A stretch of DNA of 64,000 nucleotides. Source: Pseudanabaena sp. FACHB-1998 (GTDB lineage Bacteria; Cyanobacteriota; Cyanobacteriia; Pseudanabaenales; Pseudanabaenaceae). The notes beneath the pieces are model-generated. The model made no database searches. It had not been told where the DNA came from and was given only the letters and a program-made list of their open reading frames with translations. The translations under genes and the position numbers were made by a program. Below, in pieces: positions 1 to 64,000 of the stretch. The stretch's first letter is position 1. Each line of letters opens with the position of its first letter. The stretch spans positions 1 to 64,000 of the forward strand of contig NZ_JACJQA010000033.1 of assembly GCF_014696355.1 (NCBI RefSeq). Reading direction: 5' to 3'.

Positions 1-94
1 CTATCAGCAGGATTTGCCATAATTCATCTCGCCTTCCTTTTGCCTTGCGCGGATCTGGTATCTCTTTGAGATAATCAACTAGACTATTACTCAT
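1..94 (-). CDS. ISAs1-type (H-repeat) transposase, N-terminal fragment cut by the window edge
   Basis: Reading leftwards from the ATG at 92-94 gives about 31 residues beginning MSNSLVDYLKEIPDPRKAKG and ending in DELWQILLI. The IPDPRKxxGRR...IL pattern is the start of the DDE_Tnp_1-associated domain found at the N terminus of ISAs1/H-repeat transposases. The rest of the gene lies outside the window, so intactness is unknown. It points away from the methyltransferase scrap at 228-649, which suggests the insertion contributed to the loss of that gene. The family call rests on this one short motif. Confidence 0.6.
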   Translation of the reverse strand, partial: MSNSLVDYLKEIPDPRKAKGRRDELWQILLI

Positions 95-185
95 TTTCTG
101 GCTTATTTAACTTTATTGGATTAAATTATTACAAAATACCTCTACGTCTGTCACTAGCCTTTTTCTGGTTCCTCCTAACCTTTCT

Positions 186-232
186 TGAAATAACCCTGCT
201 CCTTGGGAGAGGGGCTGGGGGTGAGGGAAAAT
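186..232. repeat. Dispersed G-rich cyanobacterial repeat
   Basis: The + strand reads CTGCTCCTTGGGAGAGG then GGCTGGGGGTGAGGG. This is the widespread cyanobacterial intergenic repeat (its complement reads CCCTCACCCCCAGCCCC...CTCCCAAGG). It sits exactly where the recognisable part of the downstream methyltransferase scrap begins, and its translation supplies the first non-homologous residues of that frame. Confidence 0.55.
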
Positions 233-649
233 TCTCTCACCGAAATTATCCTCGATCGCCTAGTCACCCTCAACACCCAACGCGCCGAAGAAGAACGTAA
301 CGGACACATACGCTGGCTCCGTCCCGAATACCAAGCACCCAACGAAGTCCGCACCCAAACCATCATCGAAGGCGTTGGCGAAAGTGAAGAAGTGGCGATC
401 GCCCCTGCCGAAGTCAAAACATTCCCCAAACAACCCAAAGACCAACTCGCCGCCATTCGCGACCTCCTCCGCACCAGCAACAACCCTTGGACGATCGCCC
501 AAATCGCCGCCCAATTTAAAAACGGTAGCAGAAATAAAAATGCGATCGCCGAAAATCTCGAACGTCTAGAATGGTTCGGTATCTTGCACAGTCATGAAGT
601 TGGACAAATCAAATACTGGCAACATCTTGATACCCAGCAAGCAAGCTGA
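228..649 (+). pseudogene. C-terminal remnant of a large SAM-dependent DNA methyltransferase
   Basis: The frame runs to a TGA at 647-649 and gives about 140 residues. The stretch ILDRLVTLNTQRAEEERNGH followed by IRWLRPEYQ resembles the extreme C terminus of long cyanobacterial class I DNA methyltransferases (Eco57I/MmeI-like), which are normally around 1000 residues. A variable linker follows, then a small winged-helix-like tail (WTIAQIAAQF...AENLERLEWFGIL). The methyltransferase motifs (FxGxG, NPPY) are absent. The only upstream start, TTG at 203, lies inside a dispersed repeat, so I call this a broken gene. The family assignment is from memory of this C-terminal pattern. Confidence 0.5.
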
Positions 650-703
650 ATAAAAAAGTTACAATACAGCAATAATTAGCTCTCACTAAGGAACATAGCA
701 ACC

Positions 704-922
704 ATGACAGAGTTACTCGAACGCACAATTACCCAACTAAAAACATTATCTGTCGAGCAACAAGATGCGATCGCCATGATAATTTTAGAAGAACTCGAAG
801 ATGAAATTCAATGGAATAATTCATTTGAACGTTCCCAAGACGTACTTGCAAACCTAGCTAAAGAAGCAATGTCTGAATATCATGCAGGCAAAACTCAAGA
901 ATTGGATTTAGAAACCTTGTGA
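704..922 (+). CDS. Small antitoxin-like protein without a toxin partner
   Basis: A 72-residue acidic helical protein (MTELLERTITQLKTLSVEQQ...AKEAMSEYHAGKTQELDLETL). It has the shape of small cyanobacterial type II antitoxins: an N-terminal 'LSxEQQDAIAxxILEEL' helix and a C-terminal 'A..AxxE...GKT.ELDL' tail. In complete modules a RelE-like toxin starts over or just after the antitoxin stop. Here a GTG overlaps the TGA (919-922) and reads MKSSLYNLEQ before an early stop, so no toxin follows; a Uma2 gene starts 45 nt on. The spacing and possible leftover toxin start suggest an orphaned antitoxin. Function is inferred. Confidence 0.5.
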   Translation: MTELLERTITQLKTLSVEQQDAIAMIILEELEDEIQWNNSFERSQDVLANLAKEAMSEYHAGKTQELDLETL

Positions 923-967
923 AATCTTCACTCTATAATTTAGAACAGATAACGGAGAAAAACACCA

Positions 968-1543
968 ATGGTAACGACAATAGAAAAGCCACAAATTCTC
1001 TCCCTTGAAGCATTTCTTGCTCTTCCCGAAACTCAACCCGCCAGTGAATATGCTAACGGATTTATCACCCCAAAAGCCATGCCCAAAGGAAAACACAGCC
1101 GTATTCAAACCCGTTTTGCCAGAACCATTGATCAAGTTACTGAAGAACCCAAAATAGCGCTTGCCCTCACCGAATTACGTTGCACCTTTGCAGGACGTTC
1201 CATCGTCGCAGACATTGCGGTAATCCGTTGGCAAAACCTCCCGCTCGATCCTGATGGTGAAATTAGTAATCAGTTTAGTCACGCTCCTGACTGGATTATT
1301 GAAATACTTTCACCTGACCAGTCCCCTGTTTTAGTGATCGAAAAAATTCTCTTTTGCCTCAGTCAAGGCAGCGAAATCGGGTGGTTACTCGATCCCGCCA
1401 CTAAATCCGTCATGATCTTTCAAAATGGCTCCACCCAAATATATTTTGCCACAGCCGAAAATCCCCAACCTTTAACCGTCTTAACAGGCTTAGAGAATTT
1501 GCAGATTACCGCCCAAGATATTTTTGCTTGGCTAAAAGTTTAG
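968..1543 (+). CDS. Uma2 family (DUF820) putative PD-(D/E)XK endonuclease
   Basis: The 191-residue protein follows the DUF820/Uma2 plan abundant in cyanobacteria: N-terminal 'LSLEAFLALPETQPASEYANG', a central acidic strand 'SIVADIAVIRW', then 'DWIIEILSPDQS' and a C-terminal 'GSEIGWLLDPATKSVMIFQ'. The D(IAVI)...E(ILSPD) residues fit the PD-(D/E)XK nuclease core; the lysine that usually follows is best matched by EKILF. An ATG with GGAG upstream (955-958) supports the start. The biological role of this amplified family is unknown; members often accompany mobile DNA, which fits the debris upstream. Confidence 0.8.
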   Translation: MVTTIEKPQILSLEAFLALPETQPASEYANGFITPKAMPKGKHSRIQTRFARTIDQVTEEPKIALALTELRCTFAGRSIVADIAVIRWQNLPLDPDGEISNQFSHAPDWIIEILSPDQSPVLVIEKILFCLSQGSEIGWLLDPATKSVMIFQNGSTQIYFATAENPQPLTVLTGLENLQITAQDIFAWLKV

Positions 1544-1636
1544 CGACATTAAGAACGTTACATTGCTCTAACATTTCTCCACATAAGGAAGACTTCCCGC
1601 TTATGCATACATCGCTTTGCACTCAAATCCAAACTC

Positions 1637-1683
1637 AGACAATTCTTGAAAGCGTTGCAAAGGGACGCTTTCAAGAATTGTCT
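1637..1683. repeat. Hairpin, 18-bp perfect arms
   Basis: Arms 1637-1654 and 1666-1683 are exact complements around an 11-base loop. The right arm contains the stop codon region of the leftward glycosyltransferase gene, so the hairpin may act as its 3' end structure. Confidence 0.8.
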
Positions 1684-2945
1684 TGTGGTTTGTTGAATGG
1701 GAAATTGTTGTAAATGCGTCCTCGCCAACTTTTGGGCTTAGTTAGAGCAGAAATCCAGATGCGGATGACAGCGATCGGATCGGCGAGTGGAGATAGCCAA
1801 AACCAAAAGCCAACTTCTGTATAGCTAGTCCGAATCCCGAATACCAGTAAGCAACGAATGGAAACGAGAAAAGCATTGAGCCAGAATAATGTATTTATGA
1901 ATAGGGATGGAATAGGTTGCCAAACTGATAGAGCGATTAATAAGGGAATCGGTAAACCCTGTACGGCAGTGAGTAATACACAATCAGCAAAGGTTTGGCT
2001 CGGTGTTGCCGCATCCTTAAGATCTAGCGATCGCCCCCATTCGCGCCAAGTTTCCGCCATTGAGGTATACATCCGCACCTGCATTAAAGCGGCTCCATCG
2101 AGAAAGCCCACTTTCGCTCCCTTTTGGGCGGCGGCTCTAGCAAGGGTGACATCGTCACAAAAGGAAGACTTTGCTAATTCATAACCATTCAATTCCACTA
2201 GCTTTGATCGCTTCGATAAAAAGCATTGCCCATTTGCCATCACCCGATCTTCGGTAAACTGGGTGCGATCGCCCGTTGCTCCAAAACGGAAAATCAGCGT
2301 AATTAAGAGCGCAGGTTGAAGCCATTGTTCTCCTGCGGTTTTGAGAATAAACTTAGGCGATAGGGACACGATATCAAAATTATCTTCCGTTGCTTTCTGC
2401 ACAAAACTCGCCACTAATCCTTTTTGCGGCAAAGTATCAGCATCAATTCCCAAGATCCATTCACTAGCAGGATCACTATTCAAAAATCCATTATGTAAAG
2501 CCCAAGGACGACCAACCCAACCCTCTGGTAAAGGATCATCGGTAACTAGCTTCAGAGGAATTGGGAAATCCTGTTGCAATTTTTGGACATATTCAGGAGT
2601 GCCATCCTGCGATCGGCTATCGACGACAATAATTTCCCTAGCCGCTTGATCGCGCAATCCTTCTAAGCAGGTGGGTAAGCGATCAATTTCATTGAGTGTA
2701 GGGATCACAATCGAAACCTGCGGATTTTGCTGGGCTAGGGCTTCGGCGGCTGGCTCAAGGGGGAGTAAAGGCGGCGTGCGATCGCGAGCCGTGCTAAGAC
2801 GTTTGAGCAGTACAAGGGTAGCGAGAACCTGTAGCAACAAAAACGCGAGGGAAAAGATTAATAAAAAAAGCGGATTATTCAATTTCGATAGAGATACGTA
2901 CTTTCTAGAAGCCGATCCTACCGTAATTTGAGCCGTGCTTTGCAC
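1671..2945 (-). CDS. cruG: Family 2 glycosyltransferase, CruG-like (carotenoid 2'-O-glycosylation)
   Basis: A 424-residue membrane-anchored GT2. Residues about 24-50 form an N-terminal membrane segment. The GT-A domain follows with 'VSIVIPTLNEIDRLPTCLEGL', 'EIIVVDSRSQDGTPEYV', the metal-binding 'LGIDADTLP' and an 'SSFCDDVTLAR' acceptor-side motif. Hydrophobic segments at about 320-400 end in 'LSPLADPIAVIRIW'. The 'LPEGWVGRPWALHNGF' and 'ETWREWGRSLDLKDA' blocks match what I remember of cyanobacterial CruG, which adds the sugar at the 2'-hydroxyl of myxol-type carotenoids. The CruG label rather than generic GT2 is a recollection; the GT2 fold is clear. It stands alone, with dps next on the same strand. 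Confidence 0.7.
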   Translation of the reverse strand: MQSTAQITVGSASRKYVSLSKLNNPLFLLIFSLAFLLLQVLATLVLLKRLSTARDRTPPLLPLEPAAEALAQQNPQVSIVIPTLNEIDRLPTCLEGLRDQAAREIIVVDSRSQDGTPEYVQKLQQDFPIPLKLVTDDPLPEGWVGRPWALHNGFLNSDPASEWILGIDADTLPQKGLVASFVQKATEDNFDIVSLSPKFILKTAGEQWLQPALLITLIFRFGATGDRTQFTEDRVMANGQCFLSKRSKLVELNGYELAKSSFCDDVTLARAAAQKGAKVGFLDGAALMQVRMYTSMAETWREWGRSLDLKDAATPSQTFADCVLLTAVQGLPIPLLIALSVWQPIPSLFINTLFWLNAFLVSIRCLLVFGIRTSYTEVGFWFWLSPLADPIAVIRIWISALTKPKSWRGRIYNNFPFNKPQDNS

Positions 2946-2952
2946 GGCTCAA
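2928..2952. repeat. Short hairpin, 11-bp arms, TTT loop
   Basis: TTGAGCCGTGC / GCACGGCTCAA around TTT, between dps and the glycosyltransferase gene. The right arm covers the first bases upstream of the dps stop region. It has the GC-NNN-GC tip of the dispersed hairpin family. Confidence 0.75.
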
Positions 2953-2959
2953 AGGGTAA

Positions 2960-3472
2960 TTATTCTTCTAACAAACTTCTAAGCATCCATGCAGTTTTTT
3001 CATGGACTTGGAGACGCTGAGTTAACAGATCGGCAGTTGGTTCGTCATTAGCTTTTTCAGCGATCGGGAAAATCGAACGCGCAGTCCTGACCACCGATTC
3101 TTGTCCTTCCACTAACAACTTAATCATTTCCGTTGCCTTGGGAACTCCCTCTGTTTCAGGAATGGAGGTGAGTTTCGCATAGGCGGAATAGGTTGCGGGG
3201 GCAGGAATACCAAGGGAGCGAATCCGCTCGGCAATTAGGTCAACAGCCAGAGAGAGTTCGGTATATTGCGCCTCAAACATCAAATGCAAAGTATTAAACA
3301 TTGGCCCCGTAACATTCCAATGGAAATTATGGGTTTTGAGGTAAAGAGTGTAGGTGTCAGCCAATAAACGCGAGAGTCCCTCCGCGATCGCCGTCCGATC
3401 TTCTTCAGAAATACCGATATTAATTGTGCCAGATAGCTCCTTATCAGCAGATTTATCTTTGTTTTTGCCCAT
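2960..3472 (-). CDS. dps: Dps-family ferritin (DNA protection during starvation)
   Basis: A 170-residue protein of the Dps/MrgA type: a 12-mer ferritin-like cage that oxidises Fe(II) with hydrogen peroxide and can protect DNA. The ferroxidase block is visible: '[22 protein letters not shown]' supplies the first His (HNFHWNV) and '[22 protein letters not shown]' supplies the D/E residues donated across the dimer interface. C-terminal helices ('[26 protein letters not shown]') complete the four-helix bundle. The lysine-rich N terminus ([12 protein letters not shown]) could contact DNA. Single gene, leftward, with a terminator-like hairpin 145 nt upstream belonging to the preceding gene. Confidence 0.92.
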
Positions 3473-3575
3473 GTTGATATGTTTTTGACAGTTCTTGAAG
3501 AATTATAGCTATTCAGTTAACCGTAAAAAAGTAACCGATCGGTGCTTCTTAGCCTTTATTTCAGCTTCGCAATAA

Positions 3576-3608
3576 ATTAGGGTGTGCAGCGAAGCCGCAC
3601 ACCCTAAT
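3576..3608. repeat. Hairpin, 12-bp arms, 9-base loop
   Basis: ATTAGGGTGTGC / GCACACCCTAAT enclosing AGCGAAGCC, in the spacer upstream of dps. It is followed at 3617-3651 by a second hairpin with T/A runs. Confidence 0.7.
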
Positions 3609-3616
3609 TATTCACT

Positions 3617-3651
3617 AAACAAAAAAGCTTGCCTAGCAGGCTTTTTTGTTT
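3617..3651 (-). terminator. Intrinsic terminator of the 3650-4015 gene
   Basis: AAACAAAAAAGC pairs with GCTTTTTTGTTT, with a smaller TGC-CTA-GCA stem inside. The T run on the minus strand lies immediately after the TAA of the leftward coiled-coil gene. The symmetric A/T flanks would allow it to work in both directions. Confidence 0.7.
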
Positions 3652-4015
3652 AATACTCAATGGTCATACTTTCATAGGTTACGCCACGAGTTGTTTGGAT
3701 ACGCTCTGCTGGTTTAGCCTTAATTTTTTTCACAAATTGCTCCTCAGACATTTCCGCACTCACCGCATTATTCTCCACATCTAGATCTAGTTGCGCGAGA
3801 TTGCGATCCAATTCGGCAAGGCGATCTAGGATTTGTTGTTTGCGATCGCATACTCTGACTAACTCCTCCTGCAACCGCTCTTTCTCATTGGCGAGTTGAT
3901 GCATCTGGATATACAGCGCCGAAGGGGTTTTACGCAAAGGCATAGAACGCAACTTAGGCTGAATGGGGCGGCGAGAGACACGAGAAATAGTCATAGGTTT
4001 AGCCCTGATAGACAA
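3650..4015 (-). CDS. Small basic coiled-coil protein, possibly GvpV-like
   Basis: A 121-residue protein with a basic, proline-containing N terminus (SRRPIQPKLRSMPLRKTPSA) and then a heptad-rich helix 'LANEKERLQEELVRVCDRKQ...ILDRLAELDRNLAQLDLDV' at about 40-80, followed by a tail. The 'RxxIQPKxxxMPxRKTxSAxY...EKxRLQxEL' pattern recalls the cyanobacterial gas-vesicle accessory protein GvpV, but no other gas-vesicle gene is in the window and the match is from memory. A second start (MTISRV) lies seven codons in. Treat as an unassigned coiled-coil protein. A terminator directly follows the gene. Confidence 0.5.
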   Translation of the reverse strand: MSIRAKPMTISRVSRRPIQPKLRSMPLRKTPSALYIQMHQLANEKERLQEELVRVCDRKQQILDRLAELDRNLAQLDLDVENNAVSAEMSEEQFVKKIKAKPAERIQTTRGVTYESMTIEY

Positions 4016-4069
4016 TGTAGTATCACAATTAAAAATGGCTATGCCATTTCTAATTTGAAAAAACTTAAA

Positions 4070-4429
4070 TTATTTCGGATTATTGGGCGTAGTCTCAAAG
4101 AATACCTTATACAAAATGAAGCCAACTAGCGCCAGAATGCCGATAGAAATTGCGGATGTTACTAATTTAAACACAAAATTTAGAATTGTAAAGGCAACTA
4201 GCCCAATTACCACGATCGCCGCAATTTTGGTTGCCCCATTTAGGCTATTCACCCAAGCAATGAGGCTCTCTACACCAGTTTTTGCTGCTTCTACGCTTTG
4301 ACCGACTGCCACAAATTCAGGCTCAGCGCGTTTATTAGGATCTTGAGATTGGCTATTCGCCTGTTGCTTGCCCATCACTTCGCGCTCTAATTCGCGAAAG
4401 CGTTCTTCAAGGTTATCAGTTTGACTCAT
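4070..4429 (-). CDS. Unknown small membrane protein with two transmembrane helices
   Basis: A 119-residue protein. Residues 1-45 are charged and helical (TDNLEERFRELEREVMGKQQ, with many Q/N/S). Two hydrophobic segments follow at about 66-85 (TKIAAIVVIGLVAFTILNFV) and 90-110 (ATSAISIGILALVGFILYKVFF region), with a short tail. The layout is that of a conserved cyanobacterial family of unknown function; I cannot name it. The soluble N terminus probably lies in the cytoplasm. It is leftward and precedes the coiled-coil gene at 3650-4015 by 54 nt, so the two may be co-transcribed. Confidence 0.6.
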   Translation of the reverse strand: MSQTDNLEERFRELEREVMGKQQANSQSQDPNKRAEPEFVAVGQSVEAAKTGVESLIAWVNSLNGATKIAAIVVIGLVAFTILNFVFKLVTSAISIGILALVGFILYKVFFETTPNNPK

Positions 4430-4505
4430 AGCAGAAAGTATAAAAATCTATGGCTCATTCTACTGCATGTATAGCTGTCGCCTGTCTTGTTAGGAAATAA
4501 AAGCC

Positions 4506-4546
4506 AAATATTGTGAGGCGGCGCAACGCGCCGCCTCACAATATTT
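4506..4546. repeat. Hairpin, 19-bp perfect arms, GC-rich core
   Basis: Arms 4506-4524 and 4528-4546 with tip GGCGGCGC-AAC-GCGCCGCC. It lies between proB and the small membrane protein gene, adjacent to a second hairpin. Confidence 0.85.
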
Positions 4547-4551
4547 GAGTT

Positions 4552-4588
4552 TTGTAATAAATCGATGCTTCGCATCGATTTATTACAA
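4552..4588. repeat. Hairpin, 17-bp arms, TTC loop, over the proB stop
   Basis: TTGTAATAAATCGATGC pairs perfectly with its complement at 4572-4588. The right arm covers the proB stop codon (4583-4585), so the structure forms at the very end of the proB message. Confidence 0.85.
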
Positions 4589-5716
4589 ACTGACGAGATT
4601 ATCTCGGTGAATTACGGTTTCTTCTCCGTCAAAGCCTAGCAATCTGGGAATATCCTCCGATTGGGAGCCAAGAATGCGAACAATATCGTTACTGCTGTAA
4701 TTGGAAATGCCTCTGGCGATTTCCTTGCCCTCCCGATCGCATAGGCTGACAGAATCATTGACATCAAATTTGCCTTCTACTTGGGTAATCCCCGCAGGCA
4801 AAAGCGATCGCCCCTTACGGATCACCGCATTTACCGCACCATCATCTAAAAACAACTTGCCCATAGTTACCATGCCATAGGCAATCCAGCGTTTACGGGC
4901 GTTAACCGTTTTCGGTTGAGCCGCAAATTGCGTGCCGAAATTTTCTCCCTTGAGAATGGCAGCGAGGCGATCGGGAAAAGCGCCCCGCGTAATCACGGTG
5001 CGGACTCCTGCGGCGGAAGCAATTCGGGCGGCATCGAGTTTAGTGGTCATACCACCCGTTCCCCACTGAGTGCCGCCACCTTGAGCACCCAACGCTTGCT
5101 TCTCGCCGATCGCTTGGCGCAGATCCTGAAGCTCGGTATATTCCACAAACTCAATGGGTTTTGCGTCAGGATTTTGACGGGGGTCATCGGAATAAAGGCG
5201 ATCGACATCGGTTAATAGAAATAGCCAATCCGCCTCAATCAAACTGGCGACCAAAGCCGAAAGCGTATCATTATCGCCAAACTTCAATTCATCGACGGCT
5301 ACGGTGTCATTCTCATTCACAATTGGCACAACACCCAGTTCTAGCAATTCCTGAAAAGTAGCATGAACATTCATGTAATGCTGTCGCTGAATCAGATTGC
5401 CGCGCGTTAGCAAAACCTGCGCTACAGGTTGATTGAGCGATCCAAAAAAGTCATCATAAATCCGCATTAATCGCCCTTGTCCAACAGCAGCGACGGCTTG
5501 CTTTTTGGAGATTTTACGCGGACGTTGCTTTAGTCCGAGACGACCGCAACCAATGCCCACGGCTCCCGATGAGACTAAAACTACACTATGCCCCTCGCGC
5601 CGCAAATGGACAACCGCTTCTACTAATTTGGCGATCGTCGCTAGTTGTAAATCCCCTGATTCAGGATGGGTCAGACTAGACGTGCCAATTTTAATAACAA
5701 TAATCTGCGGTTGCAT
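4583..5716 (-). CDS. proB: Glutamate 5-kinase
   Basis: A 377-residue enzyme that phosphorylates L-glutamate to glutamyl 5-phosphate, the first committed and usually proline-inhibited step of proline synthesis. The amino-acid kinase domain covers about 1-260: '[20 protein letters not shown]', '[16 protein letters not shown]', '[20 protein letters not shown]' (glutamate site), '[19 protein letters not shown]', and '[15 protein letters not shown]'. A C-terminal PUA domain at about 280-360 ('[20 protein letters not shown]') makes it the long ProB form. proA is not in the window. Start ATG at 5714-5716; full family length. Confidence 0.95.
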
Positions 5717-5791
5717 TTTTTCCAGCCAAAATAAAAGATTGCTTCTACTAGCAAAGCCAGCAAAAACAGGCTTTTATCCTATCGCAATTCA

Positions 5792-5836
5792 AAACCCAAA
5801 TAAAGGCGGCCCAAAACGCCGCCTTTATTTGGGTTT
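5792..5836. repeat. Hairpin, 19-bp perfect arms, 7-base loop
   Basis: AAACCCAAATAAAGGCGGC / GCCGCCTTTATTTGGGTTT around CCAAAAC. The right arm reaches the stop codon of the solute-binding protein gene (5835-5837). The outer arm has the AACCCAA start seen in many of the window's hairpins. Confidence 0.85.
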
Positions 5837-6641
5837 AGAGGTTCCAATAATTTGTTCTAGCTTTAAGCCAGCCATTTTTGCGCCATTTTTCCACAATTGG
5901 CAAAACTTTCTCCCGCAATTCTAGATGTTGTAATCCTCGCGGCAAGGCGATCGCTAAGCTATGTAACGCTAACGGATTACCAATGATCGCATAATCTGGA
6001 TTTTCCTTGAGCCATTGGGTCAGGCTACTGCGATCGCCCACGAAAGCTTTAACTTTTCCTGATTGCAAAGCTGCTAGCCCGTCAGCATAGGAGCTTGCAC
6101 CAATAATGGCTGCCTTAGGAAATTGTGATTGAATCGCGGCGATCGCTGCCGAATTTTTGAGAACTGCAATCGCCATCGGTTGATTAATTTCCTGAGCAGT
6201 AGTGCCAATTTTGGCGATCGCGATCGTGCTGTCTGTGTAATAGGGCAGCGAAAAATCAATTAAGCGCGACCGATTGCCAGTTACGGTAATTTGAGCGATC
6301 GCCAAATCAACTTGACTAGTCGCCAAAGCGGACAGGCGATCGCGATTTTTGAGTGGCACAAGCTCGACAGGAATATTTAGCTCTTTACCTAATTCACGAG
6401 CTATATCAATTTCTAGCCCAGATAAATTGCCATTGCGATCGCGAAATCCTAAAGGCGGTAGATTATCTTTGACACCAATAATTAACTTGCCTCGCTTTTG
6501 AACCTTAGTTAGGGTATCAATCTGCCCTGAGGCGATCGCCACCTTATCGAGATAGGGGTACTCTAAATAATTTCCAAAGCTTAACCAAGAGGTAGCTACA
6601 AAACAAAGCGTTAAAGGTTTAAAAAAAATAAATTTTCCCAT
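5835..6641 (-). CDS. Periplasmic solute-binding protein, amino-acid type (family 3)
   Basis: A 268-residue protein with an N-terminal hydrophobic signal (FIFFKPLTLCFVATSWLSFG). The bacterial extracellular solute-binding family 3 fold follows: 'LTKVQKRGKLIIGVKDNLPP', 'LSGLEIDIARELGKELNIPV', 'DLAIAQITVTGNRSRLIDFS', 'PYYTDSTIAIA' and a C-terminal 'ALPRGLQHLELREKVLPIVEKW'. Such proteins capture polar amino acids for ABC importers or act as periplasmic sensors. No permease or ATPase gene is adjacent, so the partner must be elsewhere. The specific ligand cannot be read. Its 3' end carries the hairpin at 5792-5836. Confidence 0.85.
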   Translation of the reverse strand: MGKFIFFKPLTLCFVATSWLSFGNYLEYPYLDKVAIASGQIDTLTKVQKRGKLIIGVKDNLPPLGFRDRNGNLSGLEIDIARELGKELNIPVELVPLKNRDRLSALATSQVDLAIAQITVTGNRSRLIDFSLPYYTDSTIAIAKIGTTAQEINQPMAIAVLKNSAAIAAIQSQFPKAAIIGASSYADGLAALQSGKVKAFVGDRSSLTQWLKENPDYAIIGNPLALHSLAIALPRGLQHLELREKVLPIVEKWRKNGWLKARTNYWNL

Positions 6642-6663
6642 TTTAACTAACGGAATATGTGAT

Positions 6664-7416
6664 TTAGATTAAGATCACGCCATGATGCAAATTATTTAAA
6701 GCCGCGGCATCTATATCGTTGCCTCTCAAATCGATGCGCTCTAAATTTGTCAGATTGCATATTTCGGGCGGTAAAGATGTCAAGTGGTTATAGGATAAAT
6801 CTAGCTCTGTAATATTAGTTAAATTCCCAATTTCCGAGGGCAAACAAGTTAATTGATTACTACCCAGATAGAGATCGCTTAATTCGGTCAAATAGCCAAT
6901 TTCCACAGGTAAACTCGACAGCTGATTTTTTCGCAGATCTAACTCATTTAAGCTAGAGAGATAGGCGATTTCTATCGGCAGAGTTTCCAGTTGATTTTCA
7001 CAAAGATCGAGCCATGTTAAAAATTTTAGGTTGCCAATTTCAGGGGGTAAAGTCGTTAAATAATTACTATTTAAATCAAGTCTTGCCAGAATTGTTAGAT
7101 CGCCAATATGCGAAGGGATACTTTCAATTTTGTTTTCTGCTAAATTTAAAACCGACAAGTTCTTGAGCTTAGTAATCGCCTCTGGTAAAGACTCGAACTC
7201 ATTACATTCTAAGTGTAACCAAGCGAGATTTTTTAAATTGACGATCGCGTCAGGAATTGAGGTTAATTGATTTTCACTTAAATAGAGCCATACTAATTTG
7301 GTTAACTTGCCAATTTCATCAGGAACTACCGTCATTTGTAGTTCACTCAGATATAACGAGGTTGCCTCAGAAATGCGTGCGTTTTCAATTGCTTCAAGGA
7401 TTTCTTGTTCGTTCAT
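6664..7416 (-). CDS. Leucine-rich repeat protein
   Basis: About 250 residues made almost entirely of 23-residue leucine-rich repeats with consensus LPxEIgnLtxLxxLdLxxNqLxx. Roughly nine copies run from residue 25 to 235 (for example 'LTSLPPEICNLTNLERIDLR'). The N terminus 'MNEQEILEAIENA' matches the cap seen in cyanobacterial LRR and Roco proteins. I prefer the ATG at 7414-7416 over one four codons upstream at 7426-7428. There is no signal peptide or kinase/GTPase domain, so it is a solitary binding scaffold, probably cytoplasmic. The menH start lies only 14 nt away on the other strand. Confidence 0.85.
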   Translation of the reverse strand: MNEQEILEAIENARISEATSLYLSELQMTVVPDEIGKLTKLVWLYLSENQLTSIPDAIVNLKNLAWLHLECNEFESLPEAITKLKNLSVLNLAENKIESIPSHIGDLTILARLDLNSNYLTTLPPEIGNLKFLTWLDLCENQLETLPIEIAYLSSLNELDLRKNQLSSLPVEIGYLTELSDLYLGSNQLTCLPSEIGNLTNITELDLSYNHLTSLPPEICNLTNLERIDLRGNDIDAAALNNLHHGVILI

Positions 7417-7430
7417 TGTCCATTCCATTT

Positions 7431-8267
7431 ATGGCACTAGCAGTGCAAATTGATAATTATCGTTTTACCTATAGCCTAGAGGGAAAATCAAACTACCCTG
7501 CGATTTTATTTTTGCATGGATTTATGGGCGATCGCTTGGAGTTTCAACCAGCGATCACCGCTTTGTCAAAACATTTTTATTGTGTAGCGATCGATTTACC
7601 AGCACATGGTCAGACCCAGATCCCTGAGCAAGATTGCTACTACACAATACAAGCAACTGCAAAGGCTGTGATAAGTTTTTTGAATTTTCTTCATATAAAT
7701 AAGTGCGATCTCGTCGGTTATTCCATGGGCGGACGGTTGGCTTTATATTTAACGATCCATTTTCCCAACTATTTTCATCGAGTTGTTCTAGAGTCCGCCT
7801 CCGCAGGCTTAACTACGGCGCAAGCAAGAAGCGATCGCTTGGCTCAAGATCATCAACTTGCCACAAGACTCGAAAATTTCACAGATTGTGAGTTTCGGGA
7901 TTTTCTCGAAAGTTGGTATCAACAAGTTATCTTTGCCAATTTGCGATCGCACCCCAATTTTCCCCAGATGCTAGCCCACAGACTGAATAACTCACCGAGA
8001 TTATTAGCTAAATCTTTACGAAATTTTAGTACTGGCACTCAGCCGTCATTATGGGAGGAGCTAGCCCAAAATCAAATTCCTTTGCTCTTAATTGCTGGCG
8101 AGTTAGATCATAAATTTGTCCAGCTTAATCAACAGGTAGCCAAATTATGTCAGTCAGCAAAATTAGAAATTATGCCTAACTGTGGTCACAATACCCATTT
8201 TGAAAATAGCGATCTATTTATTCAAAAAGTTTTAAATTTTTTAATTTACTCCCCACCCAAGAATTAG
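7431..8267 (+). CDS. menH: MenH-like alpha/beta hydrolase (SHCHC synthase)
   Basis: A 278-residue alpha/beta hydrolase from the ATG at 7431 (MALAVQIDNYRFTYSLEGKS). Visible motifs are 'PAILFLHGFMGDRLEF' (oxyanion loop), the nucleophile elbow 'CDLVGYSMGGRLALYL', the acid loop 'LLLIAGELDHKFVQL' and the catalytic His in 'MPNCGHNTHFEN'. The cap ('FLESWYQQVIFANLRSHPNF') is that of MenH, which removes pyruvate from SEPHCHC in the phylloquinone/menaquinone pathway. In cyanobacteria this feeds photosystem I phylloquinone. The open frame extends upstream to 7257, but that part overlaps the LRR gene in antisense. Generic hydrolase is the alternative. Confidence 0.8.
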   Translation: MALAVQIDNYRFTYSLEGKSNYPAILFLHGFMGDRLEFQPAITALSKHFYCVAIDLPAHGQTQIPEQDCYYTIQATAKAVISFLNFLHINKCDLVGYSMGGRLALYLTIHFPNYFHRVVLESASAGLTTAQARSDRLAQDHQLATRLENFTDCEFRDFLESWYQQVIFANLRSHPNFPQMLAHRLNNSPRLLAKSLRNFSTGTQPSLWEELAQNQIPLLLIAGELDHKFVQLNQQVAKLCQSAKLEIMPNCGHNTHFENSDLFIQKVLNFLIYSPPKN

Positions 8268-8304
8268 CTGTGCGGCGCTTCGCGCCGCACAGCTAATTCT
8301 TGGG
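8256..8304. repeat. Hairpin, 23-bp perfect arms, TTC loop, over the menH stop
   Basis: Outer arm CCCAAGAATTAGCTG, core TGCGGCGC-TTC-GCGCCGCA. The left arm contains the menH stop codon. The right flank GGAGGAAAGGGAGTAGC recurs beside the hairpins at 36050-36096 and 56619-56673, marking an extended subclass. Confidence 0.88.
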
Positions 8305-8343
8305 GAGGAAAGGGAGTAGCATCGTCGCTATAAATCTGTTGGA

Positions 8344-8384
8344 AAATTCTTTAAAGTTGTGCTTTGCACAACTTTAAAGAATTT
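8344..8384. repeat. Hairpin, 19-bp perfect arms, TTT loop
   Basis: AAATTCTTTAAAGTTGTGC and its complement around TTT, directly downstream of the leftward GHL10 gene. It forms a convergent pair with the menH hairpin. Confidence 0.85.
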
Positions 8385-8387
8385 CCT

Positions 8388-9656
8388 CTAATTGCCTACA
8401 GAAGCAATATTTCTAGAATCAGGACGATTTGCAGGATTAAAAAGTAAGGACTCAAAAGAAGAGTCGCGATTGCCCAGACTTTCGTAGAAAAAGAAGGAAA
8501 ATCCGTCAAACGCAAGCTCACGGGCAATTTTTACTTGTCCCTTAATTTGTCGCATATCGACATTCTGAACCCTTAAGCCCGTCAAAATTCCCACTGCTAC
8601 GGGAATCTTTTGGCGGATTTCTTGCCACTCAGGATTAGATAATTCTCGTTGATAGTCCTCAATGTTATCGCGATAGACCTGAACTACTAATTCATCCACA
8701 TATCCTAAATAAACCCATGTATACCAATCTTGTAAATACTTAACATAGGAAAAATTTCGAGGATTTGGAGACAAAGAAATGAGGCAATTGGGCTTAATAG
8801 CTCTTACAGCTTTAGAAAGCTTTTGCATTAACTTTGTGACATGCCTAGCCCGCCAGCTTATCCATTGAGGATCATTAAAGTCATCGGGGGGAAGTTTGCC
8901 AAAATGATCTTTTTTATACAAGGCGATCGTGTAATCGTCATATCCCAGTTCGGCGGGCATTCCAAAATGATCATCTAACTGAATGCCATCCACATCATAT
9001 TTAGAGACCACTTCTACGATTAAGTCAGTCAAGAATTTTTGGACTTCAGGTTTTGCAGGATTCAGCCAAACTAAACGATGTTGATTATTTTCACCATGCA
9101 CAAATACTCGAGAGCCATCCCTGCGTTTAGTTATCCAATCGGGGTGGCGACGCATTAATTCTGAGCCATCTTCAGTCATCAGTCCATACTCAAACCACGG
9201 AATCACCGCAAATTTCTGATCATGCCCAAATTCAAGGGTTTCCGCGAGGATGTCACGATTTTTAAGTTCAGGCGAAGGATCGATCGCTACGCCAAAATAT
9301 TTGTCCGCAACCTTGCTGGGATAAAGGGTATGCCCACCATTCCAAACAGTGGGATAAAGGGTATTAAACTTGAGCCGCTTTAAGCGGGTAATCGCCTGCT
9401 GGAGGCGTTGGGTTGAGAACAAAACATTGCTATCAACGTTTGTGAGCCAAATGCCTCGGAGTTCATTGTTATTAGTTGGTCGGAGCTGGATTTGATTGGT
9501 GGGCGGCTCGGCTGGGCTTATAGCATTATTGCTAACGGGTGTTTGCGCTACCGCCCAAAAAGGAAAGTTGATCATCAAGGCGATCGCTAATCCTAAGAAG
9601 CTCAACAATAGGAGGCGTAATCTTGACTGCCAAGATCCAGAATTAAATTTCCCCAT
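8388..9656 (-). CDS. Secreted GHL10 (DUF187) glycoside-hydrolase-like protein
   Basis: A 422-residue exported protein. Residues about 10-38 are a signal peptide (LLLLSFLGLAIALMINFPFW, AVA-Q cleavage site). From residue 64 the 'ELRGIWLTNVDSNVLFS' strand opens the family 10-like TIM barrel of DUF187. It continues with 'FNTLYPTVWNGGHTLYPS', 'AVIPWFEYGLM', 'VSKYDVDGIQLDDHFGMP' (putative active site) and 'LISLSPNPRNFSY'. Family members are thought to act on cell-wall or exopolysaccharide glycans; the substrate here is unknown. It sits alone between two hairpin-rich spacers. Confidence 0.85.
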   Translation of the reverse strand: MGKFNSGSWQSRLRLLLLSFLGLAIALMINFPFWAVAQTPVSNNAISPAEPPTNQIQLRPTNNNELRGIWLTNVDSNVLFSTQRLQQAITRLKRLKFNTLYPTVWNGGHTLYPSKVADKYFGVAIDPSPELKNRDILAETLEFGHDQKFAVIPWFEYGLMTEDGSELMRRHPDWITKRRDGSRVFVHGENNQHRLVWLNPAKPEVQKFLTDLIVEVVSKYDVDGIQLDDHFGMPAELGYDDYTIALYKKDHFGKLPPDDFNDPQWISWRARHVTKLMQKLSKAVRAIKPNCLISLSPNPRNFSYVKYLQDWYTWVYLGYVDELVVQVYRDNIEDYQRELSNPEWQEIRQKIPVAVGILTGLRVQNVDMRQIKGQVKIARELAFDGFSFFFYESLGNRDSSFESLLFNPANRPDSRNIASVGN

Positions 9657-9784
9657 AATAAACTGAGCTAGTTAAGCTCTAACTCCTCACATTTAGGCTT
9701 TAAACTGTTTTCGCTTAATTATTGTAAATAATAATTGCTAATAATTTCTAATACCAAACTAATAAATTATTGAGGCGCTTTGCA

Positions 9785-9840
9785 CCTCAATAATTTGAGA
9801 GAGTGCGCCCCTTGGGGCGCACTCTCTCAAATTATTGAGG
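9785..9840. repeat. Large hairpin, 27-bp perfect arms, 2-base loop
   Basis: Arms 9785-9811 and 9814-9840, with core GAGTGCGCCCC-TT-GGGGCGCACTC. A decayed sister (AAATTATTGAGGCGC-TTT-GCACCTCAATAATTT, one mismatch) shares its left flank at about 9764-9796. It lies just downstream of the leftward phycobilisome-domain gene. Confidence 0.88.
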
Positions 9841-9844
9841 ATGG

Positions 9845-10333
9845 CTACATATTCTTATTTACTTGATGCCCTAATAAATTGCGATTCATTTCGAGGATGG
9901 GACACAACAGATCAGACACATTTTTGGGCAGAAGCTGTTTAACCACATCTTGCATGACGAGGTAAGTAATATCACAAGCTTCCTGTGCGCCAAAGGCTTG
10001 CATAATCGTCTGAAACCAATATAAAAACTGCTGACGCAAAAGCTCTGGGTCGTCCAACAAAACCGTCATTGCCGAATGGCGCAACACCCGAAAAGTATCT
10101 TGTTTCCACTTAGCTTGCATATCTTCGCCTTTGGGCAATAATACTTTGGGGTAGGAAGATTGAAGCTTGGCAAGCACAGTTTCTACGATCTCTTTCTCCA
10201 CAGCTTTGATGCGTTGATAAGCCTCAACCCTTGAGTCAAAAGATCCAATGTAGGTGTCCATAAACTGCAATTCATCATCGCTGGCATAGCGTCCATCTAC
10301 ATTTGTCCCTAATTGTTGCAGTTTACTTAACAT
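9845..10333 (-). CDS. Phycobilisome-domain (phycobiliprotein-like) protein without the bilin cysteine
   Basis: A 162-residue globin-fold protein with phycobiliprotein (PF00502-type) signatures: 'RYASDDELQFMDTYIGSFDS' resembles the 'G+fLSDaEL..v...' N-terminal helices. 'KWKQDTFRVLRHSAMTVLLD' sits where phycobiliproteins have the bilin-binding 'KCARDIGYYLRMI' helix, and Trp-Lys-Gln replace the Cys-Ala-Arg region, so the canonical alpha-84 cysteine is missing. 'QTIMQAFGAQEACDITYLVM' matches the later helices. Such paralogues may act as non-pigmented assembly, degradation or sensing factors. It is not linked to apc/cpc genes here. Family is fairly sure, role unknown. Confidence 0.65.
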   Translation of the reverse strand: MLSKLQQLGTNVDGRYASDDELQFMDTYIGSFDSRVEAYQRIKAVEKEIVETVLAKLQSSYPKVLLPKGEDMQAKWKQDTFRVLRHSAMTVLLDDPELLRQQFLYWFQTIMQAFGAQEACDITYLVMQDVVKQLLPKNVSDLLCPILEMNRNLLGHQVNKNM

Positions 10334-10374
10334 AGTTAAAGGATACTTAGCTTAGTTTTATTGTAATTGGATGA

Positions 10375-10425
10375 CTCTATAAAGGTTTTTCTTTTCCTTT
10401 AGGCAAAATAAAAACCTTTATAGAG
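10375..10425. repeat. Hairpin, 16-bp perfect arms, 19-base loop
   Basis: CTCTATAAAGGTTTTT (10375-10390) pairs with its complement at 10410-10425. It sits between the divergent phycobilisome-domain and NB-ARC genes. The A/T-rich stem base makes it a possible bidirectional element. Confidence 0.7.
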
Positions 10426-10555
10426 CTATTCTATCTGCCTAGAAGAAGGAAATAATCAGCCACTTGAAGCATTATGTCTAGCGATCGCCGATTTTTTGTT
10501 ACGATGCAGATTAATTGATTAACGTCTATGCGATCGCTCGCCGCAATATCCTGTC

Positions 10556-12223
10556 ATGTTATCTGACAATGACCACATTGAAGGGCTGTTTCCAGAAGCG
10601 GCACAAAACTGGGACTTAAATCGGCTCTATACTGATTTACAAATTGCTAGTGGCAAGGAACTCAAACCTTTTGAAAAGGCTTGCTTAAGGGGTTTGCTAT
10701 GTCGCTATCGTCCGGGGCAACTCGCCTTTAAGCTAACTTGGACTTCGGGGGCTTTGCGGGTTGAGCTAAATAAGGGTTTATATCGATCGCTCGAGGCGAT
10801 CGCCGATCAGCCAATTAATACTTTGCGCTGGGAAAAAGTCCCCGAATGGCTCGAGGCAAAGGGCTATAAAATGCAGCGTCAAAACCTAAATGCCAGCAAT
10901 GTTAGTTCTCAAGGCAATAGTGGAGCAAATCCACCCAAAAATTTAGTCGATTGGGGCGAAGCTCCCAATATTCAATTTTTTTATGGTCGTGCCGAAGAAT
11001 TAGCTAAGCTTCAGCAATGGCTTGTAAGCGATCGCTGTCATCTGCTGGCGATTTGTGGCATGGGCGGCATTGGCAAAACTGCCCTAACGGTTAAATTAGT
11101 TGAAAGTATTCAGACCCAATTTGACTGCTTCATTTGGCGATCGCTTAGGGGCGCACAGCCAACGGCTCAACTAATTGCTGATCTCTTACAATTTCTCACC
11201 CCTTCCCCACAAACGGGTTGCAGTATTTCTGATTTGATCGAAGTTTTGCGCCAAAAGCGATGTCTAGTTGTCCTTGATGACTTTGAGGCAACCTTGCAAG
11301 ATGGCGAGCTAGTGGGCGCATATCGTCAAGGTTGCGAAGGTCACGCCGAATTATTGCAACGGGTTGGCTCGGAACGTCATCAAAGTTCCTTAATTCTAAT
11401 TGGACGCGAACAGCCCAAAGAAATCTCCATGAATCAAGGCGAAGATCAACCCATCCGCTATTACAAAGTGAATGGATTGCAGCGTCAAGGCGCTTTGGAG
11501 TTGCTCAGAGCTAGAGGATTTACAGGTTCTGAAAATGGTTTAGAAGCTCTTGTTCAGCAATATCGGGGCAATCCTTCTGCATTACGCATCGTGTCTGGCA
11601 CAATTCAAGAACTCTTTAATGGCAATGTTTCGGAATTCTTAAAACAGACAGCCTTAGCTCTCGGTGATGTTCTCCGCACCTTGCTCTATCAACAATTTGA
11701 ACGCCTTTCCAAACTCGAAAAAGATGTGTTGTATTGGCTCGCGATCAAGCATCGTCCTGTGTCCCTCGCGACCTTGCGTTCGGAGATGAATTTACAAGCC
11801 TCTGGTTCGGAATTAATTGATGCTCTTGAGTCTTTGCGATGGCGATCGCTTATTGAAAAGCTCACCGATCAAGGCGAAGTTATGTTTTTATTAGAGCCTG
11901 TGGTCTTGAAATATGTAAATCGTCAATTTGTCGAAGAAGTTGGTAAGGAGATTATGGCGATCGCCTCTCAACAAAATCTCAAATCTGTTAATCTCCTCCA
12001 AAGTCACGTTCTCGTCGAAGATCACGCCCCTGATTCAATTCGGGCTATGCAAATCCGCTTAGTCCTTAAGCCAATTAAGGAAAAACTAAATAAAGCGATC
12101 GCTCAAAATAATACAGAACTTGACTCCCTTCGAGAGTTGCTCGCCACCAATCCACAAAGTCCAAACAATCAAGTCCCCAGCTATACCGAAGCAAATCTCG
12201 CCTTAATTGGCTTATGGTGGTAG
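10556..12223 (+). CDS. STAND (NB-ARC) ATPase without a C-terminal sensor domain
   Basis: A 555-residue protein. Residues 1-100 form an N-terminal helical/winged effector-associated domain (LNRLYTDLQIASGKELKPFE) of the kind found ahead of cyanobacterial NB-ARC-WD40 proteins. From about 145 comes the NB-ARC core: 'FYGRAEELAKLQQWL', Walker A 'AICGMGGIGKTALTVKLV', Walker B 'RCLVVLDDFEATL', and a sensor-like 'SSLILIGREQPKEI'. A winged-helix part follows ('LEKDVLYWLAIKHRPVSLAT'). The protein stops after 'YTEANLALIGLWW', where relatives continue into pentapeptide or WD40 sensor repeats. Either it has lost its sensor or it works with a separate one. It is presumably a signalling or defence switch. 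Confidence 0.75.
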   Translation: MLSDNDHIEGLFPEAAQNWDLNRLYTDLQIASGKELKPFEKACLRGLLCRYRPGQLAFKLTWTSGALRVELNKGLYRSLEAIADQPINTLRWEKVPEWLEAKGYKMQRQNLNASNVSSQGNSGANPPKNLVDWGEAPNIQFFYGRAEELAKLQQWLVSDRCHLLAICGMGGIGKTALTVKLVESIQTQFDCFIWRSLRGAQPTAQLIADLLQFLTPSPQTGCSISDLIEVLRQKRCLVVLDDFEATLQDGELVGAYRQGCEGHAELLQRVGSERHQSSLILIGREQPKEISMNQGEDQPIRYYKVNGLQRQGALELLRARGFTGSENGLEALVQQYRGNPSALRIVSGTIQELFNGNVSEFLKQTALALGDVLRTLLYQQFERLSKLEKDVLYWLAIKHRPVSLATLRSEMNLQASGSELIDALESLRWRSLIEKLTDQGEVMFLLEPVVLKYVNRQFVEEVGKEIMAIASQQNLKSVNLLQSHVLVEDHAPDSIRAMQIRLVLKPIKEKLNKAIAQNNTELDSLRELLATNPQSPNNQVPSYTEANLALIGLWW

Positions 12224-12254
12224 AGAATTGGCGGCGCTTTGCGCCGCCAATTCT
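12224..12254. repeat. Hairpin, 14-bp perfect arms, TTT loop
   Basis: AGAATTGGCGGCGC-TTT-GCGCCGCCAATTCT immediately after the stop codon of the NB-ARC gene. Confidence 0.85.
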
Positions 12255-12301
12255 TGATGATTACCGATTCACACAAGTGTTACAGCGCTTTGTGCTGACT
12301 T

Positions 12302-12356
12302 AAAACCCAAAGAGCGAGTTGCGGCGCGAAGCGCCGCAACTCGCTCTTTGGGTTTT
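12302..12356. repeat. Large hairpin, 26-bp perfect arms, GAA loop
   Basis: Outer arm AAAACCCAAAGAGCGAG, core TTGCGGCGC-GAA-GCGCCGCAA. It is 32 nt before the end of the leftward carbonic anhydrase gene. A solo ACAGCGCTTTGTGCT mini-palindrome (about 12284-12298) precedes it. Confidence 0.88.
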
Positions 12357-12388
12357 GGTTTGTACTGGCTAACTCTTGCTTGGCTATA

Positions 12389-13189
12389 TTACTTAGTGGA
12401 ACCGCGATAGATACGATTCGCTTGTTCGGGAGACATCCATGAAGGTAAATCACCAACATTGCTATTGCTAGGTTGCACCTGAGCAGAACCCTTTTGATAA
12501 GCTGATGGAATTGGAGGTGCGTCAGTATGGACAAAATGCTCATTGGCTGTGCTAGTAGCATTCGCTAACAGAGTTTGAGGAACTTCAAACTCGTCGGTTT
12601 CAGGATTGTAGGCTAGCACTTCTCCTGTCTCAATGTCATAAATCCAGCCATAGATTGACATCTTATTTTGATGCAATTTCGAGCGAATCACAGGATAGGT
12701 TTTAAGATTTTCGATCTGGGTGACGACGTTTTCTGCCATCGTAATTGTTAGCAATTCTTCGCCCTTAATATCGGCATAATTTTCTTGAATTAGGCGGCGC
12801 GTGGACTCAGCGTGCTGCAACCATTCATAGACGAGGGGCATTTCGGTACGGAGCTTTTCTAGCTTGAGCAAGCCCTTCATTGCGCCACAGTTAGAATGTC
12901 CGCAGATAATTACCTGCTCAATTCCAAGGACATGGATCGCATATTCGATCGCCGCACCTTCACCACCATTCGCAGCACCAAAGGGCGGCACTAAGTTTCC
13001 TGCATTACGGATGACAAATAGCTCACCCACGCCCGATTGGGTAATCAAATGCGGCACGATCCGCGAATCGGAGCAGGTGATAAACAAAACGCGGGGCTTC
13101 TGACCTTCGGCGAGTTGTTCAAATATTTCTTGATTAGCAGGAAAATAGGACGACTGAAACTTGTGTAAACCCTTTAGTAGCTTTCTCAT
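12389..13189 (-). CDS. ccaA: Beta-carbonic anhydrase, carboxysomal CcaA type
   Basis: A 266-residue beta-class carbonic anhydrase that interconverts CO2 and bicarbonate. Zinc ligands are visible as C39 in 'TCSDSR' (with D41/R43), then H98 and C101 in 'ICGHSNCGAM'. Beyond the catalytic core (about 1-195) is an extension of about 70 residues, poor in order and ending 'LPSWMSPEQANRIYRGSTK'. The SPEQxxRIYRG tail is, from memory, the conserved C-terminal peptide of cyanobacterial CcaA/IcfA, whose extension recruits it to CcmM in beta-carboxysomes. No ccm genes are nearby, which is usual for ccaA. Start ATG at 13187-13189. Confidence 0.9.
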   Translation of the reverse strand: MRKLLKGLHKFQSSYFPANQEIFEQLAEGQKPRVLFITCSDSRIVPHLITQSGVGELFVIRNAGNLVPPFGAANGGEGAAIEYAIHVLGIEQVIICGHSNCGAMKGLLKLEKLRTEMPLVYEWLQHAESTRRLIQENYADIKGEELLTITMAENVVTQIENLKTYPVIRSKLHQNKMSIYGWIYDIETGEVLAYNPETDEFEVPQTLLANATSTANEHFVHTDAPPIPSAYQKGSAQVQPSNSNVGDLPSWMSPEQANRIYRGSTK

Positions 13190-13236
13190 ATACCAGTGTT
13201 GACTCAGGATGCAACAATTTATTGCGTAAATAGCAA

Positions 13237-13265
13237 GAAACTAACCACTAAAAGTGGTTAGTTTC
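13237..13265. repeat. Hairpin, 13-bp arms, AAA loop
   Basis: GAAACTAACCACT-AAA-AGTGGTTAGTTTC, just upstream of the carbonic anhydrase start. It is within about 60 nt of the start codon, so it could influence ccaA expression as well as ending the preceding transcript. Confidence 0.75.
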
Positions 13266-13352
13266 TCAGGTACTAGTTTACAGCGCTTTGGGCGATCTCC
13301 AGAGCAAAACAAATTTTGCTGAAGTTTAGGAAGTGCTGCTTAGCAACCCTTC

Positions 13353-15878
13353 CTAAACTTTGAGGGTGAGGCGAATTGAGCCACTGGCGGATGCGGGGAG
13401 AACTACATTTTGGAGCGATCGCTTGATCAAATCAATCAGATTTTTATCGGTAATAGTAGAAGCCACATCATCAAGTACAAATCTGGCGAGTCTGCCATTC
13501 TGAATGGGGATCTCGAAGATCACCACTCCATTGGAGCCAGCAGGGACATTAATGGAACTTAACTGTTGTGTAATTAACTGTTGAGCCGTGGCAATATCCA
13601 GCCCAGTTAAGCCTGTAATGCTTACCACTTGAATTCGGGAACTAGGTGCTTGATCAGCCACCTTGAAATCTTCCGCAGGAGCGTTGGCATTGGCTCTAAG
13701 TCTAGGTTGCAATTGATCCTTACCCGTCACCTTAGTCTCATTGGATAAAATCACGGCTCCCTGTAATCGTCCAGAGGTACTAAAGGATGCAGGAGGGAGA
13801 GGGGAAAGATAGGGCGCACTGGCGGTTGGGGCGGCTGGTTTCGGTACGCCGCCAACCGTAGCATCATAGCTCACACCTTCAGGAATTAAGACAGGTACTT
13901 GAACTGTAACTTTCTCGCCTTCAGGATTGACGCGCACTTCTTCGCTGACTGCCACAAAGGCTGTGTATTGGGAAAGTAAGCGATAGTTGAGAGCAGTTTG
14001 GGTCACCGCATCAACCAGAGACTTCACTTCACCGCCAAACATCTGATTCATCAAGTCTTTAATACGCGCACGTCCCCAGAGTTGAGCAATTCCCAGATTA
14101 CTATTCTCTCCACCGAAATTGATATCAAGGATTTGTTCGTAGCGCTCACCACCTGCGGCAATCCCTGTGATTTTTAGCTTGCCATTGGCGCGATCGCCTT
14201 TTTTACCAAAGAGAACTAGAGGCTGCTCAGCAAACAAATCGGGGGCATTGCTAGGATAGATTTCTGGGGCTGAGCCTTCACCCTCCCATTTCACTTGAAT
14301 ATTGGTGAGAACAGGATTGTTAATCTGACGGAAGAATTTCTCCGCAACTTCTTGAGTAGGCTCATCTTGACGCACAACTCGTGATGTGCCACGTCCCATT
14401 TCGGCAACTCGCTCTAGCAAATAGCGATTAACGGAACTACCGACCCCAAAGCTATAGAGACGGTTTCCTTTCTTCAATCTCTTTTGGACGGCGCTAATGA
14501 CTTCATTATCATTGCCAATATAGCCATCCGTAATCAAGACAATACTCCGAATCCGACCATCACTGGGCGGCGGAAAGCTGGTAGCCACATTGATCCCATT
14601 CATTAATTCTGTACCACCATTGGCATCAATTTGATTGATATAGTTCAGAGCCTTTTGGCGATTGGCAGAGGTATTGGGCAATGGATAGCTAGAAAGCTGG
14701 CGGGTGGTGCTAGAGAAATCAATAATCGTGAAGGTATCATTGGGATTTAAACCGTTGATAAAGCGAGTCATCAATTCCCGTGATTTGATAATCGGATCGC
14801 CCGATTGCGAACCTGATGTATCCATCAAAAAGACCACATCTTTCGGCACGATTTGATCGGCTCGATAGGCGATCGCAGGAATTAAATAAGTCGCAAAGTG
14901 TGCGCCTTGGTCAGTAGTCGTGGTTAGCACCGTGGGGGCAGTGCGATCGCCGCTAACCTTGTAGCGCACAATCAAATCTTTATTGGGAATATTATCGCCA
15001 TTGGCAAGTTTTAGTTCTACTTTTTCGCCATTATTTTTCACATCAAGGCGATGGGAAGTGGAATAGAGATTGCGAATGGGAACTCCTGCATCAATTTGTA
15101 AACTGACGCTAATATCATTTCCAGATCGCATTTCAGGACGGAGTACAGGGGGTGTAATTCTTGAAGCATCGGGAACTTGATTAGTATTGCCTTTAGAGTC
15201 AATGGCTTGTCCCGCAATATAGCGTGGTCCCACCACCATCGGGAATACAAATTCATAATCTCCTTTCTCAAATTTCAAGCTCTCGGTATAGCGAATCGTC
15301 ACCTTGATTTGTTCCCTTGGTTTAATATTCGCTAGGGATTGCGTGAAAATATTATCGCGTTCTTGCTCTAGCAAACCTGCGGTGCGTCCTTCTTGTCTAG
15401 CCCGCTCATAGATTTCCTTCGCTTCCTCACGCTTTTTGATATTCCCCTTAATCACGCGATCGCCGATCTTAATTTCCATATCATCGACAGCCGCTTGATC
15501 GGGAAGAGGGAATACATAGATTGCTTCTAGGGGCTTATCGTAGGGATTTTGGAAGGTTTGGGTAACTTCTACTCGCGAGATGTTGCCTGATATTTTGCCC
15601 TTAACATCAGTATTGGTGAGGGTAAAAGGTTGCTGTTGGCGATCGCGAGTTTGCACATACAGCCCGCCAACAGGACGCTCTTTAAGGTTTTGCGTAGGCT
15701 CTGAGAGATTATTTGGGCGATCGCTGACTGGTTCGATAATTCCTGAAGTAATCATAGAGGTGGGCGTACTTAAAGGTTTACTCATGGGGTTAGACTGAGC
15801 TAATGTGCGATGGGCAACCATTCCCGCAAGGGCGATCGCTAGAGGTATAGCTATATAAATTGGCTTAATCGATTTCAT
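13353..15878 (-). CDS. Secreted VIT and von Willebrand factor A domain protein
   Basis: An 841-residue exported protein. The N terminus (SIKPIYIAIPLAIALAGMVA) is a signal peptide or anchor. A VIT domain spans about 75-200 ('SGNISRVEVTQTFQNPYDKP', 'YVFPLPDQAAVDDMEIKIGD'). A vWA domain at about 345-515 has a complete MIDAS start in 'VFLMDTSGSQSGD', then 'FTIIDFSSTTRQL' and 'SIVLITDGYIGN'. The C-terminal 300 residues include a proline-rich linker and a repeat-free tail ending in 'SGSIRLTLKV'. It resembles inter-alpha-trypsin-inhibitor-like surface proteins; a ligand-binding or adhesion role in the envelope is likely. It stands alone. Confidence 0.88.
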   Translation of the reverse strand: MKSIKPIYIAIPLAIALAGMVAHRTLAQSNPMSKPLSTPTSMITSGIIEPVSDRPNNLSEPTQNLKERPVGGLYVQTRDRQQQPFTLTNTDVKGKISGNISRVEVTQTFQNPYDKPLEAIYVFPLPDQAAVDDMEIKIGDRVIKGNIKKREEAKEIYERARQEGRTAGLLEQERDNIFTQSLANIKPREQIKVTIRYTESLKFEKGDYEFVFPMVVGPRYIAGQAIDSKGNTNQVPDASRITPPVLRPEMRSGNDISVSLQIDAGVPIRNLYSTSHRLDVKNNGEKVELKLANGDNIPNKDLIVRYKVSGDRTAPTVLTTTTDQGAHFATYLIPAIAYRADQIVPKDVVFLMDTSGSQSGDPIIKSRELMTRFINGLNPNDTFTIIDFSSTTRQLSSYPLPNTSANRQKALNYINQIDANGGTELMNGINVATSFPPPSDGRIRSIVLITDGYIGNDNEVISAVQKRLKKGNRLYSFGVGSSVNRYLLERVAEMGRGTSRVVRQDEPTQEVAEKFFRQINNPVLTNIQVKWEGEGSAPEIYPSNAPDLFAEQPLVLFGKKGDRANGKLKITGIAAGGERYEQILDINFGGENSNLGIAQLWGRARIKDLMNQMFGGEVKSLVDAVTQTALNYRLLSQYTAFVAVSEEVRVNPEGEKVTVQVPVLIPEGVSYDATVGGVPKPAAPTASAPYLSPLPPASFSTSGRLQGAVILSNETKVTGKDQLQPRLRANANAPAEDFKVADQAPSSRIQVVSITGLTGLDIATAQQLITQQLSSINVPAGSNGVVIFEIPIQNGRLARFVLDDVASTITDKNLIDLIKRSLQNVVLPASASGSIRLTLKV

Positions 15879-15973
15879 GACAATGCGCTCCTCATTACCT
15901 ACTGCTTCCTTAAACTAGGCAGTTGGCAAGCTGTTAATATTTCCTGATACTGAGTTTCCCAGCATTTGCGAAG

Positions 15974-16028
15974 CTTGATAAGTCAGTTGCATTTTTTGTA
16001 ACGACAAAAATGCAACTGACTTATCAAG
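15974..16028. repeat. Hairpin, 23-bp perfect arms, 9-base loop
   Basis: CTTGATAAGTCAGTTGCATT (start of left arm) pairs perfectly with 16006-16028. A short ATGGC-TAC-GCCAT hairpin and a solo ACAGCGCTTTGCGCT follow at 16030-16066. Confidence 0.82.
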
Positions 16029-16092
16029 AAATGGCTACGCCATTTTTTAACTACAGCGCTTTGCGCTTTTTCAAAATTTACCTGTACTACAC

Positions 16093-16145
16093 GAACCCAA
16101 GAAGAGAATGGCGGCGCTTCGCGCCGCCATTCTCTTCTTGGGTTC
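16093..16145. repeat. Large hairpin, 25-bp perfect arms, TTC loop, reaching the TetR stop
   Basis: Outer arm GAACCCAAGAAGAGAATGG, core CGGCGC-TTC-GCGCCG. The right arm ends at the first base of the TetR stop codon (16145-16147). Confidence 0.88.
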
Positions 16146-16702
16146 TACTCTAAACCTTGGCAAAGTTGATGGGGCAAACGTTCCATTACTCTTTTAAATG
16201 GTGCAGTGTCCCTCAGTCCATGAGATAAAATCAAGGCTCCTTGCATGGAAATCATCGCATCCTCAGCCCTTTCCCTAGCCAGTTTTTGATCTGATAATCC
16301 TGCCTTGACTAATACTTCAGCGATCGCCTCAATCCACAGGCAAAAAGCCCACTTAATTTGTTCGTGAAAAAGATCATCACTGGACTGCTGCATCACCAAA
16401 ACTGACCAAAGGCAGGAGCTTTTTCCCTCATTAAAAAAGTTGCTAATTGAGGCAAACATATCTTGAAATTTAGCGATCGGCGGATCTTCGCGCTTCAAAA
16501 TCTCCAAAATTCTCGTCTCTAGCAAATTATTCACATAACTAAGGGCTGTCTCTGCCATTTCTGCTTTACCCCTAGGGAAATGATGATAGAGACTAGCTTT
16601 GCCCAAGCCCGTTTCTTGGGAAATTTTGGAAAGTGTCACTCCCTCATAACCAAACTGCCGAAACAGTTTCAGGAGAATCGGGACATAGGTTTGTTTGGAC
16701 AT
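16145..16702 (-). CDS. TetR family repressor (YxaF/LmrA-like)
   Basis: A 185-residue TetR protein from the ATG at 16700-16702 (MSKQTYVPILLKLFRQFGYE). The N-terminal helix-turn-helix is visible: 'GVTLSKISQETGLGKASLYHHFPRGKAEM' at about 22-50. The C-terminal ligand domain begins 'VNNLLETRILEILKRED', in the style of the YxaF/LmrA group. The frame stays open for 26 more codons upstream but would translate the GC-rich hairpin at 16713-16739, so the internal ATG is chosen. It is divergent from the GST-PPOX-cupin-DUF1348 cassette, and two near-identical dyads lie in the shared spacer. It most likely represses that cassette and perhaps itself. Confidence 0.85.
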   Translation of the reverse strand: MSKQTYVPILLKLFRQFGYEGVTLSKISQETGLGKASLYHHFPRGKAEMAETALSYVNNLLETRILEILKREDPPIAKFQDMFASISNFFNEGKSSCLWSVLVMQQSSDDLFHEQIKWAFCLWIEAIAEVLVKAGLSDQKLARERAEDAMISMQGALILSHGLRDTAPFKRVMERLPHQLCQGLE

Positions 16703-16712
16703 AGGTTTACCT

Positions 16713-16739
16713 GAGTGGCGGCGCAAAGCGCCGCCACTC
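16713..16739. repeat. Hairpin, 12-bp perfect arms, AAA loop
   Basis: GAGTGGCGGCGC-AAA-GCGCCGCCACTC, 10 nt upstream of the TetR start, so it would lie in the 5' leader of the TetR transcript. Confidence 0.85.
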
Positions 16740-16773
16740 CTCTTTTTTAATTTGTGGCAGATGTATTTACCTA

Positions 16774-16828
16774 TTGACAATTATACCGAACGAACAGTAC
16801 AGTATCAATATACCGAACGAACGGTACA
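16774..16828 (+). promoter_or_regulatory. Promoter with two TetR-type operators for the GST cassette
   Basis: A TTGACA (16774-16779) is followed 18 bp later by TACAGT (16798-16803), a good sigma-70 promoter pointing at the GST gene. Two almost identical 19-mers overlap it: ATACCGAACGAACAGTACA at 16783-16801 and ATACCGAACGAACGGTACA at 16810-16828. The second contains the dyad TACCG...CGGTA. They are 27 bp apart; one covers the -10 and the other the expected start site. This is the natural binding site for the divergent TetR protein; the binding itself is inference. Confidence 0.75.
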
Positions 16829-16849
16829 AAAACATTCAAGGAAACATCA

Positions 16850-17452
16850 ATGATTAAACTCCACGGTCACGAAATCTCTGGTAATAGCTACAAAGTCCGT
16901 TTGATGTTGTCACTACTTAATCTGGATTATGAATGGGTCAGGGTTGATCTAATGAAAGGCGAACATAAATCGCCAGAATATTTGGCAAAAAATCCCTTCG
17001 GTCAAGTGCCTTTATTGATCGATGACGAAATCACAATTGCTGATGGTCAGGCAATCTTGATCTATTTAGCCAGAAAATATGGTGGTGAACAATGGCTACC
17101 CACAGATGCTTTGCCGATGGCGCAGGTAATTCGCTGGTTGTCCACGGCTGCGGGTGAAGTGCGTCAGGGGCCAGAGAATGCTCGGCTCTTCTACTTATTT
17201 GGTGCGGGAACGAAGATCAATATTGAACGCGCCACCGAGAAATCTCATTTCATCCTCAAACAACTCGATCAACATTTGAGTACCCGAAATTGGCTAGAGT
17301 GCGATCGCCCTACGATTGCTGATATTGCCATCTATCCCTACATTTCCCTAGCTAAGGATGGCAAGATTGAACTTGATGCTTATATCCATGTTTTGAATTG
17401 GATAGAGCGATTTCAAAAACTTTCTGGCTATGTACCAATGGTAGGAGTTTAA
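16850..17452 (+). CDS. Glutathione S-transferase family protein
   Basis: A 200-residue GST. The thioredoxin-like N domain covers 1-78 ('IKLHGHEISGNSYKVRLMLS', 'KSPEYLAKNPFGQVPLLIDD', 'ITIADGQAILIYLARKYGG'), with the QVP cis-proline and the 'DGQAI' glutathione-binding turn. The helical C domain runs to 'NWIERFQKLSGY' and contains the N-capping 'PTIADIAIYPY' motif. It probably conjugates or reduces an electrophile using glutathione. First gene of a TetR-controlled cassette; the next start is 4 nt after its stop. The genes fit a detoxification response with the TetR protein sensing the electrophile. Confidence 0.9.
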   Translation: MIKLHGHEISGNSYKVRLMLSLLNLDYEWVRVDLMKGEHKSPEYLAKNPFGQVPLLIDDEITIADGQAILIYLARKYGGEQWLPTDALPMAQVIRWLSTAAGEVRQGPENARLFYLFGAGTKINIERATEKSHFILKQLDQHLSTRNWLECDRPTIADIAIYPYISLAKDGKIELDAYIHVLNWIERFQKLSGYVPMVGV

Positions 17453-17456
17453 ACCG

Positions 17457-18050
17457 ATGCCTAGACAATTTGGCACGATCGCTTTTACTCCCGCCGTGAA
17501 GGCCCTGCAAGAAAAAATGGGTTCCCGTGAGAACTACGAGCGCTTTGTGGCAAATGGAGCCGACAATAATACGGTCACTCCCGACATCGCTCAGTTTATT
17601 GCGAGTATGGAAGGCTTTTATCTGGGGACTGTTACTTCCAATGGTTATCCTTATATTCAGTTTCGAGGCGGCAAGTCAGGATTTTTAAAAGTTCTCGATG
17701 AGAAGACTTTAGGCTTTGCGGACTATCGCGGCAATGTGCAGTATATCTCTGTAGGTAATCTTTCAGAGCATAACAAAGCTTTTCTATTTTTAATGGATTA
17801 TCGCAATCGCCGCCGCCTAAAAATCCTCGGTCGCGCAAGGATTGTCGAAAATGATCCGCATATCCTTGCTCAAGTCCAAGATCTAGACTATCCCGCGACC
17901 GTAGAACGGGCGATCGTTTTTGAGATCGAAGGCTGTGATTGGAACTGTCCGCAACATATTCCTGTGCGCTATTCGCAAGCTGAAGTGGAAGCATTGCAAG
18001 CTAAAATTAAAGAATTAGAGCAACTTCTAGCAGAGGCTAAAAACGCATAA
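17457..18050 (+). CDS. Pyridoxamine 5'-phosphate oxidase-like flavin split-barrel protein
   Basis: A 197-residue protein with the FMN-binding split-barrel fold: 'FIASMEGFYLGTVTSNGYPY', 'IQFRGGKSGFLKVLDEKTLG', 'GNLSEHNKAFLFLMDYRNRR' and 'LKILGRARIV'. A short coiled-coil tail follows (EVEALQAKIKELEQLLAEAK). The long form with an N-terminal extension of about 40 residues is typical of the 'PPOX class' proteins that sit beside GST genes in TetR-regulated clusters. It is more likely a flavin-dependent reductase than a vitamin B6 enzyme. Tightly coupled to GST upstream and to the cupin gene 2 nt downstream. Confidence 0.87.
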   Translation: MPRQFGTIAFTPAVKALQEKMGSRENYERFVANGADNNTVTPDIAQFIASMEGFYLGTVTSNGYPYIQFRGGKSGFLKVLDEKTLGFADYRGNVQYISVGNLSEHNKAFLFLMDYRNRRRLKILGRARIVENDPHILAQVQDLDYPATVERAIVFEIEGCDWNCPQHIPVRYSQAEVEALQAKIKELEQLLAEAKNA

Positions 18051-18052
18051 TT

Positions 18053-18724
18053 ATGAAACTCCATGCAGATTTGAGCCAACGGGTTGTTGTCGAGAGTGAA
18101 GCCCTCAATTGGGTAGATTCTCCGATGATTGGCGTGCAGCGCCGAATGCTCGAACGCGATGGCGAAGAAGTGGCAAGGGCGACTTCAATTGTCCGCTATG
18201 CTCCTAACAGTTATTTCTCGGCACATACCCACGGCGGCGGCGAAGAGTTTTTGGTCTTAGATGGCATTTTTTCCGATGAATATGGTGACTATCCTGCGGG
18301 AACCTATATTCGCAATCCTGTAGGTTCCACCCATACGCCTTTTAGCAAAGATGGCTGCACGATTTTAGTTAAGCTCTGGCAGATGTATCCCGATGATCAA
18401 CAACGAGTCGCGATCGCCACAAAGGAAATGCCTTGGGCGAATGGCTTAGTCAAAGGCTTGCAAGTCATGCCTCTCCATAGCTATGGAACCGAGAATGTTG
18501 CCCTAGTCAAATGGGATGTGGGTACATATTTTCAGCCACATCTGCATTTAGGCGGTGAAGAAATCTTCGTAGTTGACGGAGTCTTTGAGGATGAGTTTAG
18601 TACTTATCCCAAGGGTACTTGGATACGGAATCCTTGTGGCAGTCGGCACACACCGTTTAGCAAATCAGGATGCCTAATTTATGTCAAAGTTGGACATCTG
18701 AACGCCTCTAGTTTGGGAACCTGA
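18053..18724 (+). CDS. Duplicated ChrR-type cupin protein
   Basis: A 223-residue protein of two clear cupin copies. Copy 1 has 'HTHGGGEEFLVLDGIFSDEY' and 'GTYIRNPVGSTHTPFSKDGC'; copy 2 has 'HLHLGGEEIFVVDGVFEDEF' and 'GTWIRNPCGSRHTPFSKSGC'. Each carries the HxH...E...H metal-binding set, so each half could bind one metal. The motif is that of the cupin half of the anti-sigma factor ChrR, but the zinc-binding anti-sigma half is absent. A metal-dependent dioxygenase or sensor for reactive carbonyl or oxygen species is plausible. Third gene in the cassette, 2 nt after the PPOX stop. Confidence 0.85.
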   Translation: MKLHADLSQRVVVESEALNWVDSPMIGVQRRMLERDGEEVARATSIVRYAPNSYFSAHTHGGGEEFLVLDGIFSDEYGDYPAGTYIRNPVGSTHTPFSKDGCTILVKLWQMYPDDQQRVAIATKEMPWANGLVKGLQVMPLHSYGTENVALVKWDVGTYFQPHLHLGGEEIFVVDGVFEDEFSTYPKGTWIRNPCGSRHTPFSKSGCLIYVKVGHLNASSLGT

Positions 18725-18804
18725 TGCTACTTAGCAGCAATTGATTGAAACTGCGATCGCTTCTAAATTAACCTAATTTAACTATTACCTAAATCCTAAA
18801 AATT

Positions 18805-19230
18805 ATGGAAACTAAACCACCACTCCCACCATTTACCCTAGAAACTGCGAAAGCGAAAATCCAAGCTGCGGAAAATGCTTGGAATACTCGCGATCCCGAT
18901 CGCGTGGCTCTTGCCTACACTGAAGATTCGGAATGGCGTAATCGTAATGAATTTGTGAAGGGACGTGATGAGATTAGGGAATTTCTCAAACGCAAATGGG
19001 CAAAAGAATTGGATTACCGATTGAAAAAAGAACTTTGGTGCTTCATGGACAATCGAATTGCAGTGCGATTTGAGTATGAATATCATGACGAAGCTGGCAA
19101 TTGGTATCGCGCCTATGGCAATGAAAACTGGGAATTTGCCGAAAATGGTTTGATGATGCGGCGCTTTGCCAGCATTAATGACCTTGCTATCCAAGAAAGC
19201 GATCGCAAATTTCGCTGGGAACGTAACTAG
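18805..19230 (+). CDS. DUF1348 / SnoaL-like (NTF2 fold) protein
   Basis: A 141-residue NTF2-fold protein: '[20 protein letters not shown]', '[20 protein letters not shown]', '[20 protein letters not shown]', '[20 protein letters not shown]' and '[20 protein letters not shown]'. These are the conserved blocks of DUF1348, a small cone-shaped fold that usually encloses a hydrophobic ligand. It is 80 nt after the cupin gene on the same strand and ends at a perfect terminator palindrome, so it closes the TetR-controlled cassette. Enzymatic role unknown. Confidence 0.88.
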
Positions 19231-19232
19231 CT

Positions 19233-19260
19233 AAAAAGGACTGCGATCGCAGTCCTTTTT
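19233..19260 (+). terminator. Perfect-palindrome terminator of the GST cassette
   Basis: AAAAAGGACTGCGA / TCGCAGTCCTTTTT, 28 nt with no spacer and a T run, starting 2 nt after the DUF1348 stop. The centre is the HIP1 octamer GCGATCGC. The symmetric A/T flanks mean it may also serve the tRNA gene coming from the other side. Confidence 0.85.
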
Positions 19261-19276
19261 TGTTCTTTTTTGTTAC

Positions 19277-19362
19277 GGAGAGAGGGAGATTCGAACTCCC
19301 GTTAGGTGTGACCCTAAATCTGATTTCGAGTCAGACGCATTCAACCACTCTGCCATCTCTCC
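19277..19362 (-). tRNA. tRNA-Ser (CGA)
   Basis: The minus strand folds into a type II tRNA of 86 nt. Acceptor stem: GGAGAGA / TCTCTCC. D arm: GCAGAGTGGTTGAATGC. Anticodon stem-loop: CTGACTCGAAATCAG, with loop CTCGAAA and anticodon CGA. The long variable arm lies between the anticodon and T arms, and the T arm contains GGAGTTCGAATCTCC. The CCA is not encoded (TCTCTCC is followed by GTAA). A long variable arm with anticodon CGA identifies serine, decoding UCG. Confidence 0.95.
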
Positions 19363-19496
19363 AATATGCTGTTTTAGCGTCTTTGATTAGCAAAGCAATT
19401 GCCATAATATCACAGTAAGCAAATTATTGAAACCCCCAAATAAAGCCTCATTCCCATCCCAGAATTAGTGATGCCGCGCGAAGCGCCACGTCACTA

Positions 19497-19553
19497 ATCA
19501 ATCCAAAGAATAAGATGCGGCGCTTCGCGCCGCATCTTATTCTTTGGATTGAT
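19497..19553. repeat. Large hairpin, 27-bp perfect arms, TTC loop
   Basis: Left arm begins ATCAATCCAAAGAATAAG; core ATGCGGCGC-TTC-GCGCCGCAT. It ends at the base before the stop codon of the leftward WD40 gene. A decayed hairpin (TTAGTGATGCCGCGC...CACTAA) lies beside it at about 19465-19499. Confidence 0.88.
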
Positions 19554-20651
19554 CTACCGAAAACCTTTGCCCTGTGAAGATTCTGTCCAAATCATGATTT
19601 CTCCATCGGCATTAGCTGCCGCGAGCTTTTTACCCTGTGGTTGCCATTGCAAACCTGTAATCTCACCCATCGGAGTCTCCAGAGCTTGCACCCAATCCTT
19701 CGCATTTTTCCAAATAGCGATTCTGCCATTTTCATCAGCAGAAGCGAGGATTTCCGTTTTGGGCTTAAAGCTGATAAATCCTACAATACTGTTATGCCCC
19801 TTAATCACCTCTCCTTCCCAACCAACATTTAAGTCAGGATGCTTTTCCCAAACCACGACATCGGAAGCACTAGAAGAAGCGAGTAATGGAGAAGTCTTAC
19901 TAGCCGACCAATCAAAGTTGCGAATCTTGCCCGGAAATCCCTGCATCCGCCAAGGCGAAGCATCAAAGTCATTACCGAGCCATTGCATCACCACCACCAG
20001 ATTATCGAGAGTACTTGCCACTAGATATTCACCTGAATGATTCCATGCAATTTTTGCTGTCGCTGTAGGCATTTCAAAAACAATCGGATCTTCGTACCAG
20101 TCCTTTGCTTCCCAAACCTTAAGCCCACCATCACCGCCGACGCATAGGTATTCGCCACTGGGATGCCATGCGATCGCCAAGACAGTCGATTGCTCAAAAT
20201 GCAAAGTGGTCACAATATCTAAAGTTTCTGCACTCCAGATCTGCACATATTTCCCTAAGCCAAAGGCAAATTCAGAACGGGTGGGATGCCAAATCAGATG
20301 CTCGATCCATGTTTTACCCAGATCGAGGGTGGCGGCGATCGCTGGTTGTTCTTCTGCTAAGTCCCAGACGCGCACTTTGCCATCTTGCCCCCCTGTCGCC
20401 AACCAACGCCCATCTGCCGAAAATCCTAAGCAGTCTACGGAGATTTCCGTGGGTGCTTGCAATTCCGTTTGCTTTTGAGCCAGATTATTCCCCGCCTTGG
20501 TATCGTCAAATAGCACTATTTCCCCTGAAGCTGTAGCTGCCGCCAGATATTTGCTATTGGGTGACCATGCGATCACCGTAATGTATTCGCTTAGGGTGAT
20601 TTGGGCTTGGGGTTTGGGATTAAGGATGGGAAGGGTCTTAGGCTTTGGCAT
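19554..20651 (-). CDS. WD40 repeat protein (single beta-propeller)
   Basis: A 365-residue protein composed of WD40 units, for example 'ITVIAWSPNSKYLAAATASG', 'VDCLGFSADGRWLATGGQDG then KVRVWDL', 'LAIAWHPSGEYLCVGGDGG' and 'GFISFKPKTEILASADENGR'. I count about seven blades, enough for one closed propeller. There is no signal peptide, ATPase or kinase domain. It resembles free-standing cyanobacterial WD40 scaffolds; partners are unknown. The next gene upstream on this strand is the PIN gene, more than 70 nt away, with a solo ACAGCGCTTTGTG motif between them. Confidence 0.85.
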   Translation of the reverse strand: MPKPKTLPILNPKPQAQITLSEYITVIAWSPNSKYLAAATASGEIVLFDDTKAGNNLAQKQTELQAPTEISVDCLGFSADGRWLATGGQDGKVRVWDLAEEQPAIAATLDLGKTWIEHLIWHPTRSEFAFGLGKYVQIWSAETLDIVTTLHFEQSTVLAIAWHPSGEYLCVGGDGGLKVWEAKDWYEDPIVFEMPTATAKIAWNHSGEYLVASTLDNLVVVMQWLGNDFDASPWRMQGFPGKIRNFDWSASKTSPLLASSSASDVVVWEKHPDLNVGWEGEVIKGHNSIVGFISFKPKTEILASADENGRIAIWKNAKDWVQALETPMGEITGLQWQPQGKKLAAANADGEIMIWTESSQGKGFR

Positions 20652-20723
20652 AGTGGTTATTATTTTTGCTCACTAAGCATCTTATCTCAGTATCGCGGTA
20701 GGCTCTTACAGCGCTTTGTGAAC

Positions 20724-21212
20724 TTATGATTTTGGGCTGAGTTCTGGACAGAGAAAGTGAAGGTTAACACCGTGATCTTTAAGGGCTTGCTCATAGTTGC
20801 GCCAGTCGGAGTCAACGGCATTAGCGATCGCGGGTTGGGCTGGATGGGTGATGGCAACGGCAACAAATTTGCGATCGGACTTGTCAAAATTTTTAAGCGA
20901 TTCTGAATCTGGGAATTCTACAAATTCATTTTCTGATATTTGTGTAATTGTCACTTGTTCACAACGGCTAGTGGCTTGATGATCCCAAACCCATTTTAAA
21001 AAAGCATCACCACTATTAGGTTGACCACTCATAGAGTTTTTGTTCATATATTCGCTAATAATAAGTCGATTACTATCAATTACGAGAGTCCCTGATTTTT
21101 GGATAGTTTCGAGATATTCGATACAAGTGAGTACGCAGGTTAGAGATGCTTGAGGTGCTTTTCTACTAGCAACAAGTAGAACATTGGTATCTACGATGTG
21201 ATGCATTCTCAC
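20724..21212 (-). CDS. PIN-domain nuclease-like protein partnered with the DUF3696 ATPase
   Basis: About 160 residues with a PIN-type acidic constellation: 'HHIVDTNVLLVASRKAP' (first Asp), 'LVIDSNRLIISEYMNKN' (Asp/Glu), 'LKNFDKSDRKFVAVAIT' (third acidic pair) and 'ANAVDSDWRNYEQALKDHGV' (fourth). PIN domains are Mg-dependent RNases or DNases, often toxins. A GTG (21210-21212) overlaps the TGA of the upstream ATPase gene, and an ATG is two codons further in; either way the two are translationally coupled. I infer that the ATPase controls this nuclease. It is larger than VapC-type toxins (about 130 residues) and has a C-terminal extension. Confidence 0.75.
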   Translation of the reverse strand: MRMHHIVDTNVLLVASRKAPQASLTCVLTCIEYLETIQKSGTLVIDSNRLIISEYMNKNSMSGQPNSGDAFLKWVWDHQATSRCEQVTITQISENEFVEFPDSESLKNFDKSDRKFVAVAITHPAQPAIANAVDSDWRNYEQALKDHGVNLHFLCPELSPKS

Positions 21213-22681
21213 CCTTCCGTATTCATTTGGCGCTTGATAGCTGCTTTGTTCATTGCAACTATATCTCCCATTTCATCACCAAAGAATCCTTCGGGATAGT
21301 TGCAAATATTGCCATAATCATCAATATCGAGAGTAACTAATTCTGAATCTCCCTGATCGTTCATTTTACAAAAATAAAGTGCAGCATCTTCATTCGTAAA
21401 TCCATCTTTTTCTTCAGCCATACGCCTTTGCAATCGCCTTAATAAATGTTCGCTATGGCTTTCGATGATGATTTGAATATTGCGGGTTTTGATGACTTCG
21501 ATAAATATATCAGCGAGTCCTGCTTGAACTGATGGATGTAAATGGATTTCGGGTTGCTCAAATATGAGGGTTGCACCTTTGGGTGCGTAGTAGCATAAAA
21601 CTAATATTGGTAATACTTGCGAAACTCCAAATCCAACATCAGTAATTAGTACTTCTGCCGAATTAGGGGTCTTCTGTACCAATATTTCATAATCACCACG
21701 ATTAGTCGTAATTTTATTTACTCGAAACCCATGTATTAAGCCTAAATCTTTTAATGCTTTTGCAACAGAAAGCTCAACATCCAAGTTTTTCTTCCGAGAT
21801 GCAAGAATTGCAGCAACTGTTAATTCCCCATATTTTCCGACATCCTTGGGACTCTCTCCAGACCATTGATAGGTTCTTTTAGGATATTCCCTCAAAGGTG
21901 CGAGATAGTAAGTATTTTGAAATAAATCGATAAAAGCTCCCATTAACTCTGACAAGTCAGTATTATTTAAAACACCAAAATTCTTTAATATTTTGGCACT
22001 ATCTATTTCTTCAATATTGTAAAATATATCATCTAAATATTCTACTGAATCTTTCCATTCATCAAAAAAAGTTCCATCTTTACTCAGTAAGTAATCTTGA
22101 TTGTTATCATTAATATTCAATCTTCTAACTTTGATTTGATTCCAACCGCAATCTCCGTCTATGGAATAGCCAGAGTCTAAATAACGATCAACAATAAAGT
22201 AGTAAGTAAAAAATTCAAAATTGATTTGATCTTGTTCAATATTAATTAATGACTCAAATTTCAAAGATTTATCGTATTGCTGATTCACAAAATACATTAG
22301 TGGTTTGTTATCATGCTTTGATTTTTGTGATTTTAGTGCATTAATGGTTTGAATTGATACGGCAATAGGTATCTGTAACATTGATATATCAATATATTTA
22401 GGAATCCATTCAAACTGAAATTTCAACTTTTCAGGTAATTGATGTCTGTGACTAATATCGTAATTAGTACCTAAATCAACATAGCTATATTGATCGCCGC
22501 CTAAATGCAAAATACGATTGCGATCGCTTGATTCCACAGTTTGCTTAAGCATCAACAAAAACTGCAAAATTGCCGTTTTCCCAGAACTATTCGTACCAAA
22601 AAATCCCGTCAGAGGAGCCATCCTAAACTCACCCGTATCAGCCCATGACTTAAAATTTTGAATGCGTAATTTTGTAAACAT
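21209..22681 (-). CDS. AAA/ABC-type ATPase with DUF3696 domain (OLD-like)
   Basis: A 490-residue ATPase. The N terminus 'MFTKLRIQNFKSWADTGEFR' with Walker A 'GTNSSGKTAILQFLL' at about 30-44 is the RecF/OLD/AAA_15 style. A middle insertion of about 250 residues follows. Then come 'VLITDVGFGVSQVLPILVLC' (signature-like), Walker B 'GATLIFEQPEIHLHPSVQAG' and the H-loop 'IIIESHSEHLLRRLQRRMAE'. DUF3696 is at the end ('YPEGFFGDEMGDIVAMNKAA'). Related two-gene arrangements (OLD-like ATPase plus nuclease) make up several anti-phage systems, so a sensing or defence role with the coupled PIN protein is a reasonable inference. The middle is AT-rich compared with its neighbours, which suggests transfer. 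Confidence 0.88.
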   Translation of the reverse strand: MFTKLRIQNFKSWADTGEFRMAPLTGFFGTNSSGKTAILQFLLMLKQTVESSDRNRILHLGGDQYSYVDLGTNYDISHRHQLPEKLKFQFEWIPKYIDISMLQIPIAVSIQTINALKSQKSKHDNKPLMYFVNQQYDKSLKFESLINIEQDQINFEFFTYYFIVDRYLDSGYSIDGDCGWNQIKVRRLNINDNNQDYLLSKDGTFFDEWKDSVEYLDDIFYNIEEIDSAKILKNFGVLNNTDLSELMGAFIDLFQNTYYLAPLREYPKRTYQWSGESPKDVGKYGELTVAAILASRKKNLDVELSVAKALKDLGLIHGFRVNKITTNRGDYEILVQKTPNSAEVLITDVGFGVSQVLPILVLCYYAPKGATLIFEQPEIHLHPSVQAGLADIFIEVIKTRNIQIIIESHSEHLLRRLQRRMAEEKDGFTNEDAALYFCKMNDQGDSELVTLDIDDYGNICNYPEGFFGDEMGDIVAMNKAAIKRQMNTEG

Positions 22682-22745
22682 CGCGAGTTAAACCTAGTTA
22701 AAAACTACAAAGGATAGGCGAAGTTCACCTATCCTACCAAAACCC

Positions 22746-22786
22746 AATAAAAAATAAGCTGCACTTCGTGCAGCTTATTTTTTATT
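22746..22786. repeat. Hairpin, 19-bp perfect arms, TTC loop
   Basis: AATAAAAAATAAGCTGCAC-TTC-complement. The right arm ends on the stop codon of the leftward ABC1 kinase gene, with T/A runs at the base. It probably works as its terminator. Confidence 0.85.
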
Positions 22787-24756
22787 TACCAACTGCGACC
22801 ATTGACCGATCGCCTTAAACCAGAACCACTAGAAGCACCCACTAATTCCCTTTCTGGATTATTGAGATTATTAGCTATTTCCTGAACCTGATCAGCTTTT
22901 TTATCCGCTTGATATTTTTTCTCATCACGCAATAGCACTTCCCGCATTGCCCTAATTAGCGATCGCTGAGCTAACTTAGAGACCACATCACGACCGATGG
23001 TAAAAGTCTCGCGCTTCGTGAGAATACGGGTTGCGAGAGGCAAAATCTCATTAGGGGCGATCGCCTTATCCTTTTGCAAGATATTCCAGAGCCTCGCAAT
23101 ATAGCCCAAACTCGAAGGCGTTTCTGTTTGAGCAATCTCTTCTTTTAACCGTGGATCGATGACAATATCGCCAATGAGGGAAGTCTTGAGAGGCGCAGGT
23201 AAGCGCTTGCTCGCTTCCACTTCAATCCCCTTCACGATTTCATCGATAATGCGATCGTGCATAAATTCACTGCGCTCTGATAGCAAGAAATCGATCCCTT
23301 TATCGAGAGTTCCATTCAAGTTATAGTCAGGATTAGTTTGAGCATTGCTCAAGAGATTTTCTAGACGATTCCAACGGAATTCTCCATCACGGAAGAGTAA
23401 ATCCTTAAGCGCCATTCTTAATTCAGGAGCCGAGTCATTCAGCAAGCGATTGGCTACATAGGGATAGGCAACGGCTAAGACTTTGAACTTCGGATCGACA
23501 CTAAAGGCAATTCCTTCGAGAGTAACAAGCGATCGGATAATCAGCGCATAGTAGGCGGGAACTTGGAAAGGATAGTCATACATGATCTGCGATAGTTGAT
23601 CGGTCATGTCTTTAAAATCCATTTGAGTTAAGCTCTGCCCGTCAGGCGGATTAAATACATCCGATAAAGCAGGCACGATCGCCGCAAAATCAATGTCTTC
23701 AGTCAAGAATCCTAAGCGCACATAATCCTTAGACAGAGCGTCAAAATCACGATTGACCAGATGCACGATCGCCTCAATTAGTCCAAATCTTTGTTCTGCC
23801 GAAACTTCGCTCATCATTCCAAAGTCTAGATAGGCTAATCTGCCATCTCCCATCACCAATAAATTTCCGGGATGGGGATCAGCGTGAAAATAGCCATAGT
23901 CTAATAATTGGCGCAAAGAACATTGCACACCGACTTCAATAATGTGGCGACTATCAAATCCCGCTTCTTTGACCTTTTCCACATTGGTGAGCTTAATCCC
24001 TTCAATCCATTCCATTGTTAAAACACGCTTTGCGGTGTATTGCCAATAGATTTTGGGAACGTAAATTCCGTCTAAGCCTCCATAGTATTTAGCGAATTTC
24101 TCAGCGTTCTTACCTTCAAAGGTATAGTCCATTTCCTCAAAAATGCGACTGGCGAATTCGTCGAGAATGGCGGCTAAATTAGTGCGGACGAATTTAAAAG
24201 TCTTTTTCAGCCACGTAGCAATGCCCCGTAAAATATACATATCAAGGGCAATGCCTGCGGCGATGTCTGGACGTTGGACTTTAATAGCTACAAGTTCACC
24301 AGTTTTCAATTTGCCCTTGTAAACTTGCCCCAGAGAAGCGGCGGCGATCGGATTTTCCGATATTTCCGCATAGACTTCTGACGGATCGGCTCCTAGGGCA
24401 TCACGAATAAATTGAAAGGCGATCTCGTTGGGAAACGCAGGTAATTGATCCTGTAATTCCGCCAGTTCATCCATGAATACTGGCGGCACGATGTCTGGAC
24501 GAGTAGAAAGGGCTTGTCCTATTTTGATAAATGCGGGTCCAAGACGGGTTACTAGTTCCCGTGATTCGATCGCTAATTTTTTTAATTCTGCGGCTGAGGA
24601 TTTGGCACTGAGGCGCAATCTCAGAAATAGCCAAATCAGTGGTACGAAAATCACTACACAACGCCACCAGACCCGCAAAGGTTGGTTACGATAGTAGTCA
24701 GCGATCGCCTCAATGTCATAACGATCTAACTCAAAGTCTGATTTGGGGTTAGACAT
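22786..24756 (-). CDS. ABC1/UbiB family atypical kinase
   Basis: A 656-residue protein of the ABC1 (AarF/UbiB/ADCK) family. The family-specific 'KxGQ' region reads 'LVTRLGPAFIKIGQALSTRP'. The A-rich ATP loop is 'PIAAASLGQVYKGKLKTGE' with 'LVAIKVQRP' carrying the lysine, and the catalytic region is 'FHADPHPGNLLVMGDGRLAY' followed by 'LDFGMM' (DFG). A hydrophobic stretch at about 30-50 lies before the kinase domain. Cyanobacteria carry several ABC1 kinases tied to prenyl-quinone and tocopherol metabolism and stress acclimation; which one this is cannot be told. The C-terminal 200 residues are helical and end in a low-complexity tail. Confidence 0.9.
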   Translation of the reverse strand: MSNPKSDFELDRYDIEAIADYYRNQPLRVWWRCVVIFVPLIWLFLRLRLSAKSSAAELKKLAIESRELVTRLGPAFIKIGQALSTRPDIVPPVFMDELAELQDQLPAFPNEIAFQFIRDALGADPSEVYAEISENPIAAASLGQVYKGKLKTGELVAIKVQRPDIAAGIALDMYILRGIATWLKKTFKFVRTNLAAILDEFASRIFEEMDYTFEGKNAEKFAKYYGGLDGIYVPKIYWQYTAKRVLTMEWIEGIKLTNVEKVKEAGFDSRHIIEVGVQCSLRQLLDYGYFHADPHPGNLLVMGDGRLAYLDFGMMSEVSAEQRFGLIEAIVHLVNRDFDALSKDYVRLGFLTEDIDFAAIVPALSDVFNPPDGQSLTQMDFKDMTDQLSQIMYDYPFQVPAYYALIIRSLVTLEGIAFSVDPKFKVLAVAYPYVANRLLNDSAPELRMALKDLLFRDGEFRWNRLENLLSNAQTNPDYNLNGTLDKGIDFLLSERSEFMHDRIIDEIVKGIEVEASKRLPAPLKTSLIGDIVIDPRLKEEIAQTETPSSLGYIARLWNILQKDKAIAPNEILPLATRILTKRETFTIGRDVVSKLAQRSLIRAMREVLLRDEKKYQADKKADQVQEIANNLNNPERELVGASSGSGLRRSVNGRSW

Positions 24757-24787
24757 AGGATTTTTGTAAACTCACTTATAGACTTGG

Positions 24788-24896
24788 CTAAGTAGCTGGG
24801 CGCAATTAAATGTAAAGCTCTAAAACTTGTGATGCAGACACAGAGTGCGCTACAGGTTTTGATTCTATTTTCTTAATTACGCTTAGCTAGCTATAG
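24788..24896. mobile_element. MITE-like element with imperfect terminal inverted repeats
   Basis: Left end CTAAGTAGCTGGGCGCAATT; right end, read on the other strand, CTATAGCTAGCTAAGCGTAA. The interior contains an imperfect stem (AAAACTTGT...ACAGGTTTT). The same terminal sequence occurs at 37181-37200, 46266-46284 and at both ends of 57295-57402. The ends are about 75% alike here, so this copy is old. No transposase is encoded. Confidence 0.4.
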
Positions 24897-24959
24897 ATTA
24901 TTTTAACAATTTGTTACACAATCTGGGATAGCTCTCTAGGCTTATGTTTTCAGAAAACT

Positions 24960-24990
24960 CAAAGAATAGTTGCGGCGCAACTATTCTTTG
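24960..24990. repeat. Hairpin, 14-bp perfect arms, GGC loop
   Basis: CAAAGAATAGTTGC-GGC-GCAACTATTCTTTG in the spacer between aroA and the ABC1 kinase. Confidence 0.8.
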
Positions 24991-25023
24991 GGATTGAGCG
25001 CAAAGCGCTAGATCAACGTAAAA

Positions 25024-25062
25024 GAATTTAAAAAGTGGCGCTTTGCGCCACTTTTTAAATTC
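25024..25062. repeat. Hairpin, 18-bp perfect arms, TTT loop
   Basis: GAATTTAAAAAGTGGCGC-TTT-complement, six bases before the aroA 3' end. A solo AGCGCTTTGCGCT at 25070-25082 overlaps the last codons of aroA. Confidence 0.85.
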
Positions 25063-25067
25063 TCAAA

Positions 25068-26411
25068 TCAGCGCTTTGCGCTGTATAGACCTTGCAAAGT
25101 GGGAATGAACGAAGGATAGGAAATTGCCGCAGACTCGGCGCGATTGATCGAAGTTTTACCCTTAGCAACTAGGGCGGCGATCGCTAAACTCATCGCCACA
25201 CGATGGTCGTCATAACTATCAACTTCCGCACCTGTGAGGATTTTGCCGCCCACAATTTCCATACCGTCGGGACGCTCAGTGACCTTCGCTCCCAACTTCG
25301 TTAACTCCTTCACCATCGCCACAATGCGATCGCTTTCTTTAACGCGCAGTTCTTCAGCATCCTCGATGATGGTGGTTCCCTCCGCACAACTGGCGGCGAT
25401 CGCCAAAATCGGAATCTCGTCAATTAAACGCGGAATCACTGCGCCGCCAATACGACAAGCCTTTAGAGATGCTGACCGCACCCGCAAATCCGCCACGGGT
25501 TCTCCTGTCACTTCTCTTTGATTTTCATAGGTGATATCGGCTCCCATTTCCGCCAGAACTTCTAAAATTCCTGTGCGAGTTGGATTAATCCCGACATTTT
25601 CAATTAATAGATCGGAATTGGGAACGATTGATGCAGCAACTAACCAAAACGCAGCTGAGCTAATATCCCCCGGGACTGTGACTTCCTGTCCGACTAGTTT
25701 TGCGCCACCTTTCACCGAGACTGTATTGGTATCCACATCAACGCTTACCTTTGCGCCAAAGGCGGCAAGCATCCGTTCGCTGTGATCGCGTGATCGCTCT
25801 GGCTCCGTGATAATCGTTTCGCCATCGGTCATTAAGCCCGCTAGCATGATGCAGGACTTGACCTGTGCCGAAGCAACGGGGGATTGATAATGAATAGCTT
25901 TGAGATTTTGTCCTGAAATAGCAAGGGGCGCTCTCGCTCCATTCTCTCGCCCCCAAATATTGGCTCCCATTTGTCGCAAAGGATTAACCACCCGAGACAT
26001 AGGACGCGATCGCAACGAAGCATCACCCGTCACCGTAAAAAAGCGATCGGGATGACTCGCCAAAATTCCTAACATTAGCCGTAACGTTGTCCCTGAATTT
26101 CCCGCATTTAGCACATCCACAGGCTCTTTCAGATTGCCTAATCCAATTCCCTTAACCGTGACTAATTCGGAATTAAGCTCAGATATTTCTGCCCCCATTG
26201 CCGAAAAGCAAGCCGCCGTACTGCGCGGATCTTCGCCTAGTAACAAACCACGGATTGTGGTTTCTCCATCAGCGAGGGAGCCAAGCATCAAGGCTCGGTG
26301 AGAAATAGATTTATCCCCTGGAATCGTAATTCTGCCCCGTAAGCCTTGAGGCAATTGACTAGAGTCAATGGTGAGGATGGGGTTGGGGTGCGTAGTAGCG
26401 AGGTCAATCAT
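25068..26411 (-). CDS. aroA: 3-phosphoshikimate 1-carboxyvinyltransferase (EPSP synthase)
   Basis: About 447 residues; transfers enolpyruvyl from PEP to shikimate 3-phosphate, the sixth shikimate-pathway step. Hallmarks: '[20 protein letters not shown]' (substrate Lys), '[20 protein letters not shown]' (PEP and glyphosate region), '[17 protein letters not shown]', '[19 protein letters not shown]', '[16 protein letters not shown]' and '[17 protein letters not shown]'. The NAGNSGTT loop has the class II-like form common in cyanobacteria and other bacteria. An ATG six codons upstream (26429) is also in frame; I prefer [10 protein letters not shown] at 26411. The last codons overlap a mini-palindrome. 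Confidence 0.94.
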
Positions 26412-26533
26412 GTTAAAGTCAGTTAGCAATTAGTATTAGATTACAGTGCTTTGCGCTCTCCGTAAAACATAGAATTTTGTTGAAAGCTTTACTAAACAAC
26501 CCTTTCAAGAATAATTGCTCGTAGGAAGAAACC

Positions 26534-27163
26534 ATGAACGCCACGCCCAATCCTGAAGATATTAATGCGATCGCCACCGATAACATGGTTGATAGCAATA
26601 CTAGCAACGCTGAAAGCATTACTCCTCCTAAACCACCCCACAATTTAGGAACATTGCTCGATCGCCTCTATGGGACTTTATTTTTGCCACAGGTGACCTT
26701 TGAGCAACTCAAGGCGTATCCTTCTGTGGCTCAAGGGGCGATCGTGATTGCGTTAGTTAATTCTTTGGAAACCATCCGCCTCGATCAGTTATCGCTTTTC
26801 AGAATTGTTGGCTCTGTGATTAGTGGCTTAATTGGCTGGTTGTTTTTCACTTTTTTATTAAAACAATTAGCGGAAGTATTTCAAAAAAATGTGCAGCTTG
26901 TTGAGTTATTGACCCTTACAGGTTTTGCAAGTTTGCCTTGGATCTTTATGGCTCCTGCCCTCAGCTTACCGCCTCAATCACGTTTTCTCGCCGCGATCGC
27001 GGTGATCATCTGGTTTATCGTCTGGCAAATCTGGGGTGCTTCGGTGGTTTTAGGTATTAAAATCTGGAAAACTTTAGCGATCGTACCTTTGGCAATTTCG
27101 GGGGGAGTAGTGGCGCTGATTTGGCTAGGCAATGCCATTAAGTTGCTGATCAGCATTGCTTAG
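26534..27163 (+). CDS. Yip1-family membrane protein
   Basis: A 209-residue integral membrane protein with five hydrophobic segments (about 70-85, 92-112, 130-150, 152-172, 180-200). The soluble N terminus carries many D/N/T/P residues ('NATPNPEDINAIATDN'). 'LLDRLYGTLFLPQVTFEQLK' followed by 'FLLKQLAEVFQKNVQLVELL' and 'FASLPWIFMAPALSL' is the YIP1 pattern. Bacterial YIP1 proteins are of unknown function, possibly in membrane organisation. It is divergent from aroA with 122 nt between the start codons. Confidence 0.75.
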   Translation: MNATPNPEDINAIATDNMVDSNTSNAESITPPKPPHNLGTLLDRLYGTLFLPQVTFEQLKAYPSVAQGAIVIALVNSLETIRLDQLSLFRIVGSVISGLIGWLFFTFLLKQLAEVFQKNVQLVELLTLTGFASLPWIFMAPALSLPPQSRFLAAIAVIIWFIVWQIWGASVVLGIKIWKTLAIVPLAISGGVVALIWLGNAIKLLISIA

Positions 27164-27164
27164 T

Positions 27165-27209
27165 TAATACGAAAGCAAAAATGGCTACGCCATTTTTGCT
27201 TTCGTATTA
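27165..27209. repeat. Hairpin, 21-bp perfect arms, TAC loop
   Basis: Core AAAAATGGC-TAC-GCCATTTTT, directly after the Yip1-family stop codon (27161-27163). Confidence 0.85.
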
Positions 27210-27250
27210 CTAAATTTAATTTTTAGTTCATAAAAGTGTTTTCATGTAAT

Positions 27251-27293
27251 AAAGAAGAGAATTTTCCTGCGTAGCAGGAAAATTCTCTTCTTT
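27251..27293. repeat. Hairpin, 20-bp perfect arms, GTA loop
   Basis: AAAGAAGAGAATTTTCCTGC-GTA-complement in the spacer before the secreted protein gene at 27396. Confidence 0.85.
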
Positions 27294-27395
27294 TTGTGTG
27301 TAATGTTAACCATTGGCAACATTACATAGAGATAATCGTCTTAGGACTAAGTTAGGAACTCACTCAAGATAAAAAATAAAATCTTTCCGAATCTT

Positions 27396-27947
27396 ATGTC
27401 TAATACTATTCAAGATAAAATTGTTTCCTCCATCCTATTAACTACAGCTTTATCAATGAATATTGCTTTAAGTTCTTTTAATAGTTCAGGAGCTTTAGCT
27501 AATCCTATTAAAGATGAATATGGCAATCTTAAAAACACTTCTATCAAGGCTGTTGTAATTCCTCAAAATCAGCTTCCGCCAGCCTTAGAAAAATCTGTAG
27601 TATTTCGAGAAATTTCTAGTGGTGGCATTACAGGAGCTACCTATCAAACACTTTTACTAAAAGACGGAACTTTAATTCGTATAAGAATTGGGGATAGTAA
27701 TGACTCATCCCGCAGCGTTCGTAAAGTCTCTTTAGATCGAGTGAAGCAATTTGAAAAATTGCTCCATAAAAATGCAATTGCAAAGTTTAAAAATCTTAGT
27801 TATCCAGCACCTAGAGGTGCGGCTGATTATATTACCTATACCCTTACTAGCAAAGAAGGTACATTTCAATATAATGATATTTCTCAAAATGGATTGCCCA
27901 AAAATCTCCAGTATGTAGTTTCAGCTTGGAAACAGATTAAAATCTAG
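27396..27947 (+). CDS. Secreted protein of unknown function
   Basis: A 183-residue protein with a signal peptide (IVSSILLTTALSMNIALSSF, then SSGALA-N). The mature part has alternating strands ('AVVIPQNQLPPALEKSVVFR', 'YQTLLLKDGTLIRIRIGDSN') and ends 'GLPKNLQYVVSAWKQIKI'. The pattern suggests a small beta-rich periplasmic domain similar to inhibitor-like or PepSY-like folds, but I do not recognise the family. No lipobox cysteine is present. It stands alone between hairpin-containing spacers, and its AT-rich codons differ from the more GC-rich genes around it. Confidence 0.65.
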   Translation: MSNTIQDKIVSSILLTTALSMNIALSSFNSSGALANPIKDEYGNLKNTSIKAVVIPQNQLPPALEKSVVFREISSGGITGATYQTLLLKDGTLIRIRIGDSNDSSRSVRKVSLDRVKQFEKLLHKNAIAKFKNLSYPAPRGAADYITYTLTSKEGTFQYNDISQNGLPKNLQYVVSAWKQIKI

Positions 27948-27969
27948 CGATCGCCTAGCCCTAAAAAAC

Positions 27970-28010
27970 AAAAAGTAAGCAGCTACGCTTTGCGTAGCTG
28001 CTTACTTTTT
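27970..28010. repeat. Hairpin, 19-bp perfect arms, TTT loop
   Basis: AAAAAGTAAGCAGCTACGC-TTT-complement, between the convergent secreted-protein gene and sqdX. The right arm touches the sqdX stop. A/T tails on both sides suit a shared bidirectional terminator. Confidence 0.85.
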
Positions 28011-29151
28011 ATGCCACAGTTGCAACGGATCTACTTGCCTTAATCGTCTGCTCGTAATAATTTTGCAATTGCCGAGTCGCAGCATCCCAGCCCCATTTTT
28101 CAGCTTCGAGCCTTGCTTGAACACACATCCCATCCTCATGATTTGGGGAGCGATTTTGTAAGAGATTTTGGGTAGCTTTGGTTAAACCGTCGCGATCGCT
28201 TGGCTCGAATAAATAGCCATTAATGCTATTAGTCACAATATCGGGAATACCGCCCGAATTTGCTGCTACCACAGGGCAGCCTGCCGCCATAGCCTCTAAT
28301 AAAACCAAGCCCAAAGTTTCCGTGCGGGATGGGAATAAAAAGGCATCGCTAGAAGCAAAAGCCGCCGCAAGATCATCGCCCCGCAAATAGCCCACAAAAT
28401 TAGTATTTGTCCCCGCAAAAATTTTCTCCAATTCCTGACGATAGGGTCCATCCCCGACAAGGGCAAGACGACTATGGGGAATAGCTTGTAGTACTGGCAA
28501 AATTTGCTGAATTTCCTTTTCGGCAGAGAGTCGCCCCACGTAGAGAAACAAATTGTCCTCAGGATGTCCTTGAGTAAGGCGCGATCGCATTTCGCCACTT
28601 TTAAACCTTGGGTGAAACTGCACCGTGTCCACGCCACGTTGCCAAAGATCGAGCCGCTCTACACCATGCGATCGCAGTTCGTCGATCATCGCGGTCGAAG
28701 TGCAAAGATTTAAAGCCGCCTGATTATGCGTATTTTTGACTAAGTCCCACATCACCCCTTCGAGGAATCCCAAGCCATAATGCTGTAAATATTGGGGCAA
28801 ATGCGTATGATAGGAAGCCATCAAGGGATAATTCATCTTTTTGGCGTAATAGATTCCCGCCATTCCTAAAATCGCGGGATTGACGACATGGATCACATCA
28901 GGCTGAAATTGTTCTAAAGCGTGACCAATCGAAGGACGCGGCAAGGCTAGTTTTAGTTCGGGATACAGGGGAAAGTCAAAGGCTGATACCCCATAAATCT
29001 TAGCGCCACAATATTCCGTCAGACCTCCGTCAGGCGAAAATACCAATACTTGATTACCGAGTCTGACCAGATATTCAACGGTATATTTGAGGCGGGTAAC
29101 GATGCCATCAATTTTTGGCAAAAATGTCTCGGTAAATATGGCGATACGCAT
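28009..29151 (-). CDS. sqdX: Sulfoquinovosyltransferase SqdX (sulfolipid synthesis)
   Basis: A 380-residue GT4 enzyme that moves sulfoquinovose from UDP-sulfoquinovose to diacylglycerol, making the thylakoid sulfolipid SQDG. It begins 'MRIAIFTETFLPKIDGIVTR', has 'LVFSPDGGLTEYCGAKIYGV', 'YHTHLPQYLQHYGLGFLEGV', and 'STAMIDELRSHGVERLDLWQ then RGVDT'. The nucleotide-binding C domain has 'LFLYVGRLSAEKEIQQI' and 'ETLGLVLLEAMAAGCPVVAA'. These blocks match cyanobacterial SqdX over the whole length, as I recall it. sqdB (UDP-sulfoquinovose synthase), often adjacent in other cyanobacteria, is not in the window. Confidence 0.9.
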   Translation of the reverse strand: MRIAIFTETFLPKIDGIVTRLKYTVEYLVRLGNQVLVFSPDGGLTEYCGAKIYGVSAFDFPLYPELKLALPRPSIGHALEQFQPDVIHVVNPAILGMAGIYYAKKMNYPLMASYHTHLPQYLQHYGLGFLEGVMWDLVKNTHNQAALNLCTSTAMIDELRSHGVERLDLWQRGVDTVQFHPRFKSGEMRSRLTQGHPEDNLFLYVGRLSAEKEIQQILPVLQAIPHSRLALVGDGPYRQELEKIFAGTNTNFVGYLRGDDLAAAFASSDAFLFPSRTETLGLVLLEAMAAGCPVVAANSGGIPDIVTNSINGYLFEPSDRDGLTKATQNLLQNRSPNHEDGMCVQARLEAEKWGWDAATRQLQNYYEQTIKASRSVATVA

Positions 29152-29259
29152 AGGTTAACTGTACGGAATCGTTGGCTTTGAGAGAATCATACTATAGTGG
29201 CGATCGCCTAGCGCGAAGTTTATAACGCTGCTTACTGAGATACTTATTGAGATGCTTAC

Positions 29260-29562
29260 TTAATTGATAGCATTCAAAATAGAGTCTAATAAATTGGGAA
29301 ATCTCACATTTAAATCTTCTCGTCTCAGGGAGTTGTAATGCTGAGTTCCCTCTAAGCGGGTATACATAATTCCCATATCTCGCAGTACTTTGAAATGATG
29401 CGACTGAGTAGATTTACTCATTTCCAAACAAAAATCACCGCAGGTTATTTCCTGCTTAGTAGCCAGCATTTTCACAATTTGTAGCCGCGTGGGATCGCTA
29501 AGTCCATAGAGAACTCCTGTTAAAGAGATATTTTCGCGATCGGGATGGGAATACTGGCGCAT
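29260..29562 (-). CDS. ArsR family repressor
   Basis: A 100-residue winged-helix repressor from the ATG at 29560-29562 (MRQYSHPDRENISLTGVLYG). 'LSDPTRLQIVKMLATKQEIT' and 'CGDFCLEMSKSTQSHHFKVL then RDMGIM' are the ArsR core with recognition helix 'KSTQSHHFKVL'. Cysteines in 'EITCGDFCLEM' might sense metal or thiol stress, but a standard CxC metal site in the recognition helix is not present. The frame stays open for 41 upstream codons through a hairpin and was shortened. It is divergent from an old yellow enzyme gene; a long perfect dyad between them is the likely operator. Confidence 0.87.
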   Translation of the reverse strand: MRQYSHPDRENISLTGVLYGLSDPTRLQIVKMLATKQEITCGDFCLEMSKSTQSHHFKVLRDMGIMYTRLEGTQHYNSLRREDLNVRFPNLLDSILNAIN

Positions 29563-29589
29563 GGTTATATAGCTGTGGTCACTTGCATT

Positions 29590-29646
29590 AGGACACAAAC
29601 CCAAAAGACGATTTGCGGCGCAACTCGCTTTTGGGTTTAGTGTCCT
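29590..29646. repeat. Imperfect hairpin of the dispersed family
   Basis: AGGACACAAACCCAAAAG...TTTGC-GGC-GCAA...CTTTTGGGTTTAGTGTCCT, with a few mismatches. It lies in the 5' leader of the ArsR gene. Confidence 0.65.
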
Positions 29647-29682
29647 AACAAGGATGGCAACATCTATTATCCCATGCCATTG

Positions 29683-29728
29683 CATAAATTTCTATTGTTC
29701 GTATATAATCGAACAATAGAAATTTATG
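29683..29728. promoter_or_regulatory. 19-bp perfect inverted repeat, probable ArsR operator
   Basis: CATAAATTTCTATTGTTCG (29683-29701) and its exact complement (29710-29728) flank TATATAAT (29702-29709), which doubles as a -10 box in the outward direction. The dyad lies between the ArsR start (29562) and the flavin oxidoreductase start (29743), centred 37 bp before the latter. Its sequence is A/T-rich and unlike the GC-core hairpins, so it is most likely the operator for the divergent ArsR protein. Confidence 0.75.
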
Positions 29729-29742
29729 TAACCCCTAACCTT

Positions 29743-30834
29743 ATGAGCGCTCCTCTTCTCTCCCCAGTTAAGCTCGGTCGGTACACCTTACCTAACCGCA
29801 TTGTCATGGCTCCCCTTACCCGCAACCGTGCGGCAGCAGGTAATGTTCCCACGGCTTTAAATGTTCTCCACTACGAGCAAAGAGCTTCGGCAGGATTACT
29901 AATTACGGAAGCAACACAGGTTTGTCCCGAAGGCTTAGGCTATCCCAATACCCCCGGGATTTATTCACCAGAGCAAGTAGCGGGATGGAAACTCGTTACC
30001 GATGGAGTTCATGCTAAGGGTGGCAAAATCTTTTTGCAACTTTGGCATGTGGGTAGAATTTCTCATCCTGACTTACAGCCCGATGGCAAGTTGCCCGTCG
30101 CTCCCTCGGCGATCGCCCCTGAAGGTGAAGCCGCTACCTACACAGGCATGAAACCCTTTGTGACACCTCGCGCCTTAGAATTAGAGGAAATCCCTCAAAT
30201 CGTTGAGCAATATCGACTCGGAGCGAAAAATGCTCTGGAAGCAGGTTTTGATGGTGTGGAAATTCATGGTGCTAATGGATATCTACTCGATCAATTTTTG
30301 CAAGACAATACCAATCAGCGCACAGATATTTACGGTGGTTCCATTGAGAATCGCGCTCGTTTATTGTTAGAAGTAACGGAAGCAGTGGTTGGTGTATGGG
30401 GTGGCGATCGCGTTGGTCTGAGACTGTCGCCCAGTGGCACTTTTAATAGTATGTATGATTCTAATCGTGTGGCAACCTTTGGCTATGCAGTCAAGGAATT
30501 GAATCGGTTTAATCTCGCTTATTTGCATTTGGTTGCCCCAAGGGTAGAAGGATTCGGTTCTGCTGAAGATCAACCCGATCTTGGTGCAGAATTCTTCCGT
30601 CCTATCTTTAATGGAACGATTATTACGGCTGGTGGTTATAACTTTGAGACTGGAAATGCGGCGATCGCGTCAGGTAACGCCGATCTCGTAGCCTATGGTC
30701 GTCTTTATATCGCCAATCCTGATCTAGTGGAGCGTTTTGCGGCGGGAGCATCTCTTAATAAGCCCGATCGCAACACCTTCTACGGCGGTGACGAACAGGG
30801 CTATACCGATTATCCTGCAATGGCGAGTGCCTAA
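29743..30834 (+). CDS. Old yellow enzyme family alkene reductase
   Basis: A 363-residue FMN/NADPH-dependent reductase from the ATG at 29743 (MSAPLLSPVKLGRYTLPNRI). OYE blocks are complete: 'RIVMAPLTRNRAAAGNVPTA', 'LQLWHVGRISHPDLQPDGKL', 'AGFDGVEIHGANGYLLDQFL', 'DNTNQRTDIYGGSIENRARL' and 'GGYNFETGNAAIASGNADLV then AYGRLYIANPDL'. The enzymes reduce activated C=C bonds and nitro compounds; in cyanobacteria they are detoxifying ene-reductases. The frame extends upstream to 29674 but would translate the operator dyad. The ArsR/OYE divergent pair predicts induction by reactive electrophiles. It ends just before a hairpin. Confidence 0.92.
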   Translation: MSAPLLSPVKLGRYTLPNRIVMAPLTRNRAAAGNVPTALNVLHYEQRASAGLLITEATQVCPEGLGYPNTPGIYSPEQVAGWKLVTDGVHAKGGKIFLQLWHVGRISHPDLQPDGKLPVAPSAIAPEGEAATYTGMKPFVTPRALELEEIPQIVEQYRLGAKNALEAGFDGVEIHGANGYLLDQFLQDNTNQRTDIYGGSIENRARLLLEVTEAVVGVWGGDRVGLRLSPSGTFNSMYDSNRVATFGYAVKELNRFNLAYLHLVAPRVEGFGSAEDQPDLGAEFFRPIFNGTIITAGGYNFETGNAAIASGNADLVAYGRLYIANPDLVERFAAGASLNKPDRNTFYGGDEQGYTDYPAMASA

Positions 30835-30873
30835 GAAGAGAAAGGCAGCGCTTTGCGCCGCCTTTCTCTTCTT
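30833..30873. repeat. Hairpin, 19-bp arms with one mismatch, TTT loop
   Basis: AAGAAGAGAAAGGCAGCGC-TTT-GCGCCGCC...CTTCTT, beginning in the stop codon of the oxidoreductase gene. Confidence 0.8.
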
Positions 30874-30889
30874 GGAGATTTTTGAACCA

Positions 30890-30940
30890 CAAGAAAAAAT
30901 TTAAAAGCGTTGCAAGGCAACGCTTTTAAATTTTTTCTTG
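30890..30940. repeat. Hairpin, 24-bp perfect arms, AAG loop
   Basis: Outer arm CAAGAAAAAATTTAAAAGCG, core GTTGC-AAG-GCAAC, between convergent oxidoreductase and endonuclease V genes. A solo GAGCGCAAAGCGCT follows at 30951-30964. Confidence 0.85.
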
Positions 30941-30964
30941 GTTTGGGTTTGAGCGCAAAGCGCT

Positions 30965-31474
30965 TTAAGTTGATGATAAAGAATCTCTACAAAGTCGATC
31001 TACGGCTTTTAAGAGAGTGGGTAAGCGATATGCACCATGCATTTTCTTGATGTAGCCTCTAGCTTCGGATTCATCTACACCGATCGCCGTTACATACAAT
31101 GGACGATTACTGCCATTTCTTAAAACTCCCGCTTCTAGTGGCACATCTTTAAAATGACTTTTTGCCACCCCGATCACGGCTATTTTTTCGCCCAGAGCTT
31201 TGTATAGATAATGACCTAAGCCTCCTTTGCGATCGCTATCAAGATACACATATCCATCAATAACAATAATTTCAGGTAGTTGTGGAAGTCTTTGCAGTAA
31301 TAAAAGAATGATGGGCAATTCCCGCTTATAAAATTCTCCCGATTGATATTCCTCTACTTGATCAGTTTCCGTAACAAATGTATTAGCTGGAGTTAGGGCT
31401 TCCCAATCCTCAAAGGCAACTCCAGCCGCGACAGCTTTATCTTCGCGATAGTCCACATCTACAGCCAAAATCAT
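30965..31474 (-). CDS. nfi: Endonuclease V family protein (short form)
   Basis: A 169-residue protein with endonuclease V motifs: 'MILAVDVDYREDKAVAAGVA' (catalytic Asp), 'QLPEIIVIDGYVYLDSDRKG' (second Asp), 'GLGHYLYKALGEKIAVIGVA then KSHF' (conserved Lys). Endonuclease V nicks DNA one base 3' of deaminated adenine (inosine). It is about 50 residues shorter than the typical enzyme, mostly at the N terminus and the wedge region, a compact version I have seen in cyanobacteria. Its ATG overlaps the stop of the VOC gene (ATGA), so they are co-translated. Loss of part of the family core leaves activity uncertain. Confidence 0.8.
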   Translation of the reverse strand: MILAVDVDYREDKAVAAGVAFEDWEALTPANTFVTETDQVEEYQSGEFYKRELPIILLLLQRLPQLPEIIVIDGYVYLDSDRKGGLGHYLYKALGEKIAVIGVAKSHFKDVPLEAGVLRNGSNRPLYVTAIGVDESEARGYIKKMHGAYRLPTLLKAVDRLCRDSLSST

Positions 31475-31866
31475 TCAATTACCTGCATCAATTCAATGGG
31501 CAAACCATCGGGATCAGCGATAAAAGCAACTTGATATCGGCGATCGCCTATAGTCTGTTCCCTCGGTGGTAACAATAATTTTAGCTTACCGACCTTATTC
31601 ACCAAATCTTGCAAAAAAGAGGGCAAGTCTTCCACCTGAAACGATAGATGATAGTAACCCACATAATGCTCATCGCCAAATGCCTCAGCAATATTTTGGG
31701 GTTCAGGAACTTGCATTAATTCCATATTTGTCCCTGCGCCCCGCATCCAACAGGCAAGGGTAATTCCAGCCGTAAATCGCTCGCTCACCTCAAAGCCCAA
31801 AGCCTCATAAAAGGCGATCGCTTGAAAGATATCCGCAGTTTTAATGGAAGTGTGATGATATCGCAT
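31471..31866 (-). CDS. VOC / glyoxalase-like protein
   Basis: A 131-residue vicinal-oxygen-chelate protein from the ATG at 31864-31866 (MRYHHTSIKTADIFQAIAFY). Two beta-alpha-beta-beta-beta modules are visible: 'EALGFEVSERFTAGITLACW...NMELMQV' and 'GYYHLSFQVEDLPSFLQDL...VAFIADPDGLPIELMQV'. The His and Glu metal ligands of each half are present (H5 region, E in MELMQ, H in YYHLSF, E in PIELMQ). It resembles lactoylglutathione lyase-type enzymes. The frame continues 129 codons upstream, but that part lies antisense and out of frame over the WecG/TagA gene. Confidence 0.85.
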   Translation of the reverse strand: MRYHHTSIKTADIFQAIAFYEALGFEVSERFTAGITLACWMRGAGTNMELMQVPEPQNIAEAFGDEHYVGYYHLSFQVEDLPSFLQDLVNKVGKLKLLLPPREQTIGDRRYQVAFIADPDGLPIELMQVIE

Positions 31867-31924
31867 CTTGATTTCTGTTTCTCTCCATAAACTATGCATA
31901 AAGAGCGGCGCATTGCGTCCCTCT

Positions 31925-32656
31925 TTATTTTTGGGCTTTTTGAAGTAGCGATTCTTTGGTGACACACCAAACAAAATGCGGTAGTGACAACATGCGTCGC
32001 CAGCGCCAAGGCTCTTGATAAAGACGGTACAACCACTCCAAATTATTATTAGCAAACCATTTGGGAGCGCGAGTTTTCTTGCCAGACCAAATATCAAAAC
32101 TGCCGCCCACACCAATCCACACAGAATTAGGACAGAGATGGCGATATTTCTGAATCCATAACTCTTGTCTTGGCACTCCCAATCCCACAAGGAGCAGATC
32201 AGGTTGCAAGGTTTGTAATTGCTCGCAAATTTGTTGTTCCAGATCTGCGTCAAAATAACCGTGATGCATTCCTGCGATCGTAATGGTTGCCCACTTTTGT
32301 CGCCAACTATCTACTACTGTATCTACGACATTGGGAGCGCCGCCGAGGAGATAGATACTCCAACGCTTTTCGGCGGCGATCGCAACAATCTGCTCCGCTA
32401 ACTCAATGCCGGGACAGCGATTAATATCTTCACCTTGCGATCGTAGATACAGCACAATGCCAGATCCATCTGGCACAACCAGATCGGCTTGCTTGACGAC
32501 GCTTGCTAAGTCAAAATTTTGACGAGCTTGCATCGTCATTTCTGCATTCAGGGTGACCACATGAGCACCCTGCTTATTTTGTAAGCGTTGAGCAAGCCAA
32601 GCACTATAGCTGTCCTGTATATGTACAGGTAATCCAAGCACATTAAACTGACGCAA
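31925..32656 (-). CDS. WecG/TagA/CpsF family glycosyltransferase
   Basis: A 243-residue GT26 enzyme: 'AHVVTLNAEMTMQARQN', 'QADLVVPDGSGIVLYLRSQG', 'RWSIYLLGGAPNVVDTVVDS', 'PDLLLVGLGVPRQELWIQKY' and 'SVWIGVGGSFDIWSGKKTRA then PKWF'. The family transfers N-acetylmannosaminuronate or similar sugars to lipid-linked GlcNAc during cell-surface polysaccharide assembly. Complete length, start ATG at 32654-32656. First gene of a leftward group with the VOC gene 58 nt downstream and then endonuclease V. A degenerate hairpin (ATAAAGAGCGGCGC-ATT-...) sits in the 58-nt gap. Confidence 0.9.
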   Translation of the reverse strand: MRQFNVLGLPVHIQDSYSAWLAQRLQNKQGAHVVTLNAEMTMQARQNFDLASVVKQADLVVPDGSGIVLYLRSQGEDINRCPGIELAEQIVAIAAEKRWSIYLLGGAPNVVDTVVDSWRQKWATITIAGMHHGYFDADLEQQICEQLQTLQPDLLLVGLGVPRQELWIQKYRHLCPNSVWIGVGGSFDIWSGKKTRAPKWFANNNLEWLYRLYQEPWRWRRMLSLPHFVWCVTKESLLQKAQK

Positions 32657-32691
32657 GGGATTCTTTCTCCAGACGTATCTACATATTTAGA

Positions 32692-32739
32692 ATAAATAAT
32701 TAAATTGCTAAGCAATTGCTTAGCAATTTAATTATTTAT
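32692..32739. repeat. Perfect 48-nt palindrome without a loop
   Basis: Two 24-base halves (ATAAATAATTAAATTGCTAA start) meet at CAATTG with no spacer. It lies between the leftward DUF3370 and WecG genes. The absence of a loop and of a GC-rich tip separates it from the other hairpins of the window, although the GCTAAGC-AATT-GCTTAGC centre is similar. Confidence 0.88.
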
Positions 32740-32762
32740 CTTGACACATTTAGTAATATTAC

Positions 32763-34175
32763 CTAATTTTGAGTCGTTACCGTTAAAACCTGTGGTGGCG
32801 TAGCATCCGCAGGATAGAGAAAATCAAACTGGACGACACGGCGATCGCTTGGGGGCATTATTAGCGTAACTAGAGACTTACCCCGTTCACCACGCTTCAT
32901 CATTAGATGTACATAGCGACTTTGGGCTAAGCCCCTGTCATTCCGAAATCTGACCCGCACCGAACCTCGGAAAAAGACATCATCGGGTAATGGCTCAAAA
33001 AATTGCAAACCACCCACGGGCTTATCGTATTTGATCGGATTCTGGAAAGAGAGAACCACAGTTTGCGTCTCACTAGTGGGATTATGCAAGGGCATCGTCA
33101 AGTTATACTGCACACCGTAATTACCATGTGCTGAATAAGCGGTGTCGGGATAACGCACTTTTAGTGGCGCTGTCTGTACTTGTCCTGTTCCCATCGTGCC
33201 GTATTGCAGCAAACTTAATCCATAGGAATAGGATGCGCCCCGTTGAGGAATTGCTAAGTCATTACTATCCTTATCGGTTAAATTCCCAAACCATTGCGAA
33301 CCAAGTTGGACACCAGCCACACGGCTATATTCAAAGGCTCCTTCTGTTAAATTGGGCGGCGTAGGCACAACATCGCGAGGCTTCGCTAGCTCCCCAGTTT
33401 TGAGAATGTTTTCCCATTCAGCAAGAGTGGGAGCGCGTTCGGTTCCATCTGGATTTAGTCTGGCATAAAGCGCTAAAGTTGCGACATAAACCTTACCATC
33501 ACTGCGTAATCGCGATAACCCCGATCGCCCATTTAAGGGAGGATCTAATTCCTTGACGGGAATTGGTACGTTCATCAACATGCGGCTTTGCTTAGGCGGA
33601 ATTATGATTTGGGCAGGAAAGATATCCTGACGACGACCGCGCAAAATGTCGAGCATGGCGCGATCGCCTGGTCCCCGATAGGTTTCACCGTTATTATTTA
33701 AGGAGTAATTTGGCGCGTCATAGAAAGGAGCATCAGGTTGACTGAGATAACTCGCTCCTAGCAACACATCAATGGTTACAGGTTTATCCGTGGGGTTATA
33801 GGCGATCGCGCCAATATACAAAGTTCTTAAATCCTTAGGTGGTGGCGCTTTGGAAATATGGTGGGTGAAGACATCAAAGCGACCTTCAAAGGGAAAGTTT
33901 AAATGAGCCTTAGGATGCGCCATTCCTTCAGATGGAAAAGCCGATAGCAAAATCCCTTCCGTTTGCACAATTTCAGGACTATTGCTATTCAACATCGGTA
34001 CTTCGTCAAGGCTGCCCATGAGAGGACGCATTTCTTGACGATCCAAAATAATTTGGCGTTGAGTCGAGGCTTGGGCAATTTTGTTGGGATTAACGGAATT
34101 GCTTTCTACAGCAGCATTTGCGCTTGGCAAACTTACGGGATTAGTCAATAACGAGATTAAAAAAGCTGTCAACAT
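32763..34175 (-). CDS. DUF3370 secreted protein
   Basis: A 470-residue cyanobacterial protein with an N-terminal export signal (LTAFLISLLTNPVSLPSANA). Conserved DUF3370 blocks follow: 'EMRPLMGSLDEVPMLNSNSP', 'VQTEGILLSAFPSEG', 'HLNFPFEGRFDVFTHHISKA', 'YLSQPDAPFYDAPNYS', 'PPLNGRSGLSRLRSDGKVYV' and 'APTLAEWENILKTGELAKPR'. The sequence is beta-rich and suited to a periplasmic or outer-surface role; the biochemical function is unknown. Its start is 26 nt after the stop of the three-helix membrane protein, so the two are probably an operon. Confidence 0.82.
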   Translation of the reverse strand: MLTAFLISLLTNPVSLPSANAAVESNSVNPNKIAQASTQRQIILDRQEMRPLMGSLDEVPMLNSNSPEIVQTEGILLSAFPSEGMAHPKAHLNFPFEGRFDVFTHHISKAPPPKDLRTLYIGAIAYNPTDKPVTIDVLLGASYLSQPDAPFYDAPNYSLNNNGETYRGPGDRAMLDILRGRRQDIFPAQIIIPPKQSRMLMNVPIPVKELDPPLNGRSGLSRLRSDGKVYVATLALYARLNPDGTERAPTLAEWENILKTGELAKPRDVVPTPPNLTEGAFEYSRVAGVQLGSQWFGNLTDKDSNDLAIPQRGASYSYGLSLLQYGTMGTGQVQTAPLKVRYPDTAYSAHGNYGVQYNLTMPLHNPTSETQTVVLSFQNPIKYDKPVGGLQFFEPLPDDVFFRGSVRVRFRNDRGLAQSRYVHLMMKRGERGKSLVTLIMPPSDRRVVQFDFLYPADATPPQVLTVTTQN

Positions 34176-34201
34176 AGGCTATTGATCAAACTCAAGGGAT
34201 C

Positions 34202-34696
34202 TTACTTACCTGATACTGCCATGAAAAAAGCATCAGTAGTCGCAAAAGTTGCGATCGCAATCCCAATTCCCAAAGAAATCATCGCCTTTCGCAAAAATGC
34301 AGTGCGTGCTTCCTTATAGGCTTGCAGGTCACTAATTTGCTGCATCCATGTGGTCGTAATTGCTGTTTGTAAGCTTTCGCCTTTTTGCGTGAGTACTTCA
34401 GGTGAGAGTCCCGTAGTGGAAACTTTGCGCGGATAGAGTCCTAATACCGCGAAGGCGATCGCGATCGCAAGAGCCACACAAGCCGAAAGTTTTAACGTCA
34501 AATAAAGAAAATATAAATGGGCTTGTTCGGGCTTAACATAAATCTGAAAAGTGGAAGTAACCCGCAAACCGAGCAGCAATAAAGCACTAATTTCCATCAC
34601 ACCAGAGAGCTTAGTTCCCAGTGTGTCCACTCCATGCTGAGCCTGCTCTAGACAAAATTTAGTATATTCGTAAAGGAAATTTTGCTGATCTTCCAT
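34202..34696 (-). CDS. Unknown membrane protein, two-plus-one transmembrane layout
   Basis: A 164-residue protein. Hydrophobic segments at about 30-48 ('VMEISALLLLGLRVTSTF') and 64-88 ('LYLTLKLSACVALAIAIAFA') are followed by a helical region at about 90-138 ('TQKGESLQTAITTTWMQQIS') and a C-terminal helix at 139-160 ('SLGIGIAIATFATTDAFFM'). The order TM-TM-coil-TM recalls the small membrane effectors of nucleotide-signalling defence systems, but the position beside DUF3370 argues for an envelope role, and I do not recognise the family. Confidence 0.6.
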   Translation of the reverse strand: MEDQQNFLYEYTKFCLEQAQHGVDTLGTKLSGVMEISALLLLGLRVTSTFQIYVKPEQAHLYFLYLTLKLSACVALAIAIAFAVLGLYPRKVSTTGLSPEVLTQKGESLQTAITTTWMQQISDLQAYKEARTAFLRKAMISLGIGIAIATFATTDAFFMAVSGK

Positions 34697-34763
34697 ACGT
34701 TCATTGTTTTATATTTATGTGACAACACGTTTGTGAATGCACTAAGTATGCTGTAAGTTAAAC

Positions 34764-35999
34764 ATGAAAATTCGGAAAATTGACAAAAATGAACGCCTAG
34801 AAATTCTCAAGGGTGATCTATATGCCTATTCACGGTGGACAAATCAAGACTTGCCGCGATCGCATTTAACGGCGATTAATCCAGAGGATGTACTAGCTGC
34901 GGAGATTGACGGCAAGATCGTGGCGGCTTTGCAATGCTTTAGCTTTCAACAATCGTTGCGCGGCATCATTAAGCCGATGGGGGGAATTGGCGGAGTCTGG
35001 ACATATCCTGAATATCGCAATCTTGGCTGTGTTAAGGCGCTGATGAAAAGTGCCTTTTTAGAAATGCGAATGCGGGGAATTTGCGTGAGTATGCTCACAC
35101 CTTTTAAGGAAAGTTTCTATGAGAATTTGGGCTATGCGATCGCTAATTCCTTAAATGAAGTAACAATTCCCATTTCTGCTTTGACAGATTATTTAAAGCT
35201 GCCCTGCGTCGCGAATGGAGCCGCTAACTGGTCATGCGATCGCCTTCCTGCAACAGAAGCGAGAGATATATTAATTAACTTTTTGGATAACAGTTTGCGA
35301 TCGCAAACTTTACAGCCCCATGATCACGGGGTGGCGATTACCAAATTTGCCTACGAGCAATGGTGGCATTTGCATCGCCAAAAACTCTGTGTGGTGATCA
35401 AGCGCGATCGCCAGCCCGTTTCGATCGCCATCTATGCGATCGACAGCAGTGGCAATCTACCCATGAGCGATCGGCAAATTGAGATTTCATCAATATTTTG
35501 GACAGATCTCGAATCCCGCGATTGCCTGCTCAACTTTTTTGCCACCCATCGCGATCAGATCGGCAAATTAAAAATGCCCATGCCCATCAGCGCAAATCTA
35601 CATACATGGCTCAAAGATGCGGGCAAATTGTCTTCTACTTTGTCTGAGCCTTGGATGGTAAGAGTTGTGGATATTGTGGAAGCATTGCATGATTTGCCAA
35701 TTTGGTGTGAGCCTTTTACCTTTGCCCTCAGCGATCCCTATTGCAGTTGGAATGAGAGCTTGTTTGGGGTAAGCAGCAATCGCGGACAACTACGAGTTAA
35801 GCGATACAATCTGGAAGTACAAGAACGGGCGATCGACTTTCGCGCCACGATCGCTGGTATTTCGGCACTGATCTACGGTACTTATGAGATCGAGGAACTC
35901 GTGCATAAAAAATGGATTACCGATCTGACAACTGATACCTATGAGCTATTAGAAAATAGCTTTACCCCATGCGTAATTTATAATCCTTTTAAATTCTAA
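34764..35999 (+). CDS. Eis-like GNAT N-acetyltransferase
   Basis: A 411-residue protein with the Eis layout: an N-terminal GNAT domain ('MGGIGGVWTYPEYRNLGCVK', 'ALMKSAFLEMRMRGICVSML', 'PFKESFYENLGYAIANS'), a second GNAT-like domain in the middle ('YEQWWHLHRQKLCVVIKRDR'), and a C-terminal sterol-carrier-like domain ('FTFALSDPYCSWNESLFGVS'). The acetyl-CoA pyrophosphate loop is 'YRNLGCVKALM'. Eis enzymes acetylate amines, including aminoglycosides; the native substrate here is unknown. Divergent from the membrane protein gene with 67 nt between starts. Confidence 0.85.
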   Translation: MKIRKIDKNERLEILKGDLYAYSRWTNQDLPRSHLTAINPEDVLAAEIDGKIVAALQCFSFQQSLRGIIKPMGGIGGVWTYPEYRNLGCVKALMKSAFLEMRMRGICVSMLTPFKESFYENLGYAIANSLNEVTIPISALTDYLKLPCVANGAANWSCDRLPATEARDILINFLDNSLRSQTLQPHDHGVAITKFAYEQWWHLHRQKLCVVIKRDRQPVSIAIYAIDSSGNLPMSDRQIEISSIFWTDLESRDCLLNFFATHRDQIGKLKMPMPISANLHTWLKDAGKLSSTLSEPWMVRVVDIVEALHDLPIWCEPFTFALSDPYCSWNESLFGVSSNRGQLRVKRYNLEVQERAIDFRATIAGISALIYGTYEIEELVHKKWITDLTTDTYELLENSFTPCVIYNPFKF

Positions 36000-36011
36000 A
36001 AGCATAAAAAA

Positions 36012-36050
36012 GATAAGAATGGGCGGCGCTTCGCGCCGCCCATTCTTATC
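36012..36050. repeat. Hairpin, 18-bp perfect arms, TTC loop
   Basis: GATAAGAATGGGCGGCGC-TTC-complement, 13 nt after the acetyltransferase stop and abutting the next hairpin (they share base 36050). Confidence 0.87.
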
Positions 36051-36096
36051 CAAGGATTAGTGGTGCGGTGCAAAGCACCGCACCACTAATCCTTGG
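36050..36096. repeat. Hairpin, 22-bp perfect arms, AAA loop
   Basis: Outer arm CCAAGGATTAGTGG, core TGCGGTGC-AAA-GCACCGCA. Flanked on the right by ATGGAAAGGGAGTA, also seen beside 8256-8304. The core differs from its neighbour (GGTGC against GGCGC) yet pairs perfectly. Confidence 0.87.
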
Positions 36097-36157
36097 ATGG
36101 AAAGGGAGTAACCCAAGATATTGTTCGTTTGATTGGTAATTGCTGTAAATTAAAAGC

Positions 36158-36547
36158 ATGAAAGAAAAACTCACTCGTAGCCAAGAACGAGTGCTACATC
36201 TCCTCCAACATCACGATCGCGCCGTATCCGCGCAAGATATTCATTCGGAGCTACGCAATAGTGAAAAAAGTGTGGGTTTAGCCACAGTTTATCGATCGCT
36301 AGAGACTCTAAAACTACAGGGCTTAATTAAAGCGCTGACTCTGCCCAATGGCGAAACGGTTTACAGCGTTACCCCAATTGATAAACATCATCTTAATTGC
36401 CTAAATTGTGGTCAATCGCTACCCATCGACTGCTGCCCCATTCACGACCTTGGCAACCAACTCGCAAAAACCCACAGTTTTCAGATTTATTACCATACTC
36501 TGGAATTTTTTGGCTTGTGTAATCAATGTCAAGAGCAACCTCAATAA
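36158..36547 (+). CDS. Fur family regulator, probably Zur/FurB-like
   Basis: A 129-residue Fur protein. The winged helix is 'LTRSQERVLHLLQHHDRAVS' to 'VGLATVYRSLETLKLQGLIK' (recognition helix ATVYRSLETL). The dimerisation domain has 'PIDKHHLNCLNCGQSLPIDC' and ends 'LEFFGLCNQCQEQPQ', giving the two CxxC pairs of the structural zinc site. It is short with a compact metal region, as in zinc-responsive FurB/Zur of cyanobacteria, but PerR cannot be excluded. No obvious zinc box is seen in its own spacer. DJ-1 follows 45 nt downstream, which may be an operon. Confidence 0.87.
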   Translation: MKEKLTRSQERVLHLLQHHDRAVSAQDIHSELRNSEKSVGLATVYRSLETLKLQGLIKALTLPNGETVYSVTPIDKHHLNCLNCGQSLPIDCCPIHDLGNQLAKTHSFQIYYHTLEFFGLCNQCQEQPQ

Positions 36548-36592
36548 AGTGGGCGACTACGCCCCACTTTATCGAATTAGGAACCGAAACTT

Positions 36593-37144
36593 ATGAAAAC
36601 TGTACTTGTCCCTCTATTTGAAGGCTTTGAAGAAATCGAAGCCATCACAATTATTGATGTATTGCGTCGCGCCAATATTAAAGTAATTACCGCCAGCCTA
36701 GATACTCAAACTGTCCTAGGCGCTCATGCGATCGCGGTAATTGCCGATAAACTTCTAGACGAGATTCTCGATCAAGTAAATGCAAATCATTTTGATGCGA
36801 TTATCCTTGCGGGGGGCGCTGGTACTTTTCGGATGAGAGAAGATGCGCGGATTGATTCAATTCTCAAATCTCAATTCCAATCTAACAAACTAATTGGCGC
36901 AATCTGTGCGGCTCCTACTGTTCTATCCCAAGCAGGACTACTCAAAGGCAAACGCGCCACCTCTTTCCCATCTGTCAAGGATCAATTAGAAGTAGGCGAA
37001 TATTTGCAAATTCCTGTGGTAGTTGATGGCAATATTGTCACCAGCCGTGGCGCAGGTACAGCGATGGCATTTGCCCTCAAGTTAGTGGAAATCTTACAAG
37101 ACGAAGCGATCGCGAATAAACTAGCATCAGACATGATTGTTTGA
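36593..37144 (+). CDS. DJ-1/PfpI family protein
   Basis: A 183-residue DJ-1/PfpI protein. The nucleophile elbow 'KLIGAICAAPTVLSQAGLLK' holds the reactive cysteine (about residue 104), and the glutamate that activates it is in 'PLFEGFEEIEAITIIDVLRR'. The C-terminal 'IVTSRGAGTAMAFALKLVEI' is also canonical. Members act as deglycases, glyoxalase III or thiol-stress chaperones. The gene follows the Fur regulator on the same strand at 45 nt; co-regulation with metal or oxidative stress is an inference. Confidence 0.92.
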   Translation: MKTVLVPLFEGFEEIEAITIIDVLRRANIKVITASLDTQTVLGAHAIAVIADKLLDEILDQVNANHFDAIILAGGAGTFRMREDARIDSILKSQFQSNKLIGAICAAPTVLSQAGLLKGKRATSFPSVKDQLEVGEYLQIPVVVDGNIVTSRGAGTAMAFALKLVEILQDEAIANKLASDMIV

Positions 37145-37180
37145 TATGGCTTAATCTATGTAAGCCATTTAATGCTTTGG

Positions 37181-37200
37181 TAAGTAGCTGGGCATAATTA
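37181..37200. repeat. Solo copy of the MITE-like terminal repeat
   Basis: TAAGTAGCTGGGCATAATTA, the same end sequence as at 24788 and 57295/57402, here 9 bases before the hairpin at 37209-37259. No matching second end is seen downstream. Confidence 0.5.
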
Positions 37201-37208
37201 ATTACAAA

Positions 37209-37259
37209 CCAAAACCCGTAAAGTTGCGCCCCTAAGGGGCGCAACTTTACGGGTTTTGG
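37209..37259. repeat. Large hairpin, 24-bp perfect arms, TAA loop
   Basis: Outer arm CCAAAACCCGTAAAG, core TTGCGCCCC-TAA-GGGGCGCAA, between convergent DJ-1 and ABC transporter genes. Confidence 0.87.
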
Positions 37260-37283
37260 TAATTTATTTTGCACAAGCGCTTT

Positions 37284-39128
37284 TTACTTGTATCCTGCTG
37301 CTTGGAGGGAAAACAAATGAGCATAGCGTCCATTAGCTTCCAATAGCTGCTCATGACTACCTTGCTCGATAATTTGACCATCTCCCATGACAATGATTTT
37401 ATCCGCCATGCGAACTGTGGAAAAGCGATGGGAAATTAACACCACCATCTGATCCTTAGTGAGCGACCGAAAATGATTAAAAATATTCATTTCTGCTTCC
37501 GCATCCATTGCGGCAGTTGGCTCATCGAGGACGAGGATATCTGCTTGCGATCGCATAAAAGCTCTCGACAAGGCAATCTTTTGCCATTGTCCGCCCGATA
37601 GCTCTTGACCACCCTTAAACCATTTACCTAGTTGGGTACTAAATCCTTGAGGCATATTGTCGATAAAGGGCTTTGCCATTCCTTTTTCCGTGGCAATTTC
37701 CCAATCCTGATATTCATTGAGACGCTCCACATCGCCAATTCCCACATTTTCTCCCACTGTAAATTGGTACTGCACGAAGTTCTGAAAAATCACACCAATT
37801 CGCTTTCGCAAAACATCGATATCCCAATCATTTAAGTCCACACCATCGAGCAAAATTTTGCCGCTAGTAGGAACGTATAACCGAGTTAGGAGCTTAATTA
37901 GGGTAGTCTTGCCTGAGCCATTTTCGCCGACGATCGCTAGTTTTTCGCCATGCTTGAGATGTAGCGAAATATCCTTTAAAACTGGCTCTTGGCTTTCGGG
38001 ATACATAAAAGAGACATTCTCAAATCTAATTCCATCAGGCTGAATACCTCTAGTAATATAGCCTTCTGATTTAGGAATTGGTTGATCGAGAAATTCGTAA
38101 AGGTTTGCTAAATAGAGATTGTCTTCATACATGCCGCCGATGGAAGTAAGCGCCGATGCAAAAGTGGATTGACCTTGTCGGAAAACTACGAGATACATGG
38201 TCATTTCTCCTAAGCTGATTTTGGCAGCGATCGCTTCCATCACAATCCATGCATAGGCTCCATAAAAGGCTCCCGTACTCAACAATCCCAGTAAATATCC
38301 CCAAATCCCCTTTTGAATTGTTAGATTCCGATCTTCATTAAACAAGCGATTAAAAATTTCGCGATAACGCTGTAAGAGCATTCCGCCCAATTGATAAAGC
38401 TGCACTTCTTTAGCATAGTCTTCTCGCGCCAATAACGTCTCTAAATAATGCTGCTGACGGGTTTCAGGCGATCGCCATTTAAAGAGACGGAATGAATGCG
38501 CCGAGAACTTAGTTTCGGCAATAAAAGAAGGAATGGCGGCTAATACTAAAACAAGGACAGCCCAAACTGAAAACTGTAACAATAGTCCGCTAAAGGTTAA
38601 TAGGGTTAAAGCTGATTGCCCTAAGCCAAAGATACGGCTAATTAAGGATAACGGGCGACTGGAAGCTTGCGATCGCGCTTGTGTCATCTTGTCATAAAAT
38701 TCCGAATCCTCGAAATGTTCCAGATTGAGAGTAAGCGCCTTTTCTAAAATTAAGACATTGACTTGCTGACCTAAGAGAACTCTCAACAAGGTTTGCGATA
38801 CATTTAAGCCTTTTTGCGCCGCCGCCAAAATGATGATTAATAGGGCTTCAAATCCCACATAACTAAGCGCCAAATTGCGATCGCCAATTAATCCCGTCCG
38901 CGAAGCCAAGACAACTCCATCCACAATCAACTTACCGACATAGGCGATCGCCGCAGGTAGCAGTCCACTGACAATGGTAAAAATGGCGATCGCTACAGTG
39001 AGAATACTGCTAGTTGTCCAAACTAAGCCTAGAGCCTTAATTCCATAGCGAAATATCGACAAGTATTTACTTACAGACTTTTGGAGGAATTTACCTCTCT
39101 TTAATTCACGGGTTTTCTTTTTTGCCAT
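37284..39128 (-). CDS. ABC exporter (fused permease and ATPase)
   Basis: A 614-residue half-transporter. The permease part (about 30-320) has six hydrophobic segments ('VTIAIFTIVSGLLPAAIAYV' region onward). The ATPase part has Walker A 'LAIVGENGSGKTTLIKLLTR', Q-loop 'IGVIFQNFVQYQFTVGENVG', signature 'QELSGGQWQKIALSRAFMRS', Walker B 'QADILVLDEPTAAMDAEAEM' and H-loop 'MVVLISHRFSTVRMADKIIV'. It would work as a homodimer in the inner membrane. The substrate is unknown; the closest impression is a lipid or peptide exporter. Single gene. Confidence 0.92.
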   Translation of the reverse strand: MAKKKTRELKRGKFLQKSVSKYLSIFRYGIKALGLVWTTSSILTVAIAIFTIVSGLLPAAIAYVGKLIVDGVVLASRTGLIGDRNLALSYVGFEALLIIILAAAQKGLNVSQTLLRVLLGQQVNVLILEKALTLNLEHFEDSEFYDKMTQARSQASSRPLSLISRIFGLGQSALTLLTFSGLLLQFSVWAVLVLVLAAIPSFIAETKFSAHSFRLFKWRSPETRQQHYLETLLAREDYAKEVQLYQLGGMLLQRYREIFNRLFNEDRNLTIQKGIWGYLLGLLSTGAFYGAYAWIVMEAIAAKISLGEMTMYLVVFRQGQSTFASALTSIGGMYEDNLYLANLYEFLDQPIPKSEGYITRGIQPDGIRFENVSFMYPESQEPVLKDISLHLKHGEKLAIVGENGSGKTTLIKLLTRLYVPTSGKILLDGVDLNDWDIDVLRKRIGVIFQNFVQYQFTVGENVGIGDVERLNEYQDWEIATEKGMAKPFIDNMPQGFSTQLGKWFKGGQELSGGQWQKIALSRAFMRSQADILVLDEPTAAMDAEAEMNIFNHFRSLTKDQMVVLISHRFSTVRMADKIIVMGDGQIIEQGSHEQLLEANGRYAHLFSLQAAGYK

Positions 39129-39175
39129 ACTTTATTGTACAGATTCTCGACTTATAGCGCTTTACCACCGACAAA

Positions 39176-39230
39176 ACCAAGATAATTTTTAAAAGCGTTG
39201 CTTTGCAACGCTTTTAAAAATTATCTTGGT
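39176..39230. repeat. Large hairpin, 26-bp perfect arms, TTT loop
   Basis: Outer arm ACCAAGATAATTTTT, core AAAAGCGTTGC-TTT-GCAACGCTTTT, between the ABC transporter and zinc-ribbon membrane protein genes. Confidence 0.88.
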
Positions 39231-39721
39231 TGGTTGGGTTTTACAGCGCGCCTAATTTGTCGCCAATAGGCTTGGAGTGGAAACTGAGTATAGTCCTGAG
39301 TAATTGATAACAGCACAAATAAATGACCACAGAAGGTGGCGATCGCCCAGAATTTGGGAAACCATGCTAGGGGAACATCAGGTTCGGTGGGGAATAGATA
39401 GACCGCAGTTGTGGCGATCGCGGTAGGAATGATTACTAACAAAATCCCTAATATACTTAACCAACGGCTATTGTAAACCTGCACAGCATTGGCATTTTCC
39501 CATTTCTTGCCTGTCCATATCCAACGCAATGTGGAAATGGTATCCGCCATTCTCAGAATTTCTTGATGAGAGGCAATATCTTTTTCTAAGGTGAAAATGT
39601 GACTGCAAAAATTACACCCCAAGGATTCCATCATCGGCATCTCGGCGATCGTGCCACGTATACACACAGGGCAAGGTGCGGAAATAAAAGAAATCGGCGA
39701 TCGCGAACTAAAATAACTCAT
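39221..39721 (-). CDS. Zinc-ribbon membrane protein of unknown function
   Basis: A 166-residue protein. The N terminus carries a CPVC...CNFC zinc ribbon ('SAPCPVCIRGTIAEMPMMES', 'LGCNFCSHIFTLEKD') at about 17-38. Two transmembrane helices follow at 90-110 ('ILGILLVIIPTAIATTAVYL') and 122-142 ('FWAIATFCGHLFVLLSITQD'). The last 20 residues are basic. The arrangement suggests a cytoplasmic zinc finger anchored to the membrane; I do not know the family. Its stop overlaps the hairpin at 39176-39230. Confidence 0.65.
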   Translation of the reverse strand: MSYFSSRSPISFISAPCPVCIRGTIAEMPMMESLGCNFCSHIFTLEKDIASHQEILRMADTISTLRWIWTGKKWENANAVQVYNSRWLSILGILLVIIPTAIATTAVYLFPTEPDVPLAWFPKFWAIATFCGHLFVLLSITQDYTQFPLQAYWRQIRRAVKPNQPR

Positions 39722-39766
39722 TTATGTGCAATCCAAGATAATTCCCAGCGCTTTGTGTTCAAAACA

Positions 39767-39827
39767 TAAACCAAGAAAGTTATTAAAAGCGTTGTAAAAC
39801 AACGCTTTTAATAACTTTCTTGGTTTA
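39767..39827. repeat. Largest type of hairpin, 29-bp perfect arms, AAA loop
   Basis: Outer arm TAAACCAAGAAAGTTATT, core AAAAGCGTTGT-AAA-ACAACGCTTTT. Its core is that of 39176-39230 with one compensatory pair changed (GC to GT/AC), evidence that the hairpin shape is kept. Confidence 0.88.
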
Positions 39828-39860
39828 TTAAGAGAGTGCTTTGCACCCTCTTAATAAACC
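39822..39860. repeat. Hairpin, 18-bp arms with one mismatch, TTT loop
   Basis: GGTTTATTAAGAGAGTGC-TTT-GCACCCTCTTAATAAACC. Its left arm reuses the right end of 39767-39827, so the two structures compete. The right end touches the stop of the M48 protease gene. Confidence 0.8.
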
Positions 39861-41593
39861 TACTGAGCTAAAAATAGCAAAGCCCCAACTACCAAAAAGA
39901 TAATTGACCAAAGCAAACCCCAAAAAGCGGGATGACTAGAAACCTTATTTCCATTAGCAGTAGATAGAAGTTCTAAATCCATCCAAGAAGCGATACCACG
40001 ACGGAACCAGCCCTTAGCTGTAGTCTCAGAACCAATCAATCCTTGAACCCGCTTCATGCCAAAGAAGAAATTTCCTAACGGGCCCCAGCGTGAAGCATAG
40101 AGTAGATACATCATGCCCGACTTGTCCTGTAACTTCAGGTCAGAGCCAAACACATAACCCGCATCACCACGACCGATTAGAGTTCCTTCTAACTGCACAG
40201 GCTGACCACGCAAAGGACTAGCATAAGCATCGGACATCAGGGTAATTACATCAGTGGCAGAAGCATTTTGGGAACTAGGGTACATAACCGATCGCTTAAA
40301 GATCATCACAACCCCTAATAACAACAATGGAATTGCCACAAAAGCCTTAACACCGCCAATACTTCTCAATAGAATTGCGCCGATCGCTAAACCGACAATA
40401 ATGGCGATCGCCTCAGCACCATAGAGCAAGAAATCTTGATAGAAAGTTCCGTAAAGCCGCTTTTTATCAAGGCGATTGCCTTCTGCAACCACATGCCCCA
40501 TGTCAAATTCCATCTCTAATCCCAACTGCTCTGCATAGTTACTGAGAGCGCGAACTCGCTTGCCAGTGAGAGGATGTGTAGAGTTTAGCTCCATCCACCA
40601 ACCCCAAGGATTAAATAAATCCCAAAGGAAAAGACGACCAACTTTTTCGGGAGAAGAAGAAATTTGATAAGCCGTGCCAGTCGTTGCTGCCGCCTTAGCA
40701 TCATAAATTCCAAGAGCGCGAGTCCCTTCCATTAAACGGCTTGGCTCTTTCGATTGTTCTGTCTCTTGGACAATCCCATAGGCAATTTTCACAAGAGCGC
40801 GAGATAATGCGTTGGGATTACCCGTCTGCTCTGCGGCAAAATGGTCAGCAAAATATTCTCTAGTCCGTGATAGATAGAGTAGTAGATATGTGCCGACAAT
40901 ATAGAAGCCATAGGCGACAAAAGCGGTGAACATGGCAGCATTTTCCACCCGTTCATCATTCACTTTTTTACCGATCTCGCGAATGGTGACATAAAGCAGA
41001 TAGGTAATTTGCACCAATGTCGAAGCAACGGTCATCACCGCAAAATCCCAATGCACGATATGCCCCAATTCATGGGCGTACACCGTAGCCGCTTCCTCAT
41101 CATCAAGATATTTAAACAAACCTGCACTAACTACCAGACGGGCGCTATTTGGCAAAGCCCCGTAGGTAAAAGCCGTAGGGTTGTTATCATCAATGATCCC
41201 CAAACGTGGCTGGGTAATTTTCTTGAGATTACAAACACGGCGAATCGCATGGGCGGATTCGGGGCTAAGGCGTTCGATTTCTTCAATGTTTACCCATCGA
41301 GTGTGATAGAGCCAGCCTTGGGTCAAATCCATAATCCAAGGTGACACAAAGAAAATGATCGCATTCACAATCACGGTGACAATTACCGCAGTTCCGAATC
41401 CAAGTATCGGATTTGGGCTATTGACAATAAAAATTGTGGCAGTCACCAATGAAAATACAATCCCCACCAGTAAGGCGATCGTAATACTAGAAGCAAGGGC
41501 AAGATTCCCTACAATTTGGGCAGTGGCAAGACTTACACCAGCCTGATCTGCCCGACCTGCCTTATGGGGAAATTCTGATTCTGGTATGGACAT
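39860..41593 (-). CDS. M48 family membrane metalloprotease with C-terminal extension
   Basis: A 577-residue HtpX-like protease. N-terminal transmembrane pairs occupy about 28-52 and 62-90. The zinc site is 'EEAATVYAHELGHIVHWDF' (HExxH), and the third ligand is in 'LYLSRTREYFADHFAAEQTG'. More membrane segments follow near 210-240, 395-440 and 550-575. After the protease domain there is a domain of about 130 residues ('LRGQPVQLEGTLIGRGDAGY', 'LYASRWGPLGNFFFGMKRVQ'), giving the large cyanobacterial form. It probably does membrane-protein quality control. Stand-alone gene. Confidence 0.9.
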   Translation of the reverse strand: MSIPESEFPHKAGRADQAGVSLATAQIVGNLALASSITIALLVGIVFSLVTATIFIVNSPNPILGFGTAVIVTVIVNAIIFFVSPWIMDLTQGWLYHTRWVNIEEIERLSPESAHAIRRVCNLKKITQPRLGIIDDNNPTAFTYGALPNSARLVVSAGLFKYLDDEEAATVYAHELGHIVHWDFAVMTVASTLVQITYLLYVTIREIGKKVNDERVENAAMFTAFVAYGFYIVGTYLLLYLSRTREYFADHFAAEQTGNPNALSRALVKIAYGIVQETEQSKEPSRLMEGTRALGIYDAKAAATTGTAYQISSSPEKVGRLFLWDLFNPWGWWMELNSTHPLTGKRVRALSNYAEQLGLEMEFDMGHVVAEGNRLDKKRLYGTFYQDFLLYGAEAIAIIVGLAIGAILLRSIGGVKAFVAIPLLLLGVVMIFKRSVMYPSSQNASATDVITLMSDAYASPLRGQPVQLEGTLIGRGDAGYVFGSDLKLQDKSGMMYLLYASRWGPLGNFFFGMKRVQGLIGSETTAKGWFRRGIASWMDLELLSTANGNKVSSHPAFWGLLWSIIFLVVGALLFLAQ

Positions 41594-41733
41594 ACAATCC
41601 TCTCTAAACTATTGAATATTAGTCCCGTACTGCAATGTTTTGGTTGCTAACTGTACATCCTCAAAACATCACCCTAATTCAATACAAACATAATAGGCGA
41701 TCTCCCCCATTTACTCTTTCGTTAAGACACAAA

Positions 41734-41764
41734 AAACAAAAAATGGCATAGCCATTTTTTGTTT
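41734..41764. repeat. Hairpin, 14-bp arms, ATA loop
   Basis: AAACAAAAAATGGC-ATA-GCCATTTTTTGTTT in the spacer between the protease and FolB-RNase HI genes. Confidence 0.82.
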
Positions 41765-41808
41765 GGCTAATCAGCAAGACTTAAATCAAGACTTCGCCGT
41801 AAAATAAA

Positions 41809-41859
41809 GAACCAGATTTTTGATGCCGTGGCAAAGCCACGGCATCAAAAATCTGGTTC
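41809..41859. repeat. Large hairpin, 24-bp perfect arms, AAA loop
   Basis: Outer arm GAACCAGATTTTTGATG, core CCGTGGC-AAA-GCCACGG, ending 27 nt before the ATG of the FolB-RNase HI gene; it would sit in that gene's leader. Confidence 0.87.
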
Positions 41860-41885
41860 CTTCCTACAACGCTCAAGACAAAACT

Positions 41886-42836
41886 ATGGCAACCAGCAAA
41901 ATTCTCAACAAAATTTACCTAAAAGGTGTAAAAGCCTATGGCTATATAGGGTATTTACCCGAAGAGAATGTGCTAGGTCAATGGTTTGAAGTTGATGCAA
42001 CTCTATGGGTTGATTTTGAGAAGTCCACGCATAATGACGACATCGAAGATACCGTAAATTACATATCCTGTATTCGGAAGATTGAAAACTTAATTCAAGC
42101 TCAGAAATTTAAATTAATTGAAAGATTAGCTGGCGCGATCGCTGATAGCCTTCTCGAAGATTTAAAAATCGAGCAGGTGGAAGTCAAAATCATCAAGCAT
42201 CCTCCTATTCCTAATTTCTTAGGTTCTGTCGCTGTCGAAATTTTGCGATCGCGGAATCAAATTAGTCCTGTAAATACCACAACCCAATCCCAAACATTAC
42301 CCGCAGCTCAACCTAAAACTAGCCCAAAAGCCAAAGTAATCAACGATTCGCAACCATCAATCACCACTCCTCAATCATTAAGTGCTGAAAAGCCTAAAAT
42401 CATTAGCATCCATACCGATGGTGCTTGCTCTAAAAATCCAGGTCCAGGGGGTTGGGGCGTAGTCATTCACTTCTCCGACGGCAGCACCAAAGAACTCGGC
42501 GGCGGTATTCGCGAAACCACCAATAATCAAATGGAGTTACAAGGTGCGATCGCGGCTCTAGAATTTCTTGCCTCCCAAAAACAATCCACCCCTGTCGATC
42601 TCTATACCGATAGTAAATATGTCCTCGATGGCATTACTAAATGGATCAAGGGCTGGAAAAAGAATGGCTGGAAAACCAAAGATAATAAGCCCGTCAAAAA
42701 TCAAGAATTCTGGCAACAACTCGATCCTCTGAATTCTTCAAATATTCGATGGCATTGGGTAGAAGGACATTCTGGTGATCCTGATAACGAAAGATGCGAT
42801 GCGATCGCCCGAAGCTACACCGCCAAGTATGCCTAA
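41886..42836 (+). CDS. Dihydroneopterin aldolase fused to ribonuclease HI
   Basis: A 316-residue two-domain protein from the ATG at 41886 ([20 protein letters not shown]). Residues about 1-125 are FolB: '[20 protein letters not shown]' (substrate Glu), '[20 protein letters not shown]', '[14 protein letters not shown]' and the catalytic Lys in '[16 protein letters not shown]'. A Ser/Thr/Gln/Pro linker (about 130-175) joins RNase HI: '[20 protein letters not shown]' (Asp), '[15 protein letters not shown]' (Glu), '[20 protein letters not shown]' (Asp), '[20 protein letters not shown]' (His and Asp). All active residues of both halves are present. One open frame spans both with no stop. The folate-pathway step and RNA:DNA hybrid cleavage have no obvious link, so the fusion may be for co-expression. 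Confidence 0.9.
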
Positions 42837-42902
42837 AGAGCGTGGTAGAGTTTCTTCTAAGCTCTACCAGAAAATTACAGATGCAAAAGAGGATATATAT
42901 AA

Positions 42903-43682
42903 ATGCCCTCCCCCTTTCCTGGAATGAATCCTTATTTAGAAAATCCCGAACTATGGTCGGCTGTGCATAGTCGATTAATTGTGGCGATCGCTGATGCTCT
43001 CGCTGACACAATTAGCCAAGACTATCGCATTGAAATCGAGAAGCGCACCTATTGGAGTGATGAAACGGGAGACGATCTGCTAATTGGGATACCAGACGTT
43101 GCTTTGCTTAGTCGAAGTACAACAAGCAGCGAAAAAGATAGTGCAACCGCAGTTGCAGAACGCACAGCGATATCCCCTACCCGCATTCTCTTGCCAACCT
43201 ATGAGGAAATTAGCGAACGCTATCTAGAAATTCGTGAAGTCCAAACTGGAAAAGTAATCACTGCGATCGAGATACTTTCCCCTAAAAACAAAAAGACAGG
43301 TGAGGGACGTGAAGCTTATCTTCGCAAAAGAAGGCGAGTTTTACAAACTCAAACCCATTTTATTGAAATTGATCTCTTAAGAACTAATCCATCCTTTCTA
43401 CAAGGACAACTTCCTCCATCTGATTATCATATTTTAGTCAGTCGCAGTCACGAGCGTCCTGCTGCTGATTTATATGCGTTTTCAATTCGCGATCGCATTC
43501 CTAATTTCGCTATTCCGTTACGCTTAGGTGAATTAGAACCGACCCTAGATCTACAAATTTTAGTAGATCAGGTTTATCAGCGCGGACGTTATGACTTAGC
43601 GATCGACTACTCTCAACCCACGCAACCACGTTTAAGGAGTCAAGATGAAATTTGGGCTAGTAGCTTAATCAAAAACGATTAA
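42903..43682 (+). CDS. DUF4058 family protein
   Basis: A 259-residue cyanobacterial protein beginning 'MPSPFPGMNPYLENPELWSA', the diagnostic start of DUF4058. Further family blocks are 'VHSRLIVAIADALADTIS', 'YWSDETGDDLLIGIPDVALL', 'YLEIREVQTGKVITAIEILS' then 'PKNKKTGEGREAYLRKRRRV', and 'HFIEIDLLRTN'. The E...D...E-x-L-S-P-x-N-K pattern is related to the PD-(D/E)XK-like DUF820/Uma2 group, so a nuclease-like fold is possible. These families are greatly amplified in cyanobacteria. It is 66 nt after the FolB-RNase HI gene. Confidence 0.88.
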   Translation: MPSPFPGMNPYLENPELWSAVHSRLIVAIADALADTISQDYRIEIEKRTYWSDETGDDLLIGIPDVALLSRSTTSSEKDSATAVAERTAISPTRILLPTYEEISERYLEIREVQTGKVITAIEILSPKNKKTGEGREAYLRKRRRVLQTQTHFIEIDLLRTNPSFLQGQLPPSDYHILVSRSHERPAADLYAFSIRDRIPNFAIPLRLGELEPTLDLQILVDQVYQRGRYDLAIDYSQPTQPRLRSQDEIWASSLIKND

Positions 43683-43710
43683 ATATTTTTAAAATTGCTT
43701 GCAGCGATCC

Positions 43711-44955
43711 CTATGATTGCAAATCAGGCGGAGCAAAATCAAAGGGCAACTCATTATTAATCGCTTGAATTTGCTTAGCTTCGTAAGCATTTACCTCATT
43801 GATATGGGGAATTAAAATTTGCTTGAGCCGATCGCGATAAAAGCGATGCAAACTGTAATTTGGTGTCGCAGGAAATCCGCGCCGTTTTTTATGTTGACCA
43901 CCCGCCCCCGGGTCAAAGCGCTTGATACCTTGAGAAATAGCCCATTCAATCGGTTTGTAATAGCAAGCATTAAAATGCAAGCAATCAATTTCCTGAACAC
44001 ATCCCCAATAGCGTCCAAATAGTTGATCATCCTTGCGGATGCAGAATGACATCCCCACAGGTTGGGGATGATCTTCGATTTCACCCGCCACAAACACAAG
44101 GCGATCGCGGAAACTATGGGAGAGATTTTCAAAAAACTTGCGATTTAAATACTTGCTACCACCCCAGAATTTATTGCAATGATCGTTATATAGCTCATAC
44201 ATATAGCCGTAGAAATAATGGGGAATCTCTTCACCTGTATACACCCGCATGGTGATCCCCGTGCTTTCGACGGATTTACGCTCCCGCTTAATATTGCGAC
44301 GCTGATTAGCATTGAAATTTTTTAAATAATCATCAAAATCCGTAAATTCTTGATTTTCCCAAACATAACTATGGTGCATCCAAGTTGTGAAGCCCCGCGA
44401 TTCCAACTCATGCTTCCAACTCGGATCAACATATAGAAAGTTACAACCCGACATTTGGTAGCGATCGCACAGGCGATCAATCTCCGCCAACATCAAGTCA
44501 TAGATTTTTGATAATTCAGTGGGATTGTCACTAATCTCAGGATGCACCAAAAAGCGATAACCCACCGCAGGCGTAAACGGAGCCATCCCCAATAACTTCG
44601 GATAATACTCAATCCCCAGCCGATAGGACAAATCCGCCCATTGATGGTCAAATACAAACTCCCCTTGGCTATGTCCCTTGATATACAAAGGTGCAGCCGC
44701 TACCAATACATCCCCTTGCCAGACTAATAAATGACTCGGTAGCCATCCCTGCTGCGCGATCGCACAGCCCGAAGTTTCTAAATTTGAAAGCCACTCCCAT
44801 TCAAAAAAAGGAGTCGCCAAAGGTTTTGAGAGAATATTCCATGCTTCAGCCTTGACCTTATTAACCGTATCCACCCAAGTCGTTGTATAACGGGAAGCTT
44901 GTTGCAGCATAGTAAAAGTCTGGGCTATATTTTCGGTAAAGTGTTCTCTAAACAT
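43711..44955 (-). CDS. FemAB-like acyltransferase (DUF482)
   Basis: A 414-residue protein of the DUF482 'peptidoglycan-associated GNAT' family: 'TPFFEWEWLSNLETSGCAIA', 'GWLPSHLLVWQGDVLVAAAP then LYIKGHSQGEFVFD', 'YYPKLLGMAPFTPAVGYRFL', 'FDDYLKNFNANQRRNIKRER' and 'LHFNACYYKPIEWAISQGIK then RFDPGAGGQHKKRRGF'. The tandem GNAT folds resemble FemABX transferases that add amino acids to cell-wall precursors. Substrate not known. Leftward; the 1.4-kb RNA region begins behind its start codon. Confidence 0.85.
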   Translation of the reverse strand: MFREHFTENIAQTFTMLQQASRYTTTWVDTVNKVKAEAWNILSKPLATPFFEWEWLSNLETSGCAIAQQGWLPSHLLVWQGDVLVAAAPLYIKGHSQGEFVFDHQWADLSYRLGIEYYPKLLGMAPFTPAVGYRFLVHPEISDNPTELSKIYDLMLAEIDRLCDRYQMSGCNFLYVDPSWKHELESRGFTTWMHHSYVWENQEFTDFDDYLKNFNANQRRNIKRERKSVESTGITMRVYTGEEIPHYFYGYMYELYNDHCNKFWGGSKYLNRKFFENLSHSFRDRLVFVAGEIEDHPQPVGMSFCIRKDDQLFGRYWGCVQEIDCLHFNACYYKPIEWAISQGIKRFDPGAGGQHKKRRGFPATPNYSLHRFYRDRLKQILIPHINEVNAYEAKQIQAINNELPFDFAPPDLQS

Positions 44956-45037
44956 AGCTTAACAAATGTCAATCAAACAAGCCTGAGTAAATCAAAACGT
45001 TTAGCCCACAATCCTTCTAACTTTCACTCCCTTCTCA

Positions 45038-45086
45038 GTCAAGAAATAGTGGTGCGCGGCTTCGCCGCGCACCACTATTTCTTGAC
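45038..45086. repeat. Large hairpin, 23-bp perfect arms, TTC loop
   Basis: Outer arm GTCAAGAAATAGTGG, core TGCGCGGC-TTC-GCCGCGCA, with ACTCCCTTCTC on the left and GGGAAAGAAGTAG on the right, the flanks of the extended hairpin subclass. Confidence 0.88.
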
Positions 45087-45171
45087 TTTATCTGTCTATT
45101 TCTTTGGTGGGAAAGAAGTAGACTTGATCAGCCCAAGAAATCCATGAATTTATGTAAACAAAAAGTATCCT

Positions 45172-45200
45172 TTGATACCACTTAAGCTAATGTATATACA
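45172..45200 (+). promoter_or_regulatory. Candidate promoter of RNA copy A
   Basis: TTGATA (45172-45177), 17-bp spacer, TATACA (45195-45200). The TATACA and the following ATGGCACAAGAGA are conserved in copy B, but its -35 region has changed to TGTAACA. A dyad GTATC-CTTT-GATAC overlaps the -35 box; it may be an operator or part of a longer RNA. Confidence 0.5.
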
Positions 45201-45588
45201 TGGCACAAGAGACAAAGTAACTCAGTCCATTCATCAATCTAGCTTACCTACTGAATCTAAGTTTTCAGTACCGTGAGGAGATGACGGAAAAAAGAGTTGA
45301 AAGTCTAAATCAGTAGATTAACGCTTTGTTGCTCCCCACGATTTGTCGGTCTTTATGGGGCAGTGCTTATTTCAAAGATCGGTGTAGTTTTGATAGCTTC
45401 GATAGCCTATTTTGTTATAGGGTCTCTTAGATTATTACCCAATGTTTAATTAGGGTTCTACCTATCACACGAGTAAATTGAGACAAACTTATATAGTTGA
45501 AAGATAAGGGCTACAGCGACTAGTTAATCAATACCTAACACGCATTAGTAAACCTCTAGTAAGAAGATAAAATTGAATTACTTGACCC

Positions 45589-45628
45589 AATGAGTCTAAC
45601 AGCCTTCTGTTAGACTCATTCAGTTTTT
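45589..45628 (+). terminator. Intrinsic terminator of RNA copy A
   Basis: AATGAGTCTAACAG-CCTT-CTGTTAGACTCATT, a 14-bp perfect stem with a CCTT loop, followed by CAGTTTTT. Copy B has the same structure with one A-T pair changed to G-C. Confidence 0.85.
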
Positions 45629-45647
45629 AGGGGGATTTTTATATAAA

Positions 45648-45706
45648 AAGAGCGATAAATTTTAGGTGGTGCGTCAGAGCCGCACCACCTAAAATTTATC
45701 GCTCTT
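45648..45706. repeat. Large hairpin, 26-bp perfect arms, 7-base loop
   Basis: Left arm AAGAGCGATAAATTTTAGG, tip GTGGTGCG-TCAGAGC-CGCACCAC, between the two RNA copies. It belongs to the dispersed hairpin family rather than to the duplicated unit. Confidence 0.87.
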
Positions 45707-45757
45707 GCCTACAAAGCAAGAGCTAATTTCTGTTAGTTTTTAGAACCAACAAATCTG

Positions 45758-46238
45758 TGAATTTATGTAAACAAATAGTGTTGTGTAACACCACATGAGT
45801 TAACTTATATACATGGCACAAGAGATAAAGCAACTCAATCCAAACGCAAGTCCAGCTTAGATCTTCAAAGCAACCTTTTGATTTAAAAAGGAGGAAAAGC
45901 AAATAGAAAGAGTTAAAAGTCAAAATCATCGGATTGACGCTTTGTTGCTCCCCACGATTCTTCGATCTTTACGGGGCAGTGCTTATTCCAAAGATCGGTG
46001 TAGTTTTGATAGCTTCGATAGCCTGTATTATTATTAAGGTCTCTTAAATTTTCTCAGTGTCGGTTTAGGTTTTGACCTAGCATTGTTATAAACGAGACAA
46101 ACTAATTTAGCTAAAAAATAAGGGCTACAGCGTACAGTTAATCAAGAGCGAACACGTCCAGTTAAACCTCTAGTAGAAAACTAATTGAATTATTTTAAGA
46201 CATGAGTCTAGCAGCCTTCTGCTAGACTCATTGAGTTT
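45758..46238 (+). ncRNA. Unrecognised structured RNA, tandem copy B
   Basis: About 481 nt, homologous to copy A over its full length. The 5' dyad is GTGTT-GTGT-AACAC where A has GTATC-CTTT-GATAC, so two of five pairs have changed on both sides together. The core (45932-46024) retains CTTTG/CAAAG, GCTCCCC/GGGGC, the CGA/TCG mini-stem and TAGCC/GGCTA. The distal hairpin TAGG-TTTTGA-CCTA and GTCTC/GAGAC are kept. It ends in a 13-bp terminator at 46202-46231. tpiA starts 113 nt further on, so this RNA is a separate transcript or a terminated leader. Confidence 0.65.
46202..46238 (+). terminator. Intrinsic terminator of RNA copy B
   Basis: ATGAGTCTAGCAG-CCTT-CTGCTAGACTCAT followed by TGAGTTTT. 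The A-T to G-C pair change against copy A shows the stem, not the sequence, is under selection. Confidence 0.82.
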
Positions 46239-46350
46239 TGGGAAGATATCTAAAAAGATGGCGCAATAAGTAGCTGAGCATGATCCATCTTTCGGTAAAA
46301 TAAACAACAATTCACTATTTTCATAATCTTTACTCAGGGGTAAACGAGCC

Positions 46351-47100
46351 TTGCCTAAAATCGTTATCGCTGGCAACTGGAAAATGTATAAAAACCAGTC
46401 AGAAGCCAAAGCATTTTTCTCAGAATTTCCAACTCACCTTAAAGACACCGCATCTCAAGCGGCGATCGCTGATCGGCAAATCCTTATTTGCGTTCCCTAT
46501 ACCAATCTCGCGATCTTGCAAACCGTCGTACCCGCGATCGGTCAAGCTAACCTCAGTATTGGCGCTCAAAATGTCCATTGGGCAGAAAACGGCGCATTTA
46601 CAGGGGAAATTTCCGCGCCAATGCTAGTCGAGCTTGGCATTAAATATGTGATCGTTGGACATAGTGAACGTCGTCAGTTTTTCGGCGAGACCGATGAAAC
46701 CGTCAACAAGCGACTTAAAGCTGCCCAAGCACACGGACTAACCCCTATTCTTTGTGTCGGTGAAAGCAAGCAACAACGGGATGCCAGCGAGACAGAATCT
46801 TGGATTTTCTCGCAACTAGCTGCCGATCTCGTCGATGTTGACCAAAATAATTTGATCATCGCTTACGAACCAATTTGGGCGATCGGTACAGGCGACACCT
46901 GTGCATCTAGCGAAGCTAATCGTGTAATTGGACTAATTCGTAGTAAACTTATAAACCGCGACGTTACAATTCAGTATGGTGGTTCCGTCAAGCCCGATAA
47001 TATTGACGAAATCATGGCGCAACCTGAAATAGATGGTGTGCTAGTTGGTGGAGCAAGTCTTGACCCAGCAGGCTTTGCCCGAATTGTAAATTATCGCTAG
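46351..47100 (+). CDS. tpiA: Triose-phosphate isomerase
   Basis: A 249-residue enzyme interconverting dihydroxyacetone phosphate and glyceraldehyde 3-phosphate in glycolysis and the Calvin cycle. Hallmarks: '[20 protein letters not shown]' (Asn/Lys), '[20 protein letters not shown]' (catalytic His), '[20 protein letters not shown]' (catalytic Glu and flexible loop) and '[20 protein letters not shown]', '[11 protein letters not shown]'. The start is a TTG (46351-46353): an in-frame stop lies 27 nt upstream with no ATG between, and AGGGG at 46336-46340 gives a ribosome-binding site. It lies just downstream of the duplicated RNA-like region. Confidence 0.95.
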
Positions 47101-47211
47101 TTTTGTCTATATTTCTTTTTTGTTTACAAGCTGTCCATATATAGCAAGTATATAAAGATAGCGATCGCCACAGCCGACATAACCATAGCAAAGCTTATTA
47201 AGTTATAAAAA

Positions 47212-47241
47212 TTGACTTTATGAGATCTACTTTGTTATAAT
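47212..47241 (+). promoter_or_regulatory. Promoter of the rpsL operon
   Basis: TTGACT (47212-47217), 18-bp spacer, TATAAT (47236-47241), about 50 bp before the rpsL ATG. It is the best sigma-70 match in the spacer between tpiA and rpsL. Confidence 0.75.
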
Positions 47242-47292
47242 TATGTGCTGTTGATTAGAATACACAGCCGCAGATATACCAAATCATCACTT

Positions 47293-47706
47293 ATGCCCAC
47301 GATCCAACAGCTCATCCGCAGTGAGCGCCAAACCATAAACACAAAAACAAAATCTCCTGCCCTAAAAAGTTGTCCTCAACGCAGGGGAGTATGTACGCGC
47401 GTCTACACTACAACACCCAAAAAGCCTAACTCGGCACTTAGAAAAGTTGCCCGCGTACGCTTGACTTCTGGATTTGAAGTCACCGCATACATCCCTGGAA
47501 TTGGGCATAACCTCCAAGAACACTCCGTTGTGATGATTAGAGGCGGTCGTGTAAAAGATTTACCAGGTGTGCGTTATCACATTATCCGTGGAACACTCGA
47601 TACTTCGGGCGTAAAGGATCGTAAGCAAGGACGCTCTAAGTATGGTGCGAAGCGACCCAAGCCCGGTCAAGCCCCAGCCGCAAGCACTGGCAAGAAGAAA
47701 AAGTAA
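47293..47706 (+). CDS. rpsL: 30S ribosomal protein S12
   Basis: 137 residues from the ATG at 47293 ([20 protein letters not shown]). The universal S12 blocks are complete: '[20 protein letters not shown]', '[20 protein letters not shown]' (streptomycin region, PKKPNSA), '[20 protein letters not shown]' and '[18 protein letters not shown]'. S12 monitors codon-anticodon pairing in the decoding centre. Lysine 43 is in the native [10 protein letters not shown] longer reading from 47245 is open but lacks family support. First gene of the str operon; rpsG follows after 70 nt. Confidence 0.96.
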
Positions 47707-47776
47707 AAGCCAGTAATTAATTTATCCATTTAAGTAAAATTAGCAATTCATTTTATAAGGTGAATTTAGTACCGTA

Positions 47777-48247
47777 ATGTCCCGTAGAACGAAAGCGTCA
47801 AAACGCATAACTCCCCCTGACTCGGTTTATAACAGCCGCCTCATTAGTATGTTGATCCGTCGTGTAATGTCACGCGGTAAGCACTCTGTAGCTTCTCACA
47901 TTGTTTACAAGGCTCTTGACACCATCGGCGAACGCACAGGCAACCCACCTCTAGAAGTATTTGACCGCGCCATTCGCAATGCGACTCCCCTAGTTGAAGT
48001 CAAGGCTCGTCGTGTTGGTGGTGCTACTTACCAAGTACCGATGGAAGTTCGCACCGATCGCGGTGTAGCTCTAGCTCTTCGCTGGTTAGTCCAATATTCC
48101 CGCGCTCGTGCGGGACGTAGCATGGTAACAAAGTTGGCTAACGAACTAATGGATGCCGCCAATGAAACTGGTCAAACCATCCGTAAACGTGAAGAAACCC
48201 ACAAAATGGCAGAAGCAAACAAAGCCTTTGCCCACTACCGTTACTAA
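47777..48247 (+). CDS. rpsG: 30S ribosomal protein S7
   Basis: 156 residues: '[20 protein letters not shown]', '[20 protein letters not shown]', '[20 protein letters not shown]', '[20 protein letters not shown]' and the C-terminal '[20 protein letters not shown] then AFAHYRY'. S7 nucleates assembly of the 16S 3' domain and lines the E site. Canonical length and start. Second gene of the operon, with fusA starting 79 nt downstream. In many bacteria S7 also represses this operon's translation; no such binding site is obvious here. Confidence 0.96.
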
Positions 48248-48326
48248 GGTTATTAAACCGTAGCTTACCTCGCTATACTATTCTTAATATAAATTCTCAA
48301 TTCCTGATAAACCCGAGGAAACTTTT

Positions 48327-50408
48327 GTGGAACGCACTATTGCCTTAGATAAGGTACGCAATATAGGTATTGCGGCGCACATTGACGCTGGTAAGACCAC
48401 AACTACAGAGCGTATCCTGTTTTATTCTGGCGTTGTTCACAAAATCGGTGAAGTCCACGATGGGACAGCAACGACAGATTGGATGGCGCAAGAACGTGAA
48501 CGTGGGATCACGATTACTGCTGCTGCAATCAGTACCAGTTGGAAAGACCATCGCATTAACATTATCGACACTCCAGGACACGTAGACTTCACCATTGAAG
48601 TAGAACGTTCCATGCGTGTTCTTGATGGTGTAGTTGCAGTTTTCTGTGCTGTCGGTGGCGTTCAGCCTCAGTCAGAAACTGTATGGAGACAAGCCGATCG
48701 CTATAAAGTACCCCGTCTCGTATTCGTCAATAAAATGGATCGCATGGGTGCAAACTTTTTGCGAGTAAGAGAACAGATCCGTGCTCGCTTTGGTTCTAAC
48801 GCAGTCCCCATCCAACTCCCCATAGGTAGTGAAGCCGAGTTAGTTGGCATTATTGATCTCGTCAAAATGAAAGCCTTCATCTACAAAGATGAAATAGGCA
48901 AGGATATTGAGGAAGTAGATATTCCCGATGATTTATCTGACTTAGCTAACGATTGGCGTGCCAAGCTGCTTGAATCTGTTGCAGATTCTGATGATGTTTT
49001 AATGGAAAAATATCTTGAAGGTGAAGAACTCACCGAAGATGAAGTTAAAACGGGGCTACGTAAAGGAACCTTAAGTGGTTCGATCGTACCAATGACTTGC
49101 GGTTCAGCATTCAAAAACAAAGGCGTACAACTCTTATTAGATGCGGTTATCGATTATCTTCCTGCTCCAAGCGATGTTAAACCAGTCCAAGGTTTACTAG
49201 CTAATGGTGAGGAAGCAATTCGTGAAGCAAAGGATGATCAACCAATGTCGGCGCTTGCCTTCAAGATCATGTCCGATCCTTATGGTCGTCTCACCTTTGT
49301 GCGCGTTTACTCTGGAATCTTGAAGAAGGGTTCCTACGCCCTCAATCCTGTCAAAAACAAGAAAGAGCGAATCTCTCGCTTGATTATTTTGAAAGCTGAC
49401 GATCGCCAAGAAGTTGACGAGCTAAGAGCAGGAGATCTAGGCGCGGTTCTAGGACTCAAGGATACATTCACAGGTGATACTCTTTGTGATATTGACTCAC
49501 CAATTGTGCTTGAGACCCTATTTATTCCTGAGCCTGTAATTTCCGTAGCTGTTGAGCCAAAAACGAAACAGGATATGGAAAAATTATCCAAGGCTCTCCA
49601 ATCTCTATCTGAAGAAGATCCTACCTTCCGTGTAGCAACTGATTCAGAAACTAATCAGACGATTATCTCTGGTATGGGAGAACTTCACCTTGAAATTCTC
49701 GTTGACCGGATGAAGCGTGAGTTTAATGTTGAAGCTAACGTGGGTGCACCTCAAGTAGCTTATCGTGAAACTATTCGCAAGACTGTCACCGACATTGAAG
49801 GTAAGTTTGCTCGCCAGAGTGGTGGTAAAGGTCAGTATGGTCACGTTGTGATCAACTTAGAACCTACTGAGGCAGGAACAGGCTTTGAATTCGTATCGAA
49901 GATCGTTGGAGGTGTTATTCCTAAGGAATTCATCAAACCTTCGGAGCAAGGTATGAAAGAAGCCTGTGAATCAGGAATTCTGGCAGGTTATCCTCTCATT
50001 GACGTGAGAGCAACCCTCGTACATGGTTCTTTCCATGACGTGGACTCTTCAGAAATGGCTTTCAAAATTGCTGGCTCTATGGCAATCAAAGAGGCTGTAA
50101 TGAGAGCTAATCCTGTTTTACTTGAACCCGTAATGAAGGTTGAAGTAGAAACTCCTGAGGACTACATGGGTGATGTTATTGGTGACCTCAGCCGTCGTCG
50201 TGGCAACATTGCAGGTATGGATGATACTGCTTCTGGTAAGAAGATTGAATCAAGGGTTCCTTTGTCGGAAATGTTTGGCTATTCTACTGACCTGCGCTCG
50301 TCAACTCAGGGTAGGGCAAGCTTCTCAATGGAATTTAGCCATTATGAAGAAGTACCTAAGAATGTGGCTGAAGCCATCATTGCCAAAAACAAGGGCAAAA
50401 AAGAGTAG
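48327..50408 (+). CDS. fusA: Elongation factor G
   Basis: 693 residues. Starts with GTG (48327-48329) preceded by GAGGAAA. G1 '[20 protein letters not shown]', G2 '[12 protein letters not shown]', G3 '[20 protein letters not shown]', G4 '[13 protein letters not shown]', domain II-V blocks '[18 protein letters not shown]', '[20 protein letters not shown]' and the C-terminal '[20 protein letters not shown]'. EF-G translocates tRNA-mRNA on the ribosome and helps recycling. Cyanobacteria may carry a second EF-G gene elsewhere. Third gene of the str operon; tuf follows after 106 nt. Confidence 0.97.
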
Positions 50409-50514
50409 TCCTTTAAAATACTCAACCAATACTCTATAAACTAGAGTAATAATTACCGAAAATGCTCTACACCTTAGAGTAACAATTACTAAATTTAAGG
50501 ATAATTACGAAAAA

Positions 50515-51747
50515 ATGGCACGCGCTAAATTTGAGAGAGACAAACCCCACGTTAATATCGGTACTATTGGTCACGTTGACCATGGTAAGACTACTCTAAC
50601 TGCTGCAATCACCATGTCTCTTGCAGCCGCAGGTCAAGCAACTGCTAAGGCGTACGATCAAATCGATGCTGCACCTGAAGAGAAGGCTCGCGGTATTACC
50701 ATCAATACTGCTCACGTTGAATATCAAACAACTCAGCGTCACTATGCTCACGTAGACTGTCCTGGTCACGCTGACTATGTTAAGAACATGATCACTGGGG
50801 CAGCACAAATGGATGGTGCTATCCTCCTTGTTTCTGCGGCTGATGGTCCCGAACCTCAAACTCGCGAACATATTCTTCTTGCTCGTCAGGTTGGTGTGCC
50901 TCAACTGGTAGTTTTCTTGAACAAAGAAGACCAAATGGAAGGTGAAGATGAGCTAGTTGAGCTAGTTGAACTTGAAGTTCGTGAATTGCTCTCTTCCTAC
51001 GACTTTGATGGCGACAATATTCCCATCACCCGTGGTTCTGCTTTGAAAGCAGTTGAGCAAATGACTTCCAGTCCTAAAACCCAACGTGGTGAAAATCCTT
51101 GGGTTGATAAGATTTGGGATTTGATGGATTCCGTTGACTCCTACATTCCTACTCCTGAGCGTGCCGTCGATAAAGACTTCTTGATGGCAGTAGAAGATGT
51201 ATTCTCCATTACTGGTCGTGGTACTGTTGCTACTGGTCGGATTGAGCGTGGCACTGTCAAGGTTGGCGATGTTGTTGAACTAGTTGGACTTGGTGATACT
51301 CGTACCACCACCGTTACTGGTATCGAAATGTTTAAGAAGAGCTTAGATGTTGGTCTGGCTGGTGACAACGCAGGTTTACTGTTGCGTGGTATCCAAAAGG
51401 ATCAAATTGAGCGCGGTATGGTACTAGCTAAGCCTAAGTCCATCAATCCTCATACTGAGTTTGAAGGACAAGTATACATTTTGACCGAAAAAGAAGGTGG
51501 TCGTAAGACTCCTTTCTTCCCTGGCTACCGTCCTCAGTTCTATGTTCGTACAACTGATGTAACTGGAACCATTGCTAGCTTCACTGCCGATGATGGTAGC
51601 GATGCAGAAATGGTTATGCCTGGCGATCGCATCAAGATGACTGTAGAGTTGATTAACCCCATCGCGATCGAAAACGAAATGCGTTTTGCTATTCGTGAAG
51701 GTGGTCGTACCGTTGGATCGGGCGTTGTAACTAAGATCATCAAATAG
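50515..51747 (+). CDS. tuf: Elongation factor Tu
   Basis: 410 residues: '[20 protein letters not shown]' with G1 '[20 protein letters not shown]', G2 '[17 protein letters not shown]', G3 '[20 protein letters not shown]', G4 '[16 protein letters not shown]', and the C-terminal domains '[20 protein letters not shown]', '[20 protein letters not shown]', ending '[13 protein letters not shown]'. It delivers aminoacyl-tRNA to the ribosome. The insertion after G4 ('[20 protein letters not shown]') is the cyanobacterial/chloroplast form. Last gene of the operon; a strong terminator starts 18 nt after its stop. Confidence 0.97.
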
Positions 51748-51764
51748 TATTTTAGTTTCTTAAG

Positions 51765-51793
51765 AAAAAAGCCTCGCTACGCGAGGCTTTTTT
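51765..51793 (+). terminator. Intrinsic terminator after tuf
   Basis: AAAAAAGCCTCGC-TAC-GCGAGGCTTTTTT, a 13-bp perfect stem with T run, 18 nt after the tuf stop. Its GC-TAC-GC style tip matches the dispersed hairpin family. Confidence 0.88.
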
Positions 51794-51840
51794 CTTTTTA
51801 ATCCACAAAAGTGTTGTCACACTTTTGTGGATTAAAAAGA
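51793..51840. repeat. Hairpin, 22-bp perfect arms, TGTC loop
   Basis: TCTTTTTAATCCACAAAAGT (start of left arm) pairs exactly with 51819-51840, immediately after the tuf terminator (they share base 51793). Confidence 0.83.
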
Positions 51841-51858
51841 AAACCCAGTAAGGTTTTT

Positions 51859-51893
51859 CCAAGGAAGAAATGGCTATGCCATTTCTTCCTTGG
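51859..51893. repeat. Hairpin, 16-bp perfect arms, TAT loop
   Basis: CCAAGGAAGAAATGGC-TAT-complement, just downstream of the leftward DevC-like gene. Confidence 0.85.
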
Positions 51894-51905
51894 GTATTAA
51901 TAGAG

Positions 51906-53096
51906 CTAGTCAAATATTTCGGCGGGATCGGCTGTTTGGACTTTGCGAAGAGATAATGTGCCAGAAATAATACACATAGAAATAGTTAATAAAAATAGTT
52001 GTAAGAGCCGATCGCTGTTTAATTCCATTAATAATCCTGTAGCGTTTTGAGTCAGGCTATAGAGAATGGCACAAATTGCCATCGCTGGGATAAATCCACA
52101 GAGAGACAGCAAAAAAGATTCTTGTAAAACTAATCTAAATAGAAAGATGTTACTGTAACCCATTGCTTTGAGGGTTGCATATTCAGCAAGGTGATCAGAT
52201 ACGTCTTTGTATAAAACTTGATAGACGATGACCACACCCACAATAAACCCCATACCTACGCCTAGCCCAAAGATAAAGCCAATGGGAGTGGCTGCTGACC
52301 AATAATTTAGTTCTAGATCAATAAATTCCTGTCTGGTTAATACTTTGACATCTTGATCTAAATGCGATCGCAGTGTGTCTCTGATTGCAATTACATTTAC
52401 ACCTTTTTCTAGTTGGACTAAACCTAAGCTAATGTTGCTAACTAGACGGTCAGGAAATATTCTTAAAAAATTTTGTTCGCTGGTAATGACTGTGCCGTTA
52501 GCGGCAAAAGAAACTCCCATTGTAAATAGCCCACCAATTGTGATGTTACGGTTAGATAACTCTTGAGTTAGGGTTTTACCTTGGGCGATCGCCGATTCGT
52601 ATTCAGTTGCGATTGAGCCATAAAAATCTTCCCTTGAGCCACGATCAAACAAAAAAACATCAGGAAGTTGGGTTTTGTCTAAATCTGGTTGAATATTTGG
52701 AAAAAGAAAGGGATTGGCTTGGGGAGAAACACCGATCGCTAAAATATCTTCTTTGATACCCAGTTTAGGCGCATTCCATACGGCTAAGCCAATATAGGCG
52801 GGATGTACTGATTTTACGCCAGTAAATCCTAGAGCTTGAAACAGTCGGCGACGGGGGAATTGTCTGAGATTGAGTAAATTATTAGAGCTAGGATGAATCA
52901 GTATTAAATCACTACGCAAATTAAGATGCAGTAGTACAGCACTTTTAAATAAAGATTCTTGAAAGCCTAGCTGCATGGCAATCAAGATCACAGCAAACAT
53001 AATGCCCAGTATGGCGATCGCTAGACGACCTTTTTGATAAGTGAGTTGCAGCCAAGCTAAAGGAATCGCAAACATACAAAATGTGGTGTACCCCAA
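51906..53096 (-). CDS. DevC-like ABC transporter permease (FtsX/MacB type), orphan
   Basis: A 396-residue permease with a transmembrane helix near residue 25-45 ('LAIAILGIMFAVILIAMQLG'), a large periplasmic loop, and three C-terminal transmembrane helices ('IGFIFGLGVGMGFIVGVVIV', 'SFLLSLCGFIPAMAICAILY', 'LFLLTISMCIISGTLSLRKV') ending in the FtsX signature 'DPAEIFD'. 'YKDVSDHLAEYATLKAMGYS' is the DevC/FtsX coupling block. DevC works with DevB and the DevA ATPase in TolC-dependent export (heterocyst glycolipids in Anabaena). Neither devA nor devB is nearby, so it is an orphan copy whose partners are elsewhere. An alternative start seven codons in (MFAIPLAWLQ) is possible. Confidence 0.85.
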   Translation of the reverse strand: MGYTTFCMFAIPLAWLQLTYQKGRLAIAILGIMFAVILIAMQLGFQESLFKSAVLLHLNLRSDLILIHPSSNNLLNLRQFPRRRLFQALGFTGVKSVHPAYIGLAVWNAPKLGIKEDILAIGVSPQANPFLFPNIQPDLDKTQLPDVFLFDRGSREDFYGSIATEYESAIAQGKTLTQELSNRNITIGGLFTMGVSFAANGTVITSEQNFLRIFPDRLVSNISLGLVQLEKGVNVIAIRDTLRSHLDQDVKVLTRQEFIDLELNYWSAATPIGFIFGLGVGMGFIVGVVIVYQVLYKDVSDHLAEYATLKAMGYSNIFLFRLVLQESFLLSLCGFIPAMAICAILYSLTQNATGLLMELNSDRLLQLFLLTISMCIISGTLSLRKVQTADPAEIFD

Positions 53097-53120
53097 ACCA
53101 ATATTCGCATTTTAAAAATT

Positions 53121-53177
53121 AAATATTAGCTAAGGGAGTAGCAGTGCCAAGCACGGCTACTCCCTTAGCTAATATTT
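53121..53177. repeat. Hairpin, 22-bp perfect arms, 13-base tip
   Basis: AAATATTAGCTAAGGGAGTA (start of left arm) pairs exactly with 53156-53177; the inner part GTGC-CAA-GCAC forms its own tip. The right end reaches the stop of the PP2C-WD40 gene. GGGAGTAGC here matches the flanks of the extended hairpin subclass. Confidence 0.83.
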
Positions 53178-56100
53178 AGGATGGAGGTGTAGATTTGAGA
53201 TATTTGTACAACCAGCCACATCCTCCTAAACAAGTGCGCTTATCTTCTTCGGAAACATTAATGTTAGTTCGTAAATATTCTTGTAACCATTGACAGCCGC
53301 GCATTAATAAATTTTCTAAATCGAGATTCCACATGATGATTTTGCGATCTTCACCCGTGGAAACTAAGATTTTGCCATTTGGACTAAAGCAGACACTTCT
53401 TACAGGACCTTGATGACCATTAAAAGTTCGTAATAACGTACCGTCACCACTCCAAAATTGAATTGTGGAATCTTCGCTAGCTGAAACGATAGATTTACCA
53501 TCGGGGCTAAAACAAACGCTAGTTACTTCGGCGCTGTGACCGTTTAAGGTTTTGATCAATTGACCATCAATACTCCAAAGTTTTACGCTTTGATCCATAC
53601 TGCCACTGGCAATCATCATGCCATTAGGGTTAAAACAAACCGTATAAACCTCAGCACTATGTCCGTCTAAAGTGCCAAGTAGGTTACCATCCCAACTCCA
53701 AAGGTTGATTAATTTATCTTTGCTAGCCGACGCTAACATGCTGCCATCGGGACTAAAATCGATACTATAGACTTCAGCAGCATGTCCTGTTAGGGTTTGT
53801 AACCATTTGCCATCAGCACTCCAGACTCGCACAGTGCCATCAGCACTACAAGATGCAAATACTTGTCCATCGCAACGGTAAACAACTTTATAAATTTCTG
53901 CACGATGGGCGCTGATAGTCTCAATGAGAGAACCATCAGTACGCCACATTTTGATACTAGCATCGGCTCCTGCTGTCAAAATTGTAGAACTGTCAGGGCT
54001 GAACGTAACACAGTTAACTTTGTCATTATGCCCTTCTAAAACAGCTTCCAGAGTACCGTTAGGATTCCAGAGATTTACAGTCTTATCCTTACAAGATGAG
54101 GCAAGGAATTTTGAATTAGGGCTAACTGCTACGGAGAAAATTTCATCTGTATGCCCCATTAAAGTTCGTAGGGGTGTGCCTCTAATTGACCAAAGTTTTA
54201 CGGTAGTATCACGACTGGCGGACGCAAGATTTTTGCCATCGGGACTAAAGGCAATACTATGAACCACATCTCCATGTCCTTGAAAGGTATAGAGTAAGCC
54301 CTGTTCAATGTCCCAGACGCGAATGGAGCGATCAAATCCACTAGAGGCAATGGTGTGATTATCGTGGCTAAAGGCGACACTCCAAACCTTATCGGAATGA
54401 CCATAAAAAGTTTTAATTAAAACTCCATCGGAACCCCACATTTTGACAGTGCGATCGCGGCTACCTGAAACGATCGCTAAGCCATTAGGTGCATAGGCAA
54501 CACTTTCGACAAAACTATCATGCCCGCGCAGATGTCTGATAGGTACACCAAGGGTATTCCAAATAATTAAATTGCGATCGGCACTGCCTGAAACTAGGGA
54601 CTTACTATTAGGGTGAAAAGAAACGCAGGTCACCCAGCGATCGTGTCCTCCGCGCAAAGTGCGAATTGCCGTACCATCACTTTTCCATAGTTTAACCGTC
54701 GTATCCTCACTCGCAGAAGCGATCATTTCTCCGTCATGGCTAAAGCAAACATCTAGCACGGGTCCATCATGACCTTTGAGGGTAGCGCTCGGTTGAGAGT
54801 CAAAGGTATCGGTCGAGGAGTTGCGCCTCCAGAGTTTGATCATGTTGTCGCGGCTACCTGACACGAGCAAATTACCATCGGGGCTAAAAGCGACGCTAGT
54901 TACCCAGTTGGTATGCCCTACTAAGGTTTGGAGTAATACACCTGAAGCATTCCATATTTTGATTGTGCGATCGCTACTAGCCGAGGCAATAAATTGACCA
55001 TCGCGGGAATAGCTAACTTTGTTAACCCAGAATCCATGACCTTCGAGACGGTTATATTCATGAGTGCCGTAAACTACTTGTTCCAGTGCGGTAATAGCCC
55101 GAATTTGCGTATTAGCTCGAAGATTTTCTAAAGTAGTAGCATCAACTTGGGTAGTAAGGCGCTTGAGCTGGACTCCGCCGATTACGCCTGCAATCATCGC
55201 CTCTAAATGATTATTAGAAAGGTAGAGAGCTTCGGAGGAAATTGTAAGGGCGACAATTTTTTCATTGATTTCGCCCATCTCGGCGATCACTCGTTGGCGG
55301 CGCTCAGAATCAAGACTTTTTTCTAGTTCCTGACTCAACTTTTCGAGGCGATCGGCATCGGCAGCGCGAGCTGCCATGAGCTGCTCACGTTCATTAACCC
55401 TTTGGGATGCGTCTAAAAAGTTGAGATCAATTCTTGATAAGTCTGGCTGCCCTTCGGCCCAAGCTAAGGCTTCGGCTAAACGAGTCCCACGTAGCAAACA
55501 AGATTCGTCACTTTCTTCCGATCGCTCCCATGCTTGTAAGGCTTCAAGATAGGGACAGTTGCGGATCTCGGAGAAAACAACTTTTTGTTTGACTTTGATT
55601 ACAACTATAGAAACATCATCGTCAGGGATGTCCGAGCCAGAAAATTCATCTAGAGCTTTCTTTAATCCCTGTAAAATTTCGATTGCGGATTGCTCAGCTA
55701 ATTGGATGACGATTTTACGCAAGTCGGAAATATCATCACCATTGGAACGCCCAAATTCTTCGCCAAGGGAATTACTAGCTTCAAATAATCCATCGCTAAA
55801 AAATATGACTACGTCCCCTTCCTTCAGAGAACGTGAGGTTGCTCGGTATGTGGCACTATCAAAACGTCCCAAAGCGATCGCAGGATTAACCACCTCTTCA
55901 CAACTATTGGTCTCATCACGATAAATCAAAGGACCAGGAATACCTGCATTACCTAAATGTAGTTCATAGGTAACGAGATCGAGCGCTCCATAGCAAAGTG
56001 CAACCGCATCATCAGTACGACTTTTGCACAATAACTGATTTAGGGAATTAAGCATGGAAGCAGGATTTTGCAATCTGCCCTGTTGAGCATAGGCATCCAG

Positions 56101-56343
56101 TTGTCCTTTAAATAAAGCAGCATGAATAGCTCCAGCAACAGACTTGCCTGAAGAGTCGGCGATCGCCACTGCCAAAGTTCCTGACTGCTCCAGAAACTGG
56201 TAATAATCTCCGCCAAGATCTACCGCCGTCCAAACTTCCGCAGCAATATCTAGCCCAGGGTAAGAAGGCAAGCTTTGTGGCAATAAGCTTCTTTGCAGCA
56301 ATCTGCCACTTGAAAGGTCACTGGAAGTTTCAATTAACTGCAT
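53176..56343 (-). CDS. SpoIIE/PP2C phosphatase fused to STAND-type linker and 14 WD40 repeats
   Basis: A 1055-residue chimera. Residues 1-245 are a SpoIIE-type PP2C: 'LLPQSLPSYPGLDIAAEVWT', 'VDLGGDYYQFLEQSGTLAVA', 'IADSSGKSVAGAIHAALFKG', 'EGDVVIFFSDGLFEASNSLG' and 'DIPDDDVSIVVIKVK', with the metal Asp/Gly residues present. A helical linker (about 255-430) has 'YLEALQAWERSEESDESCLL', 'DASQRVNEREQLMAARAADA', the type that joins STAND ATPases to WD40 domains. Fourteen WD40 units follow (GH...D/N...W pattern), enough for two propellers. The tail 'LENLLMRGCQWLQEYLRTNI' is the usual end of cyanobacterial STAND-WD40 proteins. The ATPase itself is absent. It likely dephosphorylates an anti-sigma-antagonist-like partner in response to a WD40-bound signal. 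Confidence 0.88.
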   Translation of the reverse strand: MQLIETSSDLSSGRLLQRSLLPQSLPSYPGLDIAAEVWTAVDLGGDYYQFLEQSGTLAVAIADSSGKSVAGAIHAALFKGQLDAYAQQGRLQNPASMLNSLNQLLCKSRTDDAVALCYGALDLVTYELHLGNAGIPGPLIYRDETNSCEEVVNPAIALGRFDSATYRATSRSLKEGDVVIFFSDGLFEASNSLGEEFGRSNGDDISDLRKIVIQLAEQSAIEILQGLKKALDEFSGSDIPDDDVSIVVIKVKQKVVFSEIRNCPYLEALQAWERSEESDESCLLRGTRLAEALAWAEGQPDLSRIDLNFLDASQRVNEREQLMAARAADADRLEKLSQELEKSLDSERRQRVIAEMGEINEKIVALTISSEALYLSNNHLEAMIAGVIGGVQLKRLTTQVDATTLENLRANTQIRAITALEQVVYGTHEYNRLEGHGFWVNKVSYSRDGQFIASASSDRTIKIWNASGVLLQTLVGHTNWVTSVAFSPDGNLLVSGSRDNMIKLWRRNSSTDTFDSQPSATLKGHDGPVLDVCFSHDGEMIASASEDTTVKLWKSDGTAIRTLRGGHDRWVTCVSFHPNSKSLVSGSADRNLIIWNTLGVPIRHLRGHDSFVESVAYAPNGLAIVSGSRDRTVKMWGSDGVLIKTFYGHSDKVWSVAFSHDNHTIASSGFDRSIRVWDIEQGLLYTFQGHGDVVHSIAFSPDGKNLASASRDTTVKLWSIRGTPLRTLMGHTDEIFSVAVSPNSKFLASSCKDKTVNLWNPNGTLEAVLEGHNDKVNCVTFSPDSSTILTAGADASIKMWRTDGSLIETISAHRAEIYKVVYRCDGQVFASCSADGTVRVWSADGKWLQTLTGHAAEVYSIDFSPDGSMLASASKDKLINLWSWDGNLLGTLDGHSAEVYTVCFNPNGMMIASGSMDQSVKLWSIDGQLIKTLNGHSAEVTSVCFSPDGKSIVSASEDSTIQFWSGDGTLLRTFNGHQGPVRSVCFSPNGKILVSTGEDRKIIMWNLDLENLLMRGCQWLQEYLRTNINVSEEDKRTCLGGCGWLYKYLKSTPPS

Positions 56344-56759
56344 ACACTGATAGACAGGGCGATCCTCAGAACAAATATTAGCAACACTGATCTCAATTAT
56401 TTGTAATAGTCAAACCGTTCGTTAAGCGTGATTCCCAAAAATCGTGTTTCTATGCACACAGAGAATCATAACCCCTAAAACCGAATAAATTAATACACGT
56501 AAAATCTTATTTTAGTTTAGGCAAAATTATTTTAGCTGTTGTTTAGATCTAGGGATTTACTCTACCTCTAATTTACGAATAAAAGACGGAAGAATAATTC
56601 TAAGTAGCTACTCCCTTCCTATCCAAAGATTAGTGGTGCGGCGCGAAGCGCTGAACCACTAATCTTTGGATAGAGATAGCGGTAATTAACTCTAGAGATT
56701 TTCTCAAATCCATAAAATTAATTAACTTAAAAATATTCTATTCACAGAATTTTATTTAT
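56344..56759. other. Gene-free spacer of 416 bases
   Basis: Between the PP2C-WD40 gene and the pentapeptide gene, both leftward. It holds one imperfect hairpin (56619-56673) with the GTAGCTACTCCCTTCC flank and is otherwise A/T-rich. It should contain the PP2C-WD40 promoter, but I see no strong promoter pair, and no small reading frame convinces me. Confidence 0.6.
56619..56673. repeat. Imperfect hairpin of the extended subclass
   Basis: CTATCCAAAGATTAGTGGTG...GCGGCGC-GAA-GCGC...ACCACTAATCTTTGGATAG, 26-base arms with a few mismatches near the tip. Left flank CTACTCCCTTC. Confidence 0.75.
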
Positions 56760-57263
56760 TTATTCACATTCAAGGGTTTCACGGGTTAGCCTACCTGTTA
56801 TTGGGTTTTGTCCCTTAGCTACTTGGCAAAGTTTTTGGCGGATTGGTGGACGTAAATCGACATCAGTAAAGTCAGCACCTTCAATAATCACTCCATTGAA
56901 TGAAGTGCCATAGGCAAACGATCCTTCAATTACGGCATTAGTCAAATTTGCTTTATCGAGTCGAGCATTATCAAGAGTGCTATAGCTTAAATTTGCCCCT
57001 GTTAGATTGGCTTCTTTCATATTTGCCGCAAAAAAACTCACACCTTGAGCATCGGCATTTACAAAAGATGAACTTCGTAAATCTGATTCATTAAATTGAT
57101 AGCCTTGGAGCGATCGCCCAGAAAAATCTGCACCTTCTAGAAAAGCTTTCACATATACGTCGGCAAAAACTGGCTTAGCCACAACCATCACTAAGGTTAA
57201 ACACAGCAATATATTGATGAATCTAAATATAAGGTTGCGGAAGGAGAAATTTATGAGTTTCAT
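56760..57263 (-). CDS. Exported (probably thylakoid-lumenal) pentapeptide repeat protein
   Basis: A 167-residue protein from the ATG at 57261-57263 (MKLINFSFRNLIFRFINILL). The signal peptide is 'FINILLCLTLVMVVAKPVFA-D'. Pentapeptide repeats A(D/N)LxX cover about 40-140 ('ANMKEANLTGANLSYSTLDN', 'ARLDKANLTNAVIEGSFAYG', 'IIEGADFTDVDLR'). The C-terminal 'LCQVAKGQNPITGRLTRETL then ECE' with its two cysteines is the conserved tail of lumenal pentapeptide proteins (TL15/TL17-like). They form right-handed beta-helices; role not known. An upstream start at 57296 is possible. Confidence 0.85.
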   Translation of the reverse strand: MKLINFSFRNLIFRFINILLCLTLVMVVAKPVFADVYVKAFLEGADFSGRSLQGYQFNESDLRSSSFVNADAQGVSFFAANMKEANLTGANLSYSTLDNARLDKANLTNAVIEGSFAYGTSFNGVIIEGADFTDVDLRPPIRQKLCQVAKGQNPITGRLTRETLECE

Positions 57264-57294
57264 AATCTTATTTCTGGATGTTATTGAGACTAAC

Positions 57295-57402
57295 ATATGT
57301 AGCTAGGCGAAATTAAATATAAAATCACCAAACCCATGGCGCACGCTGCGCGTGCGCCATGGGTTTAGGTTCTGTTTTTTTAATTATGTCCAGCTACTTA
57401 TA
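57295..57402. mobile_element. MITE-like element with terminal inverted repeats around a hairpin
   Basis: Left end ATATGTAGCTAGGCGAAATT; right end, on the other strand, TATAAGTAGCTGGACATAAT. Between them is a perfect 17-bp hairpin (57330-57366: AAACCCATGGCGCACGC-TGC-complement). The end sequence recurs at 24788-24896, 37181-37200 and 46266-46284. About 108 bp, no coding capacity. Confidence 0.5.
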
Positions 57403-57454
57403 CGGGCTGTAGCTATATTTAGAAGAAACCATTTTTGAGTCTCATCCAGAGTTT

Positions 57455-57850
57455 ATGGCAAAACAAGTGGGCGATCGCGGGGAAATTTTAGTAGCTCAAC
57501 TTTTAAAAGATCATGGTTGGCAGATCTTAGAAACCCAATGGCGCTGTCGGTGGGGGGAACTAGATTTAATCGCTTGCGATCGCCAATGGTTGCTGTTTGT
57601 AGAAGTGAAAACTCGTAGCGATCGCAATTGGGATGCCGATGGGAGTCTAGCTATTACGCCGCAAAAACGAGACAAAATTATTAAATCAGCTTCAGTATTT
57701 TTAGCAAAACATCCACCGCTAGCTCATTTGGCTTGCAGATTCGACGTAGCTTTAGTTCGTCGATCTATAAGCAGGGATGAGTCGAGCAATCTCCCCAAGT
57801 CTAATTTTTACTTGCAAGCTTATATCGAACAAGCTTTTATTGAGGAATAG
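57455..57850 (+). CDS. YraN family (UPF0102) endonuclease-like protein
   Basis: A 131-residue protein with the YraN PD-(D/E)XK core: 'KQVGDRGEILVAQLLKDHGW', 'GELDLIACDRQWLLFVEVKT' (E..D...ExK) and 'QKRDKIIKSASVFLAKHPPL', 'CRFDVALVRR'. The catalytic-type acidic pair and lysine are present. Function is unsettled; a Holliday-junction or DNA-repair role has been suggested from the fold. Divergent from the pentapeptide gene with the MITE-like element in between. Start ATG at 57455. Confidence 0.9.
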   Translation: MAKQVGDRGEILVAQLLKDHGWQILETQWRCRWGELDLIACDRQWLLFVEVKTRSDRNWDADGSLAITPQKRDKIIKSASVFLAKHPPLAHLACRFDVALVRRSISRDESSNLPKSNFYLQAYIEQAFIEE

Positions 57851-57884
57851 CTTTAAATCCTTTGTCTTCTTAAAAACTAAATTA

Positions 57885-57936
57885 AAACTCTAAAGATAAG
57901 GGGCGGCGTTTGCGCCGCCCTTATCTTTAGAGTTTA
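57885..57936. repeat. Hairpin, 23-bp arms with one bulge, TTT loop
   Basis: AAACTCTAAAGATAAG-gGGCGGCG-TTT-(G)CGCCGCC-CTTATCTTTAGAGTTT, one extra G in the left arm, 35 nt after the YraN stop. Confidence 0.8.
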
Positions 57937-58002
57937 TGTCCTAAGCTAAATTCTTGATTCAGAAGAGAGAAAATAAAGCTATAGCCAGTATTGCTATGAC
58001 AC

Positions 58003-58045
58003 AACCCCAAGAAGCGAGTTGCCGCGCAACTCGCTTCTTGGGGTT
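58003..58045. repeat. Hairpin, 20-bp perfect arms, CGC loop
   Basis: AACCCCAAGAAGCGAGTTGC-CGC-complement, in the spacer between the YraN and glycosyltransferase genes. Confidence 0.85.
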
Positions 58046-58106
58046 TGTCTTAATGGAAGTGACTACAGCTATAAAAAGGATTGGCTTTGCAATCCCTTTT
58101 TATTTT

Positions 58107-59396
58107 CTATGAATATTCATAAAAACTAGTTTGACTCGGCTCCTCATAGGATAAAGCTTTTTCTCTCAAACCAAGAGCATCAATATATTTAGGTATGGCT
58201 TTATCAACGGTGTAGTGAGTTTCTAGCAATCTACGAGCATTTTTACCTAGCCTTTCTTTCATATAAGGATTCTCAACCAGCCAACAAATATATTCAGCGA
58301 GACCACGGGCATCACCATTGTTAAAATAGCTGCCACAATCCCCCTCATCAACTATTTCTCTTAAATAATTGCCTTCAGGACAGATCGCCGCAACAGGTCT
58401 ACCCGCAGCAAGAATTCCATACATTTTTGATGGCGCGACCGTGTCTCCCACATTCGGCAAAATACTGACTAAAGACAGATCGCAGGCAGTTAAAGAAAAA
58501 GGTAAAACCTCTTTATCTTGGTATGGCAACTGGAGGGTATTAGTTAAATCTCCCGAAGCGATCGCCTCTTTGATCATTTTAGAACCCACACCATTACCAA
58601 TAAAGACAAACTTTATATCTCGACGATTGTTTAAAAGTTGGGCGCACTCAAAAATAGTTTGGCTGTCATGACAGCGTCCTAAATTACCTGAATACAAAAC
58701 TACAAAGGAATCCGTAAGATCATGTTGCTTAGCAAACCAATTATCCGACTTAGCGATCGGACGTATGAATTTAGGATCAGCCCAGCTATGAATCACATGA
58801 ATTTTATGAGCAAGCTTATTATTTTTCTGAATTAGCAATTGCTTCATTGGCTCACTTAAAACAATTAGGGAATCCGCTCTTTCCCAAACTTTAAGGTTGA
58901 CGAATTCCCAAAATTTAACAATCCAATGATCGGGAGAAACGACTTTTAATCTAATCGCTACTTCAGGATAAATATCATAAATAATACAGCTATAAGTATG
59001 TCCAAAAATCTTGTTATAAAACCAACCAATTAATCCCAAAAAAGGTGGTGCAGAAGTTAAAACTAAATGAGAACCTCTAATGTTTTTATGACGAAATTTA
59101 ATTACACAACGCATTAGAAATAAAATACTTCCAACAATCTTATTCCTAATGCGTTTAGACATCAAATGAATAGATCCTGTACGGCGAACAAATACGCCAT
59201 TGATATTCTCTTGGCGTTTTACTTCAGTTTGTTTAAATGCATATCCTGGCATTCCCGTAAACACACTTACATCAAATCCTTCTCCCACCAACGCCCCAGC
59301 TAATTCATATACAAATTGTCCAGTAGCAGCATAATCAGGTGGATAAAATTGAGTAATGATACTAATGCTAGTTTTCAAGTGTTTTGTACCTGCCAT
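58107..59396 (-). CDS. WbuB-like family 4 glycosyltransferase
   Basis: A 429-residue GT4. The acceptor-side N domain reads 'SISIITQFYPPDYAATGQFV', 'YELAGALVGEGFDVSVFTGM then PGYAF', with 'SCIIYDIYPEVAIRLKVVSP'. The C domain has 'FVVLYSGNLGRCHDSQTIFE', 'KFVFIGNGVGSKMIKEAIAS' and 'SKMYGILAAGRPVAAICPEG' (nucleotide-sugar Glu region). WbuB-type enzymes add a sugar (fucosamine in the prototype) to a lipid-linked glycan in the cytoplasm for O-antigen or exopolysaccharide. Single gene, lower GC than its neighbours, which suggests polysaccharide-locus exchange. Confidence 0.88.
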   Translation of the reverse strand: MAGTKHLKTSISIITQFYPPDYAATGQFVYELAGALVGEGFDVSVFTGMPGYAFKQTEVKRQENINGVFVRRTGSIHLMSKRIRNKIVGSILFLMRCVIKFRHKNIRGSHLVLTSAPPFLGLIGWFYNKIFGHTYSCIIYDIYPEVAIRLKVVSPDHWIVKFWEFVNLKVWERADSLIVLSEPMKQLLIQKNNKLAHKIHVIHSWADPKFIRPIAKSDNWFAKQHDLTDSFVVLYSGNLGRCHDSQTIFECAQLLNNRRDIKFVFIGNGVGSKMIKEAIASGDLTNTLQLPYQDKEVLPFSLTACDLSLVSILPNVGDTVAPSKMYGILAAGRPVAAICPEGNYLREIVDEGDCGSYFNNGDARGLAEYICWLVENPYMKERLGKNARRLLETHYTVDKAIPKYIDALGLREKALSYEEPSQTSFYEYS

Positions 59397-59662
59397 TATT
59401 TTACTTAATTAGTTGTTTTGAAATCTACTCGGTGATTACAACTAGCCACGTATCAGTTATGTTTGTTTTGATTGTCTCCCTAAAAATTTGGATTGAGGGC
59501 ATCAATGTAAACTAGCAAAAGAGTATATTAAAATACAAGTCTGATGAGATTCATATAAATATCTGTATAACTATAACGTGAATTTGATTCAGTCTCTTTG
59601 GTTACCTATCCCTGATTATCTAAAATGTCTAATCAGTTTATTTAATCAATTGACTGACTCGT

Positions 59663-60631
59663 TTAGCTGATATATTTGGCAATATCCTCCTCCGCAAAAT
59701 TATCTCCTGCTTGGATTAAAGCACTCCGAAGCCCTATCTCCGTCATAGAATGACCTGCATCAGGAACAACTATAAACTCAGCTTCAGGGAAAGCCTTATG
59801 TAGCTCCCATGCAGTAATCATTGGACAAACAATGTCATAGCGTCCTTGAATAATTACTGTGGGGATATGGCGAATGCGATCAATATTTTTTATAAGCTGA
59901 TCCTCCGACGAAAAGAAGCCCTTGTTGACGAAATAGTGGCATTCAATGCGTGCAAAGGCTTCAGCAAATTCTTCCGTACCAAACTTTTCTATTAATTTAG
60001 TGTCAGGAATAAGCTTGCTGGTGCTGGCTTCCCAAATTGACCATGCACGAGCTGCCTGCGATCGCACATTCCGATCTGGACTCACTAGACGACGATAGTA
60101 TGCAGATATCATATCGCTACGCTCATCAATCGGAATCGGCATAATATATTGTTCCCAAGCATCAGGGAAGATGTAACTTGTGCCATCTTGATAGAACCAT
60201 GAGAGTTCTAAAGAACGCAACATGAAAATGCCACGCAAAATTAACGCAAGGCAGTATTCTGGAAAGGTTTCACTGTAGGCAAGAGCTAAAGTACTGCCCC
60301 AGCTACCACCAAATACCACCCAACTATCAATATTGAGATGTTTTCGTAAAGTTTCAATATCTTCGACTAAATGCCATGTCGTGTTCTCTTCAAGTTCAGC
60401 ATTAGGAATGCTTTTTCCACATCCACGCTGATCAAATTGAACAATTCGCCATAGTTCAGGATTAAAATACTGCCGATAAAGAGGCTGGCTGCCCCCGCCA
60501 GGTCCACCATGCAGAACTATAACTGATTTACCATAGGGATTTCCAGACTCTTCAAAATAAATCGTGTGAAGTTCGGAGACTGGAAGCATTCCCTGATGGT
60601 ATGGCTCAATCTCAGGATATAGTTCACGCAT
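59663..60631 (-). CDS. pip: Proline iminopeptidase
   Basis: A 322-residue alpha/beta hydrolase releasing N-terminal proline from peptides. Motifs: 'VIVLHGGPGGGSQPLYRQYF' (HGGPG oxyanion hole), 'RIVQFDQRGCGKSIPNAELE' (DQRGxGxS), nucleophile 'VFGGSWGSTLALAYSETFPE', Asp in 'TVIIQGRYDIVCPMITAWEL' and His in 'VVPDAGHSMTEIGLRSALIQ'. Length and motifs match the S33 prolyl aminopeptidases. Leftward and alone; the ABC-2 permease gene is 206 nt upstream on the same strand. Confidence 0.94.
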   Translation of the reverse strand: MRELYPEIEPYHQGMLPVSELHTIYFEESGNPYGKSVIVLHGGPGGGSQPLYRQYFNPELWRIVQFDQRGCGKSIPNAELEENTTWHLVEDIETLRKHLNIDSWVVFGGSWGSTLALAYSETFPEYCLALILRGIFMLRSLELSWFYQDGTSYIFPDAWEQYIMPIPIDERSDMISAYYRRLVSPDRNVRSQAARAWSIWEASTSKLIPDTKLIEKFGTEEFAEAFARIECHYFVNKGFFSSEDQLIKNIDRIRHIPTVIIQGRYDIVCPMITAWELHKAFPEAEFIVVPDAGHSMTEIGLRSALIQAGDNFAEEDIAKYIS

Positions 60632-60837
60632 AAAATTTTGGTAAATGTATCGTTATTCTAACTAAAAAAGCAATCCAGCGCTTTGCGCTTTCTTAAAACC
60701 GAGCTAGATTTTGAAAAGGCTTGCGAAATAAACTTTTTCAGGATTTAGCTGTAATACACCAAGACTAAAAAGAATGCTTTCGTCGATACAACAAAGACGA
60801 AATAAACCCAAATTTTGTTGCCGATTTAGCTCCAAAT

Positions 60838-61617
60838 TTATAAATGACTTTCACTCCGTAACATCCGTTTATAAGCTAGCCAACCTGAGGCGATCGCCAC
60901 CATGAAAAAGCCAATCAAAAACCGCAGATGGAGGATCATTTCGCTGCTATTTAAGGCTTTGCTATTAGTTGATAGCGCTGTAAATGCTTCGCTCATGTGG
61001 TACACAGGATTAAACTGGGTAATTAGAAGTAGATCTTTGGATAAAAAAGTAGTGGGAAAAAAAGCTCCGCCCAACATCAACAGTGGTACACCCACACCAG
61101 CCACTAATGAGTTAACATCCTCGGCACGGCGGGCAAACTTGGTGGCTAGGACAAAGCCCATACCTACATAGGAGCCAATGCTCGCGAAAACAACTAAAAT
61201 TCCTGCCCAGATCTGTCCACTAAAGCGAACTTCCCAAAATGCCGCAACCGTATAGATAATTAGCGTTTGTCCGATTCCGATCGCGGCATAGGCGAAAAAA
61301 ATTCCTAGAAAGTAAGAAACTCCATTTATCGGCGAAATTAATAAACGTTTTATGGTAAGGCTTTCGCGCTCAGAGACAATGGTAGACATTGTGCCGCCCA
61401 GACAACTAAAAAATAAGGCTGAACCAATTAATGATGCTGGCGCAGCTAATTTAAAAGATTCCGTAGTAGTAATTTTCGAGCCTTCTGCTAGCACAAACCC
61501 ATTGAGCAAAAGCATGGAAATCGGAAAAATCACCCATAGCAGCAAAGTGCGGTATGTACGAAATAATTCTAGTAAAATACGTCGCCCAATGGCGATCGCC
61601 TCATATCCATAGTTCAT
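60838..61617 (-). CDS. ABC-2 type transporter permease
   Basis: A 259-residue permease with six transmembrane helices. 'LLLWVIFPISMLLLNGFVLA' opens it; 'GSALFFSCLGGTMSTIVSER' then 'ESLTIKRLLISPINGVSYFL' is the ABC-2 permease core motif; 'AGVGVPLLMLGGAFFPTTFL' and 'QFNPVYHMSEAFTALS' are typical of its second half. Such permeases export drugs, lipids or polysaccharides with a separate ATPase. No ATPase gene is adjacent here, which is unusual for the family. It is divergent from the AI-2E gene. Confidence 0.9.
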   Translation of the reverse strand: MNYGYEAIAIGRRILLELFRTYRTLLLWVIFPISMLLLNGFVLAEGSKITTTESFKLAAPASLIGSALFFSCLGGTMSTIVSERESLTIKRLLISPINGVSYFLGIFFAYAAIGIGQTLIIYTVAAFWEVRFSGQIWAGILVVFASIGSYVGMGFVLATKFARRAEDVNSLVAGVGVPLLMLGGAFFPTTFLSKDLLLITQFNPVYHMSEAFTALSTNSKALNSSEMILHLRFLIGFFMVAIASGWLAYKRMLRSESHL

Positions 61618-61714
61618 GTGGTAACCCCTGCGATTTTAGCTGTTATATTAAAATTATCTGACATCGGTTTGAGAATCTCTAAACAGCACAGAAACTTCAC
61701 CACACAGATTCCCA

Positions 61715-62788
61715 GTGTTTAATGGCTCGTCTAGTTTTAGCAAATATCTAAAGCGCTTTCTCATTATTGCGGTTTCCATTTATCTTGCCTTGAGACTGCG
61801 CCAAACTTTGCAATTGCTATTGATTAGTATATTTTTGGCTGGAGCCATCACTCCTGTAATTGAGCAAATTACTCGCTTTCGAGTCAATATCTATAAATGG
61901 GAAATCGGACTCAATCGAGTTGGCGCAATCCTCTTGATTTACTTGTTTCTGTTTTTCGCGATTATTTTAGCGATCGCCCCAGCGCCACAAATTATTTTGG
62001 AATTGGGTCAGTTTTTTATCAAGCTGCCAAATTTACTAGAACAAATTCAATTGCCCAAGGGCGGACTATTTAATCTAAATCAGGAACAGCTAAGCCGAGT
62101 TCTGCAAACACAGCCGTTAATCGATCAAGCTCAAACCTTCGGCAAAGAAATTGTCAGTCAAACCTTTGGCTTCACTATCCAAATTTTTAATGCGATCGGG
62201 ATTGGTGTTCTTAGCTTGTTAATTACCGCTTATATGGTCATTAACTCTAGTAGTTTGATGCGAAGGTTTCTAAATCTTTTTTCCAAAAAAATTCGCAAAG
62301 AAATCGAGATCTTAATTCCCCCAATTACTAAATGCTTAGGTGCTTATGTTGTAGGTAGGGTTGGCACTTCGACTTTATTAGGCTTTTGTACATATTTGAC
62401 CCTCTCTCTGTTTGGTATCCCCTACTCGGGTGCTTTAGGATTATTGGTGGCGATCGCCAACTTAGTACCGTATATAGGAGGCTTAGTTGCTTTAGCCGCG
62501 ATTTTTATCGCCGCATGGGGTGTGGATTTTAATAGAGCGGCGATCGCTATGTTTATCTGCTTTAGTTTGCAACAAATCGAAGCCTTTATTCTTCAGCCTT
62601 GGCTAGTTGCACCCTATCTAAACCTCGATCCCTTTGAACTTTTATTATCAATTATTGTTGGTGCAGAGCTTTTTGGCGTGCTAGGTGCAATCAGCGCTCC
62701 ACCGATCGCTGGTACTTGCAGAATTTTGTTTAACCATTTTTCCCCCAACCCTAATATCCCAGATACAAATATCGACACTGAAATATAA
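61715..62788 (+). CDS. AI-2E family (PerM-like) transporter
   Basis: A 357-residue membrane protein with about eight hydrophobic segments ('RLRQTLQLLLISIFLAGAIT', 'GAILLIYLFLFFAIILAIAP', 'IQIFNAIGIGVLSLLITAYM', 'TSTLLGFCTYLTLSLFGIPY', 'LLVAIANLVPYIGGLVALAA'). The PerM/AI-2E mark is 'GIPYSGALGLLVAIANLVPY then IGG' and 'EAFILQPWLVAPYLNLDPFE'. The superfamily exports small molecules; AI-2 export is only one example. The start is a GTG (61715-61717, MFNGSSSFSKYLKR); a nearby ATG (61722) is out of frame. The C terminus is followed by a 29-bp hairpin over the stop. Confidence 0.9.
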   Translation: MFNGSSSFSKYLKRFLIIAVSIYLALRLRQTLQLLLISIFLAGAITPVIEQITRFRVNIYKWEIGLNRVGAILLIYLFLFFAIILAIAPAPQIILELGQFFIKLPNLLEQIQLPKGGLFNLNQEQLSRVLQTQPLIDQAQTFGKEIVSQTFGFTIQIFNAIGIGVLSLLITAYMVINSSSLMRRFLNLFSKKIRKEIEILIPPITKCLGAYVVGRVGTSTLLGFCTYLTLSLFGIPYSGALGLLVAIANLVPYIGGLVALAAIFIAAWGVDFNRAAIAMFICFSLQQIEAFILQPWLVAPYLNLDPFELLLSIIVGAELFGVLGAISAPPIAGTCRILFNHFSPNPNIPDTNIDTEI

Positions 62789-62841
62789 ATGAAAAAGATA
62801 GTCGTGGCAAAATGCCACGACTATCTTTTTCATTTATATTT
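62781..62841. repeat. Large hairpin, 29-bp perfect arms, AAA loop, over the AI-2E stop
   Basis: Outer arm AAATATAAATGAAAAAGATA, core GTCGTGGCA-AAA-TGCCACGAC. The left arm contains the stop codon (62786-62788). It lies between the convergent AI-2E and YciI genes, where it could serve both. Confidence 0.88.
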
Positions 62842-63123
62842 TTAATAAACTTGAATCCACTCATGGATCTCGTAATCAGTCCAAATGCCATTTTGCCAAT
62901 AGGGATCTGATTCAACAAGTTTTTTCGCAGTAGTCACATCGGGAGCCACATAAACAGCAAAAACTTTAGTTACATCCTGTGTGGGACCCACGGTTAGCAA
63001 ACTACCTGACTCATGTAAGGTTTTTAGATTATCAAGATGGGCTTGACGAAAGGGCGTGCGTTTTTCGAGGACATTTTCGCAATAGCTGCCCCACATGACA
63101 AATTTTTTTAAATCGGTACTCAA
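62842..63123 (-). CDS. YciI-like protein
   Basis: A 93-residue protein with the dimeric alpha/beta YCII fold: 'MSTDLKKFVMWGSYCENVLE', 'RQAHLDNLKTLHESGSLLTV' (His and Asp-type active pair), 'GPTQDVTKVFAVYVAPDVTT' and 'LVESDPYWQNGIWTDYEIHE then WIQVY'. Members have been proposed as small dehydrogenase- or muconolactone-like enzymes with His-Asp catalysis. Single gene, ending next to the 29-bp hairpin. Confidence 0.9.
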   Translation of the reverse strand: MSTDLKKFVMWGSYCENVLEKRTPFRQAHLDNLKTLHESGSLLTVGPTQDVTKVFAVYVAPDVTTAKKLVESDPYWQNGIWTDYEIHEWIQVY

Positions 63124-63155
63124 TTTCTAGCTATCCCACAAATATAAATTCATCA

Positions 63156-63210
63156 ATCAGACAAGATTTACTCAACCTCGCTAAGCAAGGTTGAGTAAAT
63201 CTTGTCTGAT
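63156..63210. repeat. Hairpin, 23-bp perfect arms, 9-base loop
   Basis: ATCAGACAAGATTTACTCAA (start of left arm) pairs exactly with 63188-63210 around CGCTAAGCA, in the spacer between two leftward genes. Confidence 0.83.
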
Positions 63211-63233
63211 TTCGGAGTAAATTTTAATTCAAT

Positions 63234-63407
63234 TTAATTGAAAAACAAACGATCAATAATCAAAGCCACAGTGGTTGCAAAAGCAGTTACCCCGATCGCT
63301 ACTAAAATATTTTGACCTTGGCTAACACTAAAACAAGCAACTGCACCTGCGCCTAAACCTGCTGTTACTGCTGCAACTAAGGGATCTTTGGTTGAATTAT
63401 TATACAT
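63234..63407 (-). CDS. 57-residue two-helix membrane protein
   Basis: ATG at 63405-63407, TAA at 63234-63236. The protein starts MYNNSTKDPLVAAVTAGLGA and has two hydrophobic stretches (about 9-27 and 33-52), ending in 'DRLFFN'. The second contains 'ILVAIGVTAFATTVALI'. A GC-poor spacer lies on each side. It is a single-frame small protein of unknown role; the composition and clean start favour a real gene over chance. It is like the many small thylakoid or plasma-membrane proteins in cyanobacteria, but I cannot match it to a named one. Confidence 0.6.
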   Translation of the reverse strand: MYNNSTKDPLVAAVTAGLGAGAVACFSVSQGQNILVAIGVTAFATTVALIIDRLFFN

Positions 63408-63717
63408 TTTATAAAAATACCGACTTTTAGGAAGATGGCTGAAAATTTTTTAATGATTGCTAGCCTACAGCAGCCAACTATGAACACTCTTAATTCTCAA
63501 TAATTCTTCTTGCTAGCCAGTATTTTCGTAATATTCATTTACACAAACCTCATACCGATTTACAAAAGTGGAAGTAAAAGCTTGGCCCTACCATTCCTTT
63601 TACTCTTGATCTGTCTCTAGCCAGATATAGCGATCGCTAATAGCGCTTACCAAAAGATGTCACCAAATATCTGTTAGATTTATATATGTTTACAAAGTCC
63701 TTTTAATAAAAAATTTT
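63408..63717. other. Gene-free spacer of 310 bases before ycf39
   Basis: A/T-rich spacer between the divergent 57-residue protein gene and ycf39. It holds one HIP1 site (GCGATCGC) near 63630 and no hairpin of the dispersed family. It must carry both promoters; no clear -35/-10 pair stands out and I see no small gene. Confidence 0.55.
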
Positions 63718-64000
63718 ATGAGCTTACTGATCGTTGGTGCGACAGGTACATTAGGTCGTCAAATCACCCGTCATGCACTAGATCGGGGGCTGAAAGTCAA
63801 ATGTCTAGTTCGTTATCCTAAAAAAGCAGGCTTTCTCAGAGAATGGGGCGCAGAATTAGTTGCAGGCAATCTCACCAATCCTGAAAGCTTAGATGACGCT
63901 TTAGAAGGTATCACCGAAGTTATTGACGCAGCCACAACTCGTGCAACCGATTCGTTAAGAATTAAAGAGGTTGATTGGCAGGGCAAAGTCTCTCTAATCC
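63718..64000 (+). CDS. ycf39: Ycf39-like NAD(P)-binding assembly factor (partial, cut by window edge)
   Basis: The first 94 residues of an atypical short-chain dehydrogenase/NmrA-like protein: 'MSLLIVGATGTLGRQITRHA' (GxxGxxG Rossmann loop), 'LKVKCLVRYPKKAGFLREWG', 'AELVAGNLTNPESLDDALEG', 'EVIDAATTRATDS'. This is the Ycf39 pattern of cyanobacteria and chloroplasts, where the protein helps deliver chlorophyll to photosystem II reaction-centre subunits (with HLIPs). The ATG at 63718 follows an A/T-rich leader. The catalytic Tyr of classical SDRs is expected to be absent but lies beyond the window. Confidence 0.85.
   Translation, partial: MSLLIVGATGTLGRQITRHALDRGLKVKCLVRYPKKAGFLREWGAELVAGNLTNPESLDDALEGITEVIDAATTRATDSLRIKEVDWQGKVSLI

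Follow-up and report, generated by a model that had tools for sequence, protein, structure and literature searches.

In PARIS, an ABC ATPase (AriA) holds a nuclease effector, AriB, of the TOPRIM (DUF4435) type, and AriB cleaves tRNA under this ATPase (PMC12409363). Septu and retron-Eco7 likewise combine an ABC ATPase, PtuA, with a small nuclease gene, in this case for the HNH protein PtuB, which also cleaves tRNA under its ABC ATPase (PMC13096335). Gabija has a different composition, in which GajA carries a TOPRIM domain and GajB is a helicase. To our knowledge, the triggers of defences built from an ABC ATPase and a nuclease are mostly unknown.

Of the same kind as the locus considered here are pairs of OLD-ABC ATPases and PIN endoRNases, described as backup effectors in BREX neighbourhoods in an account that makes no mention of an RNA ligase (PMC12839542). 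The Hma-embedded candidates (HECs) are a further source of such systems, and several of them, including HEC-06, are reported to protect against phage. One of these candidates, HEC-03, reportedly originates from the Payne et al. 2024 preprint on Hma-embedded candidates. No phage test of HEC-03 was found in the literature searched, a search whose scope did not extend to that preprint.

Identity of the ATPase and PIN nuclease pair

The window, a 64,000-nucleotide stretch of the genome of Pseudanabaena sp. FACHB-1998, encodes an ATPase and a small partner protein with the following features:

21209-22681, (-): HEC-03B, SMC/Rad50-type ABC ATPase with a DUF3696 tail, 490 aa (PADLOC, Pfam, AF2 model)
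22574-22597, (-): Walker A motif GTNSSGKT, residues 29-36 (from the sequence; core residues invariant in the alignment)
21533-21562, (-): Walker B / EQPEIHLHP motif, residues 374-383 (invariant in the alignment)
21260-21394, (-): DUF3696 region, residues 430-474 (Pfam PF12476, 1.2e-11)
20724-21212, (-): HEC-03A, predicted PIN-fold nuclease, 162 aa from a GTG codon or 160 aa from the ATG at 21206 (PADLOC, AF2, fold match, conserved acidic residues)

Both reading frames are present as described in the original prediction, which had proposed a mobile defence module and named PADLOC as a place to look for it. When the models of PADLOC-DB 2.0.0 are applied, both proteins match HEC-03 over nearly their full length, the ATPase as HEC-03B (PDLC04148, E 1.8e-121, aligned over 1-488) and its partner as HEC-03A (PDLC04147, E 1.6e-35, aligned over 3-159), and the two genes are adjacent and co-directional, as HEC-03 requires. 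The pair is an already catalogued defence candidate, and the locus adds one copy to HEC-03. The ATPase also matches NsnB of Menshen (NsnABC) at 2.2e-59, but far less well than it matches HEC-03B; NsnB is the only Menshen gene among the window families listed (best 25 of 33), and the two-gene layout differs from that of Menshen.

The assignment of the larger protein to the AAA_15-type ATPases, with the Walker A motif and a DUF3696 tail, is borne out by Pfam (AAA_15 at 1.9e-24, the DUF3696 match given above, and also AAA_21). In structural comparisons the ATPase head matches SMC and Rad50, with OLD, PtuA, GajA and AriA also among the matches, and the AF2 model is reliable in the two conserved halves but not in the middle, where pLDDT is about 30-50. 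The original prediction likened the pair to Gabija, Septu and PARIS, and the general likeness stands, in that an ATPase and a nuclease form a defence candidate. The pair is none of these three systems, however, since its partner nuclease has a different fold. For instance, AriA is among both the profile and the fold matches of the ATPase, but the window ATPase is of a different family, with DUF3696, and its partner is a PIN protein where AriB is a TOPRIM effector and PtuB an HNH nuclease. Similarly, the ATPase ends in DUF3696 without the TOPRIM domain of GajA, and has the PIN protein in place of the GajB helicase.

The evidence for the PIN fold is structural. A Pfam search with the partner protein gave no match, and in a few family members the Pfam PIN models reached an E-value of just 0.04-0.19, too weak to dispense with a comparison of folds. 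The protein has no sequence relatives among solved structures. An AlphaFold model built with 20 homologues as input has a pLDDT of 93.6, and its closest structural match is the toxin VapC21 (Z 10.4, rmsd 2.8 over 123 residues). The top rows of the comparison are mostly PIN proteins, including other VapC toxins and FitB, with HARP and Nob1 lower. Foldseek by itself returned weak E-values for the model, so the assignment depends on this second structural alignment and on the active site. The PIN-like set of acidic residues that had been read from the letters is borne out: among the 20 homologues D8, E54 and D113 never vary and D134 hardly does, all at the positions expected of PIN proteins, and these residues are kept across phyla. 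A PIN fold, on which the original prediction depended, is thus predicted for the partner with high confidence. In one relative (L012, G012 C202:14795), the C-terminus of the PIN gene is altered and extended, giving a protein of 211 aa whose alignment ends at residue 139, possibly through a frameshift.

The two frames share the GTGA at 21209-21212, as was claimed, but this overlap may go unused. In two other genomes of the genus, G025 and G004, the GTG is changed to GTA, leaving as the sole remaining start the ATG 6 nucleotides downstream; the corresponding ATG at 21206 in the window has a Shine-Dalgarno sequence, AAGGG, that is better spaced than it is for the GTG. From these two observations, translation of the PIN gene probably starts at the ATG at 21206, 2 nucleotides past the ATPase stop codon, rather than within the 4-bp overlap.

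Distribution and exchange of the pair

The surroundings of the pair are described by three further features:

19554-20651, (-): flanking beta-propeller (WD40-like) gene, 365 aa, present in 26 of 26 genus genomes; family probable, named from sequence
22786-24756, (-): flanking kinase-like gene (AarF/ABC1 type by reading), present in 26 of 26 genus genomes
20671-22781, no strand: segment missing from the sister genomes G013 and G008, whose copies of the two neighbour genes are separated by 53-55 bp (empty site)

The propeller gene, being present throughout the genus, served as the vertical marker. The distribution of the pair is not that of a strictly vertical housekeeping unit of all cyanobacteria, an outcome that would have spoken against the original prediction: an intact PIN gene occurs in 11 of the 26 genus genomes, the gene was found in 19 of 388 class genomes, and one of the two genomes with an empty site (G013) has its pair at another location. 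In a comparison of the window with G023, dS is 1.06 for the neighbouring propeller gene and 0.09 for the PIN gene. The trees disagree as well: in the marker tree the window falls outside a clade formed by G002, G020, G021, G023 and G025, whereas the PIN tree groups it, fully supported, with G023 and G025, a grouping that the AU test rejects on the marker (p 0.014). Patchiness, empty sites, the difference in dS and the conflict between trees together imply that the pair moves between genomes, and it has been exchanged horizontally as a unit and is no housekeeping element. In all genome loci tested an ATPase gene adjoins the PIN gene, usually overlapping it or at most 20 nucleotides away; in two loci (L022 and L036) the adjacent ATPase frame is broken.

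The transfer that had been proposed is supported by these lines of evidence and not by base composition or by HIP1 sites, on which the proposal was founded. Counting the gap in HIP1 sites at 20824-22520, the window has 4 gaps that reach 1696 bp or more, where 4.7 would be expected at random, and HIP1 depletion was accordingly dropped as a sign of transfer. The largest HIP1-free gap of the window lies elsewhere, at 47161-51623 (4.46 kb), and the proteins inside it have no PADLOC match.

Beyond the cyanobacteria, a cross-phylum search found homologues in proteobacterial, verrucomicrobial, planctomycete, nitrospiral and archaeal genomes. Homologues also occur on 12 plasmids, 6 of them conjugative; one conjugative plasmid, from Aeromonas, has AbiEii and Hok genes in the vicinity. 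Carriage by phages was not seen, as there was no match in viral contigs (searched with short patterns) or in phage records at the sensitivity used. On an Acinetobacter soli plasmid (CP119202.1, 162601-179053; L134), the pair stands amid helicase, N6-methylase, HNH and DUF262 genes, and the ATPase is annotated as two overlapping pieces.

Whether such pairs lie in defence islands has a divided answer. Relatives are found in BREX loci, two of them (L020 and L021) adjoining BrxC, PglX, BrxHI and PglZ genes, and on plasmids; two more (L019 and L030) have a gene layout that resembles that of the BREX-linked pair. The window site, in contrast, is not island-like: no defence island was seen around the pair, whose neighbours are housekeeping-like. 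The window copy thus differs from HEC-03 in its Hma and BREX settings, and from the BREX-associated OLD-ABC and PIN pairs in being free-standing. Further along the window, a 1055-aa protein at 53176-56343 (-) gives a partial PADLOC match to HEAT-ARM_XIII (6.8e-52); it is probably a HEAT-repeat protein, and the match does not point to defence.

Remains of HEC-03 genes were seen at other sites. The genome of the window also holds the degraded C-terminal half of another PIN gene, unaccompanied by an ATPase (C23:225882-226169; L015, L097). This remnant is 92% identical to the PIN gene of G011 and 72% to that of the window, so the genome probably once carried a second HEC-03 from a different lineage. 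In four other genomes, the HEC-03 ATPase gene is reduced to a stub of its first ~146 bp (L093-L096; G002 C1:1827176, G021 C1:4715361, G019 C53:27171 and G007 C12:13624). The stub precedes another two-gene unit, of a 371-aa ATPase (best PADLOC match PDC-M25A, 3e-25) and a 179-aa protein, which adjoins Fic and isochorismate-synthase-like genes; G004, G016 and G018 have HEC-03 at this place. The arrangement looks like the replacement of one defence pair by another at a hotspot.

A variable central block in the ATPase

Two nested features lie in the centre of the ATPase gene:

21677-22444, (-): exchangeable central cassette, about residues 80-335, edges approximate (identity drop, site patterns, AU tests)
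21962-22399, (-): hypervariable core of the cassette, residues 95-240, containing the lowest GC of the window (aa identity; GC 0.257)

Across eleven genus genomes, ATPase residues 1-75 and 330-488 are 90-100% identical, and residues 95-240 are mostly 16-40% identical. At the nucleotide level the window and G023 share 92-98% identity outside, and 38-68% inside, a region at about 22440-21720. A further comparison involves G023 and two other genomes. G023 and G025 are near-identical in the propeller gene (99.3%) and in the PIN gene (98.6%), and their ATPase genes are 96-97% identical in the flanks, but just 42% in the cassette core. Conversely, G023 and G004, which belongs to another species, share 97% identity in the cassette core, with 86-89% in the flanks and about 76% in the PIN genes; synonymous divergence between them falls from 0.61-0.87 in the flanks to 0.08 in the middle. 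This pattern of identities rules out simple divergence of the middle. Between block types, synonymous sites of the middle are near saturation.

Informative sites divide 79:7 in the flanks versus 8:321 in the middle (Fisher p 1e-66, a descriptive value, as neighbouring sites are not independent). With groups chosen after the identities had been seen, the AU test rejects the grouping of the middle on the flanks (p 3e-5) and the grouping of the flanks on the middle (p 4e-15). The AU tests thus reject a single history for flanks and middle, and about residues 80-335 are swapped as one cassette between related strains, leaving the flanks nearly unchanged. Grouped at about 50% aa identity, the eleven genomes of this one genus hold nine block types, with cassettes of 134-185 codons. 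This variation in length, together with the finding of one cassette near-intact in two species, makes a diversity-generating retroelement an unlikely source, and no silent free-standing cassettes were found elsewhere in the genus.

The cassette also accounts for the AT-rich middle of the ATPase gene that had been noted earlier. The observation itself is correct, as the lowest-GC 300 bp of the window lie here (GC 0.257, against a window mean of 0.431 and SD of 0.045). However, the middle is AT-rich in every genus copy (GC 0.27-0.32), so AT-richness alone is no sign of recent transfer, and foreign origin was dropped as its explanation.

The central block is probably the part of the ATPase that recognises the invader. 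Such an arrangement would resemble that of type I restriction enzymes, whose target-recognition domains are exchanged in the manner proposed here for the HEC-03B block. Neither cassette exchange nor the RNA ligase neighbour of this family (see below) was found described in the literature searched, the HEC preprint lying outside its scope.

RNA ligase neighbours, function and rival explanations

The cross-phylum search yielded 21 loci, of which two (L017 and L031) end too soon to be informative, and a gene of an RNA ligase family (PF09414) lies directly after the PIN gene in 14 of the 19 testable loci. The order of ATPase, PIN protein and Rnl2-like RNA ligase is conserved in L018-L027, L029, L030, L032 and L033, and on the plasmids NZ_CP085535.1, NC_017966.1 and NZ_CP010420.1; for instance, the ligase of L020 matches PF09414 at 5.7e-30. 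Among plasmids, each of the eight top-scoring ligase matches is a neighbour of the PIN gene, as on the conjugative Aeromonas plasmid. Ligase-bearing relatives include a Methanolobus and an Azotobacter locus. The ligase has no PADLOC match at 1e-10. In ligase-bearing relatives the ATPase flanks are 97% and the middle 84% identical, compared with 97% and 31% here. The products of PIN nucleases generally have 3'-OH and 5'-phosphate ends, which such RNA ligases can join directly, so that the adjacent ligase suggests RNA cleavage by the PIN protein. All cyanobacterial copies are without a ligase gene, within the flanking DNA available, and repair cannot therefore belong to the mechanism here.

The interpretation we favour, at a probability of about 0.6, is that HEC-03 is an anti-phage module with a sensor block and an RNase effector. 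ATPase dimers would hold the PIN protein inactive until the central block, an insertion within that head domain of the ATPase, recognised a phage trigger; an ATP-driven rearrangement would then free or align the PIN nuclease, which would cut RNA, most likely tRNA, and halt translation before phage production. Homologous recombination within the conserved segments of the head would exchange the block, allowing a strain to change its recognition target while motor and effector stay the same. In other phyla, the third gene, for the Rnl2-like ligase, would reseal leaky or residual cuts. Of the parts of this scheme, a function in defence is the best founded, and we consider it likely: the module originally proposed is supported by the PADLOC matches, the PIN fold, the mobility of the pair and its BREX-linked relatives. 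That RNA is the target of the PIN protein is somewhat less secure, but still favoured; tRNA as that target, suggested by analogy with AriB and PtuB, is put forward tentatively. Similarly conjectural is the fuller picture of a modular immune receptor, in which the block would be swapped by way of the conserved ATPase halves, motor and PIN RNase would be near-invariant, and copies in other phyla would bring their own RNA ligase, making the damage reversible.

The resemblance of the PIN protein to VapC (Z up to 10.4), its best structural matches being VapC toxins, raises the question of a mobile toxin-antitoxin or addiction module, in which the ATPase would neutralise a VapC-like toxin and the pair would persist by addiction and not by phage defence. 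The presence of relatives near AbiEii and Hok genes on conjugative plasmids, and the stray PIN remnant left in the same genome, would fit such a module. VapBC, however, has a small VapB antitoxin, whereas the neighbours of the PIN gene in the window are a 490-aa ABC ATPase and the 365-aa propeller gene; fast exchange of the ATPase middle is also unexpected where an antitoxin need only fit a conserved toxin, and relatives lie inside BREX operons. Addiction is thus an unlikely explanation, and we consider defence that targets DNA less likely again. Here, SMC-like recognition of phage DNA structures would lead to DNA cleavage by the PIN protein, as in DNA-targeting models of Gabija, in keeping with an ATPase head whose nearest matches, SMC and Rad50, act on DNA, and which has GajA among its relatives. 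Yet most of the PIN matches are RNases (VapC, HARP, Nob1), the family of the partner ligase is one of RNA ligases, and a hypervariable block fits the sensing of a protein trigger better than generic sensing of DNA.

The ligase gene, directly downstream in most testable loci and found on plasmids too, would also suit a unit of RNA processing or repair, with nuclease and ligase engaged in housekeeping RNA maturation and the ATPase as regulator. We regard this as very improbable, as the pair is patchy, mobile and missing from most relatives, its cyanobacterial copies are without a ligase, and some of its relatives are embedded in BREX.

On the favoured reading of HEC-03 as an anti-phage module, the exchange of the cassette and the association with a ligase are the features most worth following. 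The genus provides a natural set of candidate receptors that differ chiefly in one block, and the near-identity of G023 and G025 in their other genes amounts to a ready-made block-swap experiment on specificity. The ligase-bearing relatives, in turn, make it testable whether a partner encoded alongside a defence RNase can undo its action.
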